This document shows positions 1-64,000 of a stretch of DNA of 64,000 nucleotides, one piece after another. Position numbers and translations under genes: made by a program. Position 1 is the stretch's first letter; each line of letters starts with the position of its first letter. Source of the DNA: Sandaracinaceae bacterium (GTDB lineage: Bacteria > Myxococcota_A > Polyangia > Polyangiales > Sandaracinaceae); assembly GCA_019637095.1 (NCBI GenBank), contig JAHBWG010000028.1, positions 1-64,000 of the forward strand. Direction: 5' to 3'. The notes beneath the pieces were generated by a model. The model was not told where the DNA came from. It saw only the letters and a list, made by a program, of their open reading frames with translations, and ran no database searches.

Positions 1-741
1 GGCCCGGGCCTGACGGGCGCGCTCCCGCGCCCGCCGCCGCGCACGCCGGCTCTGCTTCGCGCGCGCCTTGGCCGCCGACGCGCCGGCGTGGGCCCCCCGC
101 GCGTAGCTCTCGTCCTCGTCTTCCCAGTCCTCCTCGTCACCGTCCTCTTCGTCGTCCTCTTCGTCCCAATCGTCGTCGTCTTCGTCCCACTCCTCTGCGT
201 CGCCCTCGTCGTCCCACGCCTCGTCGTCGTCGTCGTCGTCCTGCTCGCGACGCTGGCGCGCGCGCTCGGCCTGCTCGACGCGGCGACGGAACTCGGCGTC
301 GATCCGCCGCCGCTCGCGCTCGGCCGCCTCCGCCTCCTCCCGGGCGCGGCGTCGCTGGCGGGCGCGGCGATCGCGGATGTCCTCGAGGGCCTCGTCACGC
401 TCCTCGAGCGCGTCGCGCGCCGCGACGCGCGACGCCTCGCGCTGCGCGTGCGCGCGCTCGAGCAACGCGAGGCGCGCCCGCACGATGTCGCGCAGGATCC
501 CGGCGCGCTCGTCCGCGGGTGCGTCGGCGAAGAGATCCTCGAGGAGATCCACGTCGTCACGCGGCGCCTCGAGCAGCTCGCGCAGCGCAGAGGCACGACC
601 GATGTCGAAGAGGACCGCCTCGGGCCGCAAGGAGGCGCTCGGCGCAGGCTGGCTCGCGCCCCGCTGCCCTCCGAAGAGACCACACCCCGGCGCGAAGACG
701 GCGCCCGCCACGAGCAGCCAACCGATGGACGAAGCACGCAT
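1..741 (-). CDS. Acidic coiled-coil lipoprotein (partial, C-terminus cut by window edge)
   Basis: An open frame begins with ATG at 741 and runs off the left edge without a stop, giving 247 visible codons. The N-terminus (MRASSIGWLLVAGAVFAPGC) looks like a lipoprotein signal peptide with Cys at about residue 20, although the lipobox (APGC) is weak. Residues about 45-170 are rich in Glu, Arg and Ala and form a likely coiled coil. They are followed by an extreme Asp/Glu tract with interspersed Trp (about residues 172-212) and then a strongly basic Arg/Ala/Lys tail at the edge. The repeated GAC/GAG codons explain the apparent hydrophobic frames on the other strand. I do not recognise a family. 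The charge-block layout suggests a scaffold or polyion-binding envelope protein, which is inference only. Confidence 0.6.
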   Translation of the reverse strand, partial: MRASSIGWLLVAGAVFAPGCGLFGGQRGASQPAPSASLRPEAVLFDIGRASALRELLEAPRDDVDLLEDLFADAPADERAGILRDIVRARLALLERAHAQREASRVAARDALEERDEALEDIRDRRARQRRRAREEAEAAERERRRIDAEFRRRVEQAERARQRREQDDDDDDEAWDDEGDAEEWDEDDDDWDEEDDEEDGDEEDWEDEDESYARGAHAGASAAKARAKQSRRARRRARERARQARA

Positions 742-920
742 GCCCCGGACCTCGGCAACCCACGTGCCACGCCGGTTGGGCCACGCCGCGGCCGAACGGT
801 GTCGCTCGCGAGGTTCCAACCCGAGCCGGGCTGACGCCTCGGAGCGTCGGAGCCCACCCACGCGGACCTTACATTCCGCTCACGCGCGACGACGGAGCGG
901 GCGCGGCTCCGTCGACCGGC

Positions 921-926
921 TAGAGT
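921..926 (+). promoter_or_regulatory. Possible -10 hexamer TAGAGT for the gene starting at 934
   Basis: TAGAGT ends 7 bases before the ATG at 934 and no Shine-Dalgarno lies between them. If it is a -10 element, transcription would begin at or next to the start codon, giving a leaderless mRNA. No clear -35 is visible. Confidence 0.3.
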
Positions 927-933
927 CCGCGCG

Positions 934-1812
934 ATGATCAGCCCCCGCGGATCGAACAACACGCTCTGCGTTCTCGCCGCGCTCGCCGTCGGCTGCGGCG
1001 GTGGCCTCGCCGGCCTCGCCCCCGCGCGCTCCCTCGGACAGGCGAAGCAGGCGACCGCGCCGCTGCACGCCGAGTCGGAGGCGGACCTGCGCGACGCGCT
1101 CGTCGCCGCGTCGGCGAGCGTGCCCGCGCTGGTGCGCCTGATCGACCCGGCGTGGGGGGTCGGCACGTTCGATCCGGCGGACTCGGGCGCAGTCCACCAC
1201 TGCGCCCTCGAGGACTTCACGACGCACCCGGGGATGGCGTTCTCGGTTCAGCCAGAGGATCGCTTCGCGTGTGACCGGGCGCGACGACGATGCACCGTGG
1301 CCAGCCGTGACGGAGGTGGCTACGCGTTCTTCTTTCGGGAGAGCGCCAGCGGCGCGACGACCCTGGACGCGGTCGTCCACTATCGCGGCCGCACCCTGCC
1401 GACGCGGGACGCGCGCGCGGTCCTCGAGTTCGTCGAAGGCGGAGACGGCGTCTGCGCGCTCCGGCGGGCGCTCGCGCCCGACACCGCGGCGCCGGCGCGG
1501 TTCTCGGCGTTCGTCGCCCACCAGACCGGGCTCGCGCCCGTGGCCGCGCACGCCTGCGGCGACGAGGCGCGCGCGCTCTTCGGCGCGCACGCGGCCCCTC
1601 ACCTCGGCGCCGCAGCCCCCGCTTGCACGCGCGCGCCCGCGCGGTGCTCGATGCGGCTGCGCGACGAGGACGTGACCTTCTACGGGGGCGAGCGCGGAGC
1701 GAGCGCGGTGACGATCACGCGCCACGGCATGCACGCCTCCCTCGAGCGCGCCCAGGAGCGGGATCGAGCGGGGTTCCTGAGGGCCGCTGCGGCCCACTCG
1801 TGCCCGCCCTGA
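934..1812 (+). CDS. Hypothetical Cys-containing lipoprotein or secreted protein
   Basis: This 292-residue protein starts with a hydrophobic stretch (TLCVLAALAVGCGGG), which reads as a lipoprotein signal with Cys at about residue 21. The remainder is soluble and carries roughly eight Cys residues spaced in pairs, as expected for a periplasmic or surface protein with disulfides. No catalytic motif or known domain is recognisable. It is divergently oriented to the acidic lipoprotein on its left, with a spacer of about 190 bases. There is no Shine-Dalgarno upstream of the ATG, whereas a TAGAGT hexamer sits seven bases before it. The function is unknown; the coding call rests on frame length, codon bias and the secretion signal. 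Confidence 0.65.
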   Translation: MISPRGSNNTLCVLAALAVGCGGGLAGLAPARSLGQAKQATAPLHAESEADLRDALVAASASVPALVRLIDPAWGVGTFDPADSGAVHHCALEDFTTHPGMAFSVQPEDRFACDRARRRCTVASRDGGGYAFFFRESASGATTLDAVVHYRGRTLPTRDARAVLEFVEGGDGVCALRRALAPDTAAPARFSAFVAHQTGLAPVAAHACGDEARALFGAHAAPHLGAAAPACTRAPARCSMRLRDEDVTFYGGERGASAVTITRHGMHASLERAQERDRAGFLRAAAAHSCPP

Positions 1813-1891
1813 GGGCCTGGCTTCGGGCAAAGAAATCGCTTTGAAATCAGCACCTTGCAGCCGTGCAAAAGACGGCCATCGCAACACTGAT

Positions 1892-1911
1892 ACGTAACGT
1901 GTGACGTAACG
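1892..1911 (+). repeat. Direct repeat ACGTAACG x2, possible regulator site
   Basis: ACGTAACG occurs at 1892-1899 and 1904-1911, a 12-base period, in the 233-base gap before the caspase-like gene. The gap is also the least GC-rich part of this region. Tandem octamers about one helical turn apart suggest a regulator-binding site, but no factor can be named. Confidence 0.3.
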
Positions 1912-2045
1912 ATCGCGCGGCGCAGCGGGACGATCTGCGAAGCGGCGTTCGCGATCGGTGTACGCCGCTTCACGGTCGGGGCTCCCCGATTGCGTGGCAC
2001 GGGCGTCGCTCTCTCGGGACCAAGCATCACCCGGAGGTCCCGCCG

Positions 2046-3062
2046 ATGAACCAGCCCCGCCGCTCCTGGACTCGCAAGCTCGCCGTCGCCGTGTTCGCCA
2101 GCGCGACCCTGCTCGCGGGAGGCGCTTCGGCGCAGGACTCGCTCTTCGGGATCCCGATCCCGCGGATCGAGCAGGGGCCGAACCGGAGCCTCACGATCAC
2201 GCTCGGTCCGAACGCGCCGGCGATCCGCATCCCGACGCCGGCGATCCCGAGCGCCGGCGCGCCGCCCGCCGCCCCGGTCGAGCCGCCGCCGCTCTTCGAC
2301 GTGCCGAGCGATCCCGGCGTCGAGCCCGCCCTGCCCGCGGGCGGCGGCCGCTACTACGGGCTCTTCGTCGGCATCACGCATTACCCGAGCGCCAGCGACC
2401 TGCCCTTCGTCGCGGAGGACGCCCACCGCGTGCAGCGCGCGTTCGTCAACTCCGGGCTCATGCGGCAGGCGGACACGGTCGTGCTCACCGACGCCGCGGC
2501 CACGCGAGGCGGCGTCGTCGGCGCCCTCCAGCGCCTCCAGGGCGCCGCCGGCCCCGGTGACACGCTCGTGTTCTTCTTCAGCGGCCACGGCAGCCAGGTG
2601 CCGGACCGCGACGGCGACGAGCTCGACGGAACCGACGAGACGATCGAGCTCACCGACGGCGCCCTCTCGGACGACGAGCTCACCGCCTTGCTCGCCAGCG
2701 GCCGCGCCCGCAGCTTCGTCGCGCTCGACTCCTGCTACTCGGGCGGCTTCGCGCGGGACGTCGCGCGCCTCACCGACAGCGTCGGGTTCTACGCGTCGCG
2801 GGAGGACCAGGTCTCCTACGTCGCGAACGAGTACCAGGCGGGCGGCTACCTCTCGTACTTCCTCGCGCAGAACCTGACCCGGATGGCGGGCCGGCCGATC
2901 CCGATGTGGGAGCTGTCGCGCGACCTGCGGACGGACTTCGATCAGTCGGGCGCCACCCGCCGCCAGGAGCTGACGGTCGGGGTCAGCCGCGGCGTCAACA
3001 CGCGGACGGTCCTCTTCGACGCGCCGCCCTCCCCTGGCGCGACCATGGTCGCGCAGCGCTGA
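2046..3062 (+). CDS. Secreted caspase-family (peptidase C14-like) protease
   Basis: This 338-residue protein has a Sec signal peptide (residues about 1-30, ending GGASAQ), then a Pro/Ala linker to about residue 98, then a caspase-like fold. The catalytic pair is visible: His181 in FFFSGHGSQ and Cys230 in LDSCYSGG, both in the expected hydrophobic strand contexts. The domain opens with YYGLFVGITHYP, typical of bacterial metacaspase-like p20 domains. It should cleave after basic or acidic residues in the periplasm or outside the cell; substrate is not predictable. Such proteins are frequent in myxobacteria. It appears to be a single-gene unit, followed by a GC-rich hairpin. ATG at 2046 was chosen because it begins the signal peptide. 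Confidence 0.88.
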   Translation: MNQPRRSWTRKLAVAVFASATLLAGGASAQDSLFGIPIPRIEQGPNRSLTITLGPNAPAIRIPTPAIPSAGAPPAAPVEPPPLFDVPSDPGVEPALPAGGGRYYGLFVGITHYPSASDLPFVAEDAHRVQRAFVNSGLMRQADTVVLTDAAATRGGVVGALQRLQGAAGPGDTLVFFFSGHGSQVPDRDGDELDGTDETIELTDGALSDDELTALLASGRARSFVALDSCYSGGFARDVARLTDSVGFYASREDQVSYVANEYQAGGYLSYFLAQNLTRMAGRPIPMWELSRDLRTDFDQSGATRRQELTVGVSRGVNTRTVLFDAPPSPGATMVAQR

Positions 3063-3080
3063 GGAGCGCTGCGTTCGGCT

Positions 3081-3116
3081 CGCGAGCGCGCCGGCCTCCG
3101 GGCTGGCGCGCTCGCG
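3081..3116 (+). terminator. GC-rich hairpin after the caspase-like gene
   Basis: CGCGAGCGCGCC at 3081-3092 pairs perfectly with GGCGCGCTCGCG at 3105-3116 across a 12-base loop, 19 bases after the stop codon. There is no T-run, so it may act as an mRNA-stabilising 3' hairpin or an atypical terminator. Confidence 0.45.
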
Positions 3117-3193
3117 CGCGCTTCGGACTACCGCGATCTGCCAGCCCGCGACTCGCCGCGAGAACCTCGAATTGACCGAGGCGCTCTCTTCGA

Positions 3194-3222
3194 TTGAATC
3201 CGGCGTCACACTCTCCTAGGGT
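3194..3222 (+). promoter_or_regulatory. Sigma-70-like promoter candidate
   Basis: TTGAAT (3194-3199), a 17-base spacer, then TAGGGT (3217-3222). The start codon at 3250 follows after 27 bases with a GGAGG Shine-Dalgarno between. It resembles the TTGACC-17-TAGGAC candidate before trigger factor. Confidence 0.4.
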
Positions 3223-3249
3223 TCGCGCGTCACTCACGCGGAGGCTCGG

Positions 3250-3702
3250 ATGGGACGAGCGAAGAAGAGGCCGGCGGCGACGACGACCCGTCGCGGGAGC
3301 GCGGAGGCGATCGCGAAGCGCAAGGCGGCGCGCATGCTGAACCGCCTGTTCGAAGAGTCCGGGGCGACGGAGAACCTCGACGGGCGAACGCTCAAGCGCA
3401 AGCAGCGGCTGATCCGCGAGCTGCGCGAGGGGCGGCGCGGCAAGCCGCTCAAGGCGCTGGAGATCCTGGCGCACGCGACGGAGCTCCTCGCGCTCGGCGA
3501 GACGCTCACCAGCTTGCGCAAGCTCAAGCCGAAGCTCCCCGCGACGCCGCCGGTCAACGAGGAGTCGGCGGCCGTCTACCTCGAGACGCAGCGCAACTAC
3601 GGGTTCGATCCGAAGGCGTGGAAGATCATCGGCGTGGACATCGAGGCCCTCGCCGCCGCAGGCGAGCCGCCGCGCCGCGCGCCGGGGCGCAAGGCGCGGT
3701 GA
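3250..3702 (+). CDS. Small basic hypothetical protein
   Basis: A 150-residue protein, very rich in Lys and Arg at both ends (MGRAKKRP... and PGRKAR), predicted mostly helical with a central Leu-rich segment (about residues 60-85) and a conserved-looking aromatic patch (RNYGFDPKAWK, about residues 117-127). GGAGG lies a few bases upstream of ATG. No family is recognised. The basic tails suggest nucleic-acid or ribosome association, but that is inference. Its stop codon overlaps the GTG of the following MEMO-family gene by four bases (GTGA), so the two are probably translated as a coupled pair. Confidence 0.65.
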   Translation: MGRAKKRPAATTTRRGSAEAIAKRKAARMLNRLFEESGATENLDGRTLKRKQRLIRELREGRRGKPLKALEILAHATELLALGETLTSLRKLKPKLPATPPVNEESAAVYLETQRNYGFDPKAWKIIGVDIEALAAAGEPPRRAPGRKAR

Positions 3703-4541
3703 GGCCGGCCCTGCTCGCCGGCCGCTGGTACCCGGGCGACGCCGACGGGTGCCGCGCCGCGATCGCTCGGCACGCCGCCGGTCGCGCGGTCGACGGCACC
3801 TTCCGCGGGCTCGTCGGCCCGCACGCCGGCTGGACGTACTCGGGGGACTGCGCGGGGCGCGGCTATCGCGCGCTCGCCGGAGATCGCGCCGACCGCGTCG
3901 ACCTCGTCGTCGTCATCGGCTCGCACCGCGGCCCGGACGGGCCCAACACGGTGTTCCGCGACGACGCGTGGGACACCCCGCTCGGCCCTCTCGCGACCGA
4001 CCGCGCGCTCGCGGACGAGGTCAAGGGCGCGCTCGGGCTCGACGACGAGCCCGCGACGCCGGCGCGCGCAGACAACGCGGTCGAGCTGCACCTCCCCTTC
4101 GTACGCGCGTTCTTCCCGCGGGCGTCGCTCCTGATGGTCGGCGTCGAGGCGTCGCCTCGCGCCATCGCGCTCGGGCGCGCGATCGGCGAGCGCGTCCGAG
4201 CCCGCGGCCGCGACGCCGTCTTCGTCGGCTCCACCGACCTCACGCACTACGGGCCCAACTACGGGTGGGCGCCGCGCGGCACGGGGCCCGCCGCCGTCGC
4301 CTGGGTGCGTGACGACAACGATCGCGGCTTCCTCGACGCGCTCCTCGCCGACGACCTCGAGGCCGCCGTCGATCACGCGCTGTCGCATCAGAGCGCGTGC
4401 TGCCCCGGCGCCGCCGTCGCGGCGGTCGAGGCGGCGCGCGCGTACGCGGGCGAGGTGACGCCGACGCTCGTCGAGCACTACCTCAGCTGCGACGTGCGCG
4501 CGGACGCGAGCTTCGTCGGCTACGCCTCGGTCGTCTTCTGA
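3699..4541 (+). CDS. MEMO-family protein (AmmeMemoRadiSam system protein B)
   Basis: A 280-residue protein matching the MEMO1/AmmeMemoRadiSam B fold: it opens RPALLAGRWYPGD, with GPHAGWTYSG at about residues 37-46 and TDLTHYGPNYGW in the C-terminal half. The conserved His residues of these segments line the metal-like site in MEMO proteins. Bacterial members usually occur with an AMMECR1 protein and a radical SAM enzyme and are thought to take part in an uncharacterised oxidation or modification; neither partner is in this window. The GTG start at 3699 overlaps the previous stop (GTGA) and matches the usual family N-terminus, so I prefer it over longer upstream possibilities. It converges with the thiamine-diphosphate enzyme gene, 11 bases apart. 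Confidence 0.85.
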   Translation: MRPALLAGRWYPGDADGCRAAIARHAAGRAVDGTFRGLVGPHAGWTYSGDCAGRGYRALAGDRADRVDLVVVIGSHRGPDGPNTVFRDDAWDTPLGPLATDRALADEVKGALGLDDEPATPARADNAVELHLPFVRAFFPRASLLMVGVEASPRAIALGRAIGERVRARGRDAVFVGSTDLTHYGPNYGWAPRGTGPAAVAWVRDDNDRGFLDALLADDLEAAVDHALSHQSACCPGAAVAAVEAARAYAGEVTPTLVEHYLSCDVRADASFVGYASVVF

Positions 4542-4552
4542 GCCGCGTCCAC

Positions 4553-6298
4553 TCAGATGGAGATCGACCCCTTGCGGAAATCGCTCGACGCGAGGTGCAC
4601 GTTGATGAGCACCGGGTGGCCGGCCTTCGAGAGGGCCTTGGCCTCGTCGAGGACCTCGTCGATCTTCGACGCGTCGGTCAGGAGGAGGCCCTTGCCGCCG
4701 TAGCCCTCGGCGACCGTGTGGTACGGCGTACGCGCGAGCGTCGTCCCGACGTCGTCGCCGAGGAGCTCGACCTGGTCGCGCGCGATCTGCGCCCACGACG
4801 CGTCCGTGCCCACGACGCCGATCGGGGCGAGGCCGTGGCGCGCGCACGTGTCGTACTCGGCGAGGCTGTAGGCGCAGGAGCCATCGCCCCAGATCACCCA
4901 GACCTCCGCGCCGGGACGGACGCACGCCGCGCCGACGGCGAAGCCGCCGCCGACACCGAGCGTCCCGAACACGCCCGGGTCGAGCCACGAGAGCGGGCGC
5001 CGCGGCCGCAGGATGTACGCGGCGGTCGCGACGAAGTCGCCACCGTCGGCGACGAGGACGGAGTCGTCGGCCAGCTTCTCCTCGAGCCGCAGGAAGAAGT
5101 GGATGGGATCGATCAGCTCGGCGCCGGGGCGCGCCTGCGTCTGGATCTCCGCGTCGCGTGCGTCCTCGCGCTCGCGGACCTCGGCCGTCCACGCGTCCCA
5201 CCGCCCGCCCGCCGCGCCGGTCGCGTCCGCGAGCGCGCGCAGGAAGTCGGCCGGGTGCATCTCGACGGCGACGTCGGGGCGCCGGTTCTTGTAGAGCTCC
5301 TCGCGGCTCAGGTTCGCGGAGACGATCGCGGCGTCGCCGAACCCTCGGCCGTACTTGAGGCGGAAGTCGAACGGGAAGCCGGCGACGATGACGAGGTCCG
5401 CCTTCTTGAGCGAGGCGCCGCGCGCATGCCGGAACTGCACCGGGCTCTCGCGACCGAGCAGGCCGCGCGCCGCGCCGCCGAGCCACGTCGGCATGCCGAG
5501 GCGCTCGACCGCGTCGGCGAGCGACGCCGGGTCGTGGCAGCTCACCATCGTCTGGTTGCCGATCACGAGCGCCGGCCGCTCCGCCGCGCGGACGCGCTTG
5601 GCGACCTCGTCGATCTGCGCGTCGATCCCGCCGGGGGCCCGCGCGCGCACGTTCGGCACGGACACGTCGACGTGGGGCAAGTGGAATTGCTTGTAGAGAT
5701 ACCCCTTGAGGAAGACCTCCATCGCCTTGGCGGTGAGGCCCTTCATCTTCTGGACGCCGCTCTCCTCGAAGTACCACTGCTTCACGATGGCCTCGGGGTA
5801 GAGCAGATCCACCGGCACCTCCACGAACACGGGGCCGGGCACGCCCGACTCGGCGATCTCGAGCGCCTTCTTCACGGTCGGGCCGAGCGCGGGGACCGTG
5901 CTCACCGCGGTCGACCACTTGCACGCGGAGCGGACGAGGGAGAGCTGGTCGATGTCCTGCAGCGCGCCGCGGCCCTTGAGGAGCGTGGCCGTGGCGCCGC
6001 CGAAGAGGAGCAACGGGGTCTGCGCGAGCTGCGCGTTCTTCAGGGGCGTCAGCGCGTTCGTCACGCCCGGTCCCGCCGTGACGGCGGCGACGCCGGGGAT
6101 CCCGGTCATCCGCGCGACCGCGTCGGCGGCGAAGACGGCGTTCGCCTCGTCGCGCACGTCGACGATCCGGATCCCGCGGGCCTTGGCGCCGACGAGGATC
6201 GGCGAGATGTGCCCTCCACAGAGCGTGAAGACATGCTCGATGCCGTGGCGTGCCAGGACCTCTGCGACGGCGTCACCGCCATGTCTCTCGATGCTCAC
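4553..6298 (-). CDS. Thiamine diphosphate-dependent enzyme, acetolactate synthase-like / 2-hydroxyacyl-CoA lyase-like
   Basis: A 581-residue protein with the three-domain layout of the acetohydroxyacid synthase superfamily: an N-terminal PYR domain with the cofactor-activating Glu51 (RDEANAVF), a central Rossmann-like domain, and a C-terminal PP domain with GDGSCAYSL. The usual Asn after the GDG motif is replaced: the text reads VVGTDASWAQI where relatives have VVGND. The overall pattern (ACKWS, GNDA-like, TPYH) is closest to ILVBL/HACL2-type proteins rather than biosynthetic IlvB, so 2-hydroxyacyl-CoA cleavage is plausible. GTG at 6298 is chosen because AGGAGGC lies just upstream and the protein then begins at the family start. 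It lies 29 bases downstream of the diguanylate cyclase gene and is probably co-transcribed. Confidence 0.82.
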   Translation of the reverse strand: MSIERHGGDAVAEVLARHGIEHVFTLCGGHISPILVGAKARGIRIVDVRDEANAVFAADAVARMTGIPGVAAVTAGPGVTNALTPLKNAQLAQTPLLLFGGATATLLKGRGALQDIDQLSLVRSACKWSTAVSTVPALGPTVKKALEIAESGVPGPVFVEVPVDLLYPEAIVKQWYFEESGVQKMKGLTAKAMEVFLKGYLYKQFHLPHVDVSVPNVRARAPGGIDAQIDEVAKRVRAAERPALVIGNQTMVSCHDPASLADAVERLGMPTWLGGAARGLLGRESPVQFRHARGASLKKADLVIVAGFPFDFRLKYGRGFGDAAIVSANLSREELYKNRRPDVAVEMHPADFLRALADATGAAGGRWDAWTAEVREREDARDAEIQTQARPGAELIDPIHFFLRLEEKLADDSVLVADGGDFVATAAYILRPRRPLSWLDPGVFGTLGVGGGFAVGAACVRPGAEVWVIWGDGSCAYSLAEYDTCARHGLAPIGVVGTDASWAQIARDQVELLGDDVGTTLARTPYHTVAEGYGGKGLLLTDASKIDEVLDEAKALSKAGHPVLINVHLASSDFRKGSISI

Positions 6299-6301
6299 TC
6301 G

Positions 6302-6319
6302 GCGCCTCCTTGGAGGCGC
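6302..6319. repeat. Inverted repeat containing the Shine-Dalgarno of the thiamine-enzyme gene
   Basis: GCGCCTCC at 6302-6309 and GGAGGCGC at 6312-6319 are exact reverse complements separated by TT. On the minus strand one arm contains the AGGAGGC ribosome binding site of the gene starting at 6298. Folding would hide that site. Confidence 0.5.
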
Positions 6320-6327
6320 GCATCGTG

Positions 6328-7482
6328 TCACCGGACCGGACGCCGGTCTACCCTCTGGGGCGTCTCGCGGGTCCGCACGCGCGACTCGTCCTCGGGGTCC
6401 CACTCGGCGGGCGCCGGCTCGGCCGCGACGCGATCACCGCCCGCCTGCTTCGCCTCGTACGAGCGCTGATCGGCGCGCTGGATGAGCGCGCGCGCCTCGT
6501 CGCCGGGACGGGCGAACGCGAGGCCGACGCTCGCCGTCACCGGGAGCTCCGCGTCGAAGCGCTCGCCGACCTCGCGCACGGCGGCGGCGAGGCGCTCGGC
6601 GACCTGGCGCGCCGAGGCCGCGGAGGTGTCCGGCAAGAGCACGAGGAACTCGTCGCCTCCGTAGCGCCCGGGCACGTCGACCTCGCGCGTCGCGTCCCTG
6701 AGCGCTCCCGCGATGGCGCCGAGGATCTCGTCCCCCTGCTGGTGGCCGCGCTCGTCGTTCACGCGCTTGAAGCGATCCAGATCGAGCATCACGACGGCGA
6801 GCGGGCGGCCGCGCCGCACGCGGGCGAGCTCGGCGTCGAGCCGCTCCATGAGGTGGCGGCGGTTGTAGAGCTGCGTGAGCGGGTCGCGCTGCGAGAGCGC
6901 CTCGAGCCGCGCGGCGAGCGCACGCAGCTCCGCCTCGCGCTCGCGGATCCGCGACGCGAGCAGGCCGACGATGCCCGCCGAGCCGAGCAGCGTCGCCGAC
7001 AGGAGCGCGACCCCGACGAGCGCGTCGGTCGCCCCGGGGCGCGTCGCGGCCCATTGCGGCGCGTTCGGCCCGTACGGCAGCACGCCCGCCTGCTCCGCGA
7101 AGGCGACTCCACCGTAGAGGCCGGTGGCGACCAGCGCGAGTCCGACCCCGACCCGGCGCCCGACGACGAGCGTGTGGACGATCACCGCGAAGTAGAAGAG
7201 CGCGACGAGCATCGTCCCCATGCTGCCGACGCGGTGGACGAGGAAGGCGACCGCCGCCATGTCCACCACGCCGCCGAGGAACGAGCGCGTGTCGCCGCCG
7301 ATCCCCTTGTAGATCAGCACCTGGCCGACGAGCGCCGCCGCGACGTAGCCAGCGAAGATCGGCCAGGCGGTCTCGAGCCCGTCGTAGAGGAGCGGGAGCA
7401 GACCGAGCGCGGTGAGGCCGAGCACGATCCTGCTCCAGGCCGCCAAGAGCTGCAGCCGCTCCTTCTGCCCGTGGGTTGCCAC
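6328..7482 (-). CDS. Membrane diguanylate cyclase (GGDEF)
   Basis: A 384-residue protein: residues about 12-180 contain five or six hydrophobic membrane segments, followed by a short coiled linker and a GGDEF domain. The active-site signature is intact (GGDEF at 275-279), and an inhibitory-site RxxD (REVD, 266-269) lies exactly five residues before it. It should therefore make cyclic di-GMP from GTP and be product-inhibited. The membrane part resembles an integral sensory module but no named sensor domain is recognised. The 3' end is 29 bases from the thiamine-enzyme start, so the pair is probably an operon. Together with the FHA-EAL protein at 59 kb, the window carries both making and breaking enzymes of cyclic di-GMP. 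Confidence 0.92.
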   Translation of the reverse strand: MATHGQKERLQLLAAWSRIVLGLTALGLLPLLYDGLETAWPIFAGYVAAALVGQVLIYKGIGGDTRSFLGGVVDMAAVAFLVHRVGSMGTMLVALFYFAVIVHTLVVGRRVGVGLALVATGLYGGVAFAEQAGVLPYGPNAPQWAATRPGATDALVGVALLSATLLGSAGIVGLLASRIREREAELRALAARLEALSQRDPLTQLYNRRHLMERLDAELARVRRGRPLAVVMLDLDRFKRVNDERGHQQGDEILGAIAGALRDATREVDVPGRYGGDEFLVLLPDTSAASARQVAERLAAAVREVGERFDAELPVTASVGLAFARPGDEARALIQRADQRSYEAKQAGGDRVAAEPAPAEWDPEDESRVRTRETPQRVDRRPVR

Positions 7483-7567
7483 GCTGGTCGCCCCGCCGTC
7501 ACGCAGCGTAACAAGATTTCCACCCGCCGCGCAGGTCCTCCGAGGTCCCGAGCCGCCCCGGGGCGAG

Positions 7568-8656
7568 TCAGGAGCGCTCGAAGATCTCGCGCAGCTCGTA
7601 GGGCGGCGTCACGTCGATCTGCTCGAACGTGCACGCGCCCGCGGGCTTGTCGTCCCGCCAGCGCACGAACGTGGCGGTGTGACGGAAGCGCGCGCCCTCG
7701 AGGTGATCGAACTTCACCTCGCAGACGCGGACGGGACGCAGCGGGACGAACGAGAGGTCCTTGTCCGCGCTCCACCGGCTCTGCGCGCCCGGGCGCCGCG
7801 TGCCCGACGGCGGGGCGCTCCAGGCGGCCCACGGGTGCTCGTCCGCCGCCCCGGCGGCGAGCGGCAGGAGCGCCTCGGCGAGCGCGCGGCGCTCCTCCAT
7901 CTTGAACGACGACGTCACGCCGACGTGGTGCAGCGCGCCGTCCTGGGCGTAGAGGCCGAGCAAGAGCGAGCCGACGAGCTCGCCCGGCCCGCGCTTGTGC
8001 CAGCGCAGCCCGCCGACCACCGCGTCGCACGTCCGCACGTGCTTGACCTTCACCATCGCGCGCCTGCCGGGCTGGTAGGTCAGGCTCTGGGCCTTGGCGA
8101 TCACGCCGTCGAGCCCGGCGCCCTCGAAGCGCGCGAACCAGTCGCGCGCGACGCTCGGCTCGCGGGTCATCGGCGTGAGGTGGACCGGCGGCGCCGCGTC
8201 CTCGAGCACCGACTCGAGGAGCCGGCGGCGCTCGACCAATGGAAGGTCGCGCAAGTCGTCTCGCCCGAGCGCGAGCAGGTCGAACGCCACGAACGAGGCG
8301 GGCGTCTCGCTCGCGAGCCGCTCCACGCGCGATCGCGCGGGGTGGATCCGCTGCTGGAGCGCGCCGAAGTCGAGCCGGCCGCCGGAGGCCACGACGAGCT
8401 CCCCGTCGAGGACGCAGCGCGATGGGAGCGACGCGAGGAGCGGGTCCACGAGCTCCGGGAAGTAGCGGAGCATCGGGCGCTCGTCCCGGCTCTGCAGGTA
8501 CAGGCGCTCCTCCTCGCGCCAGATCAGCGTGCGGAACCCGTCCCACTTCGGCTCGTACAGCCACTCGCCGCGCTCGGGGAGCGGGCCCGCCTTCGCCAGC
8601 ATGGGCGCGAGCGGCGGGCCGAAGGGGAGCACCTCGGGGCGGAGCGCCTCGTCCAT
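7568..8656 (-). CDS. ATP-dependent DNA ligase (LigC/LigD ligase-domain type)
   Basis: A 362-residue stand-alone ligase. The adenylation motif KxDG is present (EPKWDGFR, Lys37), followed by the LDGEL motif (VLDGELVV) and motif IV (LDGVIAKA), with KVKHVRTCD as motif V. A C-terminal OB-fold region follows (about residues 225-360). No polymerase or 3'-phosphoesterase domain is fused, so it is LigC-like rather than full LigD. The family seals nicks with ATP and supports repair, including non-homologous end joining or excision repair. No Ku or polymerase partner is visible here. ATG at 8656 gives the expected length. It is preceded on the same strand by the ABC ATPase gene, whose start lies further upstream at 9433. 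Confidence 0.9.
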   Translation of the reverse strand: MDEALRPEVLPFGPPLAPMLAKAGPLPERGEWLYEPKWDGFRTLIWREEERLYLQSRDERPMLRYFPELVDPLLASLPSRCVLDGELVVASGGRLDFGALQQRIHPARSRVERLASETPASFVAFDLLALGRDDLRDLPLVERRRLLESVLEDAAPPVHLTPMTREPSVARDWFARFEGAGLDGVIAKAQSLTYQPGRRAMVKVKHVRTCDAVVGGLRWHKRGPGELVGSLLLGLYAQDGALHHVGVTSSFKMEERRALAEALLPLAAGAADEHPWAAWSAPPSGTRRPGAQSRWSADKDLSFVPLRPVRVCEVKFDHLEGARFRHTATFVRWRDDKPAGACTFEQIDVTPPYELREIFERS

Positions 8657-8668
8657 CGCGAGGCGAGC

Positions 8669-9433
8669 TTACCCCGGGATGCTCGGGCGGGTCTTCGCGC
8701 GCAGCTGCGAGGAGCGCACGAACGGCGCGACGCGCGGGTCGTCCCACGCGCGAAGCTCGTCCGGCGTGCCCACCTTGGCGACCACGCCGCCGTGGAGGAG
8801 CGCGAGCCGATCGCTCGCCGCGAAAGCGCTCCGCATGTTCTGCGTCGCCACGATCGTCGTCACGCCGTGCACGCGCCGGAGCGACTCGAGCAGCCGGTCG
8901 ACGCGCGTGACGTTGATCGGATCGAGGCCCTCCGTCGGCTCGTCGTAGAGGACGACCTCCGGGCGCGTCGCGATCGCCCGCGCGAGCCCGACGCGCTTGC
9001 GCATCCCGCCGGAGAGATCCGCCGGCCACATGGCCTCGATGCCCGGCAAGCTCACTTGCGCGAGCGACTCGGCGACGCGCGCCGCGATCGCCGCCTCGTC
9101 GAGCACGCGCTGCTCGCGTAGCGCGTAAGCGACATTGTCCCCGACGGTGAGCGAGTCGAAGAGCGCGTCCCACTGGAACAGCATCCCGATGCGCCGGCGG
9201 ACCGCGATCCAGCCGCGCTCCGGGAGGTTCGTGACGTCCTCTCCGTCGAACACGATGCGCCCGCCGTCCGGCGGATAGAGCCCGATGAGGAGCTTCAGGA
9301 GCACGCTCTTGCCCGACCCGGACGCCCCGATGAGCGTGATCCGCTCCCCGGCGTGGAGATCGAGGTCGAGCCCCTCGAGGACGACGTTCGCCCCGAAGCG
9401 CTTCACGAGGCCGCGGATCTCGAAGAGCGCCAC
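8669..9433 (-). CDS. ABC transporter ATP-binding protein, MlaF-like
   Basis: A 254-residue ABC ATPase: Walker A GASGSGKS, a Q-loop (MLFQWDALFDSLTV), signature LSGGMRKR, and Walker B EVVLYDEPTEGLDP. The FQWDALFDSL and DEPTEGLDP patterns are those of MlaF/Ttg2A ATPases, which energise MCE-type phospholipid transport between membranes. GTG at 9433 has GGGAG a few bases upstream and starts the protein at ALFEIRGLVK; longer frames would run into a non-protein-like segment. No permease or MCE-domain protein is adjacent, so its partners must be encoded elsewhere. It lies 12 bases upstream of the ligase gene and is divergent from the GNAT gene. Confidence 0.88.
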   Translation of the reverse strand: MALFEIRGLVKRFGANVVLEGLDLDLHAGERITLIGASGSGKSVLLKLLIGLYPPDGGRIVFDGEDVTNLPERGWIAVRRRIGMLFQWDALFDSLTVGDNVAYALREQRVLDEAAIAARVAESLAQVSLPGIEAMWPADLSGGMRKRVGLARAIATRPEVVLYDEPTEGLDPINVTRVDRLLESLRRVHGVTTIVATQNMRSAFAASDRLALLHGGVVAKVGTPDELRAWDDPRVAPFVRSSQLRAKTRPSIPG

Positions 9434-9494
9434 CGCGCTCCCGCTCTTAGCACACGGTTGACGGCGCGGGCGGGCGGGCGTAGTCACGAGAGTC

Positions 9495-9923
9495 GTGACG
9501 CTGAGCTGGATCCGCGAGCGCAACGCCGTCTGGAACGCCGACAAGGCCCGCATCGTCGGGCGCGCGCCGGCCGGCATCTTCGACACCCGCTACGGGAAGC
9601 TCGAGGAGGGCGACCTCGTGCCCGCCGAGTGGTGGCGGGTCGAGGACGACGGCCGGACCGTCGCGTACGGCTGGCTCGACGTGAACTGGGGCGACGCGGA
9701 GATCCTCCTCGCGACCGAGCCGGAGGCGCGCGGCCGCGGCGTCGGCACGTTCGTGCTCAAGCACCTCGAGCTCGAGGCCCGCGCGCGCGGGCTGAACTAC
9801 ATGTACAACCTCGTCCGGCCGACGCACCCGCACGGGGAGCAGCTGACCGCCTGGCTCGTGCGGCGGGGGTTCGAAGCGGCGCGCGACGGGCGCCTCGTGC
9901 GCTCGGTCCCGTACGACGCCTGA
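9495..9923 (+). CDS. GNAT-family N-acetyltransferase
   Basis: A 142-residue protein with the acetyl-CoA pyrophosphate-binding signature of GNAT enzymes: [18 protein letters not shown] at about residues 74-91, where R-G-R-G-V-G is the core. The N-terminal half supplies the acceptor-binding strands and the C-terminal half a final strand ([16 protein letters not shown]). The substrate cannot be predicted. The GTG start at 9495 is divergent from the MlaF-like ATPase, 61 bases apart. No obvious operon partner follows, since the next gene lies on the opposite strand. Confidence 0.8.
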
Positions 9924-9948
9924 GGCGCGCGAGCGCCGGGCGATCCCT

Positions 9949-10578
9949 TCAGAACCGATCGAAGACGATCTCGATCACCGGCTCGACGCTCCGGGCGCCC
10001 GAGGCGTCGAGCGAGAGCGGCGCGAGCAGCCGCGCGCGCAGCGACGCCGCCGACTCCGGCTCGCGCGCCTCGTAGGCCGCGAAGAGCGCCGCGGCGTACC
10101 GGAGCGAGGGAGCGCAGTCGAACGCGCACGGGTCGAACGGGACGAGGGCCTCGCGCGTGGGCAACAGGAAGCTCAGCCGCGCGTGCGTCACGCGCGTGCG
10201 GCGCAGCGCGTCCTCGGCGGCGACCACGCGCTCTGCCGCGCGCGTCCCGTCCGCGCGCTCGTCGACGCCGCGCACCACGCGCGCGACGAACCCCTCGACG
10301 CAGCAGCGCGGGTAGCCGAGCCCGCGCCCGAGCGCGCGGTGCGCCTCCAGGATCTCGGCGTCGGGCGCGCGGCGGCGGGCGCCCGGGTGCACGAGCGCCT
10401 CGGCGTCGCGGAGCGCGCGCGCGTCCTGCTCGGAGCGCGCCACGTAGACGATCCCGTGGCCCTCCGCGACCGCCGCGCCCCGCGCACGCCACCGCTCGGC
10501 CTCGGGTGGCTCCCCCGCGAAGCGGAGCGCCGGCTTGATGCCGATCGCGAACGCCAGGACCTCGAGCGGGGCGACCAT
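9949..10578 (-). CDS. Hypothetical protein with GYPxCC motif (DUF483-like?)
   Basis: A 209-residue protein with the distinctive motif LGYPRCCVEGF at about residues 88-98 and a further Cys pair (FDPCAFDCAPS) about 55 residues on. Adjacent Cys residues after Gly-Tyr-Pro are known from a DUF483-like family of uncharacterised proteins, and the second pair may complete a metal site; this assignment is tentative. ATG at 10578 is preferred over 10617 because GGAG lies about five bases upstream and the N-terminus becomes MVAPLEVLAF. It is divergent from the lipoprotein gene at 10635. Confidence 0.6.
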   Translation of the reverse strand: MVAPLEVLAFAIGIKPALRFAGEPPEAERWRARGAAVAEGHGIVYVARSEQDARALRDAEALVHPGARRRAPDAEILEAHRALGRGLGYPRCCVEGFVARVVRGVDERADGTRAAERVVAAEDALRRTRVTHARLSFLLPTREALVPFDPCAFDCAPSLRYAAALFAAYEAREPESAASLRARLLAPLSLDASGARSVEPVIEIVFDRF

Positions 10579-10634
10579 CGCGGCTCCAACGTGACGAGTT
10601 GACGGGCGGTTCCGCAACGGAGATCAGTTGCGGG

Positions 10635-11570
10635 GTGCGCGCCACGCTCCTCGCCCTCGCCTTGCTCGGCAGCTGCGACCCGGCCGGGCTCGCGCCCCCG
10701 ATCGAGGCCGAGCCCGCGCGCCGCCCCGAGCCGCCGCGCTTCGACTGCGCGCTCGCCGGGCCCGCGCGCGCGCTCGAGGGCGCCGCACCCGCGCTCGCGC
10801 CCGGGGCCCTCGCCGTGCACGACACCGGCGGCCGCGCGCACCTGCACCGGCTCGACGCGCCGAGCGAGCCGCCGATCGCCCTCGACGCGGGGGTCCTCGC
10901 GCTCGCGCGCCACGGCGACGGATGGATCGCCGTGCAGCCCGAGCGCGCGCTCGCCCTGGACGCCGCGGGCGCGAGCGCCTGGGAGGTGCCCCTCGGGCGG
11001 AGCGCGAGCCACGCGGCGCTCGCCCTCGACGAGTCGCACGCGTGGATCGCGATCGAGGGCGACGACGGCGCCAACCTCGGCGCGCTCGCCCTCGAGGACC
11101 GCAGGCTCGGCGCGTGGGCGCCGCTCGCGAGCGGGCCCGGCGCCCTGCTCGTCGCGCCCGGCCGCGGCGGACGAGCCGGCGGCGCGCTCCACGACGCCGA
11201 GGGCGCGCCGCTCGAGGCGCCCGGCCCGCCGCTCGCGCTCGCCGGGCCGGCGGTCGTGTTCACCGCCCGCGACCGCACCGGCGCGTGGGTGGACGGACCG
11301 ACGCCGGCGCGCGTCACGCGCGGCGAGCCTGCGCCCTCGGCGGTGCACGCCACCGCGCTCGGCGCGCGGATCCTCGTCGCGTACACGGCCGAGGAGGACC
11401 TCTTCGTCCAGCCGGCCCGTGCCGGCGAGGGCGCCCTCGGCGAGCCGCTCCTCGTCGCGCCGGAGGCGGTCGCGGCGGGGCTCGCCGCCGAGGGGGAGCG
11501 GTTCTGGATCGCCTGGGTCGAGCGCGGCGGCGCGGTGCGCGTGCGCGCCGGCGAGTGTCGCGGTGATTGA
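10635..11570 (+). CDS. Hypothetical lipoprotein, possible beta-propeller
   Basis: A 311-residue protein with a clear lipoprotein signal (LLALALLGSC, Cys at about residue 14) when read from GTG at 10635; earlier starts would bury the signal. The body is a series of short hydrophobic strands alternating with Gly/Asp turns and Trp-containing repeats (WIAVQPE, WIAIEG, WIAWVE), which is compatible with a beta-propeller. No catalytic residues stand out. The TGA stop coincides with the -35 region of the promoter proposed for glutaminyl-tRNA synthetase. Confidence 0.62.
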   Translation: MRATLLALALLGSCDPAGLAPPIEAEPARRPEPPRFDCALAGPARALEGAAPALAPGALAVHDTGGRAHLHRLDAPSEPPIALDAGVLALARHGDGWIAVQPERALALDAAGASAWEVPLGRSASHAALALDESHAWIAIEGDDGANLGALALEDRRLGAWAPLASGPGALLVAPGRGGRAGGALHDAEGAPLEAPGPPLALAGPAVVFTARDRTGAWVDGPTPARVTRGEPAPSAVHATALGARILVAYTAEEDLFVQPARAGEGALGEPLLVAPEAVAAGLAAEGERFWIAWVERGGAVRVRAGECRGD

Positions 11571-11594
11571 CCTCGGCGGCGCCGCGCGTAGGCT
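11567..11594 (+). promoter_or_regulatory. Promoter candidate for glnS
   Basis: TTGACC (11567-11572), a 16-base spacer and TAGGCT (11589-11594). The GTG proposed as the glnS start is at 11603, eight bases beyond the -10, so the transcript would be leaderless. The -35 overlaps the upstream stop codon. Confidence 0.45.
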
Positions 11595-11602
11595 GGCCGG
11601 CC

Positions 11603-13300
11603 GTGACCGACACCACCCTGCGCGACGACGAGAGCCCCGGGAACTTCATCCGCGAGATCGTCGAGGACGATCTGCGCGAGGGGCGCCGCGCGCGCATCGT
11701 CACGCGCTTCCCCCCCGAGCCGAACGGTTACCTCCACATCGGCCACGCGAAGGCGATCTGGGTGAACTTCTCGCTCGCGCGCGAGTTCGGCGGCCAGTGC
11801 AACCTGCGCTTCGACGACACGAACCCCGTCGCCGAGGACGAGGAGTTCGTCCACGGGATCGAGCGCGACATCCGCTGGCTCGGCTACGAGTGGGGGGAGA
11901 CGAAGTACGCCTCGGACTACTTCGAGCAGCTCTACGCCTGGGCGGTGCAGCTCGTGAAGGACGGCAAGGCCTACGTCGACGAGCAGGGCCTCGAGCAGAT
12001 CCGCGAGGGGCGCGGGAGCTTCCACCGGCCCGGCGTCGAGAGCCCCTACCGCGACCGCAGCGTCGAGGAGAACCTCGCGCAGCTCGAGCGGATGCGCGCC
12101 GGCGAGATCGAGGAGGGCGGCGCCGTCCTGCGCGCGAAGATCGACATGCAGTCGAAGGACCTCAAGCTGCGCGATCCGCTGATGTACCGGATCCTCAAGG
12201 CGCCGCATCACCGCACGGGCACCCGCTGGTGCATCTACCCGATGTACGACTGGGCCCACGGCCAGAGCGACGCGATCGAAGGGATCACCCACTCGTGCTG
12301 CTCGCTCGAGTTCGTCAACCACCACGCGCTCTACGACTGGTTCCTCGAGGCCATCGGCGTCCCCGCGCCGCCGCAGCAGTACGAGTTCGCGCGGCTCAAC
12401 CTCGACTACACCGTGCTGAGCAAGCGCGCGCTCCTCGAGCTCGTGCGCGGCGGCCACGTCGAGGGCTGGGACGACCCGCGCATGCCGACGCTCGCGGGGA
12501 TGCGACGCCGCGGTTACACGCCCGAGGCCATCAAGGCGTTCTGCGAGCGGACCGGCGTGAGCCGGCGACCGGGGGTCGTCGACGTCGGCCTGCTCGAGCA
12601 CGAGGTGCGGACCGACCTCAACGCGCGCTCGCCGCGCTACATGGGCGTGCTCGATCCGATCCGGCTCGTCATCGAGAACTACCCCGAGGGGCACGTCGAC
12701 TGGTTCGACTGCCCGCTCAACCCGGACGATCCGTCGTTCGGGACGCGGCGCGTGCCGCTCTCGCACACGCTCTTCATCGAGCGCGAGGACTTCGAGAAGG
12801 ACCCGCCGAAGAAGTGGTTCCGCCTCGCGCCGGGCGCGGAGGTGCGCCTCCGGTACGCCGCGCTCGTGACCTGCCGCGACGTCGTCGAGGACGCCGACGG
12901 GCGCGTGGTCGAGCTGCGCTGCACCTGGGACCCCGACTCCAAGGGCGGGCGCTCGCCCGACGGACGCAAGGTGAAGGGCACCATCCACTGGGTGAGCGCG
13001 GCGCACGCGCTCGACGCCGAGGTGCGCCTGTTCGACCGCCTCTTCACCACCGAGAGCCCGATGGCCGACGAGGCGACGAGCTTCCTCGAGCACCTGAACC
13101 CCGCGTCGCGCGAAGTCAAGACGGCTTGCAAGCTCGAGCCCGCACTCGGCGCGCTCGGTCCGGGCGAGCGCGTGCAGCTCGAGCGGCTCGGTTACTTCGT
13201 CACCGACTCCGCGGACCACGCGCCGGGCCGCCCCGTCTTCAATCGGACGATCACGCTGAAGGACACCTGGTCCAAGATCGCGGCGCGCGAGCCGCGCTGA
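11603..13300 (+). CDS. glnS: Glutaminyl-tRNA synthetase
   Basis: A 565-residue class I synthetase that charges tRNA-Gln with glutamine. The HIGH motif is exact (YLHIGHAKA, His45-His48), and the KMSKS-equivalent reads VLSKR (271-275). Family landmarks FPPEPNGYLHIGH, RFDDTNP, YDWAHGQSDAIEGITHS and WDDPRMPTL are all present, and the C-terminal beta-barrel anticodon-binding domain is complete. SLEF and the length match GlnRS rather than GluRS. GTG at 11603 is preferred over a TTG 36 bases upstream because it gives VTDTTLRDDESPGNFI and sits just after a good promoter. Possession of GlnRS implies direct charging instead of the transamidation route for tRNA-Gln. Confidence 0.95.
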   Translation: MTDTTLRDDESPGNFIREIVEDDLREGRRARIVTRFPPEPNGYLHIGHAKAIWVNFSLAREFGGQCNLRFDDTNPVAEDEEFVHGIERDIRWLGYEWGETKYASDYFEQLYAWAVQLVKDGKAYVDEQGLEQIREGRGSFHRPGVESPYRDRSVEENLAQLERMRAGEIEEGGAVLRAKIDMQSKDLKLRDPLMYRILKAPHHRTGTRWCIYPMYDWAHGQSDAIEGITHSCCSLEFVNHHALYDWFLEAIGVPAPPQQYEFARLNLDYTVLSKRALLELVRGGHVEGWDDPRMPTLAGMRRRGYTPEAIKAFCERTGVSRRPGVVDVGLLEHEVRTDLNARSPRYMGVLDPIRLVIENYPEGHVDWFDCPLNPDDPSFGTRRVPLSHTLFIEREDFEKDPPKKWFRLAPGAEVRLRYAALVTCRDVVEDADGRVVELRCTWDPDSKGGRSPDGRKVKGTIHWVSAAHALDAEVRLFDRLFTTESPMADEATSFLEHLNPASREVKTACKLEPALGALGPGERVQLERLGYFVTDSADHAPGRPVFNRTITLKDTWSKIAAREPR

Positions 13301-13336
13301 CTGGACGCGAGGCGTTTGTTCGACAACCCTCACCCC

Positions 13337-14470
13337 ATGCACGGACGGCTCACCGCGCTCTGCGTCGTGCTCGCGCTCGGCTGCGGGTCCAAGACCGGGC
13401 TCCTGATCCCGGACGCGGATCTGCCGTTCGACGCGGGGATGGACGCGGGCTTCGACGCGGGGATCGACGCGCCGATGTGCATGCCGCAGCCGGTCGAGCT
13501 CCGCCAGCGAGGGGCGCAGATCATGTTCGTGCTCGACCGCAGCCAGTCGATGGACGACACGATGGCGGGCGAGCGCCGCGACCCGGGCGACCCCCGCCCG
13601 AGCCGGTGGGACGTGATGGCGGACACGTTCGAGGCCGTCTTCGGTGGCGCCGACCCGCTGCTCGAGATCGGCGCCAAGATCTACCCGGACGCGCCGGACG
13701 GCTTCTCCACCCCCGAGGAGGCGTGCAACGTCGATCGCGGCGTGAACTTCGCACCCGCGATGGACCGAGCACAGCGCCTGGTGAACCTCATCCGAGCGAC
13801 CACGCCGATGGGCGGCACGCCGACCGGCGCCGCCCTCGACGAAGTGGAGCGCTTCTTCTCCACGCGCCCCGCGCCGGGCGTCCCGCGGTTCGTGGTCCTC
13901 GCGACGGACGGCGGCCCGAACTGCCGGCCAGACCTCGACGTCGACCCGACCCGGTGCTTGTGCACAGGCCGCCCTGAACAGTGCAGCCCCGCCACCGCAG
14001 GTATCTACGCGCCGTACAACTGCATCGACGAGCGCCGCACCCTCGACGTGATCGCGCGCCTGGCGCCGTCGATGCCCGTCTACGTGATCGGCATCGACGA
14101 CCCGACGCGGCCGGACCTCGCCGACGTGCTCGACCGCATGGCGATCGCCGGCGGACGCCCGCGCGACCCGGACGCCGGCCGCCGCTTCTACAGCGTGGCG
14201 CGCACGGCGGACCTCGAGGACGCGCTCACGACGATCACCGACGAGATCGCGCGCTGCGTGTTCGGCCTCGACCCCGCGATCCCGCCCGACGCGTCGCTGT
14301 CCGTGTCGATCGGCGACGTCCTCGTCGCGCGCGACGGGACGCGCAGCGAAGGCTGGGACTACACCCGCGCGGACCGCGCGGAGCTCACCCTCTTCGGCGG
14401 CGCGTGCGAGCGGCTCACCGCCACGGGCGGCCCGATCACCGCCGAGATCCTCTGCGACGCCACGGAGTGA
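13337..14470 (+). CDS. von Willebrand factor A domain lipoprotein (first of a tandem pair)
   Basis: A 377-residue lipoprotein. The signal peptide ends LALGCGSKTGL with the lipid Cys at about residue 16, followed by a short DAG-rich linker. The vWA domain has a metal-dependent adhesion site: DRSQS (DxSxS), Thr in TTPMGGTPTG and ATDGGPN for the third loop. A Cys-rich insert (about residues 197-228) follows the third loop. vWA proteins bind ligands through a bound divalent ion and would here be anchored to an envelope membrane. The next gene, one base away, is a paralogue. ATG at 13337 starts the signal; an upstream TTG would lengthen it needlessly. Confidence 0.85.
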   Translation: MHGRLTALCVVLALGCGSKTGLLIPDADLPFDAGMDAGFDAGIDAPMCMPQPVELRQRGAQIMFVLDRSQSMDDTMAGERRDPGDPRPSRWDVMADTFEAVFGGADPLLEIGAKIYPDAPDGFSTPEEACNVDRGVNFAPAMDRAQRLVNLIRATTPMGGTPTGAALDEVERFFSTRPAPGVPRFVVLATDGGPNCRPDLDVDPTRCLCTGRPEQCSPATAGIYAPYNCIDERRTLDVIARLAPSMPVYVIGIDDPTRPDLADVLDRMAIAGGRPRDPDAGRRFYSVARTADLEDALTTITDEIARCVFGLDPAIPPDASLSVSIGDVLVARDGTRSEGWDYTRADRAELTLFGGACERLTATGGPITAEILCDATE

Positions 14471-14471
14471 T

Positions 14472-15524
14472 GTGAAGGCGTGCGCCCTCGTCGCCGCGCT
14501 CGCGCTCGCGCTCGGGTGTGGCAGCCGCACCGGACTCGGCGTCGAGGCGTACGACGCAGGAAGCGCCCGCGACGCGGGGTCGGACGCGGGGTCGGACGCG
14601 GGGCTCGACGCGGGGACGGACGCGGGCGTCGACGCGGGGCTCGTCTGCCGGCCGGGCGTGGTCCGGCTCGAGCAGGGCATCGCGGAGGTCGTCTTCGTGG
14701 TCGACCGCTCGGGCTCGATGGCGTTCGGCTTCGACGGCCTGCCGGCGGGCCGCGGCGAGTCGCGCTGGGAGATCCTCGAGCGCGCGCTCGGCGCCGCGCT
14801 CGAGGCGTTCGACGAGCGCGTGTCGGTGGGGGCGAAGTTCTTCCCGACGCAGACGATGCGGGCCACGGAGGGGCCGTGCGACGTGCTCGAGGGGCTCGAC
14901 GTCGACGTCGGCCCCGGGCGCGCGCCCGGGATCCTCACGCAGTTCCGCCGCTACACGCCGTTCGGGGGGACGCCGGTCGGGCCCGCGACGCGGGTCGCGC
15001 TCGACGCGCTCCTCGCCCGCGCGGACGAGCGCCGCTCGCAGTTCATCGTCATCGCCACCGACGGCGCGCCGACCTGCGGCGGCTCGGCGGTGCGCGAGGT
15101 CGTCGAGGCCGTGCGGGCGGCGCGCGACGACCACGGCATCGACGTGTACGTCGTCGGCATCTCGAGCGCGCCGGGCGAGGTGGACCTCCTGAACCAGCTC
15201 GCGATCAGCGGCGGGCGCCCGCGACCCTCGACCGAGGCCCGGCGCTTCTACGACGCGCGCGATCCGGAGCTGCTGGGAACGCTGCTGGGCGAGATCGCCC
15301 GGGACCTCGCGCGGTGCGTGTTCGCGGTGCCGGTCCCGCCGCGCGAAGACGACGTCGTCGAGGTGAGCGTCGGGGGCATGACCGTGCCCCACGACCCCAC
15401 GCGCGAGAGCGGCTGGGACTGGACGGGACCGGGCCGCGCGCAGATCAGCCTGTTCGGCGCCGCCTGCGATCGCGCGACCGGCGGCGCGGCGGTTCGCGCG
15501 AACATCGCCTGCGCCGAGCCGTGA
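14472..15524 (+). CDS. von Willebrand factor A domain lipoprotein (second of a tandem pair)
   Basis: A 350-residue paralogue of the preceding gene, with the same lipoprotein start (LALGCGSRTGL, Cys at about residue 16), an Asp-Ala-Gly linker encoded by a 12-base tandem repeat, and a vWA domain with DRSGS, the TPFGGTPVG threonine loop and ATDGAPT. C-terminal similarity is also clear: GGRPR, RRFYDAR, ARCVFAVP and LFGAACDR have equivalents in the first copy. It lacks most of the Cys-rich insert. GTG at 14472 follows the upstream stop by one base with GGAG just before it, so the pair is an operon that arose by tandem duplication. Confidence 0.85.
   Translation: MKACALVAALALALGCGSRTGLGVEAYDAGSARDAGSDAGSDAGLDAGTDAGVDAGLVCRPGVVRLEQGIAEVVFVVDRSGSMAFGFDGLPAGRGESRWEILERALGAALEAFDERVSVGAKFFPTQTMRATEGPCDVLEGLDVDVGPGRAPGILTQFRRYTPFGGTPVGPATRVALDALLARADERRSQFIVIATDGAPTCGGSAVREVVEAVRAARDDHGIDVYVVGISSAPGEVDLLNQLAISGGRPRPSTEARRFYDARDPELLGTLLGEIARDLARCVFAVPVPPREDDVVEVSVGGMTVPHDPTRESGWDWTGPGRAQISLFGAACDRATGGAAVRANIACAEP
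14571..14642 (+). repeat. 12-base tandem repeat encoding (S/L/T/V)DAG units
   Basis: Six consecutive 12-base units based on GACGCGGGGTCG, with changes in the last three bases, encode the linker between the lipid anchor and the vWA domain. Copy number could vary by slippage, changing the tether length. Confidence 0.75.
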
Positions 15525-15615
15525 GCCCCCTCACAGTCCACCCTCGAACCGGCCGGCACGGCAAGTAAAAGGGCCCGGCGCGCGTGCGGGGACCGCGCGC
15601 TCGGAGGGAGACTCG

Positions 15616-17376
15616 ATGATGAAGCGGACTGCCCAGGTGGCCGTGGTCGCGGCGCTGTTGGCGCTGCCGGGTTGTGATGGCGCCGGCCCGGCGCCCCGTG
15701 ACGCGGGTGGTGACGGCACCGACGGCGGCGTCGTGCTCATGGACGGAGGGCCGGAGACGGACGCCGGCCCGGGCACGGATGGCGGCGGCACCGACGCGGG
15801 CGACGTCGACGGGGCCACCGGCACCGACGGAGGCACCGGCACCGACGCCTGCACCGCGCGCACCGAGTGCGGCCGCTACGACTGCGGCATGGTCGACGAC
15901 GGCTGCGGCGGAACCCTCGAGTGCGGCGCCTGCGCGCTGGGCGCGCCTTGCGGCGACGCCGACGACTGCGCGAGCGGCTTCTGCCTCACGCAGACCGACA
16001 CGGGGTGGAACCGCGGCTACTGCTCGGACGAGTGCTTCGTCAACGCGGACTGCGGCGCGGGGTTCCACTGCGCGTTCACGCTGACGAACATCGACCGCGT
16101 GGGCGTCTGCCTCGTGAGCTGCGGGACCTCGGCGGACTGCCGCGGCCCCGAGTACACGTGCCGGCAGGCCGACATGGACGGCCCACGCGAGTGCGCGCCG
16201 GTCGGCAGCGGCACGGGCGCGATCGGGACGCCGTGCGCGAGCAACGCGGACTGCGCCGGCGGCGACGCCTACCTCTGCTTGCTCGAGAACCAGGGCTACC
16301 GCGCCGGGCTCTGCAGCCGCACCTGCCTGGTCGACGCGGACTGCGGCGGCGGCAACCACTGCGCGTTCGTCCCGGCATCCGGCGGCGAGGGCGCGTGCTT
16401 CCCGAACTGCACGGCGGACGGCGACTGCCGCGCCGACGGGTACCGGTGCCTGAACGCGGACGCCGACGCCGGCGGGGTGACGGAGTGCTTCCCGAGCGCG
16501 ACCGGCGCGGGCGCCCCTGGCGCCGCGTGCGCGGGCGTCTGGGACTGCGCCGGCGGCGAAGCGGGCTCCTGCTTCACCACCGACATCGAGGGCGGCTACT
16601 GCCTGCGCGAGTGCGACGTCGACGCGGACTGCGGCAGCGGCGCCCACTGCTCGCTCTTCGGGCTCTGCCTCGCGAGCTGCACCACCGACGGCGACTGCCG
16701 CGCGACCGGCTACGCCTGCCAGGATCTCGACGAGGACAGCCGACTGGAGTGCTTCCGCGCGGGGACCGGCACCACGGCGATCGGCGCGCCCTGCGAGTCG
16801 ACGGCCGAGTGCACGGGTGGTGACCGCGCGCTCTGCGTGCGCAACCGGAACTTCGCGGACGGGTTCTGCCTGCAGACCGGCTGCACCTCCGACGGGTCGG
16901 TGGCGTGCCCGAGCGGGAGCCACTGCTCGATCTTCCTCGACCCCGACACCGGGCTGCCCGAGCCCACCGGTCTGTGCCTGCCCGACTGCACCACCGCGTC
17001 CGACTGCCGGATGGACGGCTACCGCTGCTACGACAGCGCCGACACCGACGGCGTGACGGAGTGCTGGCCGTCGGCGACCGGGACCGGCGCGGTCGGCGCG
17101 CGGTGCCGCGAGCTCCGCGACTGCGCGGGCGGCGAGGCGGCGACGTGCCTCTACCAGCTCACGGTGGACGCGGCCGGGACGATCCTCCCGTTCCCCGGCG
17201 GCTACTGCACGCGCTTCTGCGACACCGCCGCGTGCCCGGCGGGCTCGAGCTGCGTCGCGAACGTGCTCTGCGTCCAGGACTGCACGATGGGCAGCGACTG
17301 CCGGCCTGGCGCCGACTACCAGTGCACGATGATCCCGTTCCCCGGCCCGGCGGGCAACTCCTGTTGGCCGCGCTGA
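15616..17376 (+). CDS. Large Cys-rich repeat lipoprotein
   Basis: A 586-residue lipoprotein: the signal peptide ends LLALPGC (Cys20), then comes a Gly/Asp/Thr-rich linker to about residue 75, and then a Cys-rich body. Five modules of about 88-103 residues each begin G-x-x-C...DC(A/T)GG and run through C..DADCG.G.HC and DCR..GY.C; they start near nucleotides 15943, 16226, 16520, 16784 and 17093. All Cys are probably disulfide-bonded, giving an extended, protease-resistant surface rod. GGAGGGAG lies 8 or so bases before ATG. Similar modules occur in many myxobacterial surface proteins of unknown role. It ends the run of three lipoproteins and is followed by a strong hairpin. Confidence 0.82.
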   Translation: MMKRTAQVAVVAALLALPGCDGAGPAPRDAGGDGTDGGVVLMDGGPETDAGPGTDGGGTDAGDVDGATGTDGGTGTDACTARTECGRYDCGMVDDGCGGTLECGACALGAPCGDADDCASGFCLTQTDTGWNRGYCSDECFVNADCGAGFHCAFTLTNIDRVGVCLVSCGTSADCRGPEYTCRQADMDGPRECAPVGSGTGAIGTPCASNADCAGGDAYLCLLENQGYRAGLCSRTCLVDADCGGGNHCAFVPASGGEGACFPNCTADGDCRADGYRCLNADADAGGVTECFPSATGAGAPGAACAGVWDCAGGEAGSCFTTDIEGGYCLRECDVDADCGSGAHCSLFGLCLASCTTDGDCRATGYACQDLDEDSRLECFRAGTGTTAIGAPCESTAECTGGDRALCVRNRNFADGFCLQTGCTSDGSVACPSGSHCSIFLDPDTGLPEPTGLCLPDCTTASDCRMDGYRCYDSADTDGVTECWPSATGTGAVGARCRELRDCAGGEAATCLYQLTVDAAGTILPFPGGYCTRFCDTAACPAGSSCVANVLCVQDCTMGSDCRPGADYQCTMIPFPGPAGNSCWPR

Positions 17377-17399
17377 GCGCCTGACGCACGGAGGATCCA

Positions 17400-17432
17400 G
17401 GCTCGAGCCGGCCCCGCCGGCTCGAGCCGTTT
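17400..17432 (+). terminator. Rho-independent-like terminator
   Basis: GGCTCGAGCCGG (17400-17411) and CCGGCTCGAGCC (17417-17428) form a perfect 12-base-pair stem with a five-base loop, followed by GTTTG. It lies 24 bases after the Cys-rich gene and separates it from the next operon. Confidence 0.75.
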
Positions 17433-17474
17433 GTGCGCAGCCCCTGCGCTCGACGCGTGTAACCTCGCGCGCCG

Positions 17475-18746
17475 ATGGAGCCGCTGCGCGTCGCCGTCAT
17501 CGGGTGCGGAACCGCCGGGGCAGCGGCCGCCCTCTTCCTCGCCCGCGGCGGCCACCGCGTGGAGGTGTTCGAAGCGGTCCGCGACCCGGGCGCGGTCGGC
17601 GCGGGGATCATGATCCAGCCGACGGGGATGCGGGTGCTCGCGCGGCTCGGGCTGCTCGAGCGCGTGCTCGCGCGCGGGAGCCGGGTCGAGCGGCTCCGCT
17701 GCGTCACCGACCGCGGTCGCGAGGTGATCGACCTCGCGTACGGTGATCTGCATCCGCGGGCGTTCGGGCTGGGCCTGCACCGCGGCGTCCTGTTCGAGGA
17801 GCTGTTCCACGCGTGCCGCGCCGAGCCCGGCGTCGCCGTCCACACGGGGTGCCCCATCGAGGATCTACGCGCGGACGGACCGCGGCGGTTCCTCGTCGAG
17901 AAGAGCGGCGCGGAGCGCGGGCCGTTCGATCTGGTGGTGGTCGCCGACGGCGCGCGCTCGCAGCTGCGCGACGACGCCCCGTTGACCCACCGCGAGGCGC
18001 GCTACCCGTGGGGCGCGCTCTGGTTCATCGCGGACGACCCGACGGGCGTGTTCGGCGGCACGCTCTTCCAGGTCGTGCGATCGACGACCGAGATGCTCGG
18101 CCTGCTCCCGAGCGGGCTGGGCCCGCGCGGCAAGACGCCGAAGGTCAGCCTGTTCTGGAGCCTGCACGTCGACGCGGTCGAGGCCTGGCGCGACGCGGGG
18201 CTCGCCCCGTGGAAGGCGCGTCTCACTGCGCTCGAACCGCGGTGCGGGCCGGTCCTGGACCAGATCCGCTCGGTGGACGACGTGCTCTTCGCGACGTACT
18301 GGGATGTCGTCCTCTACCCCTGGAACACCGGCTCGGTCGTGTTCGTGGGGGACGCCGCGCACGCGACGAGCCCGCAGCTCGGGCAAGGGGCGAACCTCGC
18401 CCTCGTCGACGCGCTCGCGCTCGCCGGCGCGCTCTCGTCCGGCGCCCCGACCGTCTCGGAGGCGCTCGAGCGCTACTCGCACGCGCGCGCCGCCCACCTC
18501 GGCTACTACCAGTGGGCCACGCGCTTCCTCACGCCCTTCTTCCAATCGAGCACGACCTCGCTCGCCATTCCCCGGGATCTCTTCATGGGCCTCGCCTGCA
18601 AGCTCCCTTACGTTCGTACACGCATGATCCGCACGATGTGCGGGCTCGAGCGCGGGATCCTCTTCCCCGATCCGCTCCCGCTGCCCGACCTCTTCGCCTC
18701 CGCCGACGACGGGGCGGGCGACGGGGTCTACCGGAGCGCGCCGTGA
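17475..18746 (+). CDS. FAD-dependent monooxygenase (UbiH/salicylate-hydroxylase type)
   Basis: A 423-residue group A flavoprotein monooxygenase. The N-terminal GxGxxG dinucleotide fold reads VIGCGTAGAAAALFLA with the ribose-binding Glu in VEVFEA, a DG motif is present (VVADGARS), and the second FAD motif reads VFVGDAAHATSPQLGQGANLAL. The enzyme should hydroxylate an aromatic or similar substrate with NAD(P)H and oxygen; the substrate is unknown. It begins a coupled operon: its TGA overlaps the GTG of the M14 peptidase gene. A TAACCT hexamer lies nine bases before the ATG and there is no Shine-Dalgarno, so the transcript may be leaderless. Confidence 0.88.
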   Translation: MEPLRVAVIGCGTAGAAAALFLARGGHRVEVFEAVRDPGAVGAGIMIQPTGMRVLARLGLLERVLARGSRVERLRCVTDRGREVIDLAYGDLHPRAFGLGLHRGVLFEELFHACRAEPGVAVHTGCPIEDLRADGPRRFLVEKSGAERGPFDLVVVADGARSQLRDDAPLTHREARYPWGALWFIADDPTGVFGGTLFQVVRSTTEMLGLLPSGLGPRGKTPKVSLFWSLHVDAVEAWRDAGLAPWKARLTALEPRCGPVLDQIRSVDDVLFATYWDVVLYPWNTGSVVFVGDAAHATSPQLGQGANLALVDALALAGALSSGAPTVSEALERYSHARAAHLGYYQWATRFLTPFFQSSTTSLAIPRDLFMGLACKLPYVRTRMIRTMCGLERGILFPDPLPLPDLFASADDGAGDGVYRSAP

Positions 18747-19882
18747 CGCTGCGCGTCTCGAGCGCCTTCGACGGCGGCAACGCGATCGTGCTCGAAGCGA
18801 GCGCCCCGGGCGCGATCCGCGCGCACATCGCGAAGGACGCGGAGGCGGACTTCCGGCAGTGGTTCCACCTGCGCGTGAGCGGCGCGGACGCGCCGATCGC
18901 CGTGCGGCTCGAGAACGCGCGAGAGGCGACGTACGCCCAGGGCTTCGTGGGCTACCGGGCGGTCGCCTCGACGGATCGGCAGCGCTGGTATCGCGTCGAG
19001 ACGTCGTTCGACGATGGCGTGCTCACCGTGCGGCATCCCCCTGCTCCGTCGGTGTGGCTAGCCTACTTCGCGCCCTACTCGATGGAGCGCCACCACGATC
19101 TCGTCGCGCGCGCGGCGAGCGACCCGCGGGTGACGCTCGAGGTGCTCGGCGCGACGCCGGATGGACAGGATCTCGACTGCCTGCACGTGGGCGAGGGGCC
19201 CTTCGAGGCGTGGTGCATCGCGCGCCAACACCCGGGCGAGACGATGGCCGAGCACTTCGTGGAGGGCCTGCTCGCGCGCCTGCTCGACGCCGACGACCCC
19301 GTCGCGCGCGCCCTGCTCGCGCGCATGCGCTTCCACGTCGTGCCGAACATGAACCCCGACGGCTCGCGGCGCGGGCACCTGCGCACCAACGCGCGCGGCG
19401 CGAACCTCAACCGCGAGTGGCGCGAGCCCTCGCTGGATCGGAGCCCGGAGGTCGCGCTCGTGCGCGCGCGGATGGAGTCGACCGGGGTCGACCTCTGCCT
19501 CGACGTGCACGGCGACGAGGAGCTCCCGTACTGCTTCATCGCGGGCCCCGACGGAATCCCGTCGCTGCGTCCCGCGCAACGCGACGCCCTCGCGCGCTTC
19601 CGCGAGGAGCTCGCGCGCCGAAGCCCGGACTTCCAGACCGCCCGCGGTTACCCGCCGGCGGCGCCCGGCGAGGCGGACCTGCGGCTCGCGACCAACTGGG
19701 TCGCGGAGCGCTTCGGCTGCCTCGCGATGACGCTCGAGATGCCCTTCAAGGACGCGGCGAACCACCCCATGCCCGACACGGGCTGGTCGCCTGCGCGCTC
19801 GGCGCACCTCGCGTCGGCTTGCCTCGACACCCTCCTGGCCGTCGCGGAGGCGACCCCGCTTGGGGTACGCTCGCCCGCGTGA
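18743..19882 (+). CDS. M14-family zinc carboxypeptidase (CCP-like)
   Basis: A 379-residue protein with an N-terminal beta-rich domain (residues about 1-115, including WLAYFAPYS) typical of cytosolic-carboxypeptidase-like M14 enzymes, then the peptidase domain. Zinc ligands are visible as His163 and Glu166 (QHPGETMAEHF) and His256 (LDVHGDEE). The substrate-binding stretch NMNPDGSRRGHLRTNARGANLNR and the general-base Glu332 (LEMPFKD) are also present. It should trim C-terminal or side-chain residues from peptides. The GTG start overlaps the monooxygenase stop (GTGA), and its own stop overlaps the next GTG in the same way, making a three-gene translationally coupled unit. No signal peptide is seen, so it is cytoplasmic. 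Confidence 0.9.
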   Translation: MTLRVSSAFDGGNAIVLEASAPGAIRAHIAKDAEADFRQWFHLRVSGADAPIAVRLENAREATYAQGFVGYRAVASTDRQRWYRVETSFDDGVLTVRHPPAPSVWLAYFAPYSMERHHDLVARAASDPRVTLEVLGATPDGQDLDCLHVGEGPFEAWCIARQHPGETMAEHFVEGLLARLLDADDPVARALLARMRFHVVPNMNPDGSRRGHLRTNARGANLNREWREPSLDRSPEVALVRARMESTGVDLCLDVHGDEELPYCFIAGPDGIPSLRPAQRDALARFREELARRSPDFQTARGYPPAAPGEADLRLATNWVAERFGCLAMTLEMPFKDAANHPMPDTGWSPARSAHLASACLDTLLAVAEATPLGVRSPA

Positions 19883-21222
19883 CCGACTCGCTCGAGGTGT
19901 GGACGAGCCACCGCGACGTGTCGGACGTCGTGCACGAGCTGGCGCCGTTCGTCGACGACACCTCTCTGCGCCTCGCCGCGAGCCGGCGCATCCCCGACGG
20001 CGACTGGGTGCGCTTCAGCGTCCACCTGCTCGACGGGTCCAAGGTGTTCGAAGGCGTCGGGCGCTGCCAGGAGTCGACGCAAGAAGGCGCCTCGACGTAC
20101 CGCGTGCGCCTCTCTCTGCTGTCCTTCGACGAGCGCAACGAGATCATGTGGGAGCGCCTGCTCCTCGCGCGCGAGGCAGGCGCCCACACCACCGGCAACT
20201 TCGACGTCGGCTCGCTGCGCGAGAAGATCCTCAAGCCGCCGCCGAGCACGAAGTCCGTCCTGCCGCCGCCGCCCCCACGCCCGGGCTCGGCGCGGCCGTC
20301 GTCGGTGCGCCCGCCGCCGCTGCCCCCTCCGCGCGCCGGCGCACGGCTCCCTGCGCCGGCGCCGCTCCCGCGGCCCTCCTCGTTTCCGCCGCCGGCCGCG
20401 CGTCTGTCCTCGCTGCCACCCCCACCCGGACGCCCGCTCGCGCCGGTCCCGCGGCCTTCTTCGTTCCCCCCGGCTGCCGGGCGGCCTTCTTCGTTCCCCC
20501 CGCCCCTGCGCGCGCTCCCGGAGCCCGCGAAGCCGGCCGCGCCGATGCCGCGGCTCGAGGCGCGCCCGCGCCCTGCGGTGGCCAAGCCCGAGGCCCCGAT
20601 CCCTCCCGCCCCGCGCCCCGCGCCGGAGATCCGCGTGGACGCGCCGCCGCGCGGCGAGCACGCGCCTGCGCCGCCGCCCCTCGCGCCGATCAAGCGCGAC
20701 GTGCCCCGGCGAGGCGAGAGCGCGGCGCGCCCGCTGGCCCCGGTCGCGCACGACGCGCCCCCCCGAGGCGAGAGCGCCCCGCGACCCGCCGCCGCGGGCG
20801 CGCGCGCCGCAGCGTCGGAGCTGGAGCGGACCCCGACCCAGGTCACCGGGCGCGCGGAGCGCGACGAGGTCACCTCGACGGAGATCGCCGCCCCCGGCGC
20901 CTCTCCCGCGCGCGGCGTGACGGGGCCCGCCGCGCTCGCGCCGACGGCGGAGCGCACCACACCGGGCCTCCCGGCGCCGGAGAGCGCGCGGTACGACGAC
21001 ACGGCCTTCGCGACGCAGCTCACCGAGGCGACCCACCGAGGGCTCCGCCTCGAGGTGCCCGCGCGGCTCGTGGAGCAAGCGCGCGCGCTCGCGCCGAACC
21101 TCCCCGCGGGGCTCCTCCGCGTGGTCCCGACGCGCGTCACGTCCGAGGAAGCCGTCTTGCGGGCCGCGCTCTCGCTCGGCCTCGCGAGCCTCGCCGCCCT
21201 CGCCGACTCCGACGACGACTGA
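19879..21222 (+). CDS. Proline-rich protein with N-terminal PilZ-like region
   Basis: A 447-residue protein. Residues 1 to about 115 are a compact beta-rich domain (DGDWVRFSVHLLDGSKVFEGVG) that resembles PilZ-like domains of myxobacteria but lacks an obvious RxxxR cyclic di-GMP motif. Residues about 120-370 are an extreme Pro/Ala/Arg linker with internal repeats (PSSFPP, RGESA). The last 80 residues return to an ordered helical domain ending LASLAALADSDDD. It might be an adaptor linking two domains by a flexible arm. The GTG overlaps the M14 stop by four bases. TACGCT ends seven bases before the GTG, so an internal leaderless promoter is possible. Function is unknown. Confidence 0.68.
   Translation: MTDSLEVWTSHRDVSDVVHELAPFVDDTSLRLAASRRIPDGDWVRFSVHLLDGSKVFEGVGRCQESTQEGASTYRVRLSLLSFDERNEIMWERLLLAREAGAHTTGNFDVGSLREKILKPPPSTKSVLPPPPPRPGSARPSSVRPPPLPPPRAGARLPAPAPLPRPSSFPPPAARLSSLPPPPGRPLAPVPRPSSFPPAAGRPSSFPPPLRALPEPAKPAAPMPRLEARPRPAVAKPEAPIPPAPRPAPEIRVDAPPRGEHAPAPPPLAPIKRDVPRRGESAARPLAPVAHDAPPRGESAPRPAAAGARAAASELERTPTQVTGRAERDEVTSTEIAAPGASPARGVTGPAALAPTAERTTPGLPAPESARYDDTAFATQLTEATHRGLRLEVPARLVEQARALAPNLPAGLLRVVPTRVTSEEAVLRAALSLGLASLAALADSDDD
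20451..20501 (+). repeat. 21-base direct repeat in the proline-rich linker
   Basis: The 21-base unit at 20451-20471 recurs exactly at 20481-20501, a 30-base period. Both copies encode RPSSFPP. It sits in the low-complexity linker and probably reflects recent slippage. Confidence 0.7.
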
Positions 21223-21242
21223 GCTGGCCGCGAGCGCGCCCC

Positions 21243-21845
21243 ATGGTGTATCTCACCGGCGTGCGTCCCCTCGCGCTCGTGCTCGTCCTCGGTTCGCTGA
21301 CCGTCGCCTGCGGCGCCAACGACGCCAGCACGGCCAGCTCCGCGACGTCGCGCCCAGAGCCGCGGGCGGCCGAGCCCGCGCCCGCCCCCCAGTCCGCGAC
21401 GAGCCCCGAGCCGGCGCAGAGCCCGGAGCCCGAGCCAGAGCCAGAGCCCGCGCGCACGACGTCCCGGCAGCCCGTCGAGCTCGAGGCAGGCGCACGCCTC
21501 GGCCCGATCCGGATCGGGATGAGCGAGGCGGACGTCCGCGCGCTCGGCCTCGCGGAGACGCGCGTCGATCCCCGCACCGTCGCGTTCGGGCCCTACCACG
21601 TGACCTTCCGCGCGGGCGCCGTTCGTCGGGTCGAAGCCGAGATCGGCGCGCTCGCCGCGATCCGGTTCGACGGGCGCGTGCTCGAGGCCGGCACCCACAT
21701 CGGCGCGATCCGAGACGCGTTCGGGGACTGCACCTGGACCGAGGGCGGCGGCGAACGCTACGTGTGTGCGGGGGGCACGCTCTCGATTCGAACGACCCAC
21801 ACGATGGACCCGCAGCGCTACACGATCGGCGTCGAGGGGCGGTAG
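21243..21845 (+). CDS. Hypothetical lipoprotein with Pro/Glu linker
   Basis: A 200-residue lipoprotein: the signal peptide ends SLTVACG (Cys about residue 23), followed by a Pro-Glu-Ala-rich linker (about residues 38-70, PEPEPEPEP) and a C-terminal domain of about 120 residues starting [16 protein letters not shown]. That opening resembles the small repeats in which a GIxxGMs-type turn precedes a helix (BamE/SmpA-like folds), but the match is weak. Two Cys near the end ([17 protein letters not shown]) could form a disulfide. It lies 20 bases after the proline-rich gene and may be its last co-transcribed neighbour. Confidence 0.68.
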
Positions 21846-21954
21846 ATTTCGCCCGCCTGCGCCTGACGAGCGCGCGGATCTTCGCGGGAACACACCCGCT
21901 GCCATACCCGTTCGGGTGAGTGTGCGCGACGAGCACCCGCGAGCCGATTGGCCC

Positions 21955-21971
21955 CGTTCGTGCGTCGAACG
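21955..21971. promoter_or_regulatory. Palindrome CGTTCG-N5-CGAACG, copy 1
   Basis: A perfect six-base inverted repeat with a TGCGT spacer. An almost identical element recurs 200 bases on. Two spaced palindromes before a regulatory gene suggest an operator for a dimeric regulator. Confidence 0.45.
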
Positions 21972-22111
21972 AATGGAGCATGCCGCGCATCCGTCCACTC
22001 GATCGCGCCTCGTCGCGAGCACCGTCGAAGCGCCGGGGGCTTCTCGCCGACCCCCGAGTGCTCCAGATCTCCAGCACTACGAGCACGCGATCGAAGCCAA
22101 GGTGCAGCCCC

Positions 22112-22137
22112 GGCTCGGACATCGAACGCCCCGAGCC
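22112..22137 (+). repeat. Stem-loop in the sigma-factor leader
   Basis: GGCTCGG (22112-22118) pairs with CCGAGCC (22131-22137) across a 12-base loop, 79 bases before the ATG. It could fold in the 5' leader mRNA. Confidence 0.4.
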
Positions 22138-22154
22138 AAGAGAACTTCGAGGCC

Positions 22155-22171
22155 CGTTCGCACGTCGAACG
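22155..22171. promoter_or_regulatory. Palindrome CGTTCG-N5-CGAACG, copy 2
   Basis: Same six-base arms as copy 1 with a CACGT spacer; including one flanking base on each side, 17 of 19 positions are identical. It ends 44 bases before the sigma-factor ATG. Confidence 0.45.
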
Positions 22172-22215
22172 AGCACTCGCGAAAGCAGGACCCTTTGAAG
22201 CACAGGCCCGAAACG

Positions 22216-23724
22216 ATGTACCTCGACCACGACTTGCTGGCGCTCGGCAAGAAGCGCGGATACCTCACCTACGACGAGGTGTGCGCGAAGTTGGCGAACG
22301 CCCCGGACCTGAGCCGCGCGATCCCCGCGGTGACGAGGACGCTCGAGGCCGAGGGCATCGCGCTCTCCTACGAGGAGGATCGGTGCGTCTCGGTCAAGCG
22401 CGCGCGCGCGCCCAAGTCGCGCTCGGCGGAGATCGACATCGTCGAGCGCTACCTCGGCCGGCTCGGCGACGTCGCGCTGCTCACGCGCGACGGCGAGATC
22501 GAGCTCGCGCGCCAGATCGAGCGCGGTCGCCACCGCCTGCTCGAGCTGCTGTGGCGCACGCCGATCACCATCCCCGAGATCGGGCGGCTCTGCGCCCGGC
22601 TCGAGCGCGGGGAGATCAGCGTGCGCGAGGTGATCGCGGAGCAGCTGCGCAAGGGGACGGACGAGGAGAGCGTCGCTCGCGATCAGACCCTCGCCGCGCT
22701 CAAGCAGATCGTCGCGCTCGACGAGCAGATCGAAGCGACCCGCAGCGCGAAGCGCGAGGAGGTGCTGCGCGCCGAGCGGGCCGAGCTCCTCTTCACGCTC
22801 GACTTCCACGAGAAGCCGCTCGAGCGCATCGTGTCGCGGCTCGTCGGCTACGCCGCGCGGATCGAGCGCGCCGAGCGCGAACGCGCGCACGACCCCCGCG
22901 AGGCCAAGCGCCTGCTCGCCGAGATCGAAGCGCAGGCGGGACAGCCGATCGCGCTCGTGCACCGCACCGCGCTCGAGCTGCGCGAGGCGGTCGCCGTGGT
23001 CGACGCCGCGAAGTCCGAGATGGTGGAAGCCAACTTGCGCCTCGTCGTCTCGATCGCGAAGCAGTACCGCGGCCGCGGCCTCGCGTTCCTCGACCTCATC
23101 CAGGAGGGGAACATGGGCCTGATGCGCGCCGTCGAGAAGTACGACTACCACAAGGGCTTCCGGCTCTCGACCTACGCGGGCTGGTGGATCCGGCAGTCGA
23201 TGAACCGCGCGACGCAGGAGCAGGGGCGCACGATCCGCGTGCCGGTGAACGCGCTCGAGCGCTTCCACCGCGTGATGCGACAGATCCACGAGCTGACGCC
23301 GAAGCTCGGCCGCCCGCCGACGCCGCGCGAGATCGGCAAGGCCCTCGACATGCCCGAGCGCCGCGTGACCGAGCTGATGGAGGCCATGCGCGACACCGTG
23401 AGCCTCGACATCCCCGTCGGCGTGGACGGCAGCTCGACCCTCGGCGATCTGGTGGTCGACCCGGACCAGGCGACGCCGATGCAGCCGCTCGTCGACGACT
23501 CGCTCGAGACCACGCTGCGCACCGCGCTCGAGACGTTGACGGAGCGCGAGCGGGAGATCCTGCGCATGCGCTTCGGTATGGACGGCGAGGAGGAGCACAC
23601 CCTCACCGACGTGGGCGACCGGTTCGGCTTGAGCCGCGAACGCATCCGACAGCTGCAGGTGCAGGCGCTGCGCAAGCTGCGGCTCGCGCAGGACGGCGCC
23701 CTCGCCGCGTTCGCGGAGGTGTGA
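22216..23724 (+). CDS. RNA polymerase sigma-70 factor, RpoD-like
   Basis: A 502-residue sigma factor. A short region-1.1-like N-terminus ([13 protein letters not shown]) is followed by region 1.2 ([14 protein letters not shown]), a non-conserved insert of about 180 residues, region 2 ([23 protein letters not shown] and [13 protein letters not shown]), region 3 and region 4 with the helix-turn-helix [19 protein letters not shown]. This layout is that of primary sigma factors, which recognise -35/-10 promoters. It could be the housekeeping factor or a close paralogue, since primary genes usually sit beside dnaG, which is not here. ATG at 22216 places the start at the family N-terminus; the Shine-Dalgarno is weak. 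Confidence 0.88.
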
Positions 23725-23797
23725 GCGGGTCGGCCGGCTTCGAGGGCGCCCTCGGAGCCCGTCGGCCGCCGCGAACGGGTAGACTGCCATCCACCCG

Positions 23798-26700
23798 GTG
23801 GCGAGGAGATCCGATAGCGAGCTCGGCGCGTTCGAGGGCGTCTTCGCGCCGTCGGTGCTCGTGGGGCTCGGCGTCGTCGCGCACCTGCGCCTGCCGCGCG
23901 CGCTCGGCGCGATCGGGCTCGCCGAGACGATCGGCCTCGTCTTGGCCGCCTACGTGGTGGGCGTCATCACCGCGCTCGCCTTCGCCGTCATCGCCAGCGA
24001 CCGCAGCCGCGGCAGCGGGGCCGATCACCACCTCGTGTCGCGCAGCCTCGGGCTCCCCACCGGCGGGACGTACGCGCTCCTCTCGTTCGTGGGGCTGGCG
24101 CTGCTCGGCGGCCTCGGCGCGCTCGGCCTCGCGCAGAGCCTGCTCGCCGCCCTCGGCCTCGACCCGACCGATGCGTGGGCGACGCGGCTCCTCGGCGCCG
24201 CGTGCCTCGCGCTCGTCGGCGCGCTGACCATCCCGGGGCCCCGCGTCGCCGCGCGGCTCCCCGCCGTCGCCTTCGCGCTGGTCGCCCTGTCGTTCGCCGC
24301 CATCGTCGCGGGCGGCGGCGGCGCCGAGCTCGACGCGACGCTCGAGGCGAGCGCGTCGCCCGGCCGAGCGCTCGATTGGCTCGGCGCCCTGTTCCCCGGC
24401 GTCGGCGGGCTCGCGGTCGGCGTGAGCATGGCGGGCCGGCTGCGCGAGCCCGAGCGTGCGCTCCCCCGCGGGCTCGTCGCGGCGACGCTGGTGGGGCTCG
24501 CGGTCCAGCTCGCGCTGGCCGTGTTCCTCGCGCTCGCGCTCGACGCCAACGCGCTCTCACGGCCGCGCCTGCTCGAGGAGATCGCGGCGTTCGCGCCCGC
24601 CGTCTCCGTCGGGCTGTGGGCCGCGGCGCTGATCGGCGCGCTCGCCTGCGTCGTCGGCGCGGCGCACACGCTGCGCGCGTTCGCCTCGGAGGGGCTGGGG
24701 CCGCGCGGGCTCGCGCGCAGCCTCGCGCCCCCGAGCCCGGCGCGCAACGCCACGCTCCTGAGCCTCGCGGTGGCGGGGACCGGCGTGGTCGTGGGTGACC
24801 TGGACGCGGTCGCCGCCCTCGGATCGACCGCGCTCTTGGCGGGCTTCGCGCTCGTCAACACGGCGTGCGCGCTCGAGAGCCTGCTCGACCCGGACTTCCG
24901 CCCCTCGCTCGTCGTCCCCAAGACGGTGAGCGCGATCGGCGCGGTGGGCGCGCTGGCGCTGCTCGCGCTGATCGGCCTCGGTTCGGCGGCCCTGGCCGTG
25001 CTCGGCACCGCCGGGCTCTACGCGTACTTCCAGCGCGCGCACTTCGCGCACGAGGCGGCGAGCGCGTGGGACGGGCTGTGGTCGCGGGTGGTGCGGGCCG
25101 GGCTCCAACGCCTCGCCGGCGCCGACGAGTCGGGCCGGGCGTGGCGCCCGTCGGTCCTCTCGTTCCGGCCCGCCGCGACGCCCGCCTCGCGCCTCCTGCG
25201 CGAGATCGTGCGCGCGCTGACCTCGGGGAGCGGGTTCGTCACGGATCACCGCCTGCGCCCGCGGCAAGCCACGCCGACCGCCCCCACCGAGCCGCTCGCC
25301 GGCGCGCTCGAGCAGCCGCTCACCACCGACGATCCCCTCGCGACGATCCTGTCTCGCGCGCGGCACGGAGGGATCGCGGGCGCCGTGCCCAACGCGGTGC
25401 TCCTCGACTGGGACGCGCTGGCGAGCGAGCAGACGCTCGCCACGCTCCTCGGGGAGCTGCGCGCGCTCGATCTGAGCGTGCTGGCGCTGGCTCCGGGGGA
25501 AGAGGTGAGCGGAGCCGAGGCCGACGCGGCGCGGCGCATCGACGTGTGGTGGCGCGAGGACGGCAGCCCCGCCCTCGGGCTGGCCCTCGCGCGCCTGCTC
25601 TCGCGCACCCAGACGTTCGCCGAGGCGCCGGTCCGGCTGCGGACCGTGACCGCGGACCCGACCAGCGAGCGCGGGCTCGCCGCGACCGCCCTGCGGCTCG
25701 CCGACGACGCGCACGTGATCGCCGACGTGGAGGTCATCCTCGAGCGCCCCGGCGGCCGCGGCCTCGAGCACCACGCGCGCGCGCGCTCTGCGGACGCGGG
25801 ACTCGCGATCGTCGAGCTCCCCCACGGGACGCCGGACGAGGCCAGCCTCGCCGCGCTGCGCGAGCTCGCCGCCGCCCTGCCCGCCACGCTCTTCTTCGGC
25901 GCCGGCGCCCCGTTCCGCGCGATGCGCTTCGCGCGCGACGCCGAGGTGCAGGCCGGGGCGCCGCTGCGCCTCGAGCTCGATCTGCCCGAGGAGCCTGCCC
26001 TCGCGCGGCACGTCACGCGGTTCGCCGACCGCCTCGCCGAGATCACCGATCACTACTTCCGCGAGGCCATCGCGCGCGCGGCGCAGCGGGACGAGCGCCT
26101 CCTCGACACCATGGAGGTCGTCGCCGCGCAGCACGCCGCGATCGCGGACGCGGAGCCCACGGCGAGCCACGCGGCGCTCCTCGCCGATTGCGAGCGCGCG
26201 ATCCGCGAGCTCGTCGACCAGTGCCTCGTGGACCAGCGCGCGCTCCTCGAGGTGGGCGCGCGCGAGCTGCTCGACGACGAGTCGCTCGTCGACCCGGAAC
26301 AGGTCCTCGTCGTCGAGCGGCGCGAGGCCGACTACGCGCCGGGCCCCATCGACTCGCGCGAGCTCGCCACCTTCAAAGAGGAGCGGCGTGCGCTCGCGGC
26401 CGACGGCGTCGTCTCCGAGCCGATCGCGACCGCGCCGATCGCGCGCCCGTACGCGGAGGAAGAGCTCGTCGAGCTCGCCCTGCGGGTCACGCGATCCTAC
26501 TCGCGGTCGTCGTGGCGGCTCGGCGTCGCGCTCCTCGCGTCGATCGGCGCTTCGCACGACCCCGCGGACGAGCCCACGACCTCGGTGGAGTCGCTCCGCG
26601 CCGCACACCGCGCGCGCGTCGAGGCGCTGCGAGCCGAGCTCGCCGACGAGGCGCGCGCGCTCGCGCAGCGCTACGCGGACGAGCTCGCCGCCATCGACCT

Positions 26701-28765
26701 CCCGCTGCGGGATCGCTCCCGCGACGGCCGCCGAGCCGCCGCGCTCCGCGCCGAGCTCTCGGCCGCGGGCGGCACCCACTACGAGCGCCAGCGCGCGCTG
26801 CTCGAGCGGGCGATCGTCGCGCTCGAGGTGTCCGCGTTCCGCCATCGCCTCGCGCAGGCCGTCGACGACGCGACGACCCGCATCGAGCGCGAGCTCGCGA
26901 GCGGGGCCACGCCGGCGCTGCGCGGTCTGACCGAGACGCTGCGCCGGTACCTCGAGGCCGCAGACGACGCGCCGCTCGAGCTGGCGATCGCGCCTCGGGG
27001 GATCGCGTTCGACGCCGCCGGTCACCTCGAGGCGCTCGCGCGCGAGACCGGTCGTGCCGCCGCGGAGCTGACCGAGGACGTGCGCACCGTCGACGACGAC
27101 TCGCTGCGGCGCCTGGGCGCGGGGGCCGACGACGAGATCGCGCTGGTGGACCTTCCGCTCCGCCGGCTCTGCCGGTTCCTCGTGGACGCCGAGCTCATCG
27201 GCCCCGCGACCGAGCGGATCGCGGCGCTGCCGGCCGCGGAGGCGCAGGGGCTCGCGGTCGTCGACGAGGTCGAGCGCCTGATCGAGTTCCATCAGCGCGA
27301 GCACGAAGCGGCGGGGACGACGGGGACGACCGATGGTCGGTTCGCCCACATGCGGCCGGTGGTCGAGCGCTCGATCGCGCGGCTCGAGAGCGAGCTCGCG
27401 GCGCTCGAGGCGACGTCGGGCGAGGTGCGGGCGACGCTGACCCGCCGGCTCGCCGCAGTGCTCGCGCGGACGGACGCCTACGAGCTCAGCCGGTCGGCGC
27501 AGGCGCTCGACCACCGCGTGCGCCGCGAGAAGGGACGGCAGGCGCTCAGCGGCGTGCAGGCGTTCGCGCTCCGCGTGGGCGAGCACCTGCGCGAGGCGCT
27601 CGTCGGCGCCCTGTATGGCAGGAGCGCGGGCATCCTCGTCGCGCGGCGCCTTCGCGAGGAGGCGCGCGACCCGGGGACGTCGGTCGAGCGCGTGCGCGCT
27701 CTCGTCGACGCGCTGCGGCCGCGGCAGGACGTCCTCGAGGCCCTGCCCTTCCATTACCGCCAGCTCTTCCTCGGCGCGCACGCGCCCGGCGAGTCGTTCT
27801 GGGTCGAGCGAGAGGCCGAGACACGGGCGGCGGAGCGCGCGGTCGAGCGGCACGTGCGCGGCGCGCGGGGGCTGCTCGTCGTCCACGGCGAGCCCGGCAG
27901 CGGCAAGAGCGCGCTGACGAGCCGCCTGCTCGAGACCGCGCTCGCGGGGCGGCCCGTCTTCCGCCTCGCGCAGCCGGAGGTGGCAGACCCGAGCCTCGAC
28001 GGGCTCGGGCGCGCGCTCCGCGAGGTGAGCGGCCGGCGCGGACGCCCCGCCGACGTGCTCGCGTCGCTGCCGCACGAGGCCGTCGTCGTGGTCGAGGACG
28101 GAGAGCTCTACTGGCAGCGCTCCGCGAGCGGGCTCGCCGCCATCGACGCCTTGCTCGAGGCGAGCGGCGCGAGCGGCGCTCCGCTCGTGGTGCTGGAGAT
28201 CGGGACGCCGGCGCTCCACGCGCTGGACCGGCTGCGCGGGCTCCGAGATCACGCGCTCGGCGTGGTGGAGTGCGGGCCGCTGCCGGCGGCCGCGCTCCGA
28301 GACGTGGTGATGTCTCGCCACGCCTCGACCGGCCTGCGGTGCGAGCTCGCCGGCGCGGGCGAGCAGGCGCTCACCGAGTGGCGCGTCGCGCGGCTCTTCA
28401 ACCAACACTTCGCCGCGAGCGGCGGGCGGGTCGGCGCCGCGCTCGCCGGGTGGGTCGCGCACGTCGAGCGGGCGTCCGAGCACGCGCTCGTGGTGCGCGC
28501 GCCCGCGCGCGCGGACGCGGAGGCGCTCGATGGGCTCCGACCGGACGCGGCCGCGGCCCTGCTCGCCCTGCTCCTCCACAAGCGGCTGACGCGGGCGCAG
28601 ATGCTCGCGCTCGCCGGCTCCGATCGCGCGGCGGTGGACGCGCCGCTCGACGTCCTCGCCCGGATGGGGCTCGTGGACGAGAGCGTCCGAGGCGTCCTCT
28701 CGATCGAGCGCTTCGCCACGCCCGTCGTCGTCGACCGGCTCCGCGCGCGGGGGGTGATCGCATGA
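23798..28765 (+). CDS. SLC12-like permease fused to helical region and C-terminal P-loop NTPase
   Basis: A 1655-residue fusion. Residues about 10-430 form a multi-span membrane domain of the APC/SLC12 fold: GVFAPSVLVGLG, the SRSLGLPTGG segment and FPGVGGLAVGVSMAGRLREP match hallmark stretches of cation-chloride cotransporters. Residues about 480-740 resemble the SLC12 cytosolic domain (GIAGAVPNAVLLDW at 525). Residues about 740-1340 are almost entirely helical and probably coiled coil. A P-loop NTPase follows: Walker A GEPGSGKS (1364-1371) and a Walker-B-like strand VVVVED (1429-1434), then a helical, winged-helix-like tail. The GTG start is chosen for length and frame. The stop overlaps the ATG of the MscS gene (ATGA). 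I know of no described protein with this order; the role is probably ion or volume homeostasis under ATPase control, which is inference. Confidence 0.82.
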   Translation: MARRSDSELGAFEGVFAPSVLVGLGVVAHLRLPRALGAIGLAETIGLVLAAYVVGVITALAFAVIASDRSRGSGADHHLVSRSLGLPTGGTYALLSFVGLALLGGLGALGLAQSLLAALGLDPTDAWATRLLGAACLALVGALTIPGPRVAARLPAVAFALVALSFAAIVAGGGGAELDATLEASASPGRALDWLGALFPGVGGLAVGVSMAGRLREPERALPRGLVAATLVGLAVQLALAVFLALALDANALSRPRLLEEIAAFAPAVSVGLWAAALIGALACVVGAAHTLRAFASEGLGPRGLARSLAPPSPARNATLLSLAVAGTGVVVGDLDAVAALGSTALLAGFALVNTACALESLLDPDFRPSLVVPKTVSAIGAVGALALLALIGLGSAALAVLGTAGLYAYFQRAHFAHEAASAWDGLWSRVVRAGLQRLAGADESGRAWRPSVLSFRPAATPASRLLREIVRALTSGSGFVTDHRLRPRQATPTAPTEPLAGALEQPLTTDDPLATILSRARHGGIAGAVPNAVLLDWDALASEQTLATLLGELRALDLSVLALAPGEEVSGAEADAARRIDVWWREDGSPALGLALARLLSRTQTFAEAPVRLRTVTADPTSERGLAATALRLADDAHVIADVEVILERPGGRGLEHHARARSADAGLAIVELPHGTPDEASLAALRELAAALPATLFFGAGAPFRAMRFARDAEVQAGAPLRLELDLPEEPALARHVTRFADRLAEITDHYFREAIARAAQRDERLLDTMEVVAAQHAAIADAEPTASHAALLADCERAIRELVDQCLVDQRALLEVGARELLDDESLVDPEQVLVVERREADYAPGPIDSRELATFKEERRALAADGVVSEPIATAPIARPYAEEELVELALRVTRSYSRSSWRLGVALLASIGASHDPADEPTTSVESLRAAHRARVEALRAELADEARALAQRYADELAAIDLPLRDRSRDGRRAAALRAELSAAGGTHYERQRALLERAIVALEVSAFRHRLAQAVDDATTRIERELASGATPALRGLTETLRRYLEAADDAPLELAIAPRGIAFDAAGHLEALARETGRAAAELTEDVRTVDDDSLRRLGAGADDEIALVDLPLRRLCRFLVDAELIGPATERIAALPAAEAQGLAVVDEVERLIEFHQREHEAAGTTGTTDGRFAHMRPVVERSIARLESELAALEATSGEVRATLTRRLAAVLARTDAYELSRSAQALDHRVRREKGRQALSGVQAFALRVGEHLREALVGALYGRSAGILVARRLREEARDPGTSVERVRALVDALRPRQDVLEALPFHYRQLFLGAHAPGESFWVEREAETRAAERAVERHVRGARGLLVVHGEPGSGKSALTSRLLETALAGRPVFRLAQPEVADPSLDGLGRALREVSGRRGRPADVLASLPHEAVVVVEDGELYWQRSASGLAAIDALLEASGASGAPLVVLEIGTPALHALDRLRGLRDHALGVVECGPLPAAALRDVVMSRHASTGLRCELAGAGEQALTEWRVARLFNQHFAASGGRVGAALAGWVAHVERASEHALVVRAPARADAEALDGLRPDAAAALLALLLHKRLTRAQMLALAGSDRAAVDAPLDVLARMGLVDESVRGVLSIERFATPVVVDRLRARGVIA

Positions 28766-29523
28766 ACGAAGGCTCGCTCCTCGGCGACGTCACCTCGGGT
28801 GGCTGGGTCCTCGCGTGGCTGCTGCTCGGCGCGGCGCTCCTCTATGGCGCGCTCCGTCTCCTGCGCTTCGCGATCGACGTGGTGCCCCTCGCGCGCGAGC
28901 GGCGCGAGACGCTGCGCGCGGCGTTCCCCGTCGTCGCCGCCGCGGCCGCGCTCGGGTACCTGCTGCTCGCCGCCGCGTGGTTCTTCGGGCCCCACCCGGA
29001 GCACTTCCCGATCGCGGTCGCCGTCATCGTCGGCGTCGCGCTCGCCGCGTCGTGGTTCGGCGTGCGCGACGTCGTGAGCGGCGTCCTCTTGGCCGCGGGC
29101 CGCCTCCTCGAGGTCGGCGATCACGTGCGCGTCGGCGACGTGGAGGGGCGCGTCGCGAGCAAGGGCCTGCGCGCCATCGTCGTCGAGACGGCACGCGGCG
29201 AGGAGGCGGTCATCCCCTACGGCCGGCTCGCGCGCGAGCCGGTGATCCGCACCGCCGCGAGCGAGCGCGGCGCCCGCCACGTCTTCGAGATCGAGCTCCC
29301 CGTGGGCGCCCGGCTCGCCGAGGTGAAGCGCCGCGCGCGCGAGGCGGCGCTGACCTGTCACTGGTCGGCGATCGCGCGCGCCCCCGAGATCGCGGATCTC
29401 GGCGGCGGCCGCCTCGCCGTGACGGTGTTCGCGATCGACCCGGATCGCGTCGACGCGGTGGAGTCAGCGGTCCGCGCCGCGCTCCCGGCCGACGCGCCAG
29501 TCAGTACTGGACGCCGAGGATGA
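28762..29523 (+). CDS. Small MscS-type mechanosensitive channel
   Basis: A 253-residue MscS-family protein with three membrane segments (about residues 12-32, 50-72, 78-110). The last contains the pore-helix pattern AASWFGVRDVVSGVLLAAGRLLEVGD, leading straight into the beta domain (GDHVRVGDVEGRV) and a C-terminal alpha/beta region. MscS channels open with membrane tension and release ions. The ATG overlaps the stop of the SLC12-NTPase fusion by four bases, so the two are translationally coupled and probably act in one process. Its 3' end overlaps the convergent envelope-protein gene by 23 bases. It is close to the minimal size for the family. Confidence 0.88.
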   Translation: MNEGSLLGDVTSGGWVLAWLLLGAALLYGALRLLRFAIDVVPLARERRETLRAAFPVVAAAAALGYLLLAAAWFFGPHPEHFPIAVAVIVGVALAASWFGVRDVVSGVLLAAGRLLEVGDHVRVGDVEGRVASKGLRAIVVETARGEEAVIPYGRLAREPVIRTAASERGARHVFEIELPVGARLAEVKRRAREAALTCHWSAIARAPEIADLGGGRLAVTVFAIDPDRVDAVESAVRAALPADAPVSTGRRG

Positions 29524-31528
29524 GCCGGAACGTCTGCGCGTTCCCGAGCCCGACGCCCTCGTTGATCCCGGGGAGCCAGCCGAGGCCCTCGAGCGGGAAG
29601 AAGATGCCCCACTGGGCCTGGGCGTAGAAGCCGTCGAGCATGCCCGGGCCGTCCTCGCTGCGGTAGTAGACCGACACGTCGATCTCGACGCCGAGGTCGT
29701 CTCGGTTGCCCCACGTCTGGATCGGGACCGACGCGCGGCTCCAGATCACGTCGGCGCGCGCGCCGAGGAGCTGGCCGAAGCTGTTGCGGATGAAGTCGTA
29801 GCTCAGGCCGGGGCGGAAGTAGTACGCGCCGCCGACCTGCCGCAGCACGTGGCGCCAGAGGATCAAGTCTACGCGGTAGTTCGGGTGGAAGTAGAACGTG
29901 CTGTAGGTCCGGTCGATGCGGCGATCGGGGCCCGCCGGGAGCTGCGGCGGCAGACCGCCGACGAGGTGCAGGCCCTCCTGGTCCGCGTCGCCCGACGCGT
30001 AGCCGGCGTTGAAGTAGATGCCGAGCTGGTCGTTGAGCAGGTGGTACTCACCCTCGAACGCGATGCCGAACTGCAGCAGCTCCGCCGCGTTGCTGCCGCC
30101 AGGGCCCGGCTCGAAGATCGTGTTCGAGAGGTTCTGGATCGTCCCGAACACCATCACCGCCTCGAGCTCGAGGCGCAGCTTCTCGTAGAGGAACTGGATC
30201 CAGACGTCGGGGACGAAGATGTCGGCCCCGCGGCGGACGAACGCCGCCCCGCCCAGGCTTCGGTTCGCCGACTCGGCCCCCGTGCACACCACACAGAGAT
30301 CGAACGGCTGCGTGGTGCCGGCGCTCGAGAGGTTCTGGTTGCGGTACATGAAGTACCCGCCGATGTTGAACACGGCGTCACCGCGCGCGAGCGTCGCGCG
30401 CTGCTCCTCCTCGGTCGCGCGCCACGCCACGCCGCCGACGAACTGATCGGTGTCGTCGAGGCGGCTGCGGTCGAACGGCACGCCGCCCAGGTCCGCGCGC
30501 TCTTGGTAGATGAGCCCCTCGGACGCGAAGTCCCACGCGCCGAAGATCGTGATCCCGGCCAGGCGCGTGATGAGCATGATCCGGTCGACGTCGGTCTGAA
30601 AGTCCGAGTCGATCCCCGAGCCGCCGTTCTGCAGGATTCCCAAGCCCCAGTGGCTGCCCATCCGGCCGAAGCGGAGCTCGCCCAGGGTGCGGTTGCGGAC
30701 CTCCGCCCAGGCGCGCCGCGCGACGATGCTGTCCGTCAGCGAGTTCATGCCCGCCTGCGGCGGCACCATCGTCGTGCTGAGCGTGTCGATCGGCGCCATC
30801 GTCGTGCGGTCGTAGCGGTAGTACGGATCGACGATCCCGGACTGATAGGCGTACGGGCCCACCGCGAGGCTGTTCGGCGTGGAGCCGAGCACCATGTTGT
30901 CGAACACGTCGATCTGCATCCGGACGCGCACGTCGTCGGAGAGGTGGATCGTCGGCTCGAGCCGCAGGCGCATCGTCGCGAACGCGTTCGCGTGCTGGTT
31001 GCACGGCGCGCTCGGGTCGCTGCCCCCGCAGCCGCCGAGCGGGATCACGTCGTCCTCGAGCGGCCGGAAGAGCCGGAACGGCAGCTCGGCCTGCCCGGTC
31101 ATCGGATCGACCCGGTCGAAGAAGAAGTTGTCCTGGAAGTCGCCGCGGAAGCGCAGGTAGCCGTGCAAGTCGAACACGGTCTGCGGCGTCGTCCAGCGCG
31201 CGATCGTCGGGTCGGTCCCGTCTCCCGCGCCGGCGCTGTCGAGGCGTGACTGCGCGGCGGATGGAGACGGGAGATCGTCGTCGTCGTCGTCCCCCTCTTC
31301 TTCTTCTTCGTCGTCGTCGCCGGCGGCGGGGTCACTGCCCTGGATGTCGAGCTGCATGGAGCCCATGTCCGGCGGGCGGAGCTGCGGATCGCCCCCTCCC
31401 TCGTCGTCCCAGTCCTCCTCGTCCTCGTCCTCGGCGGCGTCGGCCGTCGCACCGGGGCGCGGCTGGGCTGCGGCCGTCGGCACGAGCACCAAGCCGAGGA
31501 GCGCAAGCGTGGCTACGATTCGTCGCAT
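29501..31528 (-). CDS. Outer-membrane-like protein, TIGR04551 family
   Basis: A 675-residue protein with a Sec signal (MRRIVATLALLGLVLVPTAAAQ), a long acidic stretch (about residues 32-85, with DEDEEDWDDE and a run of Asp) and a C-terminal body of amphipathic strands rich in aromatic residues, ending GNAQTFRLILGVQY. The terminal aromatic and the strand pattern are those of an outer-membrane barrel. It resembles the TIGR04551 family found in myxobacteria, whose role is unknown. The acidic region may bind calcium or other cations. ATG at 31528 starts the signal; a further in-frame ATG lies seven codons upstream. It is divergent from RNase J and converges with the MscS gene. Confidence 0.78.
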   Translation of the reverse strand: MRRIVATLALLGLVLVPTAAAQPRPGATADAAEDEDEEDWDDEGGGDPQLRPPDMGSMQLDIQGSDPAAGDDDEEEEEGDDDDDDLPSPSAAQSRLDSAGAGDGTDPTIARWTTPQTVFDLHGYLRFRGDFQDNFFFDRVDPMTGQAELPFRLFRPLEDDVIPLGGCGGSDPSAPCNQHANAFATMRLRLEPTIHLSDDVRVRMQIDVFDNMVLGSTPNSLAVGPYAYQSGIVDPYYRYDRTTMAPIDTLSTTMVPPQAGMNSLTDSIVARRAWAEVRNRTLGELRFGRMGSHWGLGILQNGGSGIDSDFQTDVDRIMLITRLAGITIFGAWDFASEGLIYQERADLGGVPFDRSRLDDTDQFVGGVAWRATEEEQRATLARGDAVFNIGGYFMYRNQNLSSAGTTQPFDLCVVCTGAESANRSLGGAAFVRRGADIFVPDVWIQFLYEKLRLELEAVMVFGTIQNLSNTIFEPGPGGSNAAELLQFGIAFEGEYHLLNDQLGIYFNAGYASGDADQEGLHLVGGLPPQLPAGPDRRIDRTYSTFYFHPNYRVDLILWRHVLRQVGGAYYFRPGLSYDFIRNSFGQLLGARADVIWSRASVPIQTWGNRDDLGVEIDVSVYYRSEDGPGMLDGFYAQAQWGIFFPLEGLGWLPGINEGVGLGNAQTFRLILGVQY

Positions 31529-31570
31529 CGAATTCCCGGGTGGCGTCACGGCGCGGCGCCGCGCGGGGCG

Positions 31571-33310
31571 GTGCTAACACGGCCTCCGAGGGTGGGCAAT
31601 CGTATCGGCCGCGTGCTACATGCCGCCGGCTCGCTGGAGGAGCGACCCATCCAACCGGCCGCGCTCAAAGTGATTCCCCTCGGCGGTCTGGGCGAGATCG
31701 GCATGAACTGCCTCGCCCTCGAGGTCGACGGTCGCCGCATCGTCATCGACTGCGGGCTCACCTTCGACGACCGAGGCCTCGGGATCGACGTGACGCACGC
31801 CGATCTCGGCGTGCTCGCGCAGGCGCCCGAGCGGCTCGACGCGATCGTCGTGACGCACGGGCACGAGGACCACGTCGGCGCGGTCCCGTACCTGCTCGAG
31901 GCGTGCCCCGTCCCCGTCTACGCGCCGCCCTACGCGCTCGGCGTCCTGCGCGAGCGGCTGGCCCAACACCCGGCGGCCAACCGCCCCGGGGTCGAGCTCC
32001 ACGCGATCCGTCCGGGCGATCGCGTCACCGTGGGCCCCTTCGAGGTCGAGCCCTACCGCGTGACGCACTCGATGCCGGACTGCACCGGCGTGATCGTGCG
32101 CACGCCGGCCGGCGTCGTCGTCCACAGCGGAGACTTCAAGATCGAAGAGGCGCCCACCGACGGCGAGGGCTTCGACTGGGACCGGCTCGAGCGCCTGCGC
32201 GCCGAGGAGGGTGTGCGGCTCTTGATGAGCGACTCGACGAACGCGCTCGTCGAGGGCGCGACGGGCGCGGAGCGCGACGTCGCCGCGCGCCTCGAGGAGC
32301 TCGTGCGCGAGGCCCGCGGCCGCGTCGTGGTGACGCTGTTCGCCTCGAACGTCCACCGGATGCGCGCGCTCGCGGAGATCGCGCGCGCGACGGGCCGCAA
32401 GCTGTGCCTGCTCGGCCGCTCGCTCCGCATGCACGCGCGCATCGCCGCCGAGGAGGGCTACGTCCGCGGGCTCGAGGCGGTGGAGATCCCCTCGGAGATG
32501 GCGCGCTCGACGCCGCGCGACCGCCTCCTCGTGCTCGCCACCGGCACGCAGGGCGAGCCGCCGGCCGCCTTCGCGCGGCTCGCGCTCGGCGAGCACCCCG
32601 ACCTGGCCCTCGAGGAGGGCGACCTCGTGATCCACTCGGCGCGGATCATCCCGGGCTGCGAGACGCGCGTGTACCCGCTCTTCGACGCGCTCGCGCGGCG
32701 CGGCGTCGGCGTCCGCTGGCGCCGGCTCGACCCGGGCGTGCACGTCAGCGGCCACGCGCACCGCGACGAGCAGCGCCGCTTGATCGACGCGCTCCAGCCC
32801 AGGTCGTTCATCCCGCTCCACGGGACGCACCTGCACATGCTCGAGCACGCGAAGATCGCGCGCGAGGCCGGCGTCGAGGACGTGCTCGTCGTGGGCAACG
32901 GCCAGGTGGTCGAGGTGGGCGACGGCCCGCTCGCGATCGCGGGCGCGGTGCCGATCGGGCGCGTCCACCGCGAGCGCGGCCGCCCGCTCGACGAGCGCGT
33001 CGTGCGCGACCGCGCCCTGCTCGCGTCACTGGGCTTCGCCGTGGTCACGGCGCTCGTCGACGACCGAGGCCGCCCGGTCGCGCCGCTCGACCTGCTGACG
33101 CGCGGGGTCGTGCACGAGGACGAGAGCGCCGCGGTGCTCGACGACGCGTGCGACGCGGTCCACCGCGAGCTCGCGCGGGCGCGCTACCGCGCGGATCGCC
33201 CGGACCTCGACGACGTCGAGGACGTCGCCAAGCGCGCGCTCAAGCGCTTCTTCGCGCAGCGCCTCGCCAAGAAGCCGCTCTGCTACGCGATGGTGAGCCG
33301 CCGGCCATGA
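31571..33310 (+). CDS. rnj: Ribonuclease J
   Basis: A 579-residue metallo-beta-lactamase/beta-CASP nuclease. The opening VIPLGGLGEIGMN, the zinc motif THGHEDHVG (His96, His98, Asp100, His101), the motif-3 His in VTHSMPD, the aspartate in HSGDFKI, and the beta-CASP segments SDSTNALVEG, TGTQGEPPAA and VSGHAH are all present. RNase J degrades and matures RNA as endonuclease and 5'-3' exonuclease. The true start may be GTG at 31571 or one of the in-frame GTG codons at 31592 or 31613; none has a strong ribosome site. The stop overlaps the ATG of the next gene (ATGA). It leads a run of RNA and protein turnover genes. Confidence 0.93.
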   Translation: MLTRPPRVGNRIGRVLHAAGSLEERPIQPAALKVIPLGGLGEIGMNCLALEVDGRRIVIDCGLTFDDRGLGIDVTHADLGVLAQAPERLDAIVVTHGHEDHVGAVPYLLEACPVPVYAPPYALGVLRERLAQHPAANRPGVELHAIRPGDRVTVGPFEVEPYRVTHSMPDCTGVIVRTPAGVVVHSGDFKIEEAPTDGEGFDWDRLERLRAEEGVRLLMSDSTNALVEGATGAERDVAARLEELVREARGRVVVTLFASNVHRMRALAEIARATGRKLCLLGRSLRMHARIAAEEGYVRGLEAVEIPSEMARSTPRDRLLVLATGTQGEPPAAFARLALGEHPDLALEEGDLVIHSARIIPGCETRVYPLFDALARRGVGVRWRRLDPGVHVSGHAHRDEQRRLIDALQPRSFIPLHGTHLHMLEHAKIAREAGVEDVLVVGNGQVVEVGDGPLAIAGAVPIGRVHRERGRPLDERVVRDRALLASLGFAVVTALVDDRGRPVAPLDLLTRGVVHEDESAAVLDDACDAVHRELARARYRADRPDLDDVEDVAKRALKRFFAQRLAKKPLCYAMVSRRP

Positions 33311-34656
33311 GGGGCGCGACGCTCGCGCTCGCGCTCGCCGGCGTGACGATCTCGTGCGGCCCCGCGCCGCGCCCGACGCCGCTGGAGCGCCCGGTCGCCG
33401 ACGCGGGCGTCGAGGCCGCCCAGGCCGACGTGCCCGGCCGCGCGCCGACCCCCGCGGAGACGCGCGCGATCCGCCGCCTCATGCGGGTCGCCGAGTCGAT
33501 CCGCTCGCTCCGGTTCGCGTCGGAGGTGCCCTTCCGCGTCCAGGACCGCGAGGTCATCACGCAGTTCGTCCGCGAGCAGATCGACGCCGAGGAGCTCGAG
33601 CGCGCGCGCATCTTCTACGTGGCGATCGGGCTGCTCGAGCCCGACCTCGCGGTCGACGAGCTGATCGTGCGGGTCCTGGGCGAGCAGATCGTCGGCTACT
33701 ACGACCCCGAGCGCAGCCTGCTCGTGGTGCGCGAGGACGTCGCGATGGAGCTCGGCCGCAGCGCCCGCAGCGCGCGCGCCCTCGGCGAGGCCGAGATGGT
33801 GATCGTGCACGAGCTCGTCCACGCGCTGCAGGACCAGCGCCTCGGGCTCGGCGCGCAGTACCGCGCGGAGCGCACGATCGACGGATCGAACGCGTTCGCG
33901 ATGGTCGTCGAAGGCGACGCGACGCTCGCGATGATCGGCCACATGATCGGGCTCGAGGGGCAGCCGCTCGCCGCGCTCACGCGGAACACCGCGCGGATGC
34001 GCTCGATGATCCGCGACAGCCCCGACCCGGTGCGCGGCCAGGAGATGGAGAGCGCGCCGGCGATCGTCCGGCTCCCGCTCGTCGCGCGTTACCTCGACGG
34101 CCTCGTGTTCTGCGCGACGCTCCACGGCGAGCGGGGCTGGAGCGGCGTCGACGAGGCGCACCGGCGCCCGCCCGTGTCGACCGAGCAGGCGCTCCACCCC
34201 GAGCGCTACGCCGCGGGAGAGCGGCCCGACGACGTCGTCATCGGCGAGCTCCCGGAGCTCGCCGCGGCGGGACTGACGCCGCACGAGGAGGACACGCTCG
34301 GGGAGCTCGAGCTCGGGATCTGGCTCGGGCTCGGCGACCCGGGGCGCGAGCGCGACGAGGTCGGGGCCGACGGCTGGGGCGGCGATCGGCTGCGCGTCTA
34401 CCGCGACGCGGAGGGCGCGACCTCGGTCGTCTGGTTCACCTCGTGGGACGACGAGGCGGAGGCCCGCGAGGCGGAGGCCGCCGCCCGACGGGTCGTCGCG
34501 GCCCGCGCAGGCGCGGCGCGCGCGCCGGGCCACGTCGAGCGCCGCGGGCGCGCCGTGCTCGTCCTGCTCGACCTCGCGACCGCGCTGAAGGAGCCCGTGC
34601 GCCGCGCGTTCGACGCGTTCGCGACCTCGCTCCCGCCGGCCCCTCCGCGCGATTGA
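33307..34656 (+). CDS. Zinc metallopeptidase-like lipoprotein
   Basis: A 449-residue lipoprotein (signal ending GVTISCGP, Cys17). The zinc-binding HEXXH is clear (VIVHELVHALQDQ, His168, Glu169, His172) and Glu202 in VVEGDATLAM is a good third-ligand candidate, as in gluzincin-type enzymes. The C-terminal half contains further ordered segments (EEDTLGELELGIWLGLGD, GWGGDRLRVYRD) and no second catalytic motif. It is probably an envelope-anchored peptidase acting in the periplasm or at the surface; substrate unknown. ATG overlaps the RNase J stop by four bases, and a hairpin-free 69-base gap with a promoter candidate separates it from trigger factor. Confidence 0.82.
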   Translation: MRGATLALALAGVTISCGPAPRPTPLERPVADAGVEAAQADVPGRAPTPAETRAIRRLMRVAESIRSLRFASEVPFRVQDREVITQFVREQIDAEELERARIFYVAIGLLEPDLAVDELIVRVLGEQIVGYYDPERSLLVVREDVAMELGRSARSARALGEAEMVIVHELVHALQDQRLGLGAQYRAERTIDGSNAFAMVVEGDATLAMIGHMIGLEGQPLAALTRNTARMRSMIRDSPDPVRGQEMESAPAIVRLPLVARYLDGLVFCATLHGERGWSGVDEAHRRPPVSTEQALHPERYAAGERPDDVVIGELPELAAAGLTPHEEDTLGELELGIWLGLGDPGRERDEVGADGWGGDRLRVYRDAEGATSVVWFTSWDDEAEAREAEAAARRVVAARAGAARAPGHVERRGRAVLVLLDLATALKEPVRRAFDAFATSLPPAPPRD

Positions 34657-34667
34657 CGGCCGCGTGA

Positions 34668-34696
34668 TTGACCGCGGACGAGCGCGACGCTAGGAC
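34668..34696 (+). promoter_or_regulatory. Promoter candidate for trigger factor / clp genes
   Basis: TTGACC (34668-34673), a 17-base spacer, TAGGAC (34691-34696). The trigger-factor ATG follows at 34726 with GAGGAGG between. This is the best sigma-70-like promoter in the window. Confidence 0.55.
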
Positions 34697-34725
34697 ACGC
34701 GTCCGCTCCGAGGAGGCTCTTTTCG

Positions 34726-36030
34726 ATGCGCTCGCAGGTCAACGAGATCGACGCCGTGACGGTCGAGGTCGAGGTGCAGGTCCCGTGGGACCGGGTCAAG
34801 CAGGGCCTCGACGCCAGCTACGGCAAACTGCAGAAGCAGGTCCGCGTCCGCGGCTTCCGGCCCGGCAAGACGCCCCGCAGCGTCCTGACGAAGCTGTACG
34901 GGCCGCAGGTGAACCACGAGGTCATCTCCACGCTCGTCGAGGAGGGGCTGCTCGAGGCGGTGCAGGAGCACTCGCTCGCGATCGTGGCGACGCCCGAGGT
35001 CCGCTCGTTGCCGAGCATCGAGCGCGACAAGCCGCTGTCGTTCACGGCGAAGCTCGAGATCCGCCCGAAGGTCGACGGAGTCGTCGTCGACGGCCTCGAG
35101 GTCAGCCGCCCGTCGAGCGCGGTGGCCGACGCGGAGGTCGACGCGGAGCTCGAGCGCCTGCGCATCCAGCACGCAGAGATCGTCACGCCCGACGAGCCGC
35201 GCCCCGCCGCCCTCGGCGATCTCCTCACCGTCGACTACACGGTCGAGGTCGACGGCGAGGAGAAGGCGGAGATGGCGGCGCAGGGCCGCACCGTCGAGCT
35301 CGGGAGCGGGCGGCTCGTGCCCGCCTTCGAGGAGGGCCTGCTCGGCGCGAAGGTCGACGACGAGGTGACCATCCGCGTCGCCTACGACGACGACGCGCCC
35401 AACGAGGATCTCAAGAACAGGCGCGCGCTCTTCCGGGTGAAGATCACCGAGCTGCGCTCGCGGCTCCTGCCGGATCTCGACGACGAGTTCGCGCAGGACC
35501 TCGGCGAGCACGAGACGCTCGACGCGCTGCGCGCCGCCACGCGCGCCAAGCTCGAGGAGGCGGCCAAGGGCCGCGCGGACTCGGCCGTGCGCGAGCAGCT
35601 CGTCGAGCAGCTCGTCGACAAGAACCCCGTGCCGGTCCCGCCCTCGCTCGTCGACCAGCAGGAGCAGGGGATGCGGCGCGAGCTCGCGTTCCTCGCGCAG
35701 ATCGCCGGGCCCGGGTTCGACCTCGGCGCGAGCGGCGAGCTGCGCGACCGCGCCGAGAAGAAGGTGCGCGCGGCGCTCCTCATGGGCGAGATCGCGCGGC
35801 GCGAGGGCCTCACGATCGAGCCCGAGGAGATCGACGCGCAGCTCGCGAAGATCGCCGAGGCCTCCGGCAAGCACATCGCGAAAGTACGGGTGGAGTACGC
35901 CGGAGAGAAGCGCGACTCGCTCGCGAACAAGCTCCTCGAAGACAAGCTTCTCGATTTCCTGTTGGGGCGGGCTACAGTCACCGACGCACCCCCGAGGAGT
36001 GAGACCGATGCCGGTGAATCCGATGAGTGA
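34726..36030 (+). CDS. tig: Trigger factor (ribosome-associated chaperone)
   Basis: A 434-residue protein with the three trigger-factor domains: the ribosome-binding N-terminal domain with the GFRPGKTP signature (about residues 43-50), an FKBP-type prolyl isomerase domain (about residues 160-245), and a helical substrate-binding C-terminal domain ending in an acidic tail. It binds the ribosome near the exit tunnel and helps nascent chains fold. A strong GAGGAGG ribosome site precedes ATG. It is first of the canonical tig-clpP-clpX-lon set; its stop overlaps the clpP start region by 23 bases, indicating co-transcription and coupled translation. Confidence 0.95.
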
Positions 36031-36643
36031 CGCGCCCCGCCTGATGCCGCTTCCCTACCCGCACGTGATCGAGACGACCCACCGCGGCGAGCGGGTCTCG
36101 GACATCTGGACGCGCCTGCTCAAGGACCGGATCGTCTTCCTCGGCACCGAGGTCAACGACGACATCGCGAACATCATCATCGCGCAGCTCTTGATCCTCG
36201 AGGGCGAAGATCCCGACAAGGAGATCACGCTCTACATCAACAGCCCGGGCGGCGTGATCACCGCGGGTCTCGCGATCTACGACACCATGCAGTACATCCA
36301 GTGCCCGGTCTCGACGGTGTGCCTCGGCCAGGCCGCCTCGATGGCCGCGTGGCTCCTCGCGTCGGGCGCGCCCGGCCGCCGGCGCTGCCTGCCGAACAGC
36401 CGCGTGATGATCCACCAGCCCCTCGCCGGCGTGCGCGGGCAGGCGTCGGACATCGAGATCCACGCGAAGGAGATCCTCCAGCTCCGGCACCGGATGAACG
36501 AGATCCTGTCGAAGCACACGGGCCAGGCCGTCGACAAGATCAAGGACGACACCGAGCGTGACCGCTTCCTCTCCGCCACCGAGGCGAAGGAGTACGGGAT
36601 CATCGACGACGTCATCTTCCCCCGTAAGGGAGACGACAAGTAG
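36008..36643 (+). CDS. clpP: ATP-dependent Clp protease proteolytic subunit
   Basis: A 211-residue serine peptidase. The catalytic triad falls at Ser111 (GQAASMAAW), His136 (MIHQPL) and Asp185 (TERDRF), identical to the numbering of the E. coli precursor when ATG 36008 is the start. GAGGAG lies eight bases upstream of that ATG; GTG at 35999 and ATG at 36023 are less well placed. ClpP forms a barrel of two heptamers and degrades proteins fed by ClpX, encoded next. The gene starts inside the 3' end of trigger factor. Confidence 0.96.
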
Positions 36644-36681
36644 AACGATCCTGGCCACATACGGGGGACACTGGCGGTGAT

Positions 36682-36710
36682 TTGCCGCTGCGCGGGCCGG
36701 GGTTTAGTCT
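36682..36710 (+). promoter_or_regulatory. Promoter candidate upstream of clpX
   Basis: TTGCCG (36682-36687), a 17-base spacer, TAGTCT (36705-36710), 28 bases before the clpX GTG. It would allow clpX-lon expression separate from tig-clpP. Confidence 0.4.
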
Positions 36711-36738
36711 CTGGTGAGGGAAACGACGGGGTAGCAGG

Positions 36739-37992
<1,254 letters not shown>

Positions 37993-38015
37993 GGTCGCAC
38001 TGACCCGGGTGCGCG

Positions 38016-40508
38016 ATGTTCTTCCACAAGAACGACAACGACTCGGGAGGCCGAGGCGGCAAGGGCCGCACCCTCCCCCTGCTTCCCCTGCGGGACATCA
38101 TCGTGTTCCCGCACATGGTCGTCCCGCTGTTCGTGGGCCGCGAGAAGTCGATCAACGCCCTCGAAGAGGCGATGAGCCAGGACAAGGAGATCCTGCTCGC
38201 CGCCCAGAAGAAGGCGAAGACGAACGATCCGACGCCCGAGGACATCTACGCGGTCGGCACCGTCGGGGTGATCATCCAGCTGCTGCGTCTGCCCGACGGG
38301 ACCGTGAAGGTCCTCGTCGAGGGCAAGCGACGTTGTCGCATCGAGCGCTTCGTCCCGCACGACGACTTCTTCCTCTGCGAGGTCGCCGCGCTCGACGAGG
38401 TCAGCACCGCCTCGGTGGAGATCGAGGCGCTCATGCGCTCCGTGCAGTCCACGTTCGAGACCTACGTCAAGCTCAACAAGCGCATCGCGCCCGAGATGCT
38501 GATGCAGGTCCAGACGATCGACGACCCGGCGCGCCTCGCCGACACGATCGTGGTCCACCTGACCGCCGTGAAGCTCCACGACAAGCAGGAGATCCTCGAG
38601 ACCACGGACCCGGCCAAGCGGCTCGAGCGTCTCTTCGAGCTCATGAACGCCGAGATCGAGATCCTCCAAGTGGAGAAGAAGATCCGCTCTCGCGTCAAGA
38701 AGCAGATGGAGAAGACGCAGAAGGAGTACTACCTCAACGAGCAGATGCAGGCCATCCAGAAGGAGCTGGGTGAGCGCGACGAGTTCAAGAGCGAGATCCA
38801 GGAACTCGAAGACCGCATCAAGTCCAAGCCGCTCTCCGACGAGGCGGAGGACCGCGTCAAGAAGGAGCTGCGTAAGCTCAAGATGATGCAGCCGATGAGC
38901 GCGGAGGCGACCGTCGTCCGCAACTACATCGACTGGATCCTGAACCTCCCGTGGTTCGACGTCTCCGACGAGAACTACGACATCGAGCTCGCCGAGCGGA
39001 TCCTCGACGAGGACCACTACGGCCTCAAGAAGGTCAAGGAGCGCATCCTCGAGTACCTCGCGGTGCAGGCGCTCGTGAAGAAGCTCAAGGGGCCGGTGCT
39101 CTGCCTGGTCGGGCCGCCCGGCGTCGGCAAGACGTCCCTCGCGCGCAGCATCGCGCGCGCGACGGGCCGCGAATTCGTGCGTCTGAGCCTGGGCGGCGTG
39201 CGCGACGAGGCGGAGATCCGCGGCCACCGGCGCACGTACATCGGCGCCCTCCCCGGCCGGATCATCCAGAGCCTTCGCAAGGTCGGCACGAACAACCCGG
39301 TGTTCCTGCTCGACGAGGTCGACAAGATGTCGAGCGACTTCCGCGGCGACCCGGCCTCCGCGCTGCTCGAGGTCCTCGACCCGGAGCAGAACTCCGAGTT
39401 CAACGACCACTACCTCGACCTCGACTACGACCTCTCGGACGTGATGTTCGTCACCACGGCGAACACGCTGGGCGACATCCCGCTGCCGCTCCGCGACCGG
39501 ATGGAGATCATCGAGCTCAGCGGCTACACGGAGTTCGAGAAGCTCAACATCGCGGTGCGCTACCTCGTCCCGCGCCAGCAGCGCGAGGCTGGTCTGCACG
39601 ACGTCGACGTGGAGATCACCGAGAACGCGATCCGCACCGTCATCCACCACTACACGATGGAGAGCGGCGTGCGGAACCTGGAGCGCGAGATCGGCTCGCT
39701 CTGCCGCAAGGTCGCGCGCCAGGTGGTCAAGGACGGCGACAAGACCAAGACCTACCGCATCGCGTCGGCGGACGTCCCGCGCTACCTCGGCGTGCCGAAG
39801 TACCAGGGCAACAAGGCCGGCGAGGTCGACAGCGTCGGCCGCACCCACGGCCTGGCCGCGACGGTGTTCGGCGGGACGCTGCTCGACTGCGAGGCCGCGA
39901 TCGTCCCAGGCAAGGGCAAGCAGGTGATCACGGGCCGGCTGAGCGAAGGGATGAAGGAGAGCGCGCAAGCCGCGTTGACCTACATCCGCTCGCGCCACGC
40001 CGAGCTCGGGCTCGACGAGGACTTCCACGAGAAGGTGGACGTCCACGTCCACTTCCCCGACTACATCCAGAAGGACGGGCCGAGCGCGGGGATCACCATG
40101 GCGACGAGCATCGCGAGCGCGCTGATGCGCATCCCGGTGCGCCGCAACGTCGCGATGACGGGCGAGATCACGCTGCGCGGGCAGGTGATGCCGATCGGCG
40201 GTCTCAAGGAGAAGACGCTGGCCGCGCACCGTGCGGGCATCGACACGATCCTGATCCCGAAGGAGAACCGCAAGGACCTGCGGGAGATCCCGAAGCGGGT
40301 CCTCAAGGGCCTGCGGGTCGTGCTGGTCGAGCACATGGACCAGGTGCTCCGCGAGGCGCTCGCGCTGAACGATCCGGACGCGCTCTTCCCGCGGCGCGCG
40401 CGCCCGATGGAGTACCGCGGCGGCCAGCTCGTCACGCCCGACGGCGACGGGGAGCCCTCCTCGCCGGTCCCGCAACCCACCGTCGAGGGCCCGGGCGCCC
40501 AGCAGTAG
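38016..40508 (+). CDS. lon: ATP-dependent protease Lon
   Basis: An 830-residue LonA protease: N-terminal substrate-binding domain ([19 protein letters not shown]), a central coiled stretch ([16 protein letters not shown]), the AAA+ domain (Walker A GPPGVGKT, Walker B FLLDEVDK) and the serine-lysine peptidase domain with Ser690 (KDGPSAGIT) and Lys733 (GLKEK). It degrades misfolded and regulatory proteins in the cytoplasm. It completes the tig-clpP-clpX-lon block. A short acidic/proline tail (about 25 residues) extends past the usual end. A tRNA gene follows 36 bases after the stop. Confidence 0.97.
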
Positions 40509-40544
40509 CGCCCGCCTGCGACGCGAGTCATGCTCGCGAGCCCC

Positions 40545-40617
40545 GGGCGGATAGCTCAGTAGGTAGAGCGCCGGTCTTACAAACCGGTGGTCGTCGGTTC
40601 GAGCCCGGCTCCGCCCA
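40545..40617 (+). tRNA. tRNA-Val (anticodon TAC)
   Basis: A 73-base cloverleaf: acceptor GGGCGGA/TCCGCCC, D stem GCTC/GAGC, anticodon stem CCGGT/ACCGG with loop CTTACAA (anticodon TAC), and T stem GTCGG/CCGGC with loop TTCGAGC; discriminator A. CCA is not encoded. It reads GUA and, by wobble, other Val codons. Confidence 0.95.
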
Positions 40618-40622
40618 TCCGG

Positions 40623-41387
40623 TCAGCGGCAGACGTAGCGACTGCTCATGAACGCGGCGGCGCACTCGGCGTCGTCGTTGCAGCCGGTGTAGACGCACGC
40701 GCCCGCGCGGCACTCGTAGTTGTCGTCGTCGAACGCGGGCGAGCCGGTGCGACAGTCCGCGGTGCTGGCGCAGCCGATCACGCAGTTGCGGCGCGCGATG
40801 GGGATCGGCAGCCCGGTGTTCGGCGGCTCGACGTCGCGGCACACGTACCGAGCGTCGGAGAACGTGGTGGCGCACTCGGCGTCGTCGTTGCAGCCGGTGT
40901 AGACACAGACGGAATCATCGCAAGCGTAGTTGTCGGCGTCGAACGCGGGCGAGCCGATCCCGCAGTCGGAGGAGATCGTGCACTCCTGCAGGCACTGGCC
41001 GAAGCCCGCGTCGAGCCGGCAGGTGTAGTCCGTCCGCATGAACGCCTCGCGGCACTCGGCGGCGCTCCGGCAGCCCGACCACTCGCAGATCCCAGCCGCG
41101 CAGCGGTAGTGATCCGCGTCGTAGAGGGCCGGACCGGCGGCGAGCACGCAGTCGGCCGCGGTCATGCAGCCCGTGCGACAGAGCCGGAGCGGCGGCGGAC
41201 CGGCGTCGACGGCAGGCGGGGCTCCGCCGTCCGGTACCGGAGGCGAACCGTCGGGGCCGCTCGGACCGCCAGCGTCGCGCGAGGGCGACGCGGCGTCCGG
41301 GCCCGCCTCCGCGTCGAGCGGCTCCTCGGGGTGGTTGCAGGCACCGAGCGAGAGGACCAGCAAGAGGATGGTGAAGGGAGCGCGCAC
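40623..41387 (-). CDS. Cys-rich repeat lipoprotein
   Basis: A 254-residue lipoprotein when read from GTG at 41387 (signal FTILLLVLSLGAC, Cys about residue 17). A Gly/Pro/Asp linker is followed by repeated Cys modules: each has a C-x-x-x-C...DC segment, an AFDADNY-like stretch and a VYTGCNDDAECA segment with YVCR at its end. Two modules (near nucleotides 40630-40760 and 40860-40980) are close to identical in protein sequence. The role is unknown, probably a surface structure. The stop lies only five bases from the tRNA-Val 3' end. It follows the metal-cluster lipoprotein genes by 51 bases and could be their last member. Confidence 0.72.
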   Translation of the reverse strand: MRAPFTILLLVLSLGACNHPEEPLDAEAGPDAASPSRDAGGPSGPDGSPPVPDGGAPPAVDAGPPPLRLCRTGCMTAADCVLAAGPALYDADHYRCAAGICEWSGCRSAAECREAFMRTDYTCRLDAGFGQCLQECTISSDCGIGSPAFDADNYACDDSVCVYTGCNDDAECATTFSDARYVCRDVEPPNTGLPIPIARRNCVIGCASTADCRTGSPAFDDDNYECRAGACVYTGCNDDAECAAAFMSSRYVCR

Positions 41388-41438
41388 GCCGACAAGATAC
41401 GCGAGGCCGGGGCGTCTCGCCCCGGCCGATCGTCGCAA

Positions 41439-42311
41439 TCAGCGCCGGACCTCGTAGTCGCAGTGCCCCTCGCCGTTCCAGTGGCCGACGGTGGTCGCCG
41501 CGGCGCGCATGTGGTGCAGGAGCGTGGGCTCGGGAAGCGCGGCCGAGCCGGGATCGTACACGACGGGCGCGCCGCCTGTGTCGAGCAGGGGGTTCCCCTC
41601 GGCGTCCCGTAGGTCCGCGAGGCGCTGCCGGTCCAGCGCGTCGAGCGTCACACTCCCCTCGGCGTCGGCGACCGCGGACATCGCGTCGAAGCGCATCTGT
41701 GCGTCGTCGAGGACGAGGGAGTCGAAGAAGAGGTGATCCCAGTGCAGGGTGATCTCCGCCTCGGTCACGCCGCCGGCGCGCACGACGACCCCGTCGGTCT
41801 CGTCACCGCCGACGCAGCCGCGGTTCAGGACGTCGAGGTCGAGGCCCCACGCGAGGGTGCGCGTCACGCCATCCTTCGTCGCGGTGGCCTCGAGATAGAC
41901 GGACCAGCCCTGCTCGATCATGCGCGCGCGGACGGAGGCGTCGACGGGGCCCTCGTCGATCGACGCCGCGGTGGCCGGGCGAAGGACGTAGCGCACGTCC
42001 TCCCACCGGCGCGCATCGATCCCTTCGAGGGTGTAGAGCACACGAACGCCGCCGCGCAGATCGACGAGCGAGTCGGCGCCATCGACGCTCGCGCGCGCCG
42101 CGTCCGCGCCGCGCAGCTCGAAGCCCCCGACGTTCACCACCAGCGTGGAGAACGTGAGCGACCAACCGTCGACGAAGCCGACGTCGTCGACCGGCCAGCC
42201 CTGGACGGCGGCCTCCTCGCCGCTCACCGCCACGCGCAGCGTCCCGGTCTCGCCCGCGCACGCGGTGAAGAGCAGGATCGCGCACCACGACATCATCGTC
42301 CTCGTCGGCAT
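41439..42311 (-). CDS. Lipoprotein of probable metal-acquisition operon (third gene)
   Basis: A 290-residue lipoprotein (signal MMSWCAILLFTAC). The mature domain begins GTLRVAVSGEEA and contains DGWSLTFSTLVVNVGGFEL, beta-strand-rich with few helices. His and Cys cluster near the C-terminus (LHHMRAAA, VGHWNGEGHCDYEV) and one Cys is central, so metal binding is possible. GGGAGAG stands about six bases before ATG 42311. It begins one base after the stop of the preceding lipoprotein gene and shares the GW-(V/L)-x-(F/L) opening with it, suggesting related folds. No named family is recognised. Confidence 0.65.
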   Translation of the reverse strand: MPTRTMMSWCAILLFTACAGETGTLRVAVSGEEAAVQGWPVDDVGFVDGWSLTFSTLVVNVGGFELRGADAARASVDGADSLVDLRGGVRVLYTLEGIDARRWEDVRYVLRPATAASIDEGPVDASVRARMIEQGWSVYLEATATKDGVTRTLAWGLDLDVLNRGCVGGDETDGVVVRAGGVTEAEITLHWDHLFFDSLVLDDAQMRFDAMSAVADAEGSVTLDALDRQRLADLRDAEGNPLLDTGGAPVVYDPGSAALPEPTLLHHMRAAATTVGHWNGEGHCDYEVRR

Positions 42312-42312
42312 C

Positions 42313-43089
42313 TCATTCTCTCCCTTCGGGAAGCTGGTGAAGGACCTGCGCCGAGTAGGCGCCAGAGCTTCGGGCGCCGAGGCGCCACGCCCGGTGGGGC
42401 TGTAGGCTCGGCGTGAGCACGACGGGGCTCGCGAGCCCCGTGAAGTCCGCCTCGGCGAACCAGCGCGCCGGATCGACGCGGAGCAGCAGCGTGCTCCCCT
42501 CGTCGAGCGGTGGCCCCTCGACGCCGATCCCGTCGACGCGCCGGACGATGCCCGCCTCCTCGAGATCGAGGCCGCCCTCGAAGTCCACGCGCTCGCCGCC
42601 GCGCGTGGCGACCCCGCGCACGGACAGGTGATGCCCCCGCGTCGGGCCGTCGAGGGCCGCGTTCGCGCCGCGGGGCGCGTCGAGCACGACGCTCACCTCG
42701 TCGACGGCGCCGCGCAGGCCGCGCGCGATCGCGACGTCGACGCGCCCGCCGAGCGCGTCGAACGCGATCTGATCGAGGTGCTCGAAGCGCACGAGCCGAC
42801 CGCCGAGCGGGTCGAAGCCCCCGTGCGCGCGGGCGCGCGACGCGCCCAGCGGCGCGAGCCACGCCATCGCGTCGTGCTCGGGCGCGTAGGCGTAGAGCGG
42901 ACCGAGGAGGACCCGCGCCTCCTCGAGGACGACGCGCCAGCCGGTGGGCGTGGTGGACGCGCCGGCGCCGGTCGGCTCGATCGCGAGCCGTACGCCGACC
43001 GGGACGCCGGCGGTCGAGACGCACGACGCGACGCCGAGCAGGGCGAGCGCGACGGCACCGAGGGAGGGATCACACGGGCGCGTCTTCAT
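42313..43089 (-). CDS. Lipoprotein of probable metal-acquisition operon (second gene)
   Basis: A 258-residue lipoprotein (signal ending LLGVASC, Cys about residue 23). The mature protein begins VGVRLAIEPTGA and includes PTGWRVVLEEARVLLGPLY, followed by APEHDAMAWL and a run of beta strands. Its ATG overlaps the TonB-receptor stop (ATGA) and its stop is one base from the next ATG, so the three genes are a tight operon. Partners of TonB receptors in such operons are usually surface or periplasmic ligand-binding proteins; that role is inferred here. The family is not recognised. Confidence 0.65.
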   Translation of the reverse strand: MKTRPCDPSLGAVALALLGVASCVSTAGVPVGVRLAIEPTGAGASTTPTGWRVVLEEARVLLGPLYAYAPEHDAMAWLAPLGASRARAHGGFDPLGGRLVRFEHLDQIAFDALGGRVDVAIARGLRGAVDEVSVVLDAPRGANAALDGPTRGHHLSVRGVATRGGERVDFEGGLDLEEAGIVRRVDGIGVEGPPLDEGSTLLLRVDPARWFAEADFTGLASPVVLTPSLQPHRAWRLGARSSGAYSAQVLHQLPEGRE

Positions 43090-45479
43090 GTCGGAGGCTC
43101 CGGCTCCCCCTCGAGCCACGCGAGCGGCGTCAGGTGGAGCGTGAGGGTGAGGAAGAACGTGAACGGGGCGCCGGCGACGAAGTGCTCGGCCGGCGTGAGC
43201 GACGCGGGCCGGCTCGCGTCGAAGCGGGAGACGTAGGCGAAGGACGCGCGCTCGTAGCGGACGTCGAGGAGGTTGGTGAAGAGGACGCCGATCTCCACGA
43301 AGCGCCACGCCACGTGCGCCGACGCGTCGAGCACCGCGAAGGCCCCGCCCTCGGTGCCGTTCGGGAGCGGGCGCGGCCCGAGCCACGTGAGCCCGGCCGC
43401 GACGCCGGCCGAGCACGGCTCCCCGCCGACGCGGAAGCGCGGTCGGACCGCGATGTCCGCGCGCCCCATCACGCGCGGCACGTACGGCAGCCGATCGCCC
43501 GCGGTCAGATCGAACCAGCCGGCGTCCTCGGCGAGGTTGGCCTCGGTCCACGCGACGCTCGCGCTCGCGTCGAGCCAGTCCTCGTAGGCGAGGCGGGCGA
43601 ACGCGAACGCGCCGTAGCGGTTCGAGGCGCCCGCCGGCACGTTGCGGCCGCGCTCGGCGTCGAAGACGAGCTCGCGGTCGACGTAGGTGTGGAAGACGCC
43701 CGCGTGCGCGCGGAGGGAGACGACCCGCGCCTCGGAGAGCGCGAGCGCGAGGCCCGACTCGAGCCCGATCGCGCGCGCGAACGGCGCGCGCTCCCCCTCG
43801 GAGAGCGCGCGCGCGTCGCTCGAGCGCGTGCCGACGCCCGCGCTCGTCGTCCATGTCAAGCTCTCGTGCAATCGCACGCTCACCGCCCCGCGCGGCTGCA
43901 GCGCGAGCCCGAAGGCGTCGGTCGACTCCTCCGCGAGCCGCGGGCCGGTGCGATCCATCGTCGGGCGATCGCGATCGGTCACCGCGAACGCGAACGCGTC
44001 GGCGCGCACGCCACCCGAGACGCGCAGCCACGCGGCCGGGCTGAAGTCTCCGGCGATCCACGCGCCGAGGTTCGTCACGTTCAGCGACGCGTCGAAGACC
44101 GTCGCGTACGGGACGCCCCGCTCGCGGCGGATGCGGTGGGTGACGGTCTCGCCGGCGTCGTGTCGGGCGAAATAGCCGACCTCGACGTGGTGGTCCCGAC
44201 CGTCCCACGGGAGCCGGACGCGGTAAGCGCCGCGCAGCCCGAGCGTCCCCGCCTCGTACCGCTCGTCGAGCCCGTCGCCGCGCGGATCGAGGAGCTGGCC
44301 GGTGAAGTTCTCTCGGACGCGGAGCTGTCGCAGACCCGCCCAGACGCTCGTCTCGAACCGCTCGAGCGGGCGGGTCCAGCGCAGCCCGACCGCGGCGAGG
44401 TAACGCGAGCCCGAGCCGCCTTGGTTCGGGTCTGCGACGCAGAAGAACGCCTCGCCGGTGCACGCGAGCCGCCCGCTGTCGACGTCGTCGCGACGCACCA
44501 CGCCCGCGCTGTCGAACTGCGCGCTCTGCGCGGCCCCGAGCAAGAAGATCGAGAGGGACCGGTCGACGCGGTGCTCGAAGCGCCCGAGCGCCGCCGCGCC
44601 GAAGTGGGCGCGGTTGGGCCCGAAGCCCTGCCCGTCCCGCAGCTCGACGCCGACGAAGGTCCCCTCCGAAGCGCGCTCGGGCGCCCAGGCGAGCACGAGC
44701 CGCCGCGTGTCGAACGCGCCGTACTCCCCTCGCGCCAGGATGCCGCGGCGCTCGACGCCGAGGCGGTAGTCGATCGACCCTGCGATCGCGAAGTCGCCCT
44801 GCCGCGGATCGAACGCGCCGGGCGCGACGCGCAGGCCGCGCACGAGCTCCGGGATGAGGAAGCGCGGATCCGCGTAGCCGTGCCCGTGCGCGTTGCTCGG
44901 CTCGTTGATCGGGATGCCGTCGACGAGGATCTCGACGTCCTGGCCCTCGCCGGCGTCGAAGCCGCGCAAGAAGACCGTCGGCGCGTGCCCCTCGCCCGCG
45001 TGGTTCGCGACCAAGAGGCCCGGGGCGAGCGTCAGCATGTCTTCCGCGCTGCGGCGCGGGACGTCGCGCAGCAGCCCGAGCTCGAGGGTCAGCGCGCCGG
45101 CGGAGGCCGCCGGCGCCTCGGCCGGCACGTCGACCACCGCCGTGACGCCGAGCTCGTCGTCGTGCTCGTGAGGGTGGTCGTGGGGATGATGATGCTCGTG
45201 AGGCGCGTGCTCGTGCGGGTGGGCGTGCTCGCGCGGCGGCGTCGCGCCCTCTCCTTCGGGCGCGCGGCTCTCGGAGTCGACGGCCTCCTCCTCCACATCC
45301 GGCTCGTCCTGCGGGCCGGAGTCGTCGGCCTCGTCGTCGCTCGAGTCGCGCGCGGGCCCGTCCGGCGGCGCGGGCGCGTCGGCGGGTCGCGACGGCGCTT
45401 CGTCAGCGTCCTGGCCGCGCGCAGGGATCGCGACGAGCGCGCACGCGAGCAAGACGAGTTGTCTCGCCATCGGACGCAT
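43086..45479 (-). CDS. TonB-dependent receptor with His-rich N-terminus, probable metal receptor
   Basis: A 797-residue outer-membrane receptor. After a signal peptide (MRPMARQLVLLACALVAIPARGQ) comes an acidic Pro/Glu linker and a remarkable His-rich run at about residues 85-110 (HAHPHEHAPHEHHHPHDHP). The plug domain follows (DVEILVDGIPINEPSNAHGHG, about residues 185-205), then a beta barrel ending in an aromatic-rich strand region. The His-rich arm should bind Zn, Ni, Co or Cu and may hand it to the channel or sense it. Import needs TonB energy. ATG 45479 begins the signal and has AGAGGG upstream; longer frames are not protein-like. Confidence 0.86.
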   Translation of the reverse strand: MRPMARQLVLLACALVAIPARGQDADEAPSRPADAPAPPDGPARDSSDDEADDSGPQDEPDVEEEAVDSESRAPEGEGATPPREHAHPHEHAPHEHHHPHDHPHEHDDELGVTAVVDVPAEAPAASAGALTLELGLLRDVPRRSAEDMLTLAPGLLVANHAGEGHAPTVFLRGFDAGEGQDVEILVDGIPINEPSNAHGHGYADPRFLIPELVRGLRVAPGAFDPRQGDFAIAGSIDYRLGVERRGILARGEYGAFDTRRLVLAWAPERASEGTFVGVELRDGQGFGPNRAHFGAAALGRFEHRVDRSLSIFLLGAAQSAQFDSAGVVRRDDVDSGRLACTGEAFFCVADPNQGGSGSRYLAAVGLRWTRPLERFETSVWAGLRQLRVRENFTGQLLDPRGDGLDERYEAGTLGLRGAYRVRLPWDGRDHHVEVGYFARHDAGETVTHRIRRERGVPYATVFDASLNVTNLGAWIAGDFSPAAWLRVSGGVRADAFAFAVTDRDRPTMDRTGPRLAEESTDAFGLALQPRGAVSVRLHESLTWTTSAGVGTRSSDARALSEGERAPFARAIGLESGLALALSEARVVSLRAHAGVFHTYVDRELVFDAERGRNVPAGASNRYGAFAFARLAYEDWLDASASVAWTEANLAEDAGWFDLTAGDRLPYVPRVMGRADIAVRPRFRVGGEPCSAGVAAGLTWLGPRPLPNGTEGGAFAVLDASAHVAWRFVEIGVLFTNLLDVRYERASFAYVSRFDASRPASLTPAEHFVAGAPFTFFLTLTLHLTPLAWLEGEPEPPT

Positions 45480-45612
45480 CAGTTCGCCCTCTTGGGCAAG
45501 GTTCTCCTCCAACGGGTGAGGCACACGTGCGCGGGCCGTCGAGCCCCGCTCGCGATCCATGCGTGAAGTCCGGTCGCGTACGGCCCGCGCCGGCGTTCGG
45601 CTCGATGATTCG

Positions 45613-45631
45613 CTTCGCGCGCTGCGCGAAG
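45613..45631 (-). repeat. Hairpin between the His-rich gene and the TonB receptor
   Basis: CTTCGCGC (45613-45620) and GCGCGAAG (45624-45631) pair perfectly around a three-base loop in the 264-base gap. There is no T-run. It could pause or process the transcript between the two genes. I see nothing else definite in the gap. Confidence 0.45.
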
Positions 45632-45743
45632 TGCGCTGCGCTCTGGTCGCGCAAGCGGCGATCCGCCCGCGCCCGAGAGGCTCGAGTGCCCGGGCGGCGT
45701 GAGCCATGCCGCGTGCGCTGCGCCCTCCGAGGCGCGCGAGCGG

Positions 45744-46235
45744 TCAGGCGACGGTCGGTGGCCCGCGCGCGCGTGGACGTCCGCGCGGCGAACCGATCAC
45801 GACGCGCGGCGGCAGGGGGCGCCCGAGCGCGCCGGCGAGGCGCGGGGGCCCGACCGGCGGCAGCGCGTCGCGCGCCGGCTCGGCAGCCAGGTCGCGGTGC
45901 GCGAGCGAGCCCCGACCGTGATCGTCCATCGGCGCCGTCCAGCGCACCGCGGCGCGCGCGGCGTCCTTCGGCAGCCGCTGTGCGCGCGCGGCGTGGCGCG
46001 TCGCCCACCGTGCGCGCCAGCGCTCGAGCTGGTCGAGCCCGTGCTCACCGCCCGGCGCCGACGTGCGGTGGACGTGTCCATCCGCGGCGTGGTCCGCGCC
46101 ACCGTGCGCGCCGTGGGTGTGATCGCCCCATAGATCGTGCAGGCTCACGTGGAGCGTGGGCCCGAGCTCGAAGCCGGCCACCCAGACGCCGAGCGCGAGG
46201 GCCGCAGAGAGGGCGCGAGGGAGCCGCCGAGCCAC
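45744..46235 (-). CDS. His-rich secreted protein upstream of the TonB receptor
   Basis: A 163-residue protein when read from GTG at 46235. The N-terminus carries a hydrophobic signal or anchor (ALSAALALGVWVAGFEL), followed at once by a His-rich segment: HVSLHDLWGDHTHGAHGG and HAADGHVH, at about residues 28-55. The rest is Arg/Ala/Pro-rich with few features. The His cluster and its place before the His-rich TonB receptor on the same strand suggest a metal-binding periplasmic partner. Codon bias in the last third is less convincing and an extension of noise cannot be excluded. It is divergent from the kinase gene, 65 bases away. Confidence 0.5.
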   Translation of the reverse strand: MARRLPRALSAALALGVWVAGFELGPTLHVSLHDLWGDHTHGAHGGADHAADGHVHRTSAPGGEHGLDQLERWRARWATRHAARAQRLPKDAARAAVRWTAPMDDHGRGSLAHRDLAAEPARDALPPVGPPRLAGALGRPLPPRVVIGSPRGRPRARGPPTVA

Positions 46236-46300
46236 GCGCGCATCATGCCACCGTCCACGCCGTCCCCCAAGGTCGGCCCGCGGGCGCGGGTACTCTCCGC

Positions 46301-47869
<1,569 letters not shown>

Positions 47870-47961
47870 CCAGCCTCCCCGGCGCGGTCCCCGCTTGGCG
47901 CCTTCGCGCCTCTGCGCGAGGTCTCTTCCTGCGCGGCATCCTCGCGCCGCGGGAGCGCCGA

Positions 47962-48441
47962 TCAGGGCAAGAGCCCGAACGGGATCACCGGCGTCGCCGC
48001 CTCGAGGATCTGCTGCTGAGGGACCTCCCCGTCGTAGGTGAAGTCCACCGTCCAGCCGACGTTCTCGACGTGGGCGCTGCCCTCGAGCTGGTAGGGCACC
48101 GGGCCGCTCATCGCGAGCAGGGCGAGCTCGGGGAGGTTCCCGACGGGGACGACGATGTCGGTCTCGATCGTCACCGGCTCGTTCGGCGGCAGATCCACCG
48201 ACTGCGGGACGTCGACCTCTCCGTAGTCGGTCCCCCCGATGCGAGCGCGCACGCGCAGCGCGTCGAGGTGGATCGTCTCGGAGTGCCGCTCGTTCGTGGC
48301 GATCAGGCGGACGGCGAGCGTGAGGCCGGCGACGCCGACCGAGCGCACCTGGATCTGGTCGGTCCGCAGCGTCGGCAAGCGTCCGGCGATGCACCCGGCG
48401 AACAAGAAGAGCGCGAGGGCGGGCACGATCGTTCTCCGCAT
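47962..48441 (-). CDS. LEA14-like (water-stress/hypersensitive response domain) lipoprotein
   Basis: A 159-residue lipoprotein (signal PALALFLFAGC, Cys about 16). The mature part matches the late-embryogenesis-abundant type 2 fold: VGVAGLTLAVRLIATNERHSETIHLDALRV, with a conserved N in the second strand, and LPPNEPVTIETDIVVPV. Proteins of this group sit in the envelope and are linked to desiccation or membrane stress. ATG 48441 gives a proper signal; the frame extends upstream without features. It converges with the kinase gene and is divergent from the TetR gene. Confidence 0.75.
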   Translation of the reverse strand: MRRTIVPALALFLFAGCIAGRLPTLRTDQIQVRSVGVAGLTLAVRLIATNERHSETIHLDALRVRARIGGTDYGEVDVPQSVDLPPNEPVTIETDIVVPVGNLPELALLAMSGPVPYQLEGSAHVENVGWTVDFTYDGEVPQQQILEAATPVIPFGLLP

Positions 48442-48586
48442 GGCCGCAAGCCTCACATTGTCGTGGGCTCCGCGCTCGACTTTTCGAACCGCGGGCCTCA
48501 CCTCGTGCGCGCTTGCCATCGAACCTCCGGCACCCCAGAAAACCGCTTGCCCACCGCCGCGCCGAGCCCTACTAACTCCCGGTCAC

Positions 48587-48603
48587 TGACTGACCGTCAG
48601 TCA
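48587..48603. promoter_or_regulatory. TetR-type operator palindrome
   Basis: TGACTGAC-C-GTCAGTCA is a perfect eight-base inverted repeat with a one-base centre, 25 bases before the TetR start. Its size and symmetry are typical of TetR-family self-regulated operators. Confidence 0.75.
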
Positions 48604-48628
48604 CAACGCTCACGTCACGAAGGGCACC

Positions 48629-49171
48629 GTGGCCAACGCAGCCATCCGCCGGGAACGTCGCAAGCACGAGCGCCGCGAGGCCATCCTCGAGGCGGCGGCG
48701 CGCGTGCTCGGGGAGAAGGGCCCACACGCGGCGACCATGGACGACGTCGCCGAAGCCGCCGAGGTCTCGAAGGGCACCGTCTACCTCTACTTCCCGAGCA
48801 AGGAGGACCTGTTCCTCGCGCTCGCGCACGGACCGCTCGACGCGACGCTCGAGCGCTTCGCGGCGCTCGACGTCGACGGCCAGAGCGGGCTCGCGGCGCT
48901 CCGCCGGCTCGTCGAGGTCCACCAGGAGACGACGAAGGAGCACGCGTCGCGCATGCGCGTCGCGATCGGCGCGATGTGCGCCGGCTTCGACCCGAGCCCC
49001 GACGCCCCAGGGCTGCGCGACTACGGCAAGCGCGTGCAGAAGCTCCGCGCGACGTACCTCGAGGTGATCCGGCGAGGGATCGCGGACGGCTCGCTCCGCG
49101 CCGACCTCGACCCCGAGGAGGTCGCGGCCGGGCTGTGGGCGGCGATGTTCGGCGCCGCTTCATCCGGATGA
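48629..49171 (+). CDS. TetR/AcrR-family repressor, apparently truncated by a frameshift
   Basis: A 180-residue reading frame with a complete N-terminal helix-turn-helix (ATMDDVAEAAEVSKGTVYLYFPSKEDLF) and most of the ligand-binding domain. The frame stops at AAMFGAASSG, but the -1 frame directly continues with FIRMNAARFHARIGD and runs to 49296, which is how such repressors normally end. One missing base near 49157-49159 explains it. The restored stop overlaps the ATG of the efflux gene (ATGA). The protein should repress the downstream efflux operon from the palindrome at 48587; loss of the last 40 or so residues, which help dimerisation, may impair it. A sequencing error is the main alternative. 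Confidence 0.85.
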   Translation: MANAAIRRERRKHERREAILEAAARVLGEKGPHAATMDDVAEAAEVSKGTVYLYFPSKEDLFLALAHGPLDATLERFAALDVDGQSGLAALRRLVEVHQETTKEHASRMRVAIGAMCAGFDPSPDAPGLRDYGKRVQKLRATYLEVIRRGIADGSLRADLDPEEVAAGLWAAMFGAASSG

Positions 49172-49296
49172 ACGCCGCGCGGTTCCACGCGCGCATCGGC
49201 GACGCCGCGCCGCCCTACCCGCTCGAGGCGATCCACGTCGCCGTTTCGAAGCTCTTGTTCCGGGCGATCGCGGCGCCCGGCGCGGAGGTCCCATGA
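49159..49296 (+). other. Displaced 3' end of the TetR gene
   Basis: Translation from TTC at 49159 in the -1 frame gives FIRMNAARFHARIGDAAPP and 26 more residues, ending in the TGA that overlaps the next ATG. It has no start codon with a ribosome site of its own and is the natural C-terminus of the repressor. Confidence 0.7.
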
Positions 49297-50798
49297 GCCC
49301 TCGACGACGCCTCTCGCTCGCCCTCGCGGGCGCGCTCGCGTCCGCCTGCCAGCTCCACGACGTGGCGGCGAGCCCGCTCCCCCCGGTCGACCTGCCCGAC
49401 GGCTACACCGCCGGCGGCGAAGACGAGGACGGCCGCGACGTGGACCCCGACCGCTGGTGGCTCTCGTTCGGCGACCCCGAGCTCACCTACCTCGTCGAGG
49501 AGGCGCTCGCGCGCAACTTCCAGCTCGGCGCCGCGTGGGCGCGGCTCGAGCAAGCGGAGCGCGGGGTCCAGGCCGCGTCTTCGGCGTGGTGGCCGCAGAT
49601 CAGCGCGCAGCTCGACGCCGCGCGACGCCGTCAGGTCGTCGTGTTCGGTGCGCTCGGACGCCAGGAGTTCGAGGTCGACTCCTTCGGCATCTCGCTGCCC
49701 GTGAGCTACGAGCTCGACGTCTGGAACCGCGTGGGGCACAGCGTCGCCGCCGGGAGCCTCGAGGCCGTCGCCGCGCGCGACGACGTGGAGACGCTCGCGA
49801 TGACGATCGCCGCGAGCGTCGTCGAGGCGTGGCTGGAGCTCATCCAGCAGCGCTCCGTGCGCGCGCTCCTCGACGATCAGCTCGAGACCAACCGCATCTA
49901 CTCGGAGCTCGTCGCGCTGCGCTTCGCCCACGGGCTCGGGACCGCGCTCGACGTCCACCAGCAGCGCCAGCAGTTCGAGGCGACGCAGGCGCAGCTCGCG
50001 CAGGCCGACGGCGCCGAGCGCGTCGCGCGCCTGCAGCTCGCGGTGCTCGTCGGCCGGCCACCCGGCGCGTTCGCCGCGGACCGCATCGGCTCGCTCCCCG
50101 AGCCGACCGTCCTGCCGCCGCCGCCGCCGCTGCCGCGCACCGGCATCCCCGCGCACCTCTTGTTGACGCGGCCCGACGTGCGCGCCGCGCGGCGCCGCGT
50201 CGAGGCGCAGGACCACCGGGTCGGCGCGGCGATCGCCGATCTCTTCCCCGCGCTGCGCTTCAACGGCGCGATCGGGCTCTCGTCGCCGACGCTCGAGGGC
50301 CTGGTCACGAGCCTGGTCTACTCGATCGGCGGGAGCATCCTGGCGACCGTGCTCGACGGAGGCCGGCGGGACGCGGAGATCCGCGCCAACCGCGCCGCGC
50401 TGCGCGAGCGCCTGCAGATGTTCGGGCACACCCTGTTGACCGCGATGCTCGAGGTCGAGAGCGCGCTCGCGCGCGACCGGCAGATCGAGTCTCAAGGCGA
50501 GCGGCTCGAGGAGCAGCTCGCCGCCGCGCGCTCCGCGCTGACGGAGTCCCGCCGCCGCTACTCCGAGGGCCTGAGCGACTACCTCCCCGTCCTCACGTCG
50601 CTCGCGGCGGTGCAGCAGCTCGAGCAGATCGTGCTGACGACGAAGCGCGCCCGGCTCTCGCAGCGGGTCCAGCTCGCGCGCGCCCTCGGCGGCGCGTGGA
50701 CCCGCGAGCTCGAGCCGCCGCGGCTGCCGATGCCGCGACGAGGCGACCGTGACGCCGACGAGGACGCGTCGAGCGAGCCGGCGGAGGAGGCCCGATGA
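49293..50798 (+). CDS. RND efflux outer-membrane factor (TolC/NodT family) lipoprotein
   Basis: A 501-residue outer-membrane efflux protein: lipoprotein signal (LALAGALASAC, Cys19), then the two TolC-like repeats of long helices and strands. Landmarks are WWLSFGDPEL, SYELDVWNRV, the threading helix QQRSVRALLDDQLE and RYSEGLSDYLPVL in the second repeat. It forms the trimeric exit duct. GGAGGT is three bases before ATG, inside the TetR 3' end. Its stop overlaps the adaptor start (ATGA). The C-terminus has a short acidic tail. First of three structural genes for a tripartite pump. Confidence 0.92.
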   Translation: MSPRRRLSLALAGALASACQLHDVAASPLPPVDLPDGYTAGGEDEDGRDVDPDRWWLSFGDPELTYLVEEALARNFQLGAAWARLEQAERGVQAASSAWWPQISAQLDAARRRQVVVFGALGRQEFEVDSFGISLPVSYELDVWNRVGHSVAAGSLEAVAARDDVETLAMTIAASVVEAWLELIQQRSVRALLDDQLETNRIYSELVALRFAHGLGTALDVHQQRQQFEATQAQLAQADGAERVARLQLAVLVGRPPGAFAADRIGSLPEPTVLPPPPPLPRTGIPAHLLLTRPDVRAARRRVEAQDHRVGAAIADLFPALRFNGAIGLSSPTLEGLVTSLVYSIGGSILATVLDGGRRDAEIRANRAALRERLQMFGHTLLTAMLEVESALARDRQIESQGERLEEQLAAARSALTESRRRYSEGLSDYLPVLTSLAAVQQLEQIVLTTKRARLSQRVQLARALGGAWTRELEPPRLPMPRRGDRDADEDASSEPAEEAR

Positions 50799-52059
50799 GC
50801 GGTGACAGCGAGCCCGAGCCCTCGACCACCGAGCCCGCGTCCGATCCGCCGGAAGCCGCCCGGCCGAGCATCGTCGCGCGGATCTTCGCCGTGCTCATCC
50901 CGGCGGTGATCTGCCTCGCCGGTGCTGGCCTCGCCGCGGTCCTCGTCGCGACGCGGCCGACCGCCGAGCGCGCGGCCCCGGAGCAAGCCGGCCTGCCCGT
51001 CCGCGTCGAGACGCTACAGCCGACCGACGAGCGGGTGGTCGTCCGCGCGCAGGGTCAGGTCATCGCCGCACGCCAGGTGATCATGCAGCCCGAGCTGAGC
51101 GGGCGCGTGACCTGGATGAGCCCCGAGCTCGTGCCCGGCGGGCGCTTCCGCGCCGGCGACACGCTCGTGCGCATCGACGCGCGCGACTACCGCACCGCGC
51201 TCGAGCAGCAGCAGGCGCAGATCGAGAACAGCAACCTGAGCGTCACGACGGAAGAGAGCCGGCGCCTGATCGCGGAGCGCGAGTGGGCCCTGCTCGAGCG
51301 GGAGCGCAACGCGGCGAGCGAGGCGGGGCGGCAGCTCGCGCTGCGCGAGCCGCAGGTGCGGGCGGCGCAGGCGTCGCTCCGCGCCGCGCAGAGCGGCCTC
51401 AGGCAAGCGCAGACCAACCTCTCCCGCACGGTGCTGCGCGCGCCGTTCGACAGCCTCGTGATCGGCGCCAACGTGGACGTCGGGCAGCTCGTCGGCCCGA
51501 GCTCGCAGGTCGCGACGCTCGTCGGCACCGCGCACTTCTGGGTGCGCGTGTCGATCCCGATGGAGCAGCTCCAGCACGTCCACCTCCCGCGCGGCGACTC
51601 GCCGGGCTCGCCGGTGATCGTCACGCAGCGCGTCGGGCAGAGCGGCCGCGTGGTGCGCAACGGGCGGGTGATCCGGCTGCTCGGCGACCTCGATCCCGTC
51701 GGCCGCATGGCGCGCGTCCTGGTCGAGATCGACGACCCGCTCGGTGGTGAACGCGAGCTGCCCATGCTCCTCGGCGCGTATGTCGACGTCGAGATCCAGG
51801 CGGGCATGCTCGAGGGCGTATTCCGGATCCCGCGCGCCGCCCTGCACGCCGACGACCGTGTCCACCTCTTCGGCGGCGGCGCGCTCGCGCTCGCCCCCGT
51901 GGAGATCGCGTGGCGCGACGAGGACACCCTGCTCGTGCGCGGCCTGCGAGCGGGCGACGAGCTGGTGCTCAGCCCCATCTCGCCGCCGATCGCGGGGACG
52001 CCGCTGCGCCGCGCCGAGGCACGGGAGACCACCGCCTCCGCCGAGGGGGCGCAGGCGCC

Positions 52060-52063
<4 letters not shown>
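50795..52063 (+). CDS. RND efflux periplasmic adaptor (membrane fusion protein)
   Basis: A 422-residue adaptor with one N-terminal membrane span (about residues 27-52, ARIFAVLIPAVICLAGAGLA), a split biotinyl-lipoyl motif (AQGQVIAARQVIMQPELSGRV and TVLRAPFDSLVIG), an alpha-hairpin rich in Gln and Arg (about residues 125-205) and beta-barrel domains. It bridges pump and outer-membrane duct in the periplasm. It overlaps both neighbours by four bases (ATGA upstream, GTGA downstream), so the whole operon is translationally coupled. Confidence 0.92.
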
Positions 52064-55422
<3,359 letters not shown>

Positions 55423-55430
55423 GCGCGCCT

Positions 55431-55486
55431 GCGGGTTGGAACGCGCGCGTTCGTCCCGCGTGCAGGAGGGTTGGAACGACCCCTCC
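55431..55486. terminator. Two hairpins between convergent genes
   Basis: First hairpin: GCGGG (55431-55435) with CCCGC (55455-55459), plus an inner GAACGCG/CGCGTTC palindrome. Second: GGAGGG (55465-55470) with CCCTCC (55481-55486), ten-base loop. GGTTGGAACG occurs in both. They probably end transcription from both sides; no T-run is present. Confidence 0.5.
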
Positions 55487-55506
55487 AGCCAACGCAGCGG
55501 ACCAAC

Positions 55507-56628
55507 TCAGCGGACGAGGAGCTGTCGCACGCTCGACGTGTTGACGGCGCGACCGCCCGCGCTGCGGCCGACGATCCAGTCGGGCGGGGGCCCGCCACGC
55601 GGCGTCCCGAAGAGGAGATCGCCTGGCGCGCTCGGGGCGCTGAAGCCCTGCGGGTTGCGGCCCGTCGCCGCGCGCGCCTGGCAGTCCGCGTAGCAATAGA
55701 GCGCCTGCCCGGCCTCGCCGCCGGGGAGCCCGCCCGGCGGCGCGCACGCCGCCGCGGCCTGCGTCCCCTGCTCGGCGCGCACGCGCACGTAGAGGTCGAC
55801 CCGGCGGGCGTCGCGGCACTGACCACGCCCCTGCTCACCGCTCTCGCGCGCCGGCGTCGGGCAGCTCGCGCCGGGGTGCGCGCTGCGCCAGCTCGTCAGC
55901 CAGTCCGCCCCCGCGCCGATCGGCGCGAGCTCGTACGCGCCGCCGACGGCGCGCGCCATGCCGCGGCGCAGCTCTCGCCCCGCGAAGGCGGCGCGGCACC
56001 ACGAGAGCCGCCGGTTCCACAGCCCCGCGCGCTCGGCCTCGGACGGCGTCCCCTCCGGGACCGTCCAGCGCAGCCCCTCGTCCAGCGAGAGCTCGCGCTG
56101 CAGCTCGGGACACGGATCGGAGATGAACTCGCTCTCCGTCGAGAGCCGCTGCTCGTCCACCGAGCCGATCGACACGATCTCGACGCCCGCGACGTGCCGG
56201 CTCATCGCGCTCGCGAGGAGGTGGCGCGCGAGGATCTGCCCGATGCACTCGAACGCGGTGCCCGCGCTCCCGTCCATGCAGGTGACGGGGCGGTCCGGCG
56301 GCGCGAGGTAGTGGCCGGACCGGAACGTCGCGTCCGAGCCGCACCACACGTGCCAGACGAGCGGATCGTCGTCGACGATCTCGATCGAGCAGAGCTCCAC
56401 GAGCGCGCCTGCGACCTCGTCGACGGCGCGGAACGCGGCGCTCACCGCGCTCGGGCTCAGGCGCGCGAGGCACTGCTGCTCTGCGCGCCGGATGGCGGGG
56501 ATGTCCCCGCCGTCGGTGCGGCCCCAGCGCGTCGGGCTGAGCCGCGCCGCCGCGCGCGGCGCCGGCGCGGGGTACGGCGCGCGGCACGCGGACGCCGAGA
56601 TCAGGAGCAGCGCGAGCGCGGCGCGCAT
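55507..56628 (-). CDS. Hypothetical Cys-containing lipoprotein
   Basis: A 373-residue lipoprotein (signal MRAALALLLISASACR, Cys15). The mature protein has about a dozen Cys, mostly paired over short distances (CSIEIVDDDPLVWHVWC, CYADCQ), and a HLLASAMSRHVAGVEIVSIGSV segment. No catalytic motif is visible. The ATG overlaps the upstream gene's TGA by one base (TGATG), so the pair is one translational unit. Function is unknown; location is an envelope membrane by the lipobox. Confidence 0.68.
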   Translation of the reverse strand: MRAALALLLISASACRAPYPAPAPRAAARLSPTRWGRTDGGDIPAIRRAEQQCLARLSPSAVSAAFRAVDEVAGALVELCSIEIVDDDPLVWHVWCGSDATFRSGHYLAPPDRPVTCMDGSAGTAFECIGQILARHLLASAMSRHVAGVEIVSIGSVDEQRLSTESEFISDPCPELQRELSLDEGLRWTVPEGTPSEAERAGLWNRRLSWCRAAFAGRELRRGMARAVGGAYELAPIGAGADWLTSWRSAHPGASCPTPARESGEQGRGQCRDARRVDLYVRVRAEQGTQAAAACAPPGGLPGGEAGQALYCYADCQARAATGRNPQGFSAPSAPGDLLFGTPRGGPPPDWIVGRSAGGRAVNTSSVRQLLVR

Positions 56629-58991
56629 CAGCGGCCTCCGGCGAGGTCGACGAGCGTCGCGAGGTTCAGGCCGACGAAGAAGCTCACGATCGGGTCGTCG
56701 ATCGAGCTCGTCTCCGCCGCGCCGTGCAGCATGCCGCCGACGGTCAGGATGCGCGGCAGGTACTCCGGGATGCCGAAGCTCAGCGCCCAGGAGAGCGACA
56801 CGCCGAGGCGCGAGGCCTCGGCGCCGATCATCCCCTGCGGGAACGCGACGCCCATCGTCAGGTTCACGCCGATCTCCAGCGCGATGAAGCGGATCGACGG
56901 GGTCATGCGGAACCACGCGAGCGGCAGCATCAGGCCCATCGCCACCGGATCGTTGGCGAAGACCACGGCCTGCGTGTCGCCGAGCAGGCCGAGCTCGAGG
57001 CCCAGGAAGTCCTCCACCGTCTCGGCGATGAACGCGCGGCTCGGGCGGGAGCGGAAGCGCGCCTGCGCGAGGCAGGCGGGGACCTGGTCGTCGCCGCGGG
57101 AGGCGAGGAGGAACACGTCGAAGGTCGCGTCGGCGAGGAGCGCGTCCGGATCCGGCGGCGCCTGCTCGCGCAGCTCGGCGAGCCCCACCTCGGGGCAGCG
57201 ACCGTCGCGCGTCACCCACCCGAAGAGCGCGGGCGGGCGTGCCCCGCCGAGCAGCCCCCGCACGCCGGCGAGCAGCGGCACGTCCGCGCCGAAGCTCTGC
57301 CCGCCGTTCATCCGCTCGAGCGCCGCGCGCACCGGCGCCGACGTCGAGACGCGGAACGCGAGCTCCTGGCGCGGCCGGATGTACGCGAACGTGTCGCGCT
57401 CGTCGCGCGGGATCGCGCGCCAGGGGCAGACGAGCCCCTCCGAGGCGGCGCAGTCCATCGCGTTCTCGTCGGCGCCCGCGTAGAGCCCGACGGGGTGCCA
57501 CTCGTGCGCGGGATCGAGCACCGGCAGGCGCAGCCGCGCGAGCGCCTGGGGCGAGGCGCAGCCGACGCCGCCGCCCTGCCGCACCTCGAGCAGACCGGGG
57601 CGCAGCTCGTACTCGGCGCCGCCGGGCGTGACCGGCGACAAGGGGGCGCCATCGATCAGCACACAGAGGCCGTGGCCCTCGAGGGTGACGCGATCGCCGG
57701 CCACCGCGACGCGCTCGGGCGGCGCCTCCGAGGCGCCGGCGGCCGGCAAGCGGAAGCAGTCGCCCGCCTCGGGCAGCTCGCGATCGGGCTCACCCGCGCT
57801 CATCCGCTGCGGCGCATGCCGCAAGCAGAGTTGCGCCGGTACGTCCCCCGCGCCGCCCGCGGCCTCGCCCGCCGTCTGCGCGAGCGACGCGAGCATCGCG
57901 CACGCGCTGCCCGCCGGCGCGATCGCGCCCGCCGCCACCGCCTGCGCCTGGTGGTAGCTCGGCGTCAGGCACACCCCGAGGTCCGAGAAGACGTCCCGCC
58001 AGTCGGCGCTCGTCGGCACGAGCGCGTCCGCCGCGTCACCGTAGAGGCGGCGCATCACCTCGCGCACGACGGAGTCGGGGAGCCGAACGCTCGGCGCGTC
58101 GCTCGCCTCGAGCTCGACGTTGCCGACGATGGTCGGCCGCTCGCCCTCCCCCCGGCGCGCGAGCCAGAGCACGCCCGCGTCGGCCGCGGTGCGCAGCTCC
58201 GGCCACAGCAGCTCCTGCGTGTGGACGTGCGCGGTCGGCGCGAGGAGGAGCCCGGGACCGTCTGGCGCCCACCGCGCCGCGAAGAGCAGCGGCGCGCCCG
58301 CCTCCCCCGCGCCCGCGCGGCGCAGGTGCGCCTGCAGCGGGGTGATCACGCGCTGGGTACGGAACACGCCGACGCGCAGCGCGACGTCGCTGCCCGGCCG
58401 CGCCGCGTAGATGCTCCAGTCGCCTTGCGGGAGGTCGAGCGAGGAGGCGCCGACCGAGAGCACGTGCGCAGGCGGCGCGCCCGCGAGGAGCGTGCCGCCC
58501 ACGCCTGCCGCGACGCGCAGCTCGAGCCGCCCCGCGTCGCACTGCGCGCTCGCCTCGCGGACCACGCGCAGCCCACCGCTGCCCGCCTCGGGCACGACCC
58601 GGAACCCGAGCTGCTCCTCGACCAGGTAGTGCGCGCAGTACCGGAGCATCAACGTGTGTTGCTCGGCGCGCGCCGCGCGCCGTCGCGCGTACACGAGGCG
58701 CGGATCGCCCGCCGGGGCCGCGCCGGCGCCCGCGACGTGGCGGTAGATCTCCACGAAGTCCGCGTCGCGCCCGGCGAGCGCGCCCGGCGCGACGTAGCTG
58801 CCGCCCGCGCTCAGCGCGTACTCGCACGCGGCCGAGAGGCGGACCGTCTCGTGGAGCGACACGAGCCGCTGCGCGGGCCCGGCGGCGGCCCCCGCGGAGG
58901 CGAAGCACGCCTCCTGCGCGGACGCGCGCCCGGTCGGCGAGAGAGCGAGACACAGCGCGAGCGAGAGCGCGGCCTGGGTTCGTCGGGTCAT
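56628..58991 (-). CDS. Large secreted hypothetical protein
   Basis: A 787-residue protein with a Sec signal (MTRRTQAALSLALCLALSPTGRASAQ). The bulk is rich in short beta strands with about 15 scattered Cys. The last 150 residues become hydrophobic and aromatic (MLPLAWFRMTPSIRFIALEIGVNL, IVSFFVGLNLATLV), like outer-membrane strands or a membrane-associated end. I recognise no family. It is coupled to the lipoprotein gene downstream and divergent from the FHA-EAL gene, 67 bases apart. The two probably form an envelope complex, which is inference. Confidence 0.65.
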   Translation of the reverse strand: MTRRTQAALSLALCLALSPTGRASAQEACFASAGAAAGPAQRLVSLHETVRLSAACEYALSAGGSYVAPGALAGRDADFVEIYRHVAGAGAAPAGDPRLVYARRRAARAEQHTLMLRYCAHYLVEEQLGFRVVPEAGSGGLRVVREASAQCDAGRLELRVAAGVGGTLLAGAPPAHVLSVGASSLDLPQGDWSIYAARPGSDVALRVGVFRTQRVITPLQAHLRRAGAGEAGAPLLFAARWAPDGPGLLLAPTAHVHTQELLWPELRTAADAGVLWLARRGEGERPTIVGNVELEASDAPSVRLPDSVVREVMRRLYGDAADALVPTSADWRDVFSDLGVCLTPSYHQAQAVAAGAIAPAGSACAMLASLAQTAGEAAGGAGDVPAQLCLRHAPQRMSAGEPDRELPEAGDCFRLPAAGASEAPPERVAVAGDRVTLEGHGLCVLIDGAPLSPVTPGGAEYELRPGLLEVRQGGGVGCASPQALARLRLPVLDPAHEWHPVGLYAGADENAMDCAASEGLVCPWRAIPRDERDTFAYIRPRQELAFRVSTSAPVRAALERMNGGQSFGADVPLLAGVRGLLGGARPPALFGWVTRDGRCPEVGLAELREQAPPDPDALLADATFDVFLLASRGDDQVPACLAQARFRSRPSRAFIAETVEDFLGLELGLLGDTQAVVFANDPVAMGLMLPLAWFRMTPSIRFIALEIGVNLTMGVAFPQGMIGAEASRLGVSLSWALSFGIPEYLPRILTVGGMLHGAAETSSIDDPIVSFFVGLNLATLVDLAGGR

Positions 58992-59058
58992 CGGCGGCCT
59001 ATCATCGCGCGGTGACCGCCCCGCGCAACCGAATGCGATCTATCCTGAGGGGCGGGAC

Positions 59059-60153
59059 ATGAGCCAGCGCGTCGCGTACCTGGAGCACGATCCCGAGGAG
59101 GGGCAGCCGCCGCACCGCGTCCACCTCACGACGTGGCCCTTCCGCATCGGCCGCAGCAGCGAAGCGGAGCTCACCATCCACTCCCGCCGCATCTCGACGC
59201 TGCACGCGGAGATCGTGCGCGTCCCCTCGGGGTTCGTCTTGCGCGACCTCGGATCGACGAACGGCACCTTCCTCAACGGCAAGAAGATCCGCGAGGCGTG
59301 GCTCAGCGCAGGCGACGTCGTCCACATCGCTCACCGCGAGCTCCGCTTCGGGATCGCCGACGCCGGCGACGAGCCGTTCGAGCCGACGCTCGCGCAACAC
59401 AGCGGCCAGCAACGTCTCTTGCGAGAGACGAACGATCTGTTCCGCATCCTCTCCGAGCGCGCCGTCGCCGCCGTGTTCCAGCCCATCGTCACGCTCGGCG
59501 ACGGCGCGGTCGTCGGCTTCGAGACGCTCGGGCGCCCCGCGGTCCCCGAGCTCGAGTACTCCGTCGGCGAGCTCCTGCGCATCGCGAGCGAGCGCGGCGA
59601 GGCGGTGCGCCTCTGCCAGCTGTTCCGCGACGTCGCGGTCGAGCGGGCGCTCGCGTTCCGCTCGCCGCGCGCGATCTTCTTCAACCTCCACCCCAAGGAG
59701 ATGGAGAGCGGCGAGGCGCTCACCGCCGCGCTCGAGCAGATGGGGCGCGTCATCGACGCCGGCCATCGCTCGGTCCTCGAGGTGCACGAGTCCGCGGTCA
59801 CCGAGGGCCGCGCGATGAGCGACCTGCGCGAGCGCCTGCGCGAGCGGCGCATCGAGCTCGCGTACGACGACTTCGGCGCCGGCCAGTCGAGGCTGATGGA
59901 GCTCGTCGAGGTCCCGCCGGAGTACCTCAAGCTCGACATCACGCTCGTGCGCGAGATCGATCGGTCGAGCCGTCGTCAAGATCTCGTGCGGGCGCTGGTC
60001 GCCGTCCTCGCCGACCAAGGCATCGCCGTCCTCGCCGAGGGCATCGAGCGCCCAGAGGAAGCCGAGGCCTGCCGCGCGCTCGGGTGCACGCTCGGGCAGG
60101 GCTACCACTTCGGCAGACCGGCTCCGCTCGAGCGCTGGGACCAAGAGGGCTGA
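59059..60153 (+). CDS. FHA-EAL cyclic di-GMP phosphodiesterase
   Basis: A 364-residue cytoplasmic protein. Residues about 25-100 are a forkhead-associated domain with the phosphothreonine-binding pattern FRIGRSS, RRISTLHAEI and STNGTFLNG. Residues about 130-355 are an EAL domain: the motif reads GFETLGR (Glu155; EAL replaced by ETL), and further metal and catalytic residues appear in FFNLHP, LEVHES, YDDFGAG, LKLDI, LAEGIE and LGQGYHFG, so hydrolysis of cyclic di-GMP to pGpG is likely. FHA domains bind phospho-Thr proteins, which suggests control by Ser/Thr kinases such as the one at 46.3 kb. GAGGGG precedes the ATG. Confidence 0.9.
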   Translation: MSQRVAYLEHDPEEGQPPHRVHLTTWPFRIGRSSEAELTIHSRRISTLHAEIVRVPSGFVLRDLGSTNGTFLNGKKIREAWLSAGDVVHIAHRELRFGIADAGDEPFEPTLAQHSGQQRLLRETNDLFRILSERAVAAVFQPIVTLGDGAVVGFETLGRPAVPELEYSVGELLRIASERGEAVRLCQLFRDVAVERALAFRSPRAIFFNLHPKEMESGEALTAALEQMGRVIDAGHRSVLEVHESAVTEGRAMSDLRERLRERRIELAYDDFGAGQSRLMELVEVPPEYLKLDITLVREIDRSSRRQDLVRALVAVLADQGIAVLAEGIERPEEAEACRALGCTLGQGYHFGRPAPLERWDQEG

Positions 60154-60191
60154 AGGTCTGTCGAGGAAGCTCCCGTCGCCCCGCGGCCGAG

Positions 60192-61088
60192 TCAGAAGAG
60201 GACGGGGGCCTGCGTGGTCACCCCCGCACCCCAGAACTGCGTCGCCCCGGTGGCGGTCGTCACGACCTCCGTCGCGCCCGTCGCGCGGTCGAGGCGCAGG
60301 AGCCGGCCCATGTTGTCGAAGCCGAAGACGTCCCGGCCCCAGTACCCGAGGCCGAAGAGCTGGCGGAAGTCCTCCGCGCCGCTGCGCACGGGGCCGACGA
60401 CGGTGACGGTGCTCGAGCCGTCACGCGCGAAGAGGATCCGCGCGAGCACGTCGCCCGGGTAGTCCGAGCGCCGCAGCGTCGCGAAGGTGCCGAGCCCGTC
60501 GATGCTCACGATGTCGCCGCTCGAGAGCCAGCCCTCCGGGTAGGTCCCGAGGCGCCGCGTGCGCGCGGTGACGCGATCGACCGCGTAGACCACGCCCTCG
60601 TTCGTCGCGCCGACGAGCATCTCGGTTCCGTCCGGGCTCTCGCTCGGGGTCAAGAAGCTCAGCGCGAACAGACGCTCGGTGGCGAGATCGAAGTCCCCGA
60701 CCACCGTCACCACGGCGGTCAGCGGGTCGACCGCGAACAGCGTCTCGTCGCCGGAGGTGAAGACCGCGCCCGCCGCGTCGACGGCGAGGTCGAGCATGAA
60801 CCCCGCGGGGGTTCCGTCGGCATGGCGGAACACGCCGATCTCGCTGACCGTGTTCGTGTAGGGGGAGAACGTGTAGAGGGTGTCGCGCGAGTGCGCGTAG
60901 ATGAGCACGTCGTCGAGCCGGGGCCCGGCGTCCTGCGGCGGCCCGGCGTCGCGGGGCTGCGGGAGGTTCGCGTCCCAGCCCGCGTCGGGGAGATCGACCC
61001 CGGTGTCGGCCGAGATCATCGGCGGGTTGCGCACCGCGCACGACGTGATGAAGAGGGCGAGCCAGAGGAGCGCGAGCCGTTGCTGCAT
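60192..61088 (-). CDS. Lipoprotein with beta-propeller-like domain
   Basis: A 298-residue lipoprotein (signal LLWLALFITSC, Cys17) with a DAG-rich linker, then repeats of the form LYTFSPYTNTVSEIG, LFAVDPLTAVVTVVG, VYAVDRVTARTRRLG and LLRLDRATGATEVV. The spacing of about 45-60 residues is that of NHL or WD-type propeller blades. No catalytic residues are seen. It is a paralogue of the upstream gene, which has the same propeller, and they lie 49 bases apart on one strand. It converges with the FHA-EAL gene. Confidence 0.7.
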   Translation of the reverse strand: MQQRLALLWLALFITSCAVRNPPMISADTGVDLPDAGWDANLPQPRDAGPPQDAGPRLDDVLIYAHSRDTLYTFSPYTNTVSEIGVFRHADGTPAGFMLDLAVDAAGAVFTSGDETLFAVDPLTAVVTVVGDFDLATERLFALSFLTPSESPDGTEMLVGATNEGVVYAVDRVTARTRRLGTYPEGWLSSGDIVSIDGLGTFATLRRSDYPGDVLARILFARDGSSTVTVVGPVRSGAEDFRQLFGLGYWGRDVFGFDNMGRLLRLDRATGATEVVTTATGATQFWGAGVTTQAPVLF

Positions 61089-61137
61089 AAGGGTCGGGGG
61101 ATCTAGCGCCGCGGAGCCGCTCGCGCGAGCCGACGCA

Positions 61138-62169
61138 TCAACGCGCGGCCGCCCCGCCGATCCGGCGCGCCTCGAGCGAGGCGATCGCCCGCCCTACCCC
61201 CGTGCGCGGGTCGATCGTCAGGAGCTGGCCGTCGCAGGTGAAGCCGTAGAGCGTCTCGCCGAACGGCGCGAGGCCCCACACGCACGCGAACCCGATGAGA
61301 CCCACCGCGAACGGCGCCCTCCCGTCGTCGGGCACCTCGTAGAGCAGGTCGGGGCCAGCGGAAGGAACGCCCGGCCGGTCGCTGACCGTGACGAGCATCC
61401 GTCCGTCGATGAACGCGATGTCGCCGCTCGCGCCCATCCCGGGCGGGAAGCGCGTGATCGCGCGCACGGCCAGCGTGTCGGGATCGATCGCGTAGATCTG
61501 TCCGTCCCCCGCGACGACGAGCTCGCGATCCGGCGTGACGTCGAGCGCGACCGCGCGCTCCGGGAGCGGGGCGAGGTAGGTGGCGCGGCCGTCGTCGACG
61601 TCGAGGAGAAACAGCGAGCTGGTGCTGATGCCGAAGAGCCGGCCGTCCGGGTGCAGCGCGACGTCGGTGAGCGAGACGTCCGCGGGCGCGATCCGCCGCA
61701 TCGCGCCGCCCGGCAAGTCCACCTCGTAGAGGAACGACGGGTCGAAGACGATCGCGCGCGCGACGCAGCCCACGATCGGATCGCAGCGGTGGCTGAGCGG
61801 ACAGAGATCGCGACGTGGCTCGGCGACGCAGGCGCGGCGCGCCTCGTCGCACGCGTCCACGGTGCACGCGACGCGATCGTCGCACGCGCGCCCCGGGTAG
61901 ACGCACCCGAGCGCGGCGTCGCAGCGCCCCTCGCCCGCGCAGTACAGGCCGTCGTCGCAGCGCTCGTCGCGGACGGATCGGACGCACCGCCCGCGCACGC
62001 AGCGCTCCTCGGTGCAGGCGACGCCGTCGTCGCAGTCGGCGTCCACGCGGCACTCCGGCGGCGCCGCGTCGAGCACCGCGTCGAGGTCGAGCGGCTCGAG
62101 CTCGGTCCGGGCGCCGCACGCCGCGGCGAGGATCGAGAGAGCGAGCACGGCGCGCACGCGCATGTCCAT
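61138..62169 (-). CDS. Cys-rich lipoprotein with beta-propeller-like domain
   Basis: A 343-residue lipoprotein (signal LALSILAAACGARTEL, Cys18). Residues about 38-135 carry a Cys-rich region of the type CRVDADCDDGVACTEERC, repeated about four times; it resembles calcium- or disulfide-stabilised Cys repeats of myxobacterial surface proteins. Residues about 140-343 are a propeller like that of the next gene (LYEVDLPGGAMRRIA, LFLLDVDDGRATYL, IYAIDPDTLAVRAI). ATG at 62169 was chosen over the one at 62163 by frame position; either is possible. It is divergent from greB, 36 bases apart. Confidence 0.72.
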   Translation of the reverse strand: MDMRVRAVLALSILAAACGARTELEPLDLDAVLDAAPPECRVDADCDDGVACTEERCVRGRCVRSVRDERCDDGLYCAGEGRCDAALGCVYPGRACDDRVACTVDACDEARRACVAEPRRDLCPLSHRCDPIVGCVARAIVFDPSFLYEVDLPGGAMRRIAPADVSLTDVALHPDGRLFGISTSSLFLLDVDDGRATYLAPLPERAVALDVTPDRELVVAGDGQIYAIDPDTLAVRAITRFPPGMGASGDIAFIDGRMLVTVSDRPGVPSAGPDLLYEVPDDGRAPFAVGLIGFACVWGLAPFGETLYGFTCDGQLLTIDPRTGVGRAIASLEARRIGGAAAR

Positions 62170-62205
62170 GCCACGCCGCGTCGATCGAGTACAGTGCCCT
62201 CCCCG

Positions 62206-62682
62206 ATGCCCGACCCGCGGCCCCGCTACATGACGCCCGAAGGCCACGGCGCCCTGGTGAACGAGCTCGGCGAGCTCGGGCGCGAGCGCGAGCGCGTGGT
62301 GCGCGGCGTCGCGGACGCGGCCGCCGAGGGCGATCGCTCGGAGAACGCCGAGTACATCTACGGCAAGAAGCGCCTGCGCGAGATCGATCGGAAGCTGCGC
62401 GCCGTCTCGCAGGCGCTCGACGCCGCGGTCGTGGTCGATCCGCGCGAGGATCGCGGCGACCGCGTGTTCTTCGGCGCGACCGTCGTCCTCGAGGACGAGG
62501 GCGGCGAGACGGTCACCTACCAGCTCGTCGGCGAGCACGAGACCGACGCGGCGCGCGGCCGGATCAGCTACCGCTCGCCGGTCGGCAGCGCCCTGTTGAA
62601 GCGGCGCCTCGACGACGAGGTCGTCGTGAAGACGCCGCGCGGCGAGCGCGTGCTCACGGTCATCGAGATCCGCTACGAGTGA
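62206..62682 (+). CDS. greB: Transcription elongation factor GreB
   Basis: A 158-residue Gre factor: the N-terminal coiled-coil hairpin has the signature YMTPEGHGALVNEL and GDRSENAEYIYGKKRLREID, where the tip acidic residues reach the polymerase active site, and the C-terminal FKBP-like domain follows (VTYQLVGEHE, ISYRSPVGSALL). The YIYGKKRLREIDR segment is that of GreB rather than GreA. It stimulates transcript cleavage by stalled RNA polymerase. TACAGT ends ten bases before the ATG and no Shine-Dalgarno is seen. It converges with the partial hydrolase. Confidence 0.92.
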   Translation: MPDPRPRYMTPEGHGALVNELGELGRERERVVRGVADAAAEGDRSENAEYIYGKKRLREIDRKLRAVSQALDAAVVVDPREDRGDRVFFGATVVLEDEGGETVTYQLVGEHETDAARGRISYRSPVGSALLKRRLDDEVVVKTPRGERVLTVIEIRYE

Positions 62683-62689
62683 CGCACGC

Positions 62690-64000
62690 TCAAGGGCCGC
62701 ACGGCGAGCCCGGCGCCGCGGGCGCGACGAGCGTCGCGGCGCCATCGAGCGCGGAGCGCAGGAAGCAGCCCCACTGGCGCCGGATCTCGGGGACTTGCAC
62801 GAAGATGTCGTGCGGGTCGGAGAAGCCGTCGCCCGCCGACTGCACGACCACGCCGGTCGTCCGCTCGCCGCGCGCGTTCTCGAGGTTGTCGGCGACGGGG
62901 TACGGCGCGATCCCGCCGAGCCCGGCGAGCGACAACGACTCTTGCATCGATGGCCACACGATCTCGCCGGCCTGCCGGTGCCCGTAGGCGAGCGCCATCG
63001 CGTCGAAGACGGCCGGCGGGAAGTACGAGTCGCCGAGCCCCACGGGCTGGAACACCGGGCGCGCCGGGACGTCCGGGAGCGGGCGGCGCGCGAGCCGCGG
63101 GACGTACGCGAGCGGCTCGGCCGGCTCCCAGGCGAGCTCGAGCAAGGACAGCGCGGGGTGCAGGTGCGTGAGCGCCTCGCCGTCCGCGCGGAGCAAGCCC
63201 CCGAGCAGCCCCCGCACGCCGTCGATCAGCGAGGTCTCGAGGATGAAGTAGCTCCAGAGCCCGCCCGCGCCGGTCGGCACGAGCGCGCGCAGGCGCGGCT
63301 CGACGGCGCCGATCATGTTCGTGTACATGCCGCCCATCGACTGGCCGAGCGCGACGAACGCGTCCGGGTCGAAGCGGAACGCGCTCGCGCCCGGCGGGAG
63401 CGTCGGCCCGTCGCAGCCCTCGAGCGCCGCGGGCGGGATCTCGAGCGCGGCGAGCGCGCGGATCAAGAGGCGCTGCTCGAACACGCCCTGCCGGAACGTG
63501 GACGGGAACGCGGCGAGGTTGTCGAAGTTGATGTACGCGATCGACGAGGCGCCCGGGACGCGGTCCGGGCTGATCGGCAGGGCCGCGCCCGCGCTCGCGA
63601 AGCCGTGCTCCGCGATCATGTGCGCGGGCCCGAGCCCGACCGCGGGCCGCCCACCGGGACCGTGCGGCCCCCGATCGACGACCTGTGCGGCGACGCCGCC
63701 CGATCCGTGGAAGTAGACCATCAGCGGGAACCCGGCCTCGGGCATCTCGCGCTTGGGCACGGTGAGGACGAGCCGCGTCGACTCGCGTCGCTGCTCGACC
63801 GGCGCGCCGTCCGGCCCGACCACGAGCTCGCCTTCGGTGTCGAAGGGCGGCACGCCGCGCTGGAACTGGGGCTGCGAGACGGTGGCGAGGAGCTCGCAGT
63901 AGCGCTCGTGGCGCGCGCCGTCGCTCGGATCGAGCGCGAGGCCCTCGACCGTCACCGCGTAGCCGGCGAGGACGCGCTCGCTCAGCGCCCGGGTCTGGGC
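62690..64000 (-). CDS. Alpha/beta hydrolase (partial, N-terminus beyond window)
   Basis: An open frame enters from the right edge and stops at 62690; 436 residues are visible, with no need for the GTG at 63955 as a start because in-frame protein-like sequence continues to the edge. The hydrolase features are the oxyanion-hole HGSGG (MVYFHGSGG) and the nucleophile elbow GQSMGG. An Asp/His pair near the end (SDPHD) could complete the triad. It is a serine hydrolase, possibly secreted, of unknown substrate; the lid region is long and Pro/Leu-rich. Two Cys near the end (CFLR, SPCGP) may form a disulfide. Confidence 0.75.
   Translation of the reverse strand, partial: AQTRALSERVLAGYAVTVEGLALDPSDGARHERYCELLATVSQPQFQRGVPPFDTEGELVVGPDGAPVEQRRESTRLVLTVPKREMPEAGFPLMVYFHGSGGVAAQVVDRGPHGPGGRPAVGLGPAHMIAEHGFASAGAALPISPDRVPGASSIAYINFDNLAAFPSTFRQGVFEQRLLIRALAALEIPPAALEGCDGPTLPPGASAFRFDPDAFVALGQSMGGMYTNMIGAVEPRLRALVPTGAGGLWSYFILETSLIDGVRGLLGGLLRADGEALTHLHPALSLLELAWEPAEPLAYVPRLARRPLPDVPARPVFQPVGLGDSYFPPAVFDAMALAYGHRQAGEIVWPSMQESLSLAGLGGIAPYPVADNLENARGERTTGVVVQSAGDGFSDPHDIFVQVPEIRRQWGCFLRSALDGAATLVAPAAPGSPCGP

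Follow-up and report, generated by a model that had tools for sequence, protein, structure and literature searches.

A fusion of an SLC12-type transporter with an AAA+ NTPase, encoded next to an MscS-family channel: a candidate modular unit for ion or turgor control in bacteria

Results

A transporter-NTPase fusion gene overlaps the gene for an MscS-family channel

The two genes described here lie in a 64,000-nucleotide stretch of DNA from a Sandaracinaceae bacterium (GenBank assembly GCA_019637095.1, contig JAHBWG010000028.1, positions 1 to 64,000), which was analysed as a whole and is referred to as the window. All coordinates are window positions on the plus strand unless stated otherwise. 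The first gene (23798..28765) is an open frame of 1655 amino acids with a GTG start, and was characterized by Pfam, NCBIfam and PDB matches and by AlphaFold2 (AF2) models. Its product starts with the membrane and cytosolic domains of an SLC12 protein, which are followed by a helical domain of approximately 570 residues and then by an ORC/Cdc6-like AAA+ NTPase with a winged helix. The second gene (28762..29523) encodes an MscS-family channel of 253 amino acids, as indicated by PF00924, matches to MscS and MscM structures in the PDB, and conserved gene order. The stop codon of the fusion gene shares bases with the ATG start codon of the channel gene (ATGA, 28762-28765), an overlap that suggests matched synthesis of the two proteins.

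An earlier note on this DNA, made from the sequence alone, had claimed a 1655-residue fusion of an SLC12-type permease, a helical region and a P-loop NTPase overlapping the ATG of an MscS-type gene. Profiles, PDB matches and AF2 models showed that all of these domain calls were correct: the N-terminal part, which had been called APC/SLC12, was confirmed as SLC12, and the neighbouring gene is, judged by its profile, a genuine MscS. A pseudogene is ruled out by the open frame together with a GC3 of 0.95-0.97 in each domain of the fusion. A one-off or an assembly join is ruled out by the recurrence of the fusion in related genomes (12 of 145) and in several phyla (most of 80 loci).

On the other side of the fusion gene, a putative divergent ORF of 845 amino acids (21253-23790, minus strand), which has no Pfam match, ends 8 bases before it. 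Downstream of the fusion-MscS unit, the genes for trigger factor, ClpX and Lon (34726-40508) form an ordinary protein-quality-control cluster.

Domains of the fusion protein and of its MscS partner

The membrane domain (residues 1-425; 23798..25072) has about 12 transmembrane (TM) segments and is diverged in the window copy. It was recognised by the Pfam model AA_permease_2 (43 bits over residues 25-389). The NCBIfam K-Cl cotransporter model TIGR00930 matched the fusion with an E-value of 1e-36, and SLC12 chains in the PDB matched it down to 4e-23. For the remainder of the protein, residues 456-1655, an AF2 model was obtained from a 55-sequence alignment (pLDDT 86.7). When residues 456-708 of this model (25163..25921) were compared with known structures by VIA, they gave Z-scores of 21.5 to KCC3 and 18.7 to the prokaryotic cation-chloride cotransporter (CCC) domain 3g40, identifying them as the SLC12 cytosolic C-terminal domain.

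The helical domain (residues ~733-1300; 25994..27697) consists of long helices, between which two small alpha/beta elements are inserted, and contains an internal repeat, its two halves being related with an E-value of 7e-7 in a profile comparison. Folded alone with AF2, it reached a pLDDT of 89.6 and a pTM of 0.80. No Pfam family matches this domain, and comparison of the model with the PDB by Foldseek and VIA gave no clear match (best E-value 0.06); the best VIA Z-score, 12 to designed bundles, is a value that unrelated helical models also reach. The domain may have a new fold, but the lack of a structural match is no proof of this.

The AAA+ NTPase with its winged helix (residues ~1310-1655; 27725..28762) follows the family motif LPFHYRQLF. 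The Pfam model AAA_16 matched the P-loop region just at the cut-off, and VIA assigned the AF2 model to the winged-helix-bearing ORC/Cdc6 AAA+ fold (Z 15.9 over 320 residues to ApORC2). According to sequence and alignment, Walker A (GEPGSGKS, residues 1364-1371; 27887..27910) and Walker B (VVVVED, residues 1429-1434; 28082..28099) are both intact. No sensor-2 arginine of the kind found in typical AAA+ proteins was evident in the family alignment, in which no Arg is conserved across the SGGNVGxAL region, and ATP hydrolysis is therefore uncertain.

The channel protein was matched by PF00924 with 45.9 bits, and its family profile matched solved MscM/MscS structures with an E-value of 4e-14. The MscS beta domain and pore helix are present, following two further TM segments.

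The fusion is found in several phyla, usually with MscS downstream

The helical region was detected in 12 of 145 related genomes, mostly in frames of approximately 1.7 kaa, a few frames being cut by contig ends. A profile scan with one genome per species yielded 80 loci, most of them fusions, in Myxococcota, Bacteroidota, Gemmatimonadota, Neomarinimicrobiota, Calditrichota, Delongbacteria, Chlorobiota, Kapaibacterium and others. Judged by these profile matches, the unnamed module occurs in at least eight bacterial lineages.

Downstream DNA was readable at 59 fused loci, and at 53 of these MscS follows directly on the same strand, so the co-occurrence that the earlier note had proposed to survey is conserved, also beyond Myxococcota. 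Among the MscS-paired fused loci, a start-stop overlap like that in the window is the commonest arrangement. MscS is missing beside six fused loci, and some module-only genes also lack it, indicating that the pairing is not obligatory. When neighbouring genes were clustered, MscS was the only conserved neighbour (51 loci); the next cluster comprised 11 loci, nearly all from close relatives. None of 28 stand-alone SLC12 genes of the phylum had an MscS gene within approximately 1.5 kb. The genome to which the window belongs (9.25 Mb) contains 8 MscS-domain genes, and we estimate the probability of a chance MscS adjacency at about one in a thousand, assuming approximately 7,500 genes.

Several loci depart from the fused form. 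No MscS was found adjoining the helical-AAA+ genes at L113, L116, L126, L127, L128 (Flavobacteriales) and L129; those at L113, L127 and L129 have no permease, and in others of this set the N-terminus is cut by a contig end. The Flavobacteriales genes are located among housekeeping genes. At L138 (7512-12109), a permease-less AAA+ gene has a ZIP-like gene (PF02535, below cut-off) just upstream and MscS downstream, possibly representing a split version with another carrier. At L112 (691-5901), permease and helical-AAA+ part are consecutive ORFs in the same frame, with a stop codon and 69 bases between them; either the gene is naturally split, or a nonsense mutation or an error in sequencing has interrupted it.

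The membrane domain of the window copy lacks the ion ligands of its relatives

Within the protein, conservation among the relatives is highest in the membrane domain; in the window copy, by contrast, the NTPase is better conserved than the membrane domain. The window copy differs at 100 of 185 membrane-domain positions that are invariant in nine relatives, while other members differ at 0-4 positions of their corresponding invariant set. The same type of comparison for the NTPase gave differences at only 5 of 45 positions. Likewise, the terminal branch of the window copy is 1.92 for the membrane domain compared to a median of 0.235, and 0.685 for the NTPase compared to a median of 0.540.

In KCC4, the K+ ligands are the Y216 hydroxyl and the backbone carbonyls of N131, I132, P429 and T432; the Cl- ligand is Y589, and Na+-transporting members have two serines in TM8 (PMC7200160). 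The Na+ motif ATLSS is present in bacterial CCCs (PMC11641049). Alignment of the window copy with its relatives revealed changes among these ligands. In TM1, the ion site reads LVGLGVVAH (23858..23884) instead of LTILGVIMY, and in TM3 the K+-ligand Tyr (position of KCC4 Y216) is replaced by Gly107 (24116..24118). The TM6 ion site is LFPGVGGLA (24389..24415) instead of FFPAVTGFT, with Gly203 in place of the K+-site Thr (position of KCC4 T432). The Na+ site in TM8 is AALIGAL (24623..24643) instead of ATLSSAL, the Ser-Ser pair being replaced by Ile279-Gly280, and in TM10 the Cl- ligand Tyr (position of KCC4 Y589) has become Phe350 (24845..24847). The window copy thus has neither the K+ and Cl- ligand set nor the TM8 Ser-Ser pair. 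These ligands are retained in nearly all fused relatives and in stand-alone bacterial CCCs, with L107 and L061 as partial exceptions.

As the ligands for K+, Na+ and Cl- are lost, the window membrane domain probably no longer transports these ions, and we do not class the window copy as a working SLC12 cotransporter; its relatives do have this defining feature of the family. The loss in one lineage means that transport is either dispensable there or changed. The SLC12 part of the window copy probably serves as a non-transporting membrane anchor or sensor, or carries something else. Despite the loss of the ligands, the Walker motifs and MscS are intact. The window genome contains no conventional CCC (best match to the K-Cl cotransporter model, E-value 6e-19); sister genomes with the fusion additionally hold a stand-alone CCC. 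A swap of the membrane domain for an unrelated permease was considered and ruled out, as the domain groups with the same relatives as the C-terminal part (FastTree support 0.91).

A different pattern was observed at L107 (205-5448, Bacteroidota). This locus is 95-100% identical to L105 except in TM1-TM10 (50-68%, with sharp borders), and its K+-site Tyr is changed to Asn. A second decayed permease is the less likely reading because the changes stop sharply after TM10; L107 likely has a mosaic or recombined permease core.

The same module is attached to Na+/H+ exchangers

A search with the AAA+ profile detected distant relatives in the same class whose N-terminal half is a sodium/hydrogen exchanger (NHE; PF00999). 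Their linker is homologous to the helical domain (hhalign probability 98.6, E-value 5e-16, 476 columns), their NTPases are homologous to those of the SLC12-type fusions (hhalign E-value 9e-31), and both types of protein share an LP..YRQLF/YRRLF motif before the P-loop. Comparison of the two types shows that the helical-AAA+ part plus MscS is constant and that the carrier varies. In the NHE-type fusions, which come from other Myxococcota, MscS is downstream in 49 of 50 cases, while upstream genes for TrkH and for TrkA were each detected in 27 of 46. The genome of the window itself contains such a locus (L197; G000:C143:38100-48700, minus strand), in which four genes are arranged as TrkA-TrkH-[NHE-helical-AAA+]-MscS. 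Of the clues to function, the presence of Trk K+-uptake genes beside these fusions is the strongest, and it speaks for a role in ion or turgor control rather than in defence.

Forms without a recognised exchanger are followed by MscS in 14 of 17 cases. A third architecture is represented by L191 (3902-8264), L247, L249, L250 and L251. These are AAA+ proteins of approximately 1100 residues that have no recognised transporter but either a signal-like N-terminus or a few TM segments in the middle of the protein, with MscS following. The exchanger site, which usually reads ND, DD or QD, was inspected in L188, L195, L207, L192, L227 and others: most of the fused exchangers have Lys-Asp there (VLKDVVVV), and some vary to NN, ME or GE. 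Ion coupling may be altered in the proteins with an unusual site.

Discussion

We observed the same parts in a conserved gene order, a swap of the transporter to which they are attached, and the loss of ion ligands in the window copy. We lean, if only slightly, towards the view that the fusion and its MscS are one copy of a modular ion- or turgor-control unit, in which an ATP-dependent coupler would join a salt transporter to a release valve, and whose transporter half would be non-transporting in the window. The constant core of such a unit would be the cytosolic helical domain and the ORC/Cdc6-type AAA+ NTPase, encoded directly before a dedicated MscS, and this core would be attached to an exchangeable secondary transporter, either SLC12 (Na-K-Cl type) or a Na+/H+ exchanger. 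The NTPase might read the state of the cell, that is ATP/ADP, ionic strength or crowding. Upon ATP binding, a change in the shape of the AAA+ module would be relayed via the helical domain, in cis to the carrier and in trans to MscS. Transporter and MscS would be set in opposite senses, with salt uptake at low turgor and valve opening at high turgor. In the window lineage, the carrier branch has probably been cut, so that an AAA+-regulated MscS would remain. Physical contact, the direction of control, ATP dependence and the physiological role of the unit are what we infer from these observations.

The idea of an ion or turgor control device, already raised in the earlier note, gains support from the comparison with the NHE-type fusions, in which the AAA+ module sits on a Na+/H+ exchanger with MscS downstream and TrkH/TrkA upstream. 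That the device is self-contained, as the note also supposed, is doubtful for the window copy, given a membrane domain without K+, Na+ and Cl- ligands. A bolder proposal, which we make tentatively, is that these proteins form a new class of ion-homeostasis machine: the AAA+/helical module, mounted on unrelated transporters, would gate MscS by nucleotide state and not by tension alone, and the window transporter would be a pure sensor.

It is also conceivable, although we consider it unlikely, that the window membrane domain has kept transport but changed its substrate, its rapid divergence being due to a new solute, for example an amino acid or an organic osmolyte, with the rest of the unit unchanged. 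Such a change would agree with the intact frame, the approximately 12 hydrophobic segments and the strong codon bias, and generic amino-acid-permease profiles do match the domain. However, no amino-acid-transporter subfamily outscored the K-Cl cotransporter model, and the single window sequence shows no newly conserved, testable pocket.

Rather improbable is a reading of the AAA+-winged-helix part as a membrane-anchored DNA-binding regulator, for which transporter and MscS would merely be co-regulated cargo. ORC/Cdc6, the closest fold, contacts DNA via its winged helix, and the tails of some NHE-type relatives weakly match ArsR/MarR HTH models. Yet the winged helix of a STAND-type NTPase does not necessarily bind DNA, and the conserved helical domain of approximately 570 residues and the near-constant downstream channel fit physical coupling better.

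Known conflict systems include STAND/AAA+ NTPases adjoining membrane effectors, and the distribution of the fusion is patchy (12 of 145 relatives), but a defence or cell-suicide device, in which infection sensed by the NTPase would lead to MscS opening and depolarisation of the cell, is highly improbable: a PADLOC search with the window pair and six relatives matched no catalogued defence protein, there was no plasmid hit, MscS was the only conserved neighbour, the transporter domains of relatives keep intact ion sites, and Trk K+-uptake genes adjoin the NHE-type sister form. The suggestion of a sensor-effector that depolarises the membrane, made in the earlier note, finds no support in these results. 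NTP-dependent conflict systems have been described, and the SLC12-AAA+/MscS pair is not among them (PMC7159879).

The earlier note knew of no named system with the architecture of this proposed unit, and the open-access literature likewise yielded no account of SLC12-AAA+ or NHE-AAA+ fusions paired with MscS. None of the scanned Pfam or PADLOC models describes the helical domain or the whole system, and we therefore rate the system as new. Each domain is already known; the novelty lies in the arrangement, the swap logic and the breadth of occurrence, the function being proposed from sequence.

Bacterial volume control is usually described in terms of uptake systems (Trk, Kdp, Kef) that are separate from tension-gated valves. 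If the proposed unit operates as outlined, some bacteria would place uptake and release under one ATPase regulator with interchangeable carriers. Bacterial relatives of NKCC and KCC would gain a genetic context, and the window copy would constitute a natural experiment in which switch and valve have been kept but the ion ligands of the carrier are gone. The coupler itself is new ground, as neither a Pfam family nor a clear structural match was found for its helical domain.

The individual parts can be compared with known systems. The membrane and cytosolic domains are homologous to those of SLC12 transporters (TC 2.A.30; NKCC1, KCC4, and the Methanosarcina acetivorans CCC, PDB 3g40), to which the fusion adds a helical-AAA+ extension of approximately 950 residues and an MscS partner gene. 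Typical fused members retain the Na+, K+ and Cl- ligands of SLC12 cotransporters, whereas the window copy does not. With ORC/Cdc6-type AAA+ proteins and STAND NTPases (Apaf-1 was also matched), the fusion shares the AAA+ core, the winged helix and Walker A/B. Unlike them, it has no replication or apoptosis context, sits behind secondary transporters and carries the LP..YRQLF motif of its family before the P-loop. The channel is homologous to MscS and MscM in TM3, the beta domain and part of the C-terminal domain, but it is a short form of 253 amino acids that is genetically tied to a transporter-AAA+ fusion, and the pore helix of its family differs from that of E. coli MscS and carries a conserved Trp. 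Finally, the Kef and Trk/Ktr K+ systems likewise have a cytosolic nucleotide-binding module on or beside an ion transporter, and the sister version of the fusion adjoins TrkH and TrkA. Here, however, the regulator is an AAA+ module with a helical domain and not an RCK/KTN Rossmann domain, the partner is MscS, and the carrier is SLC12.
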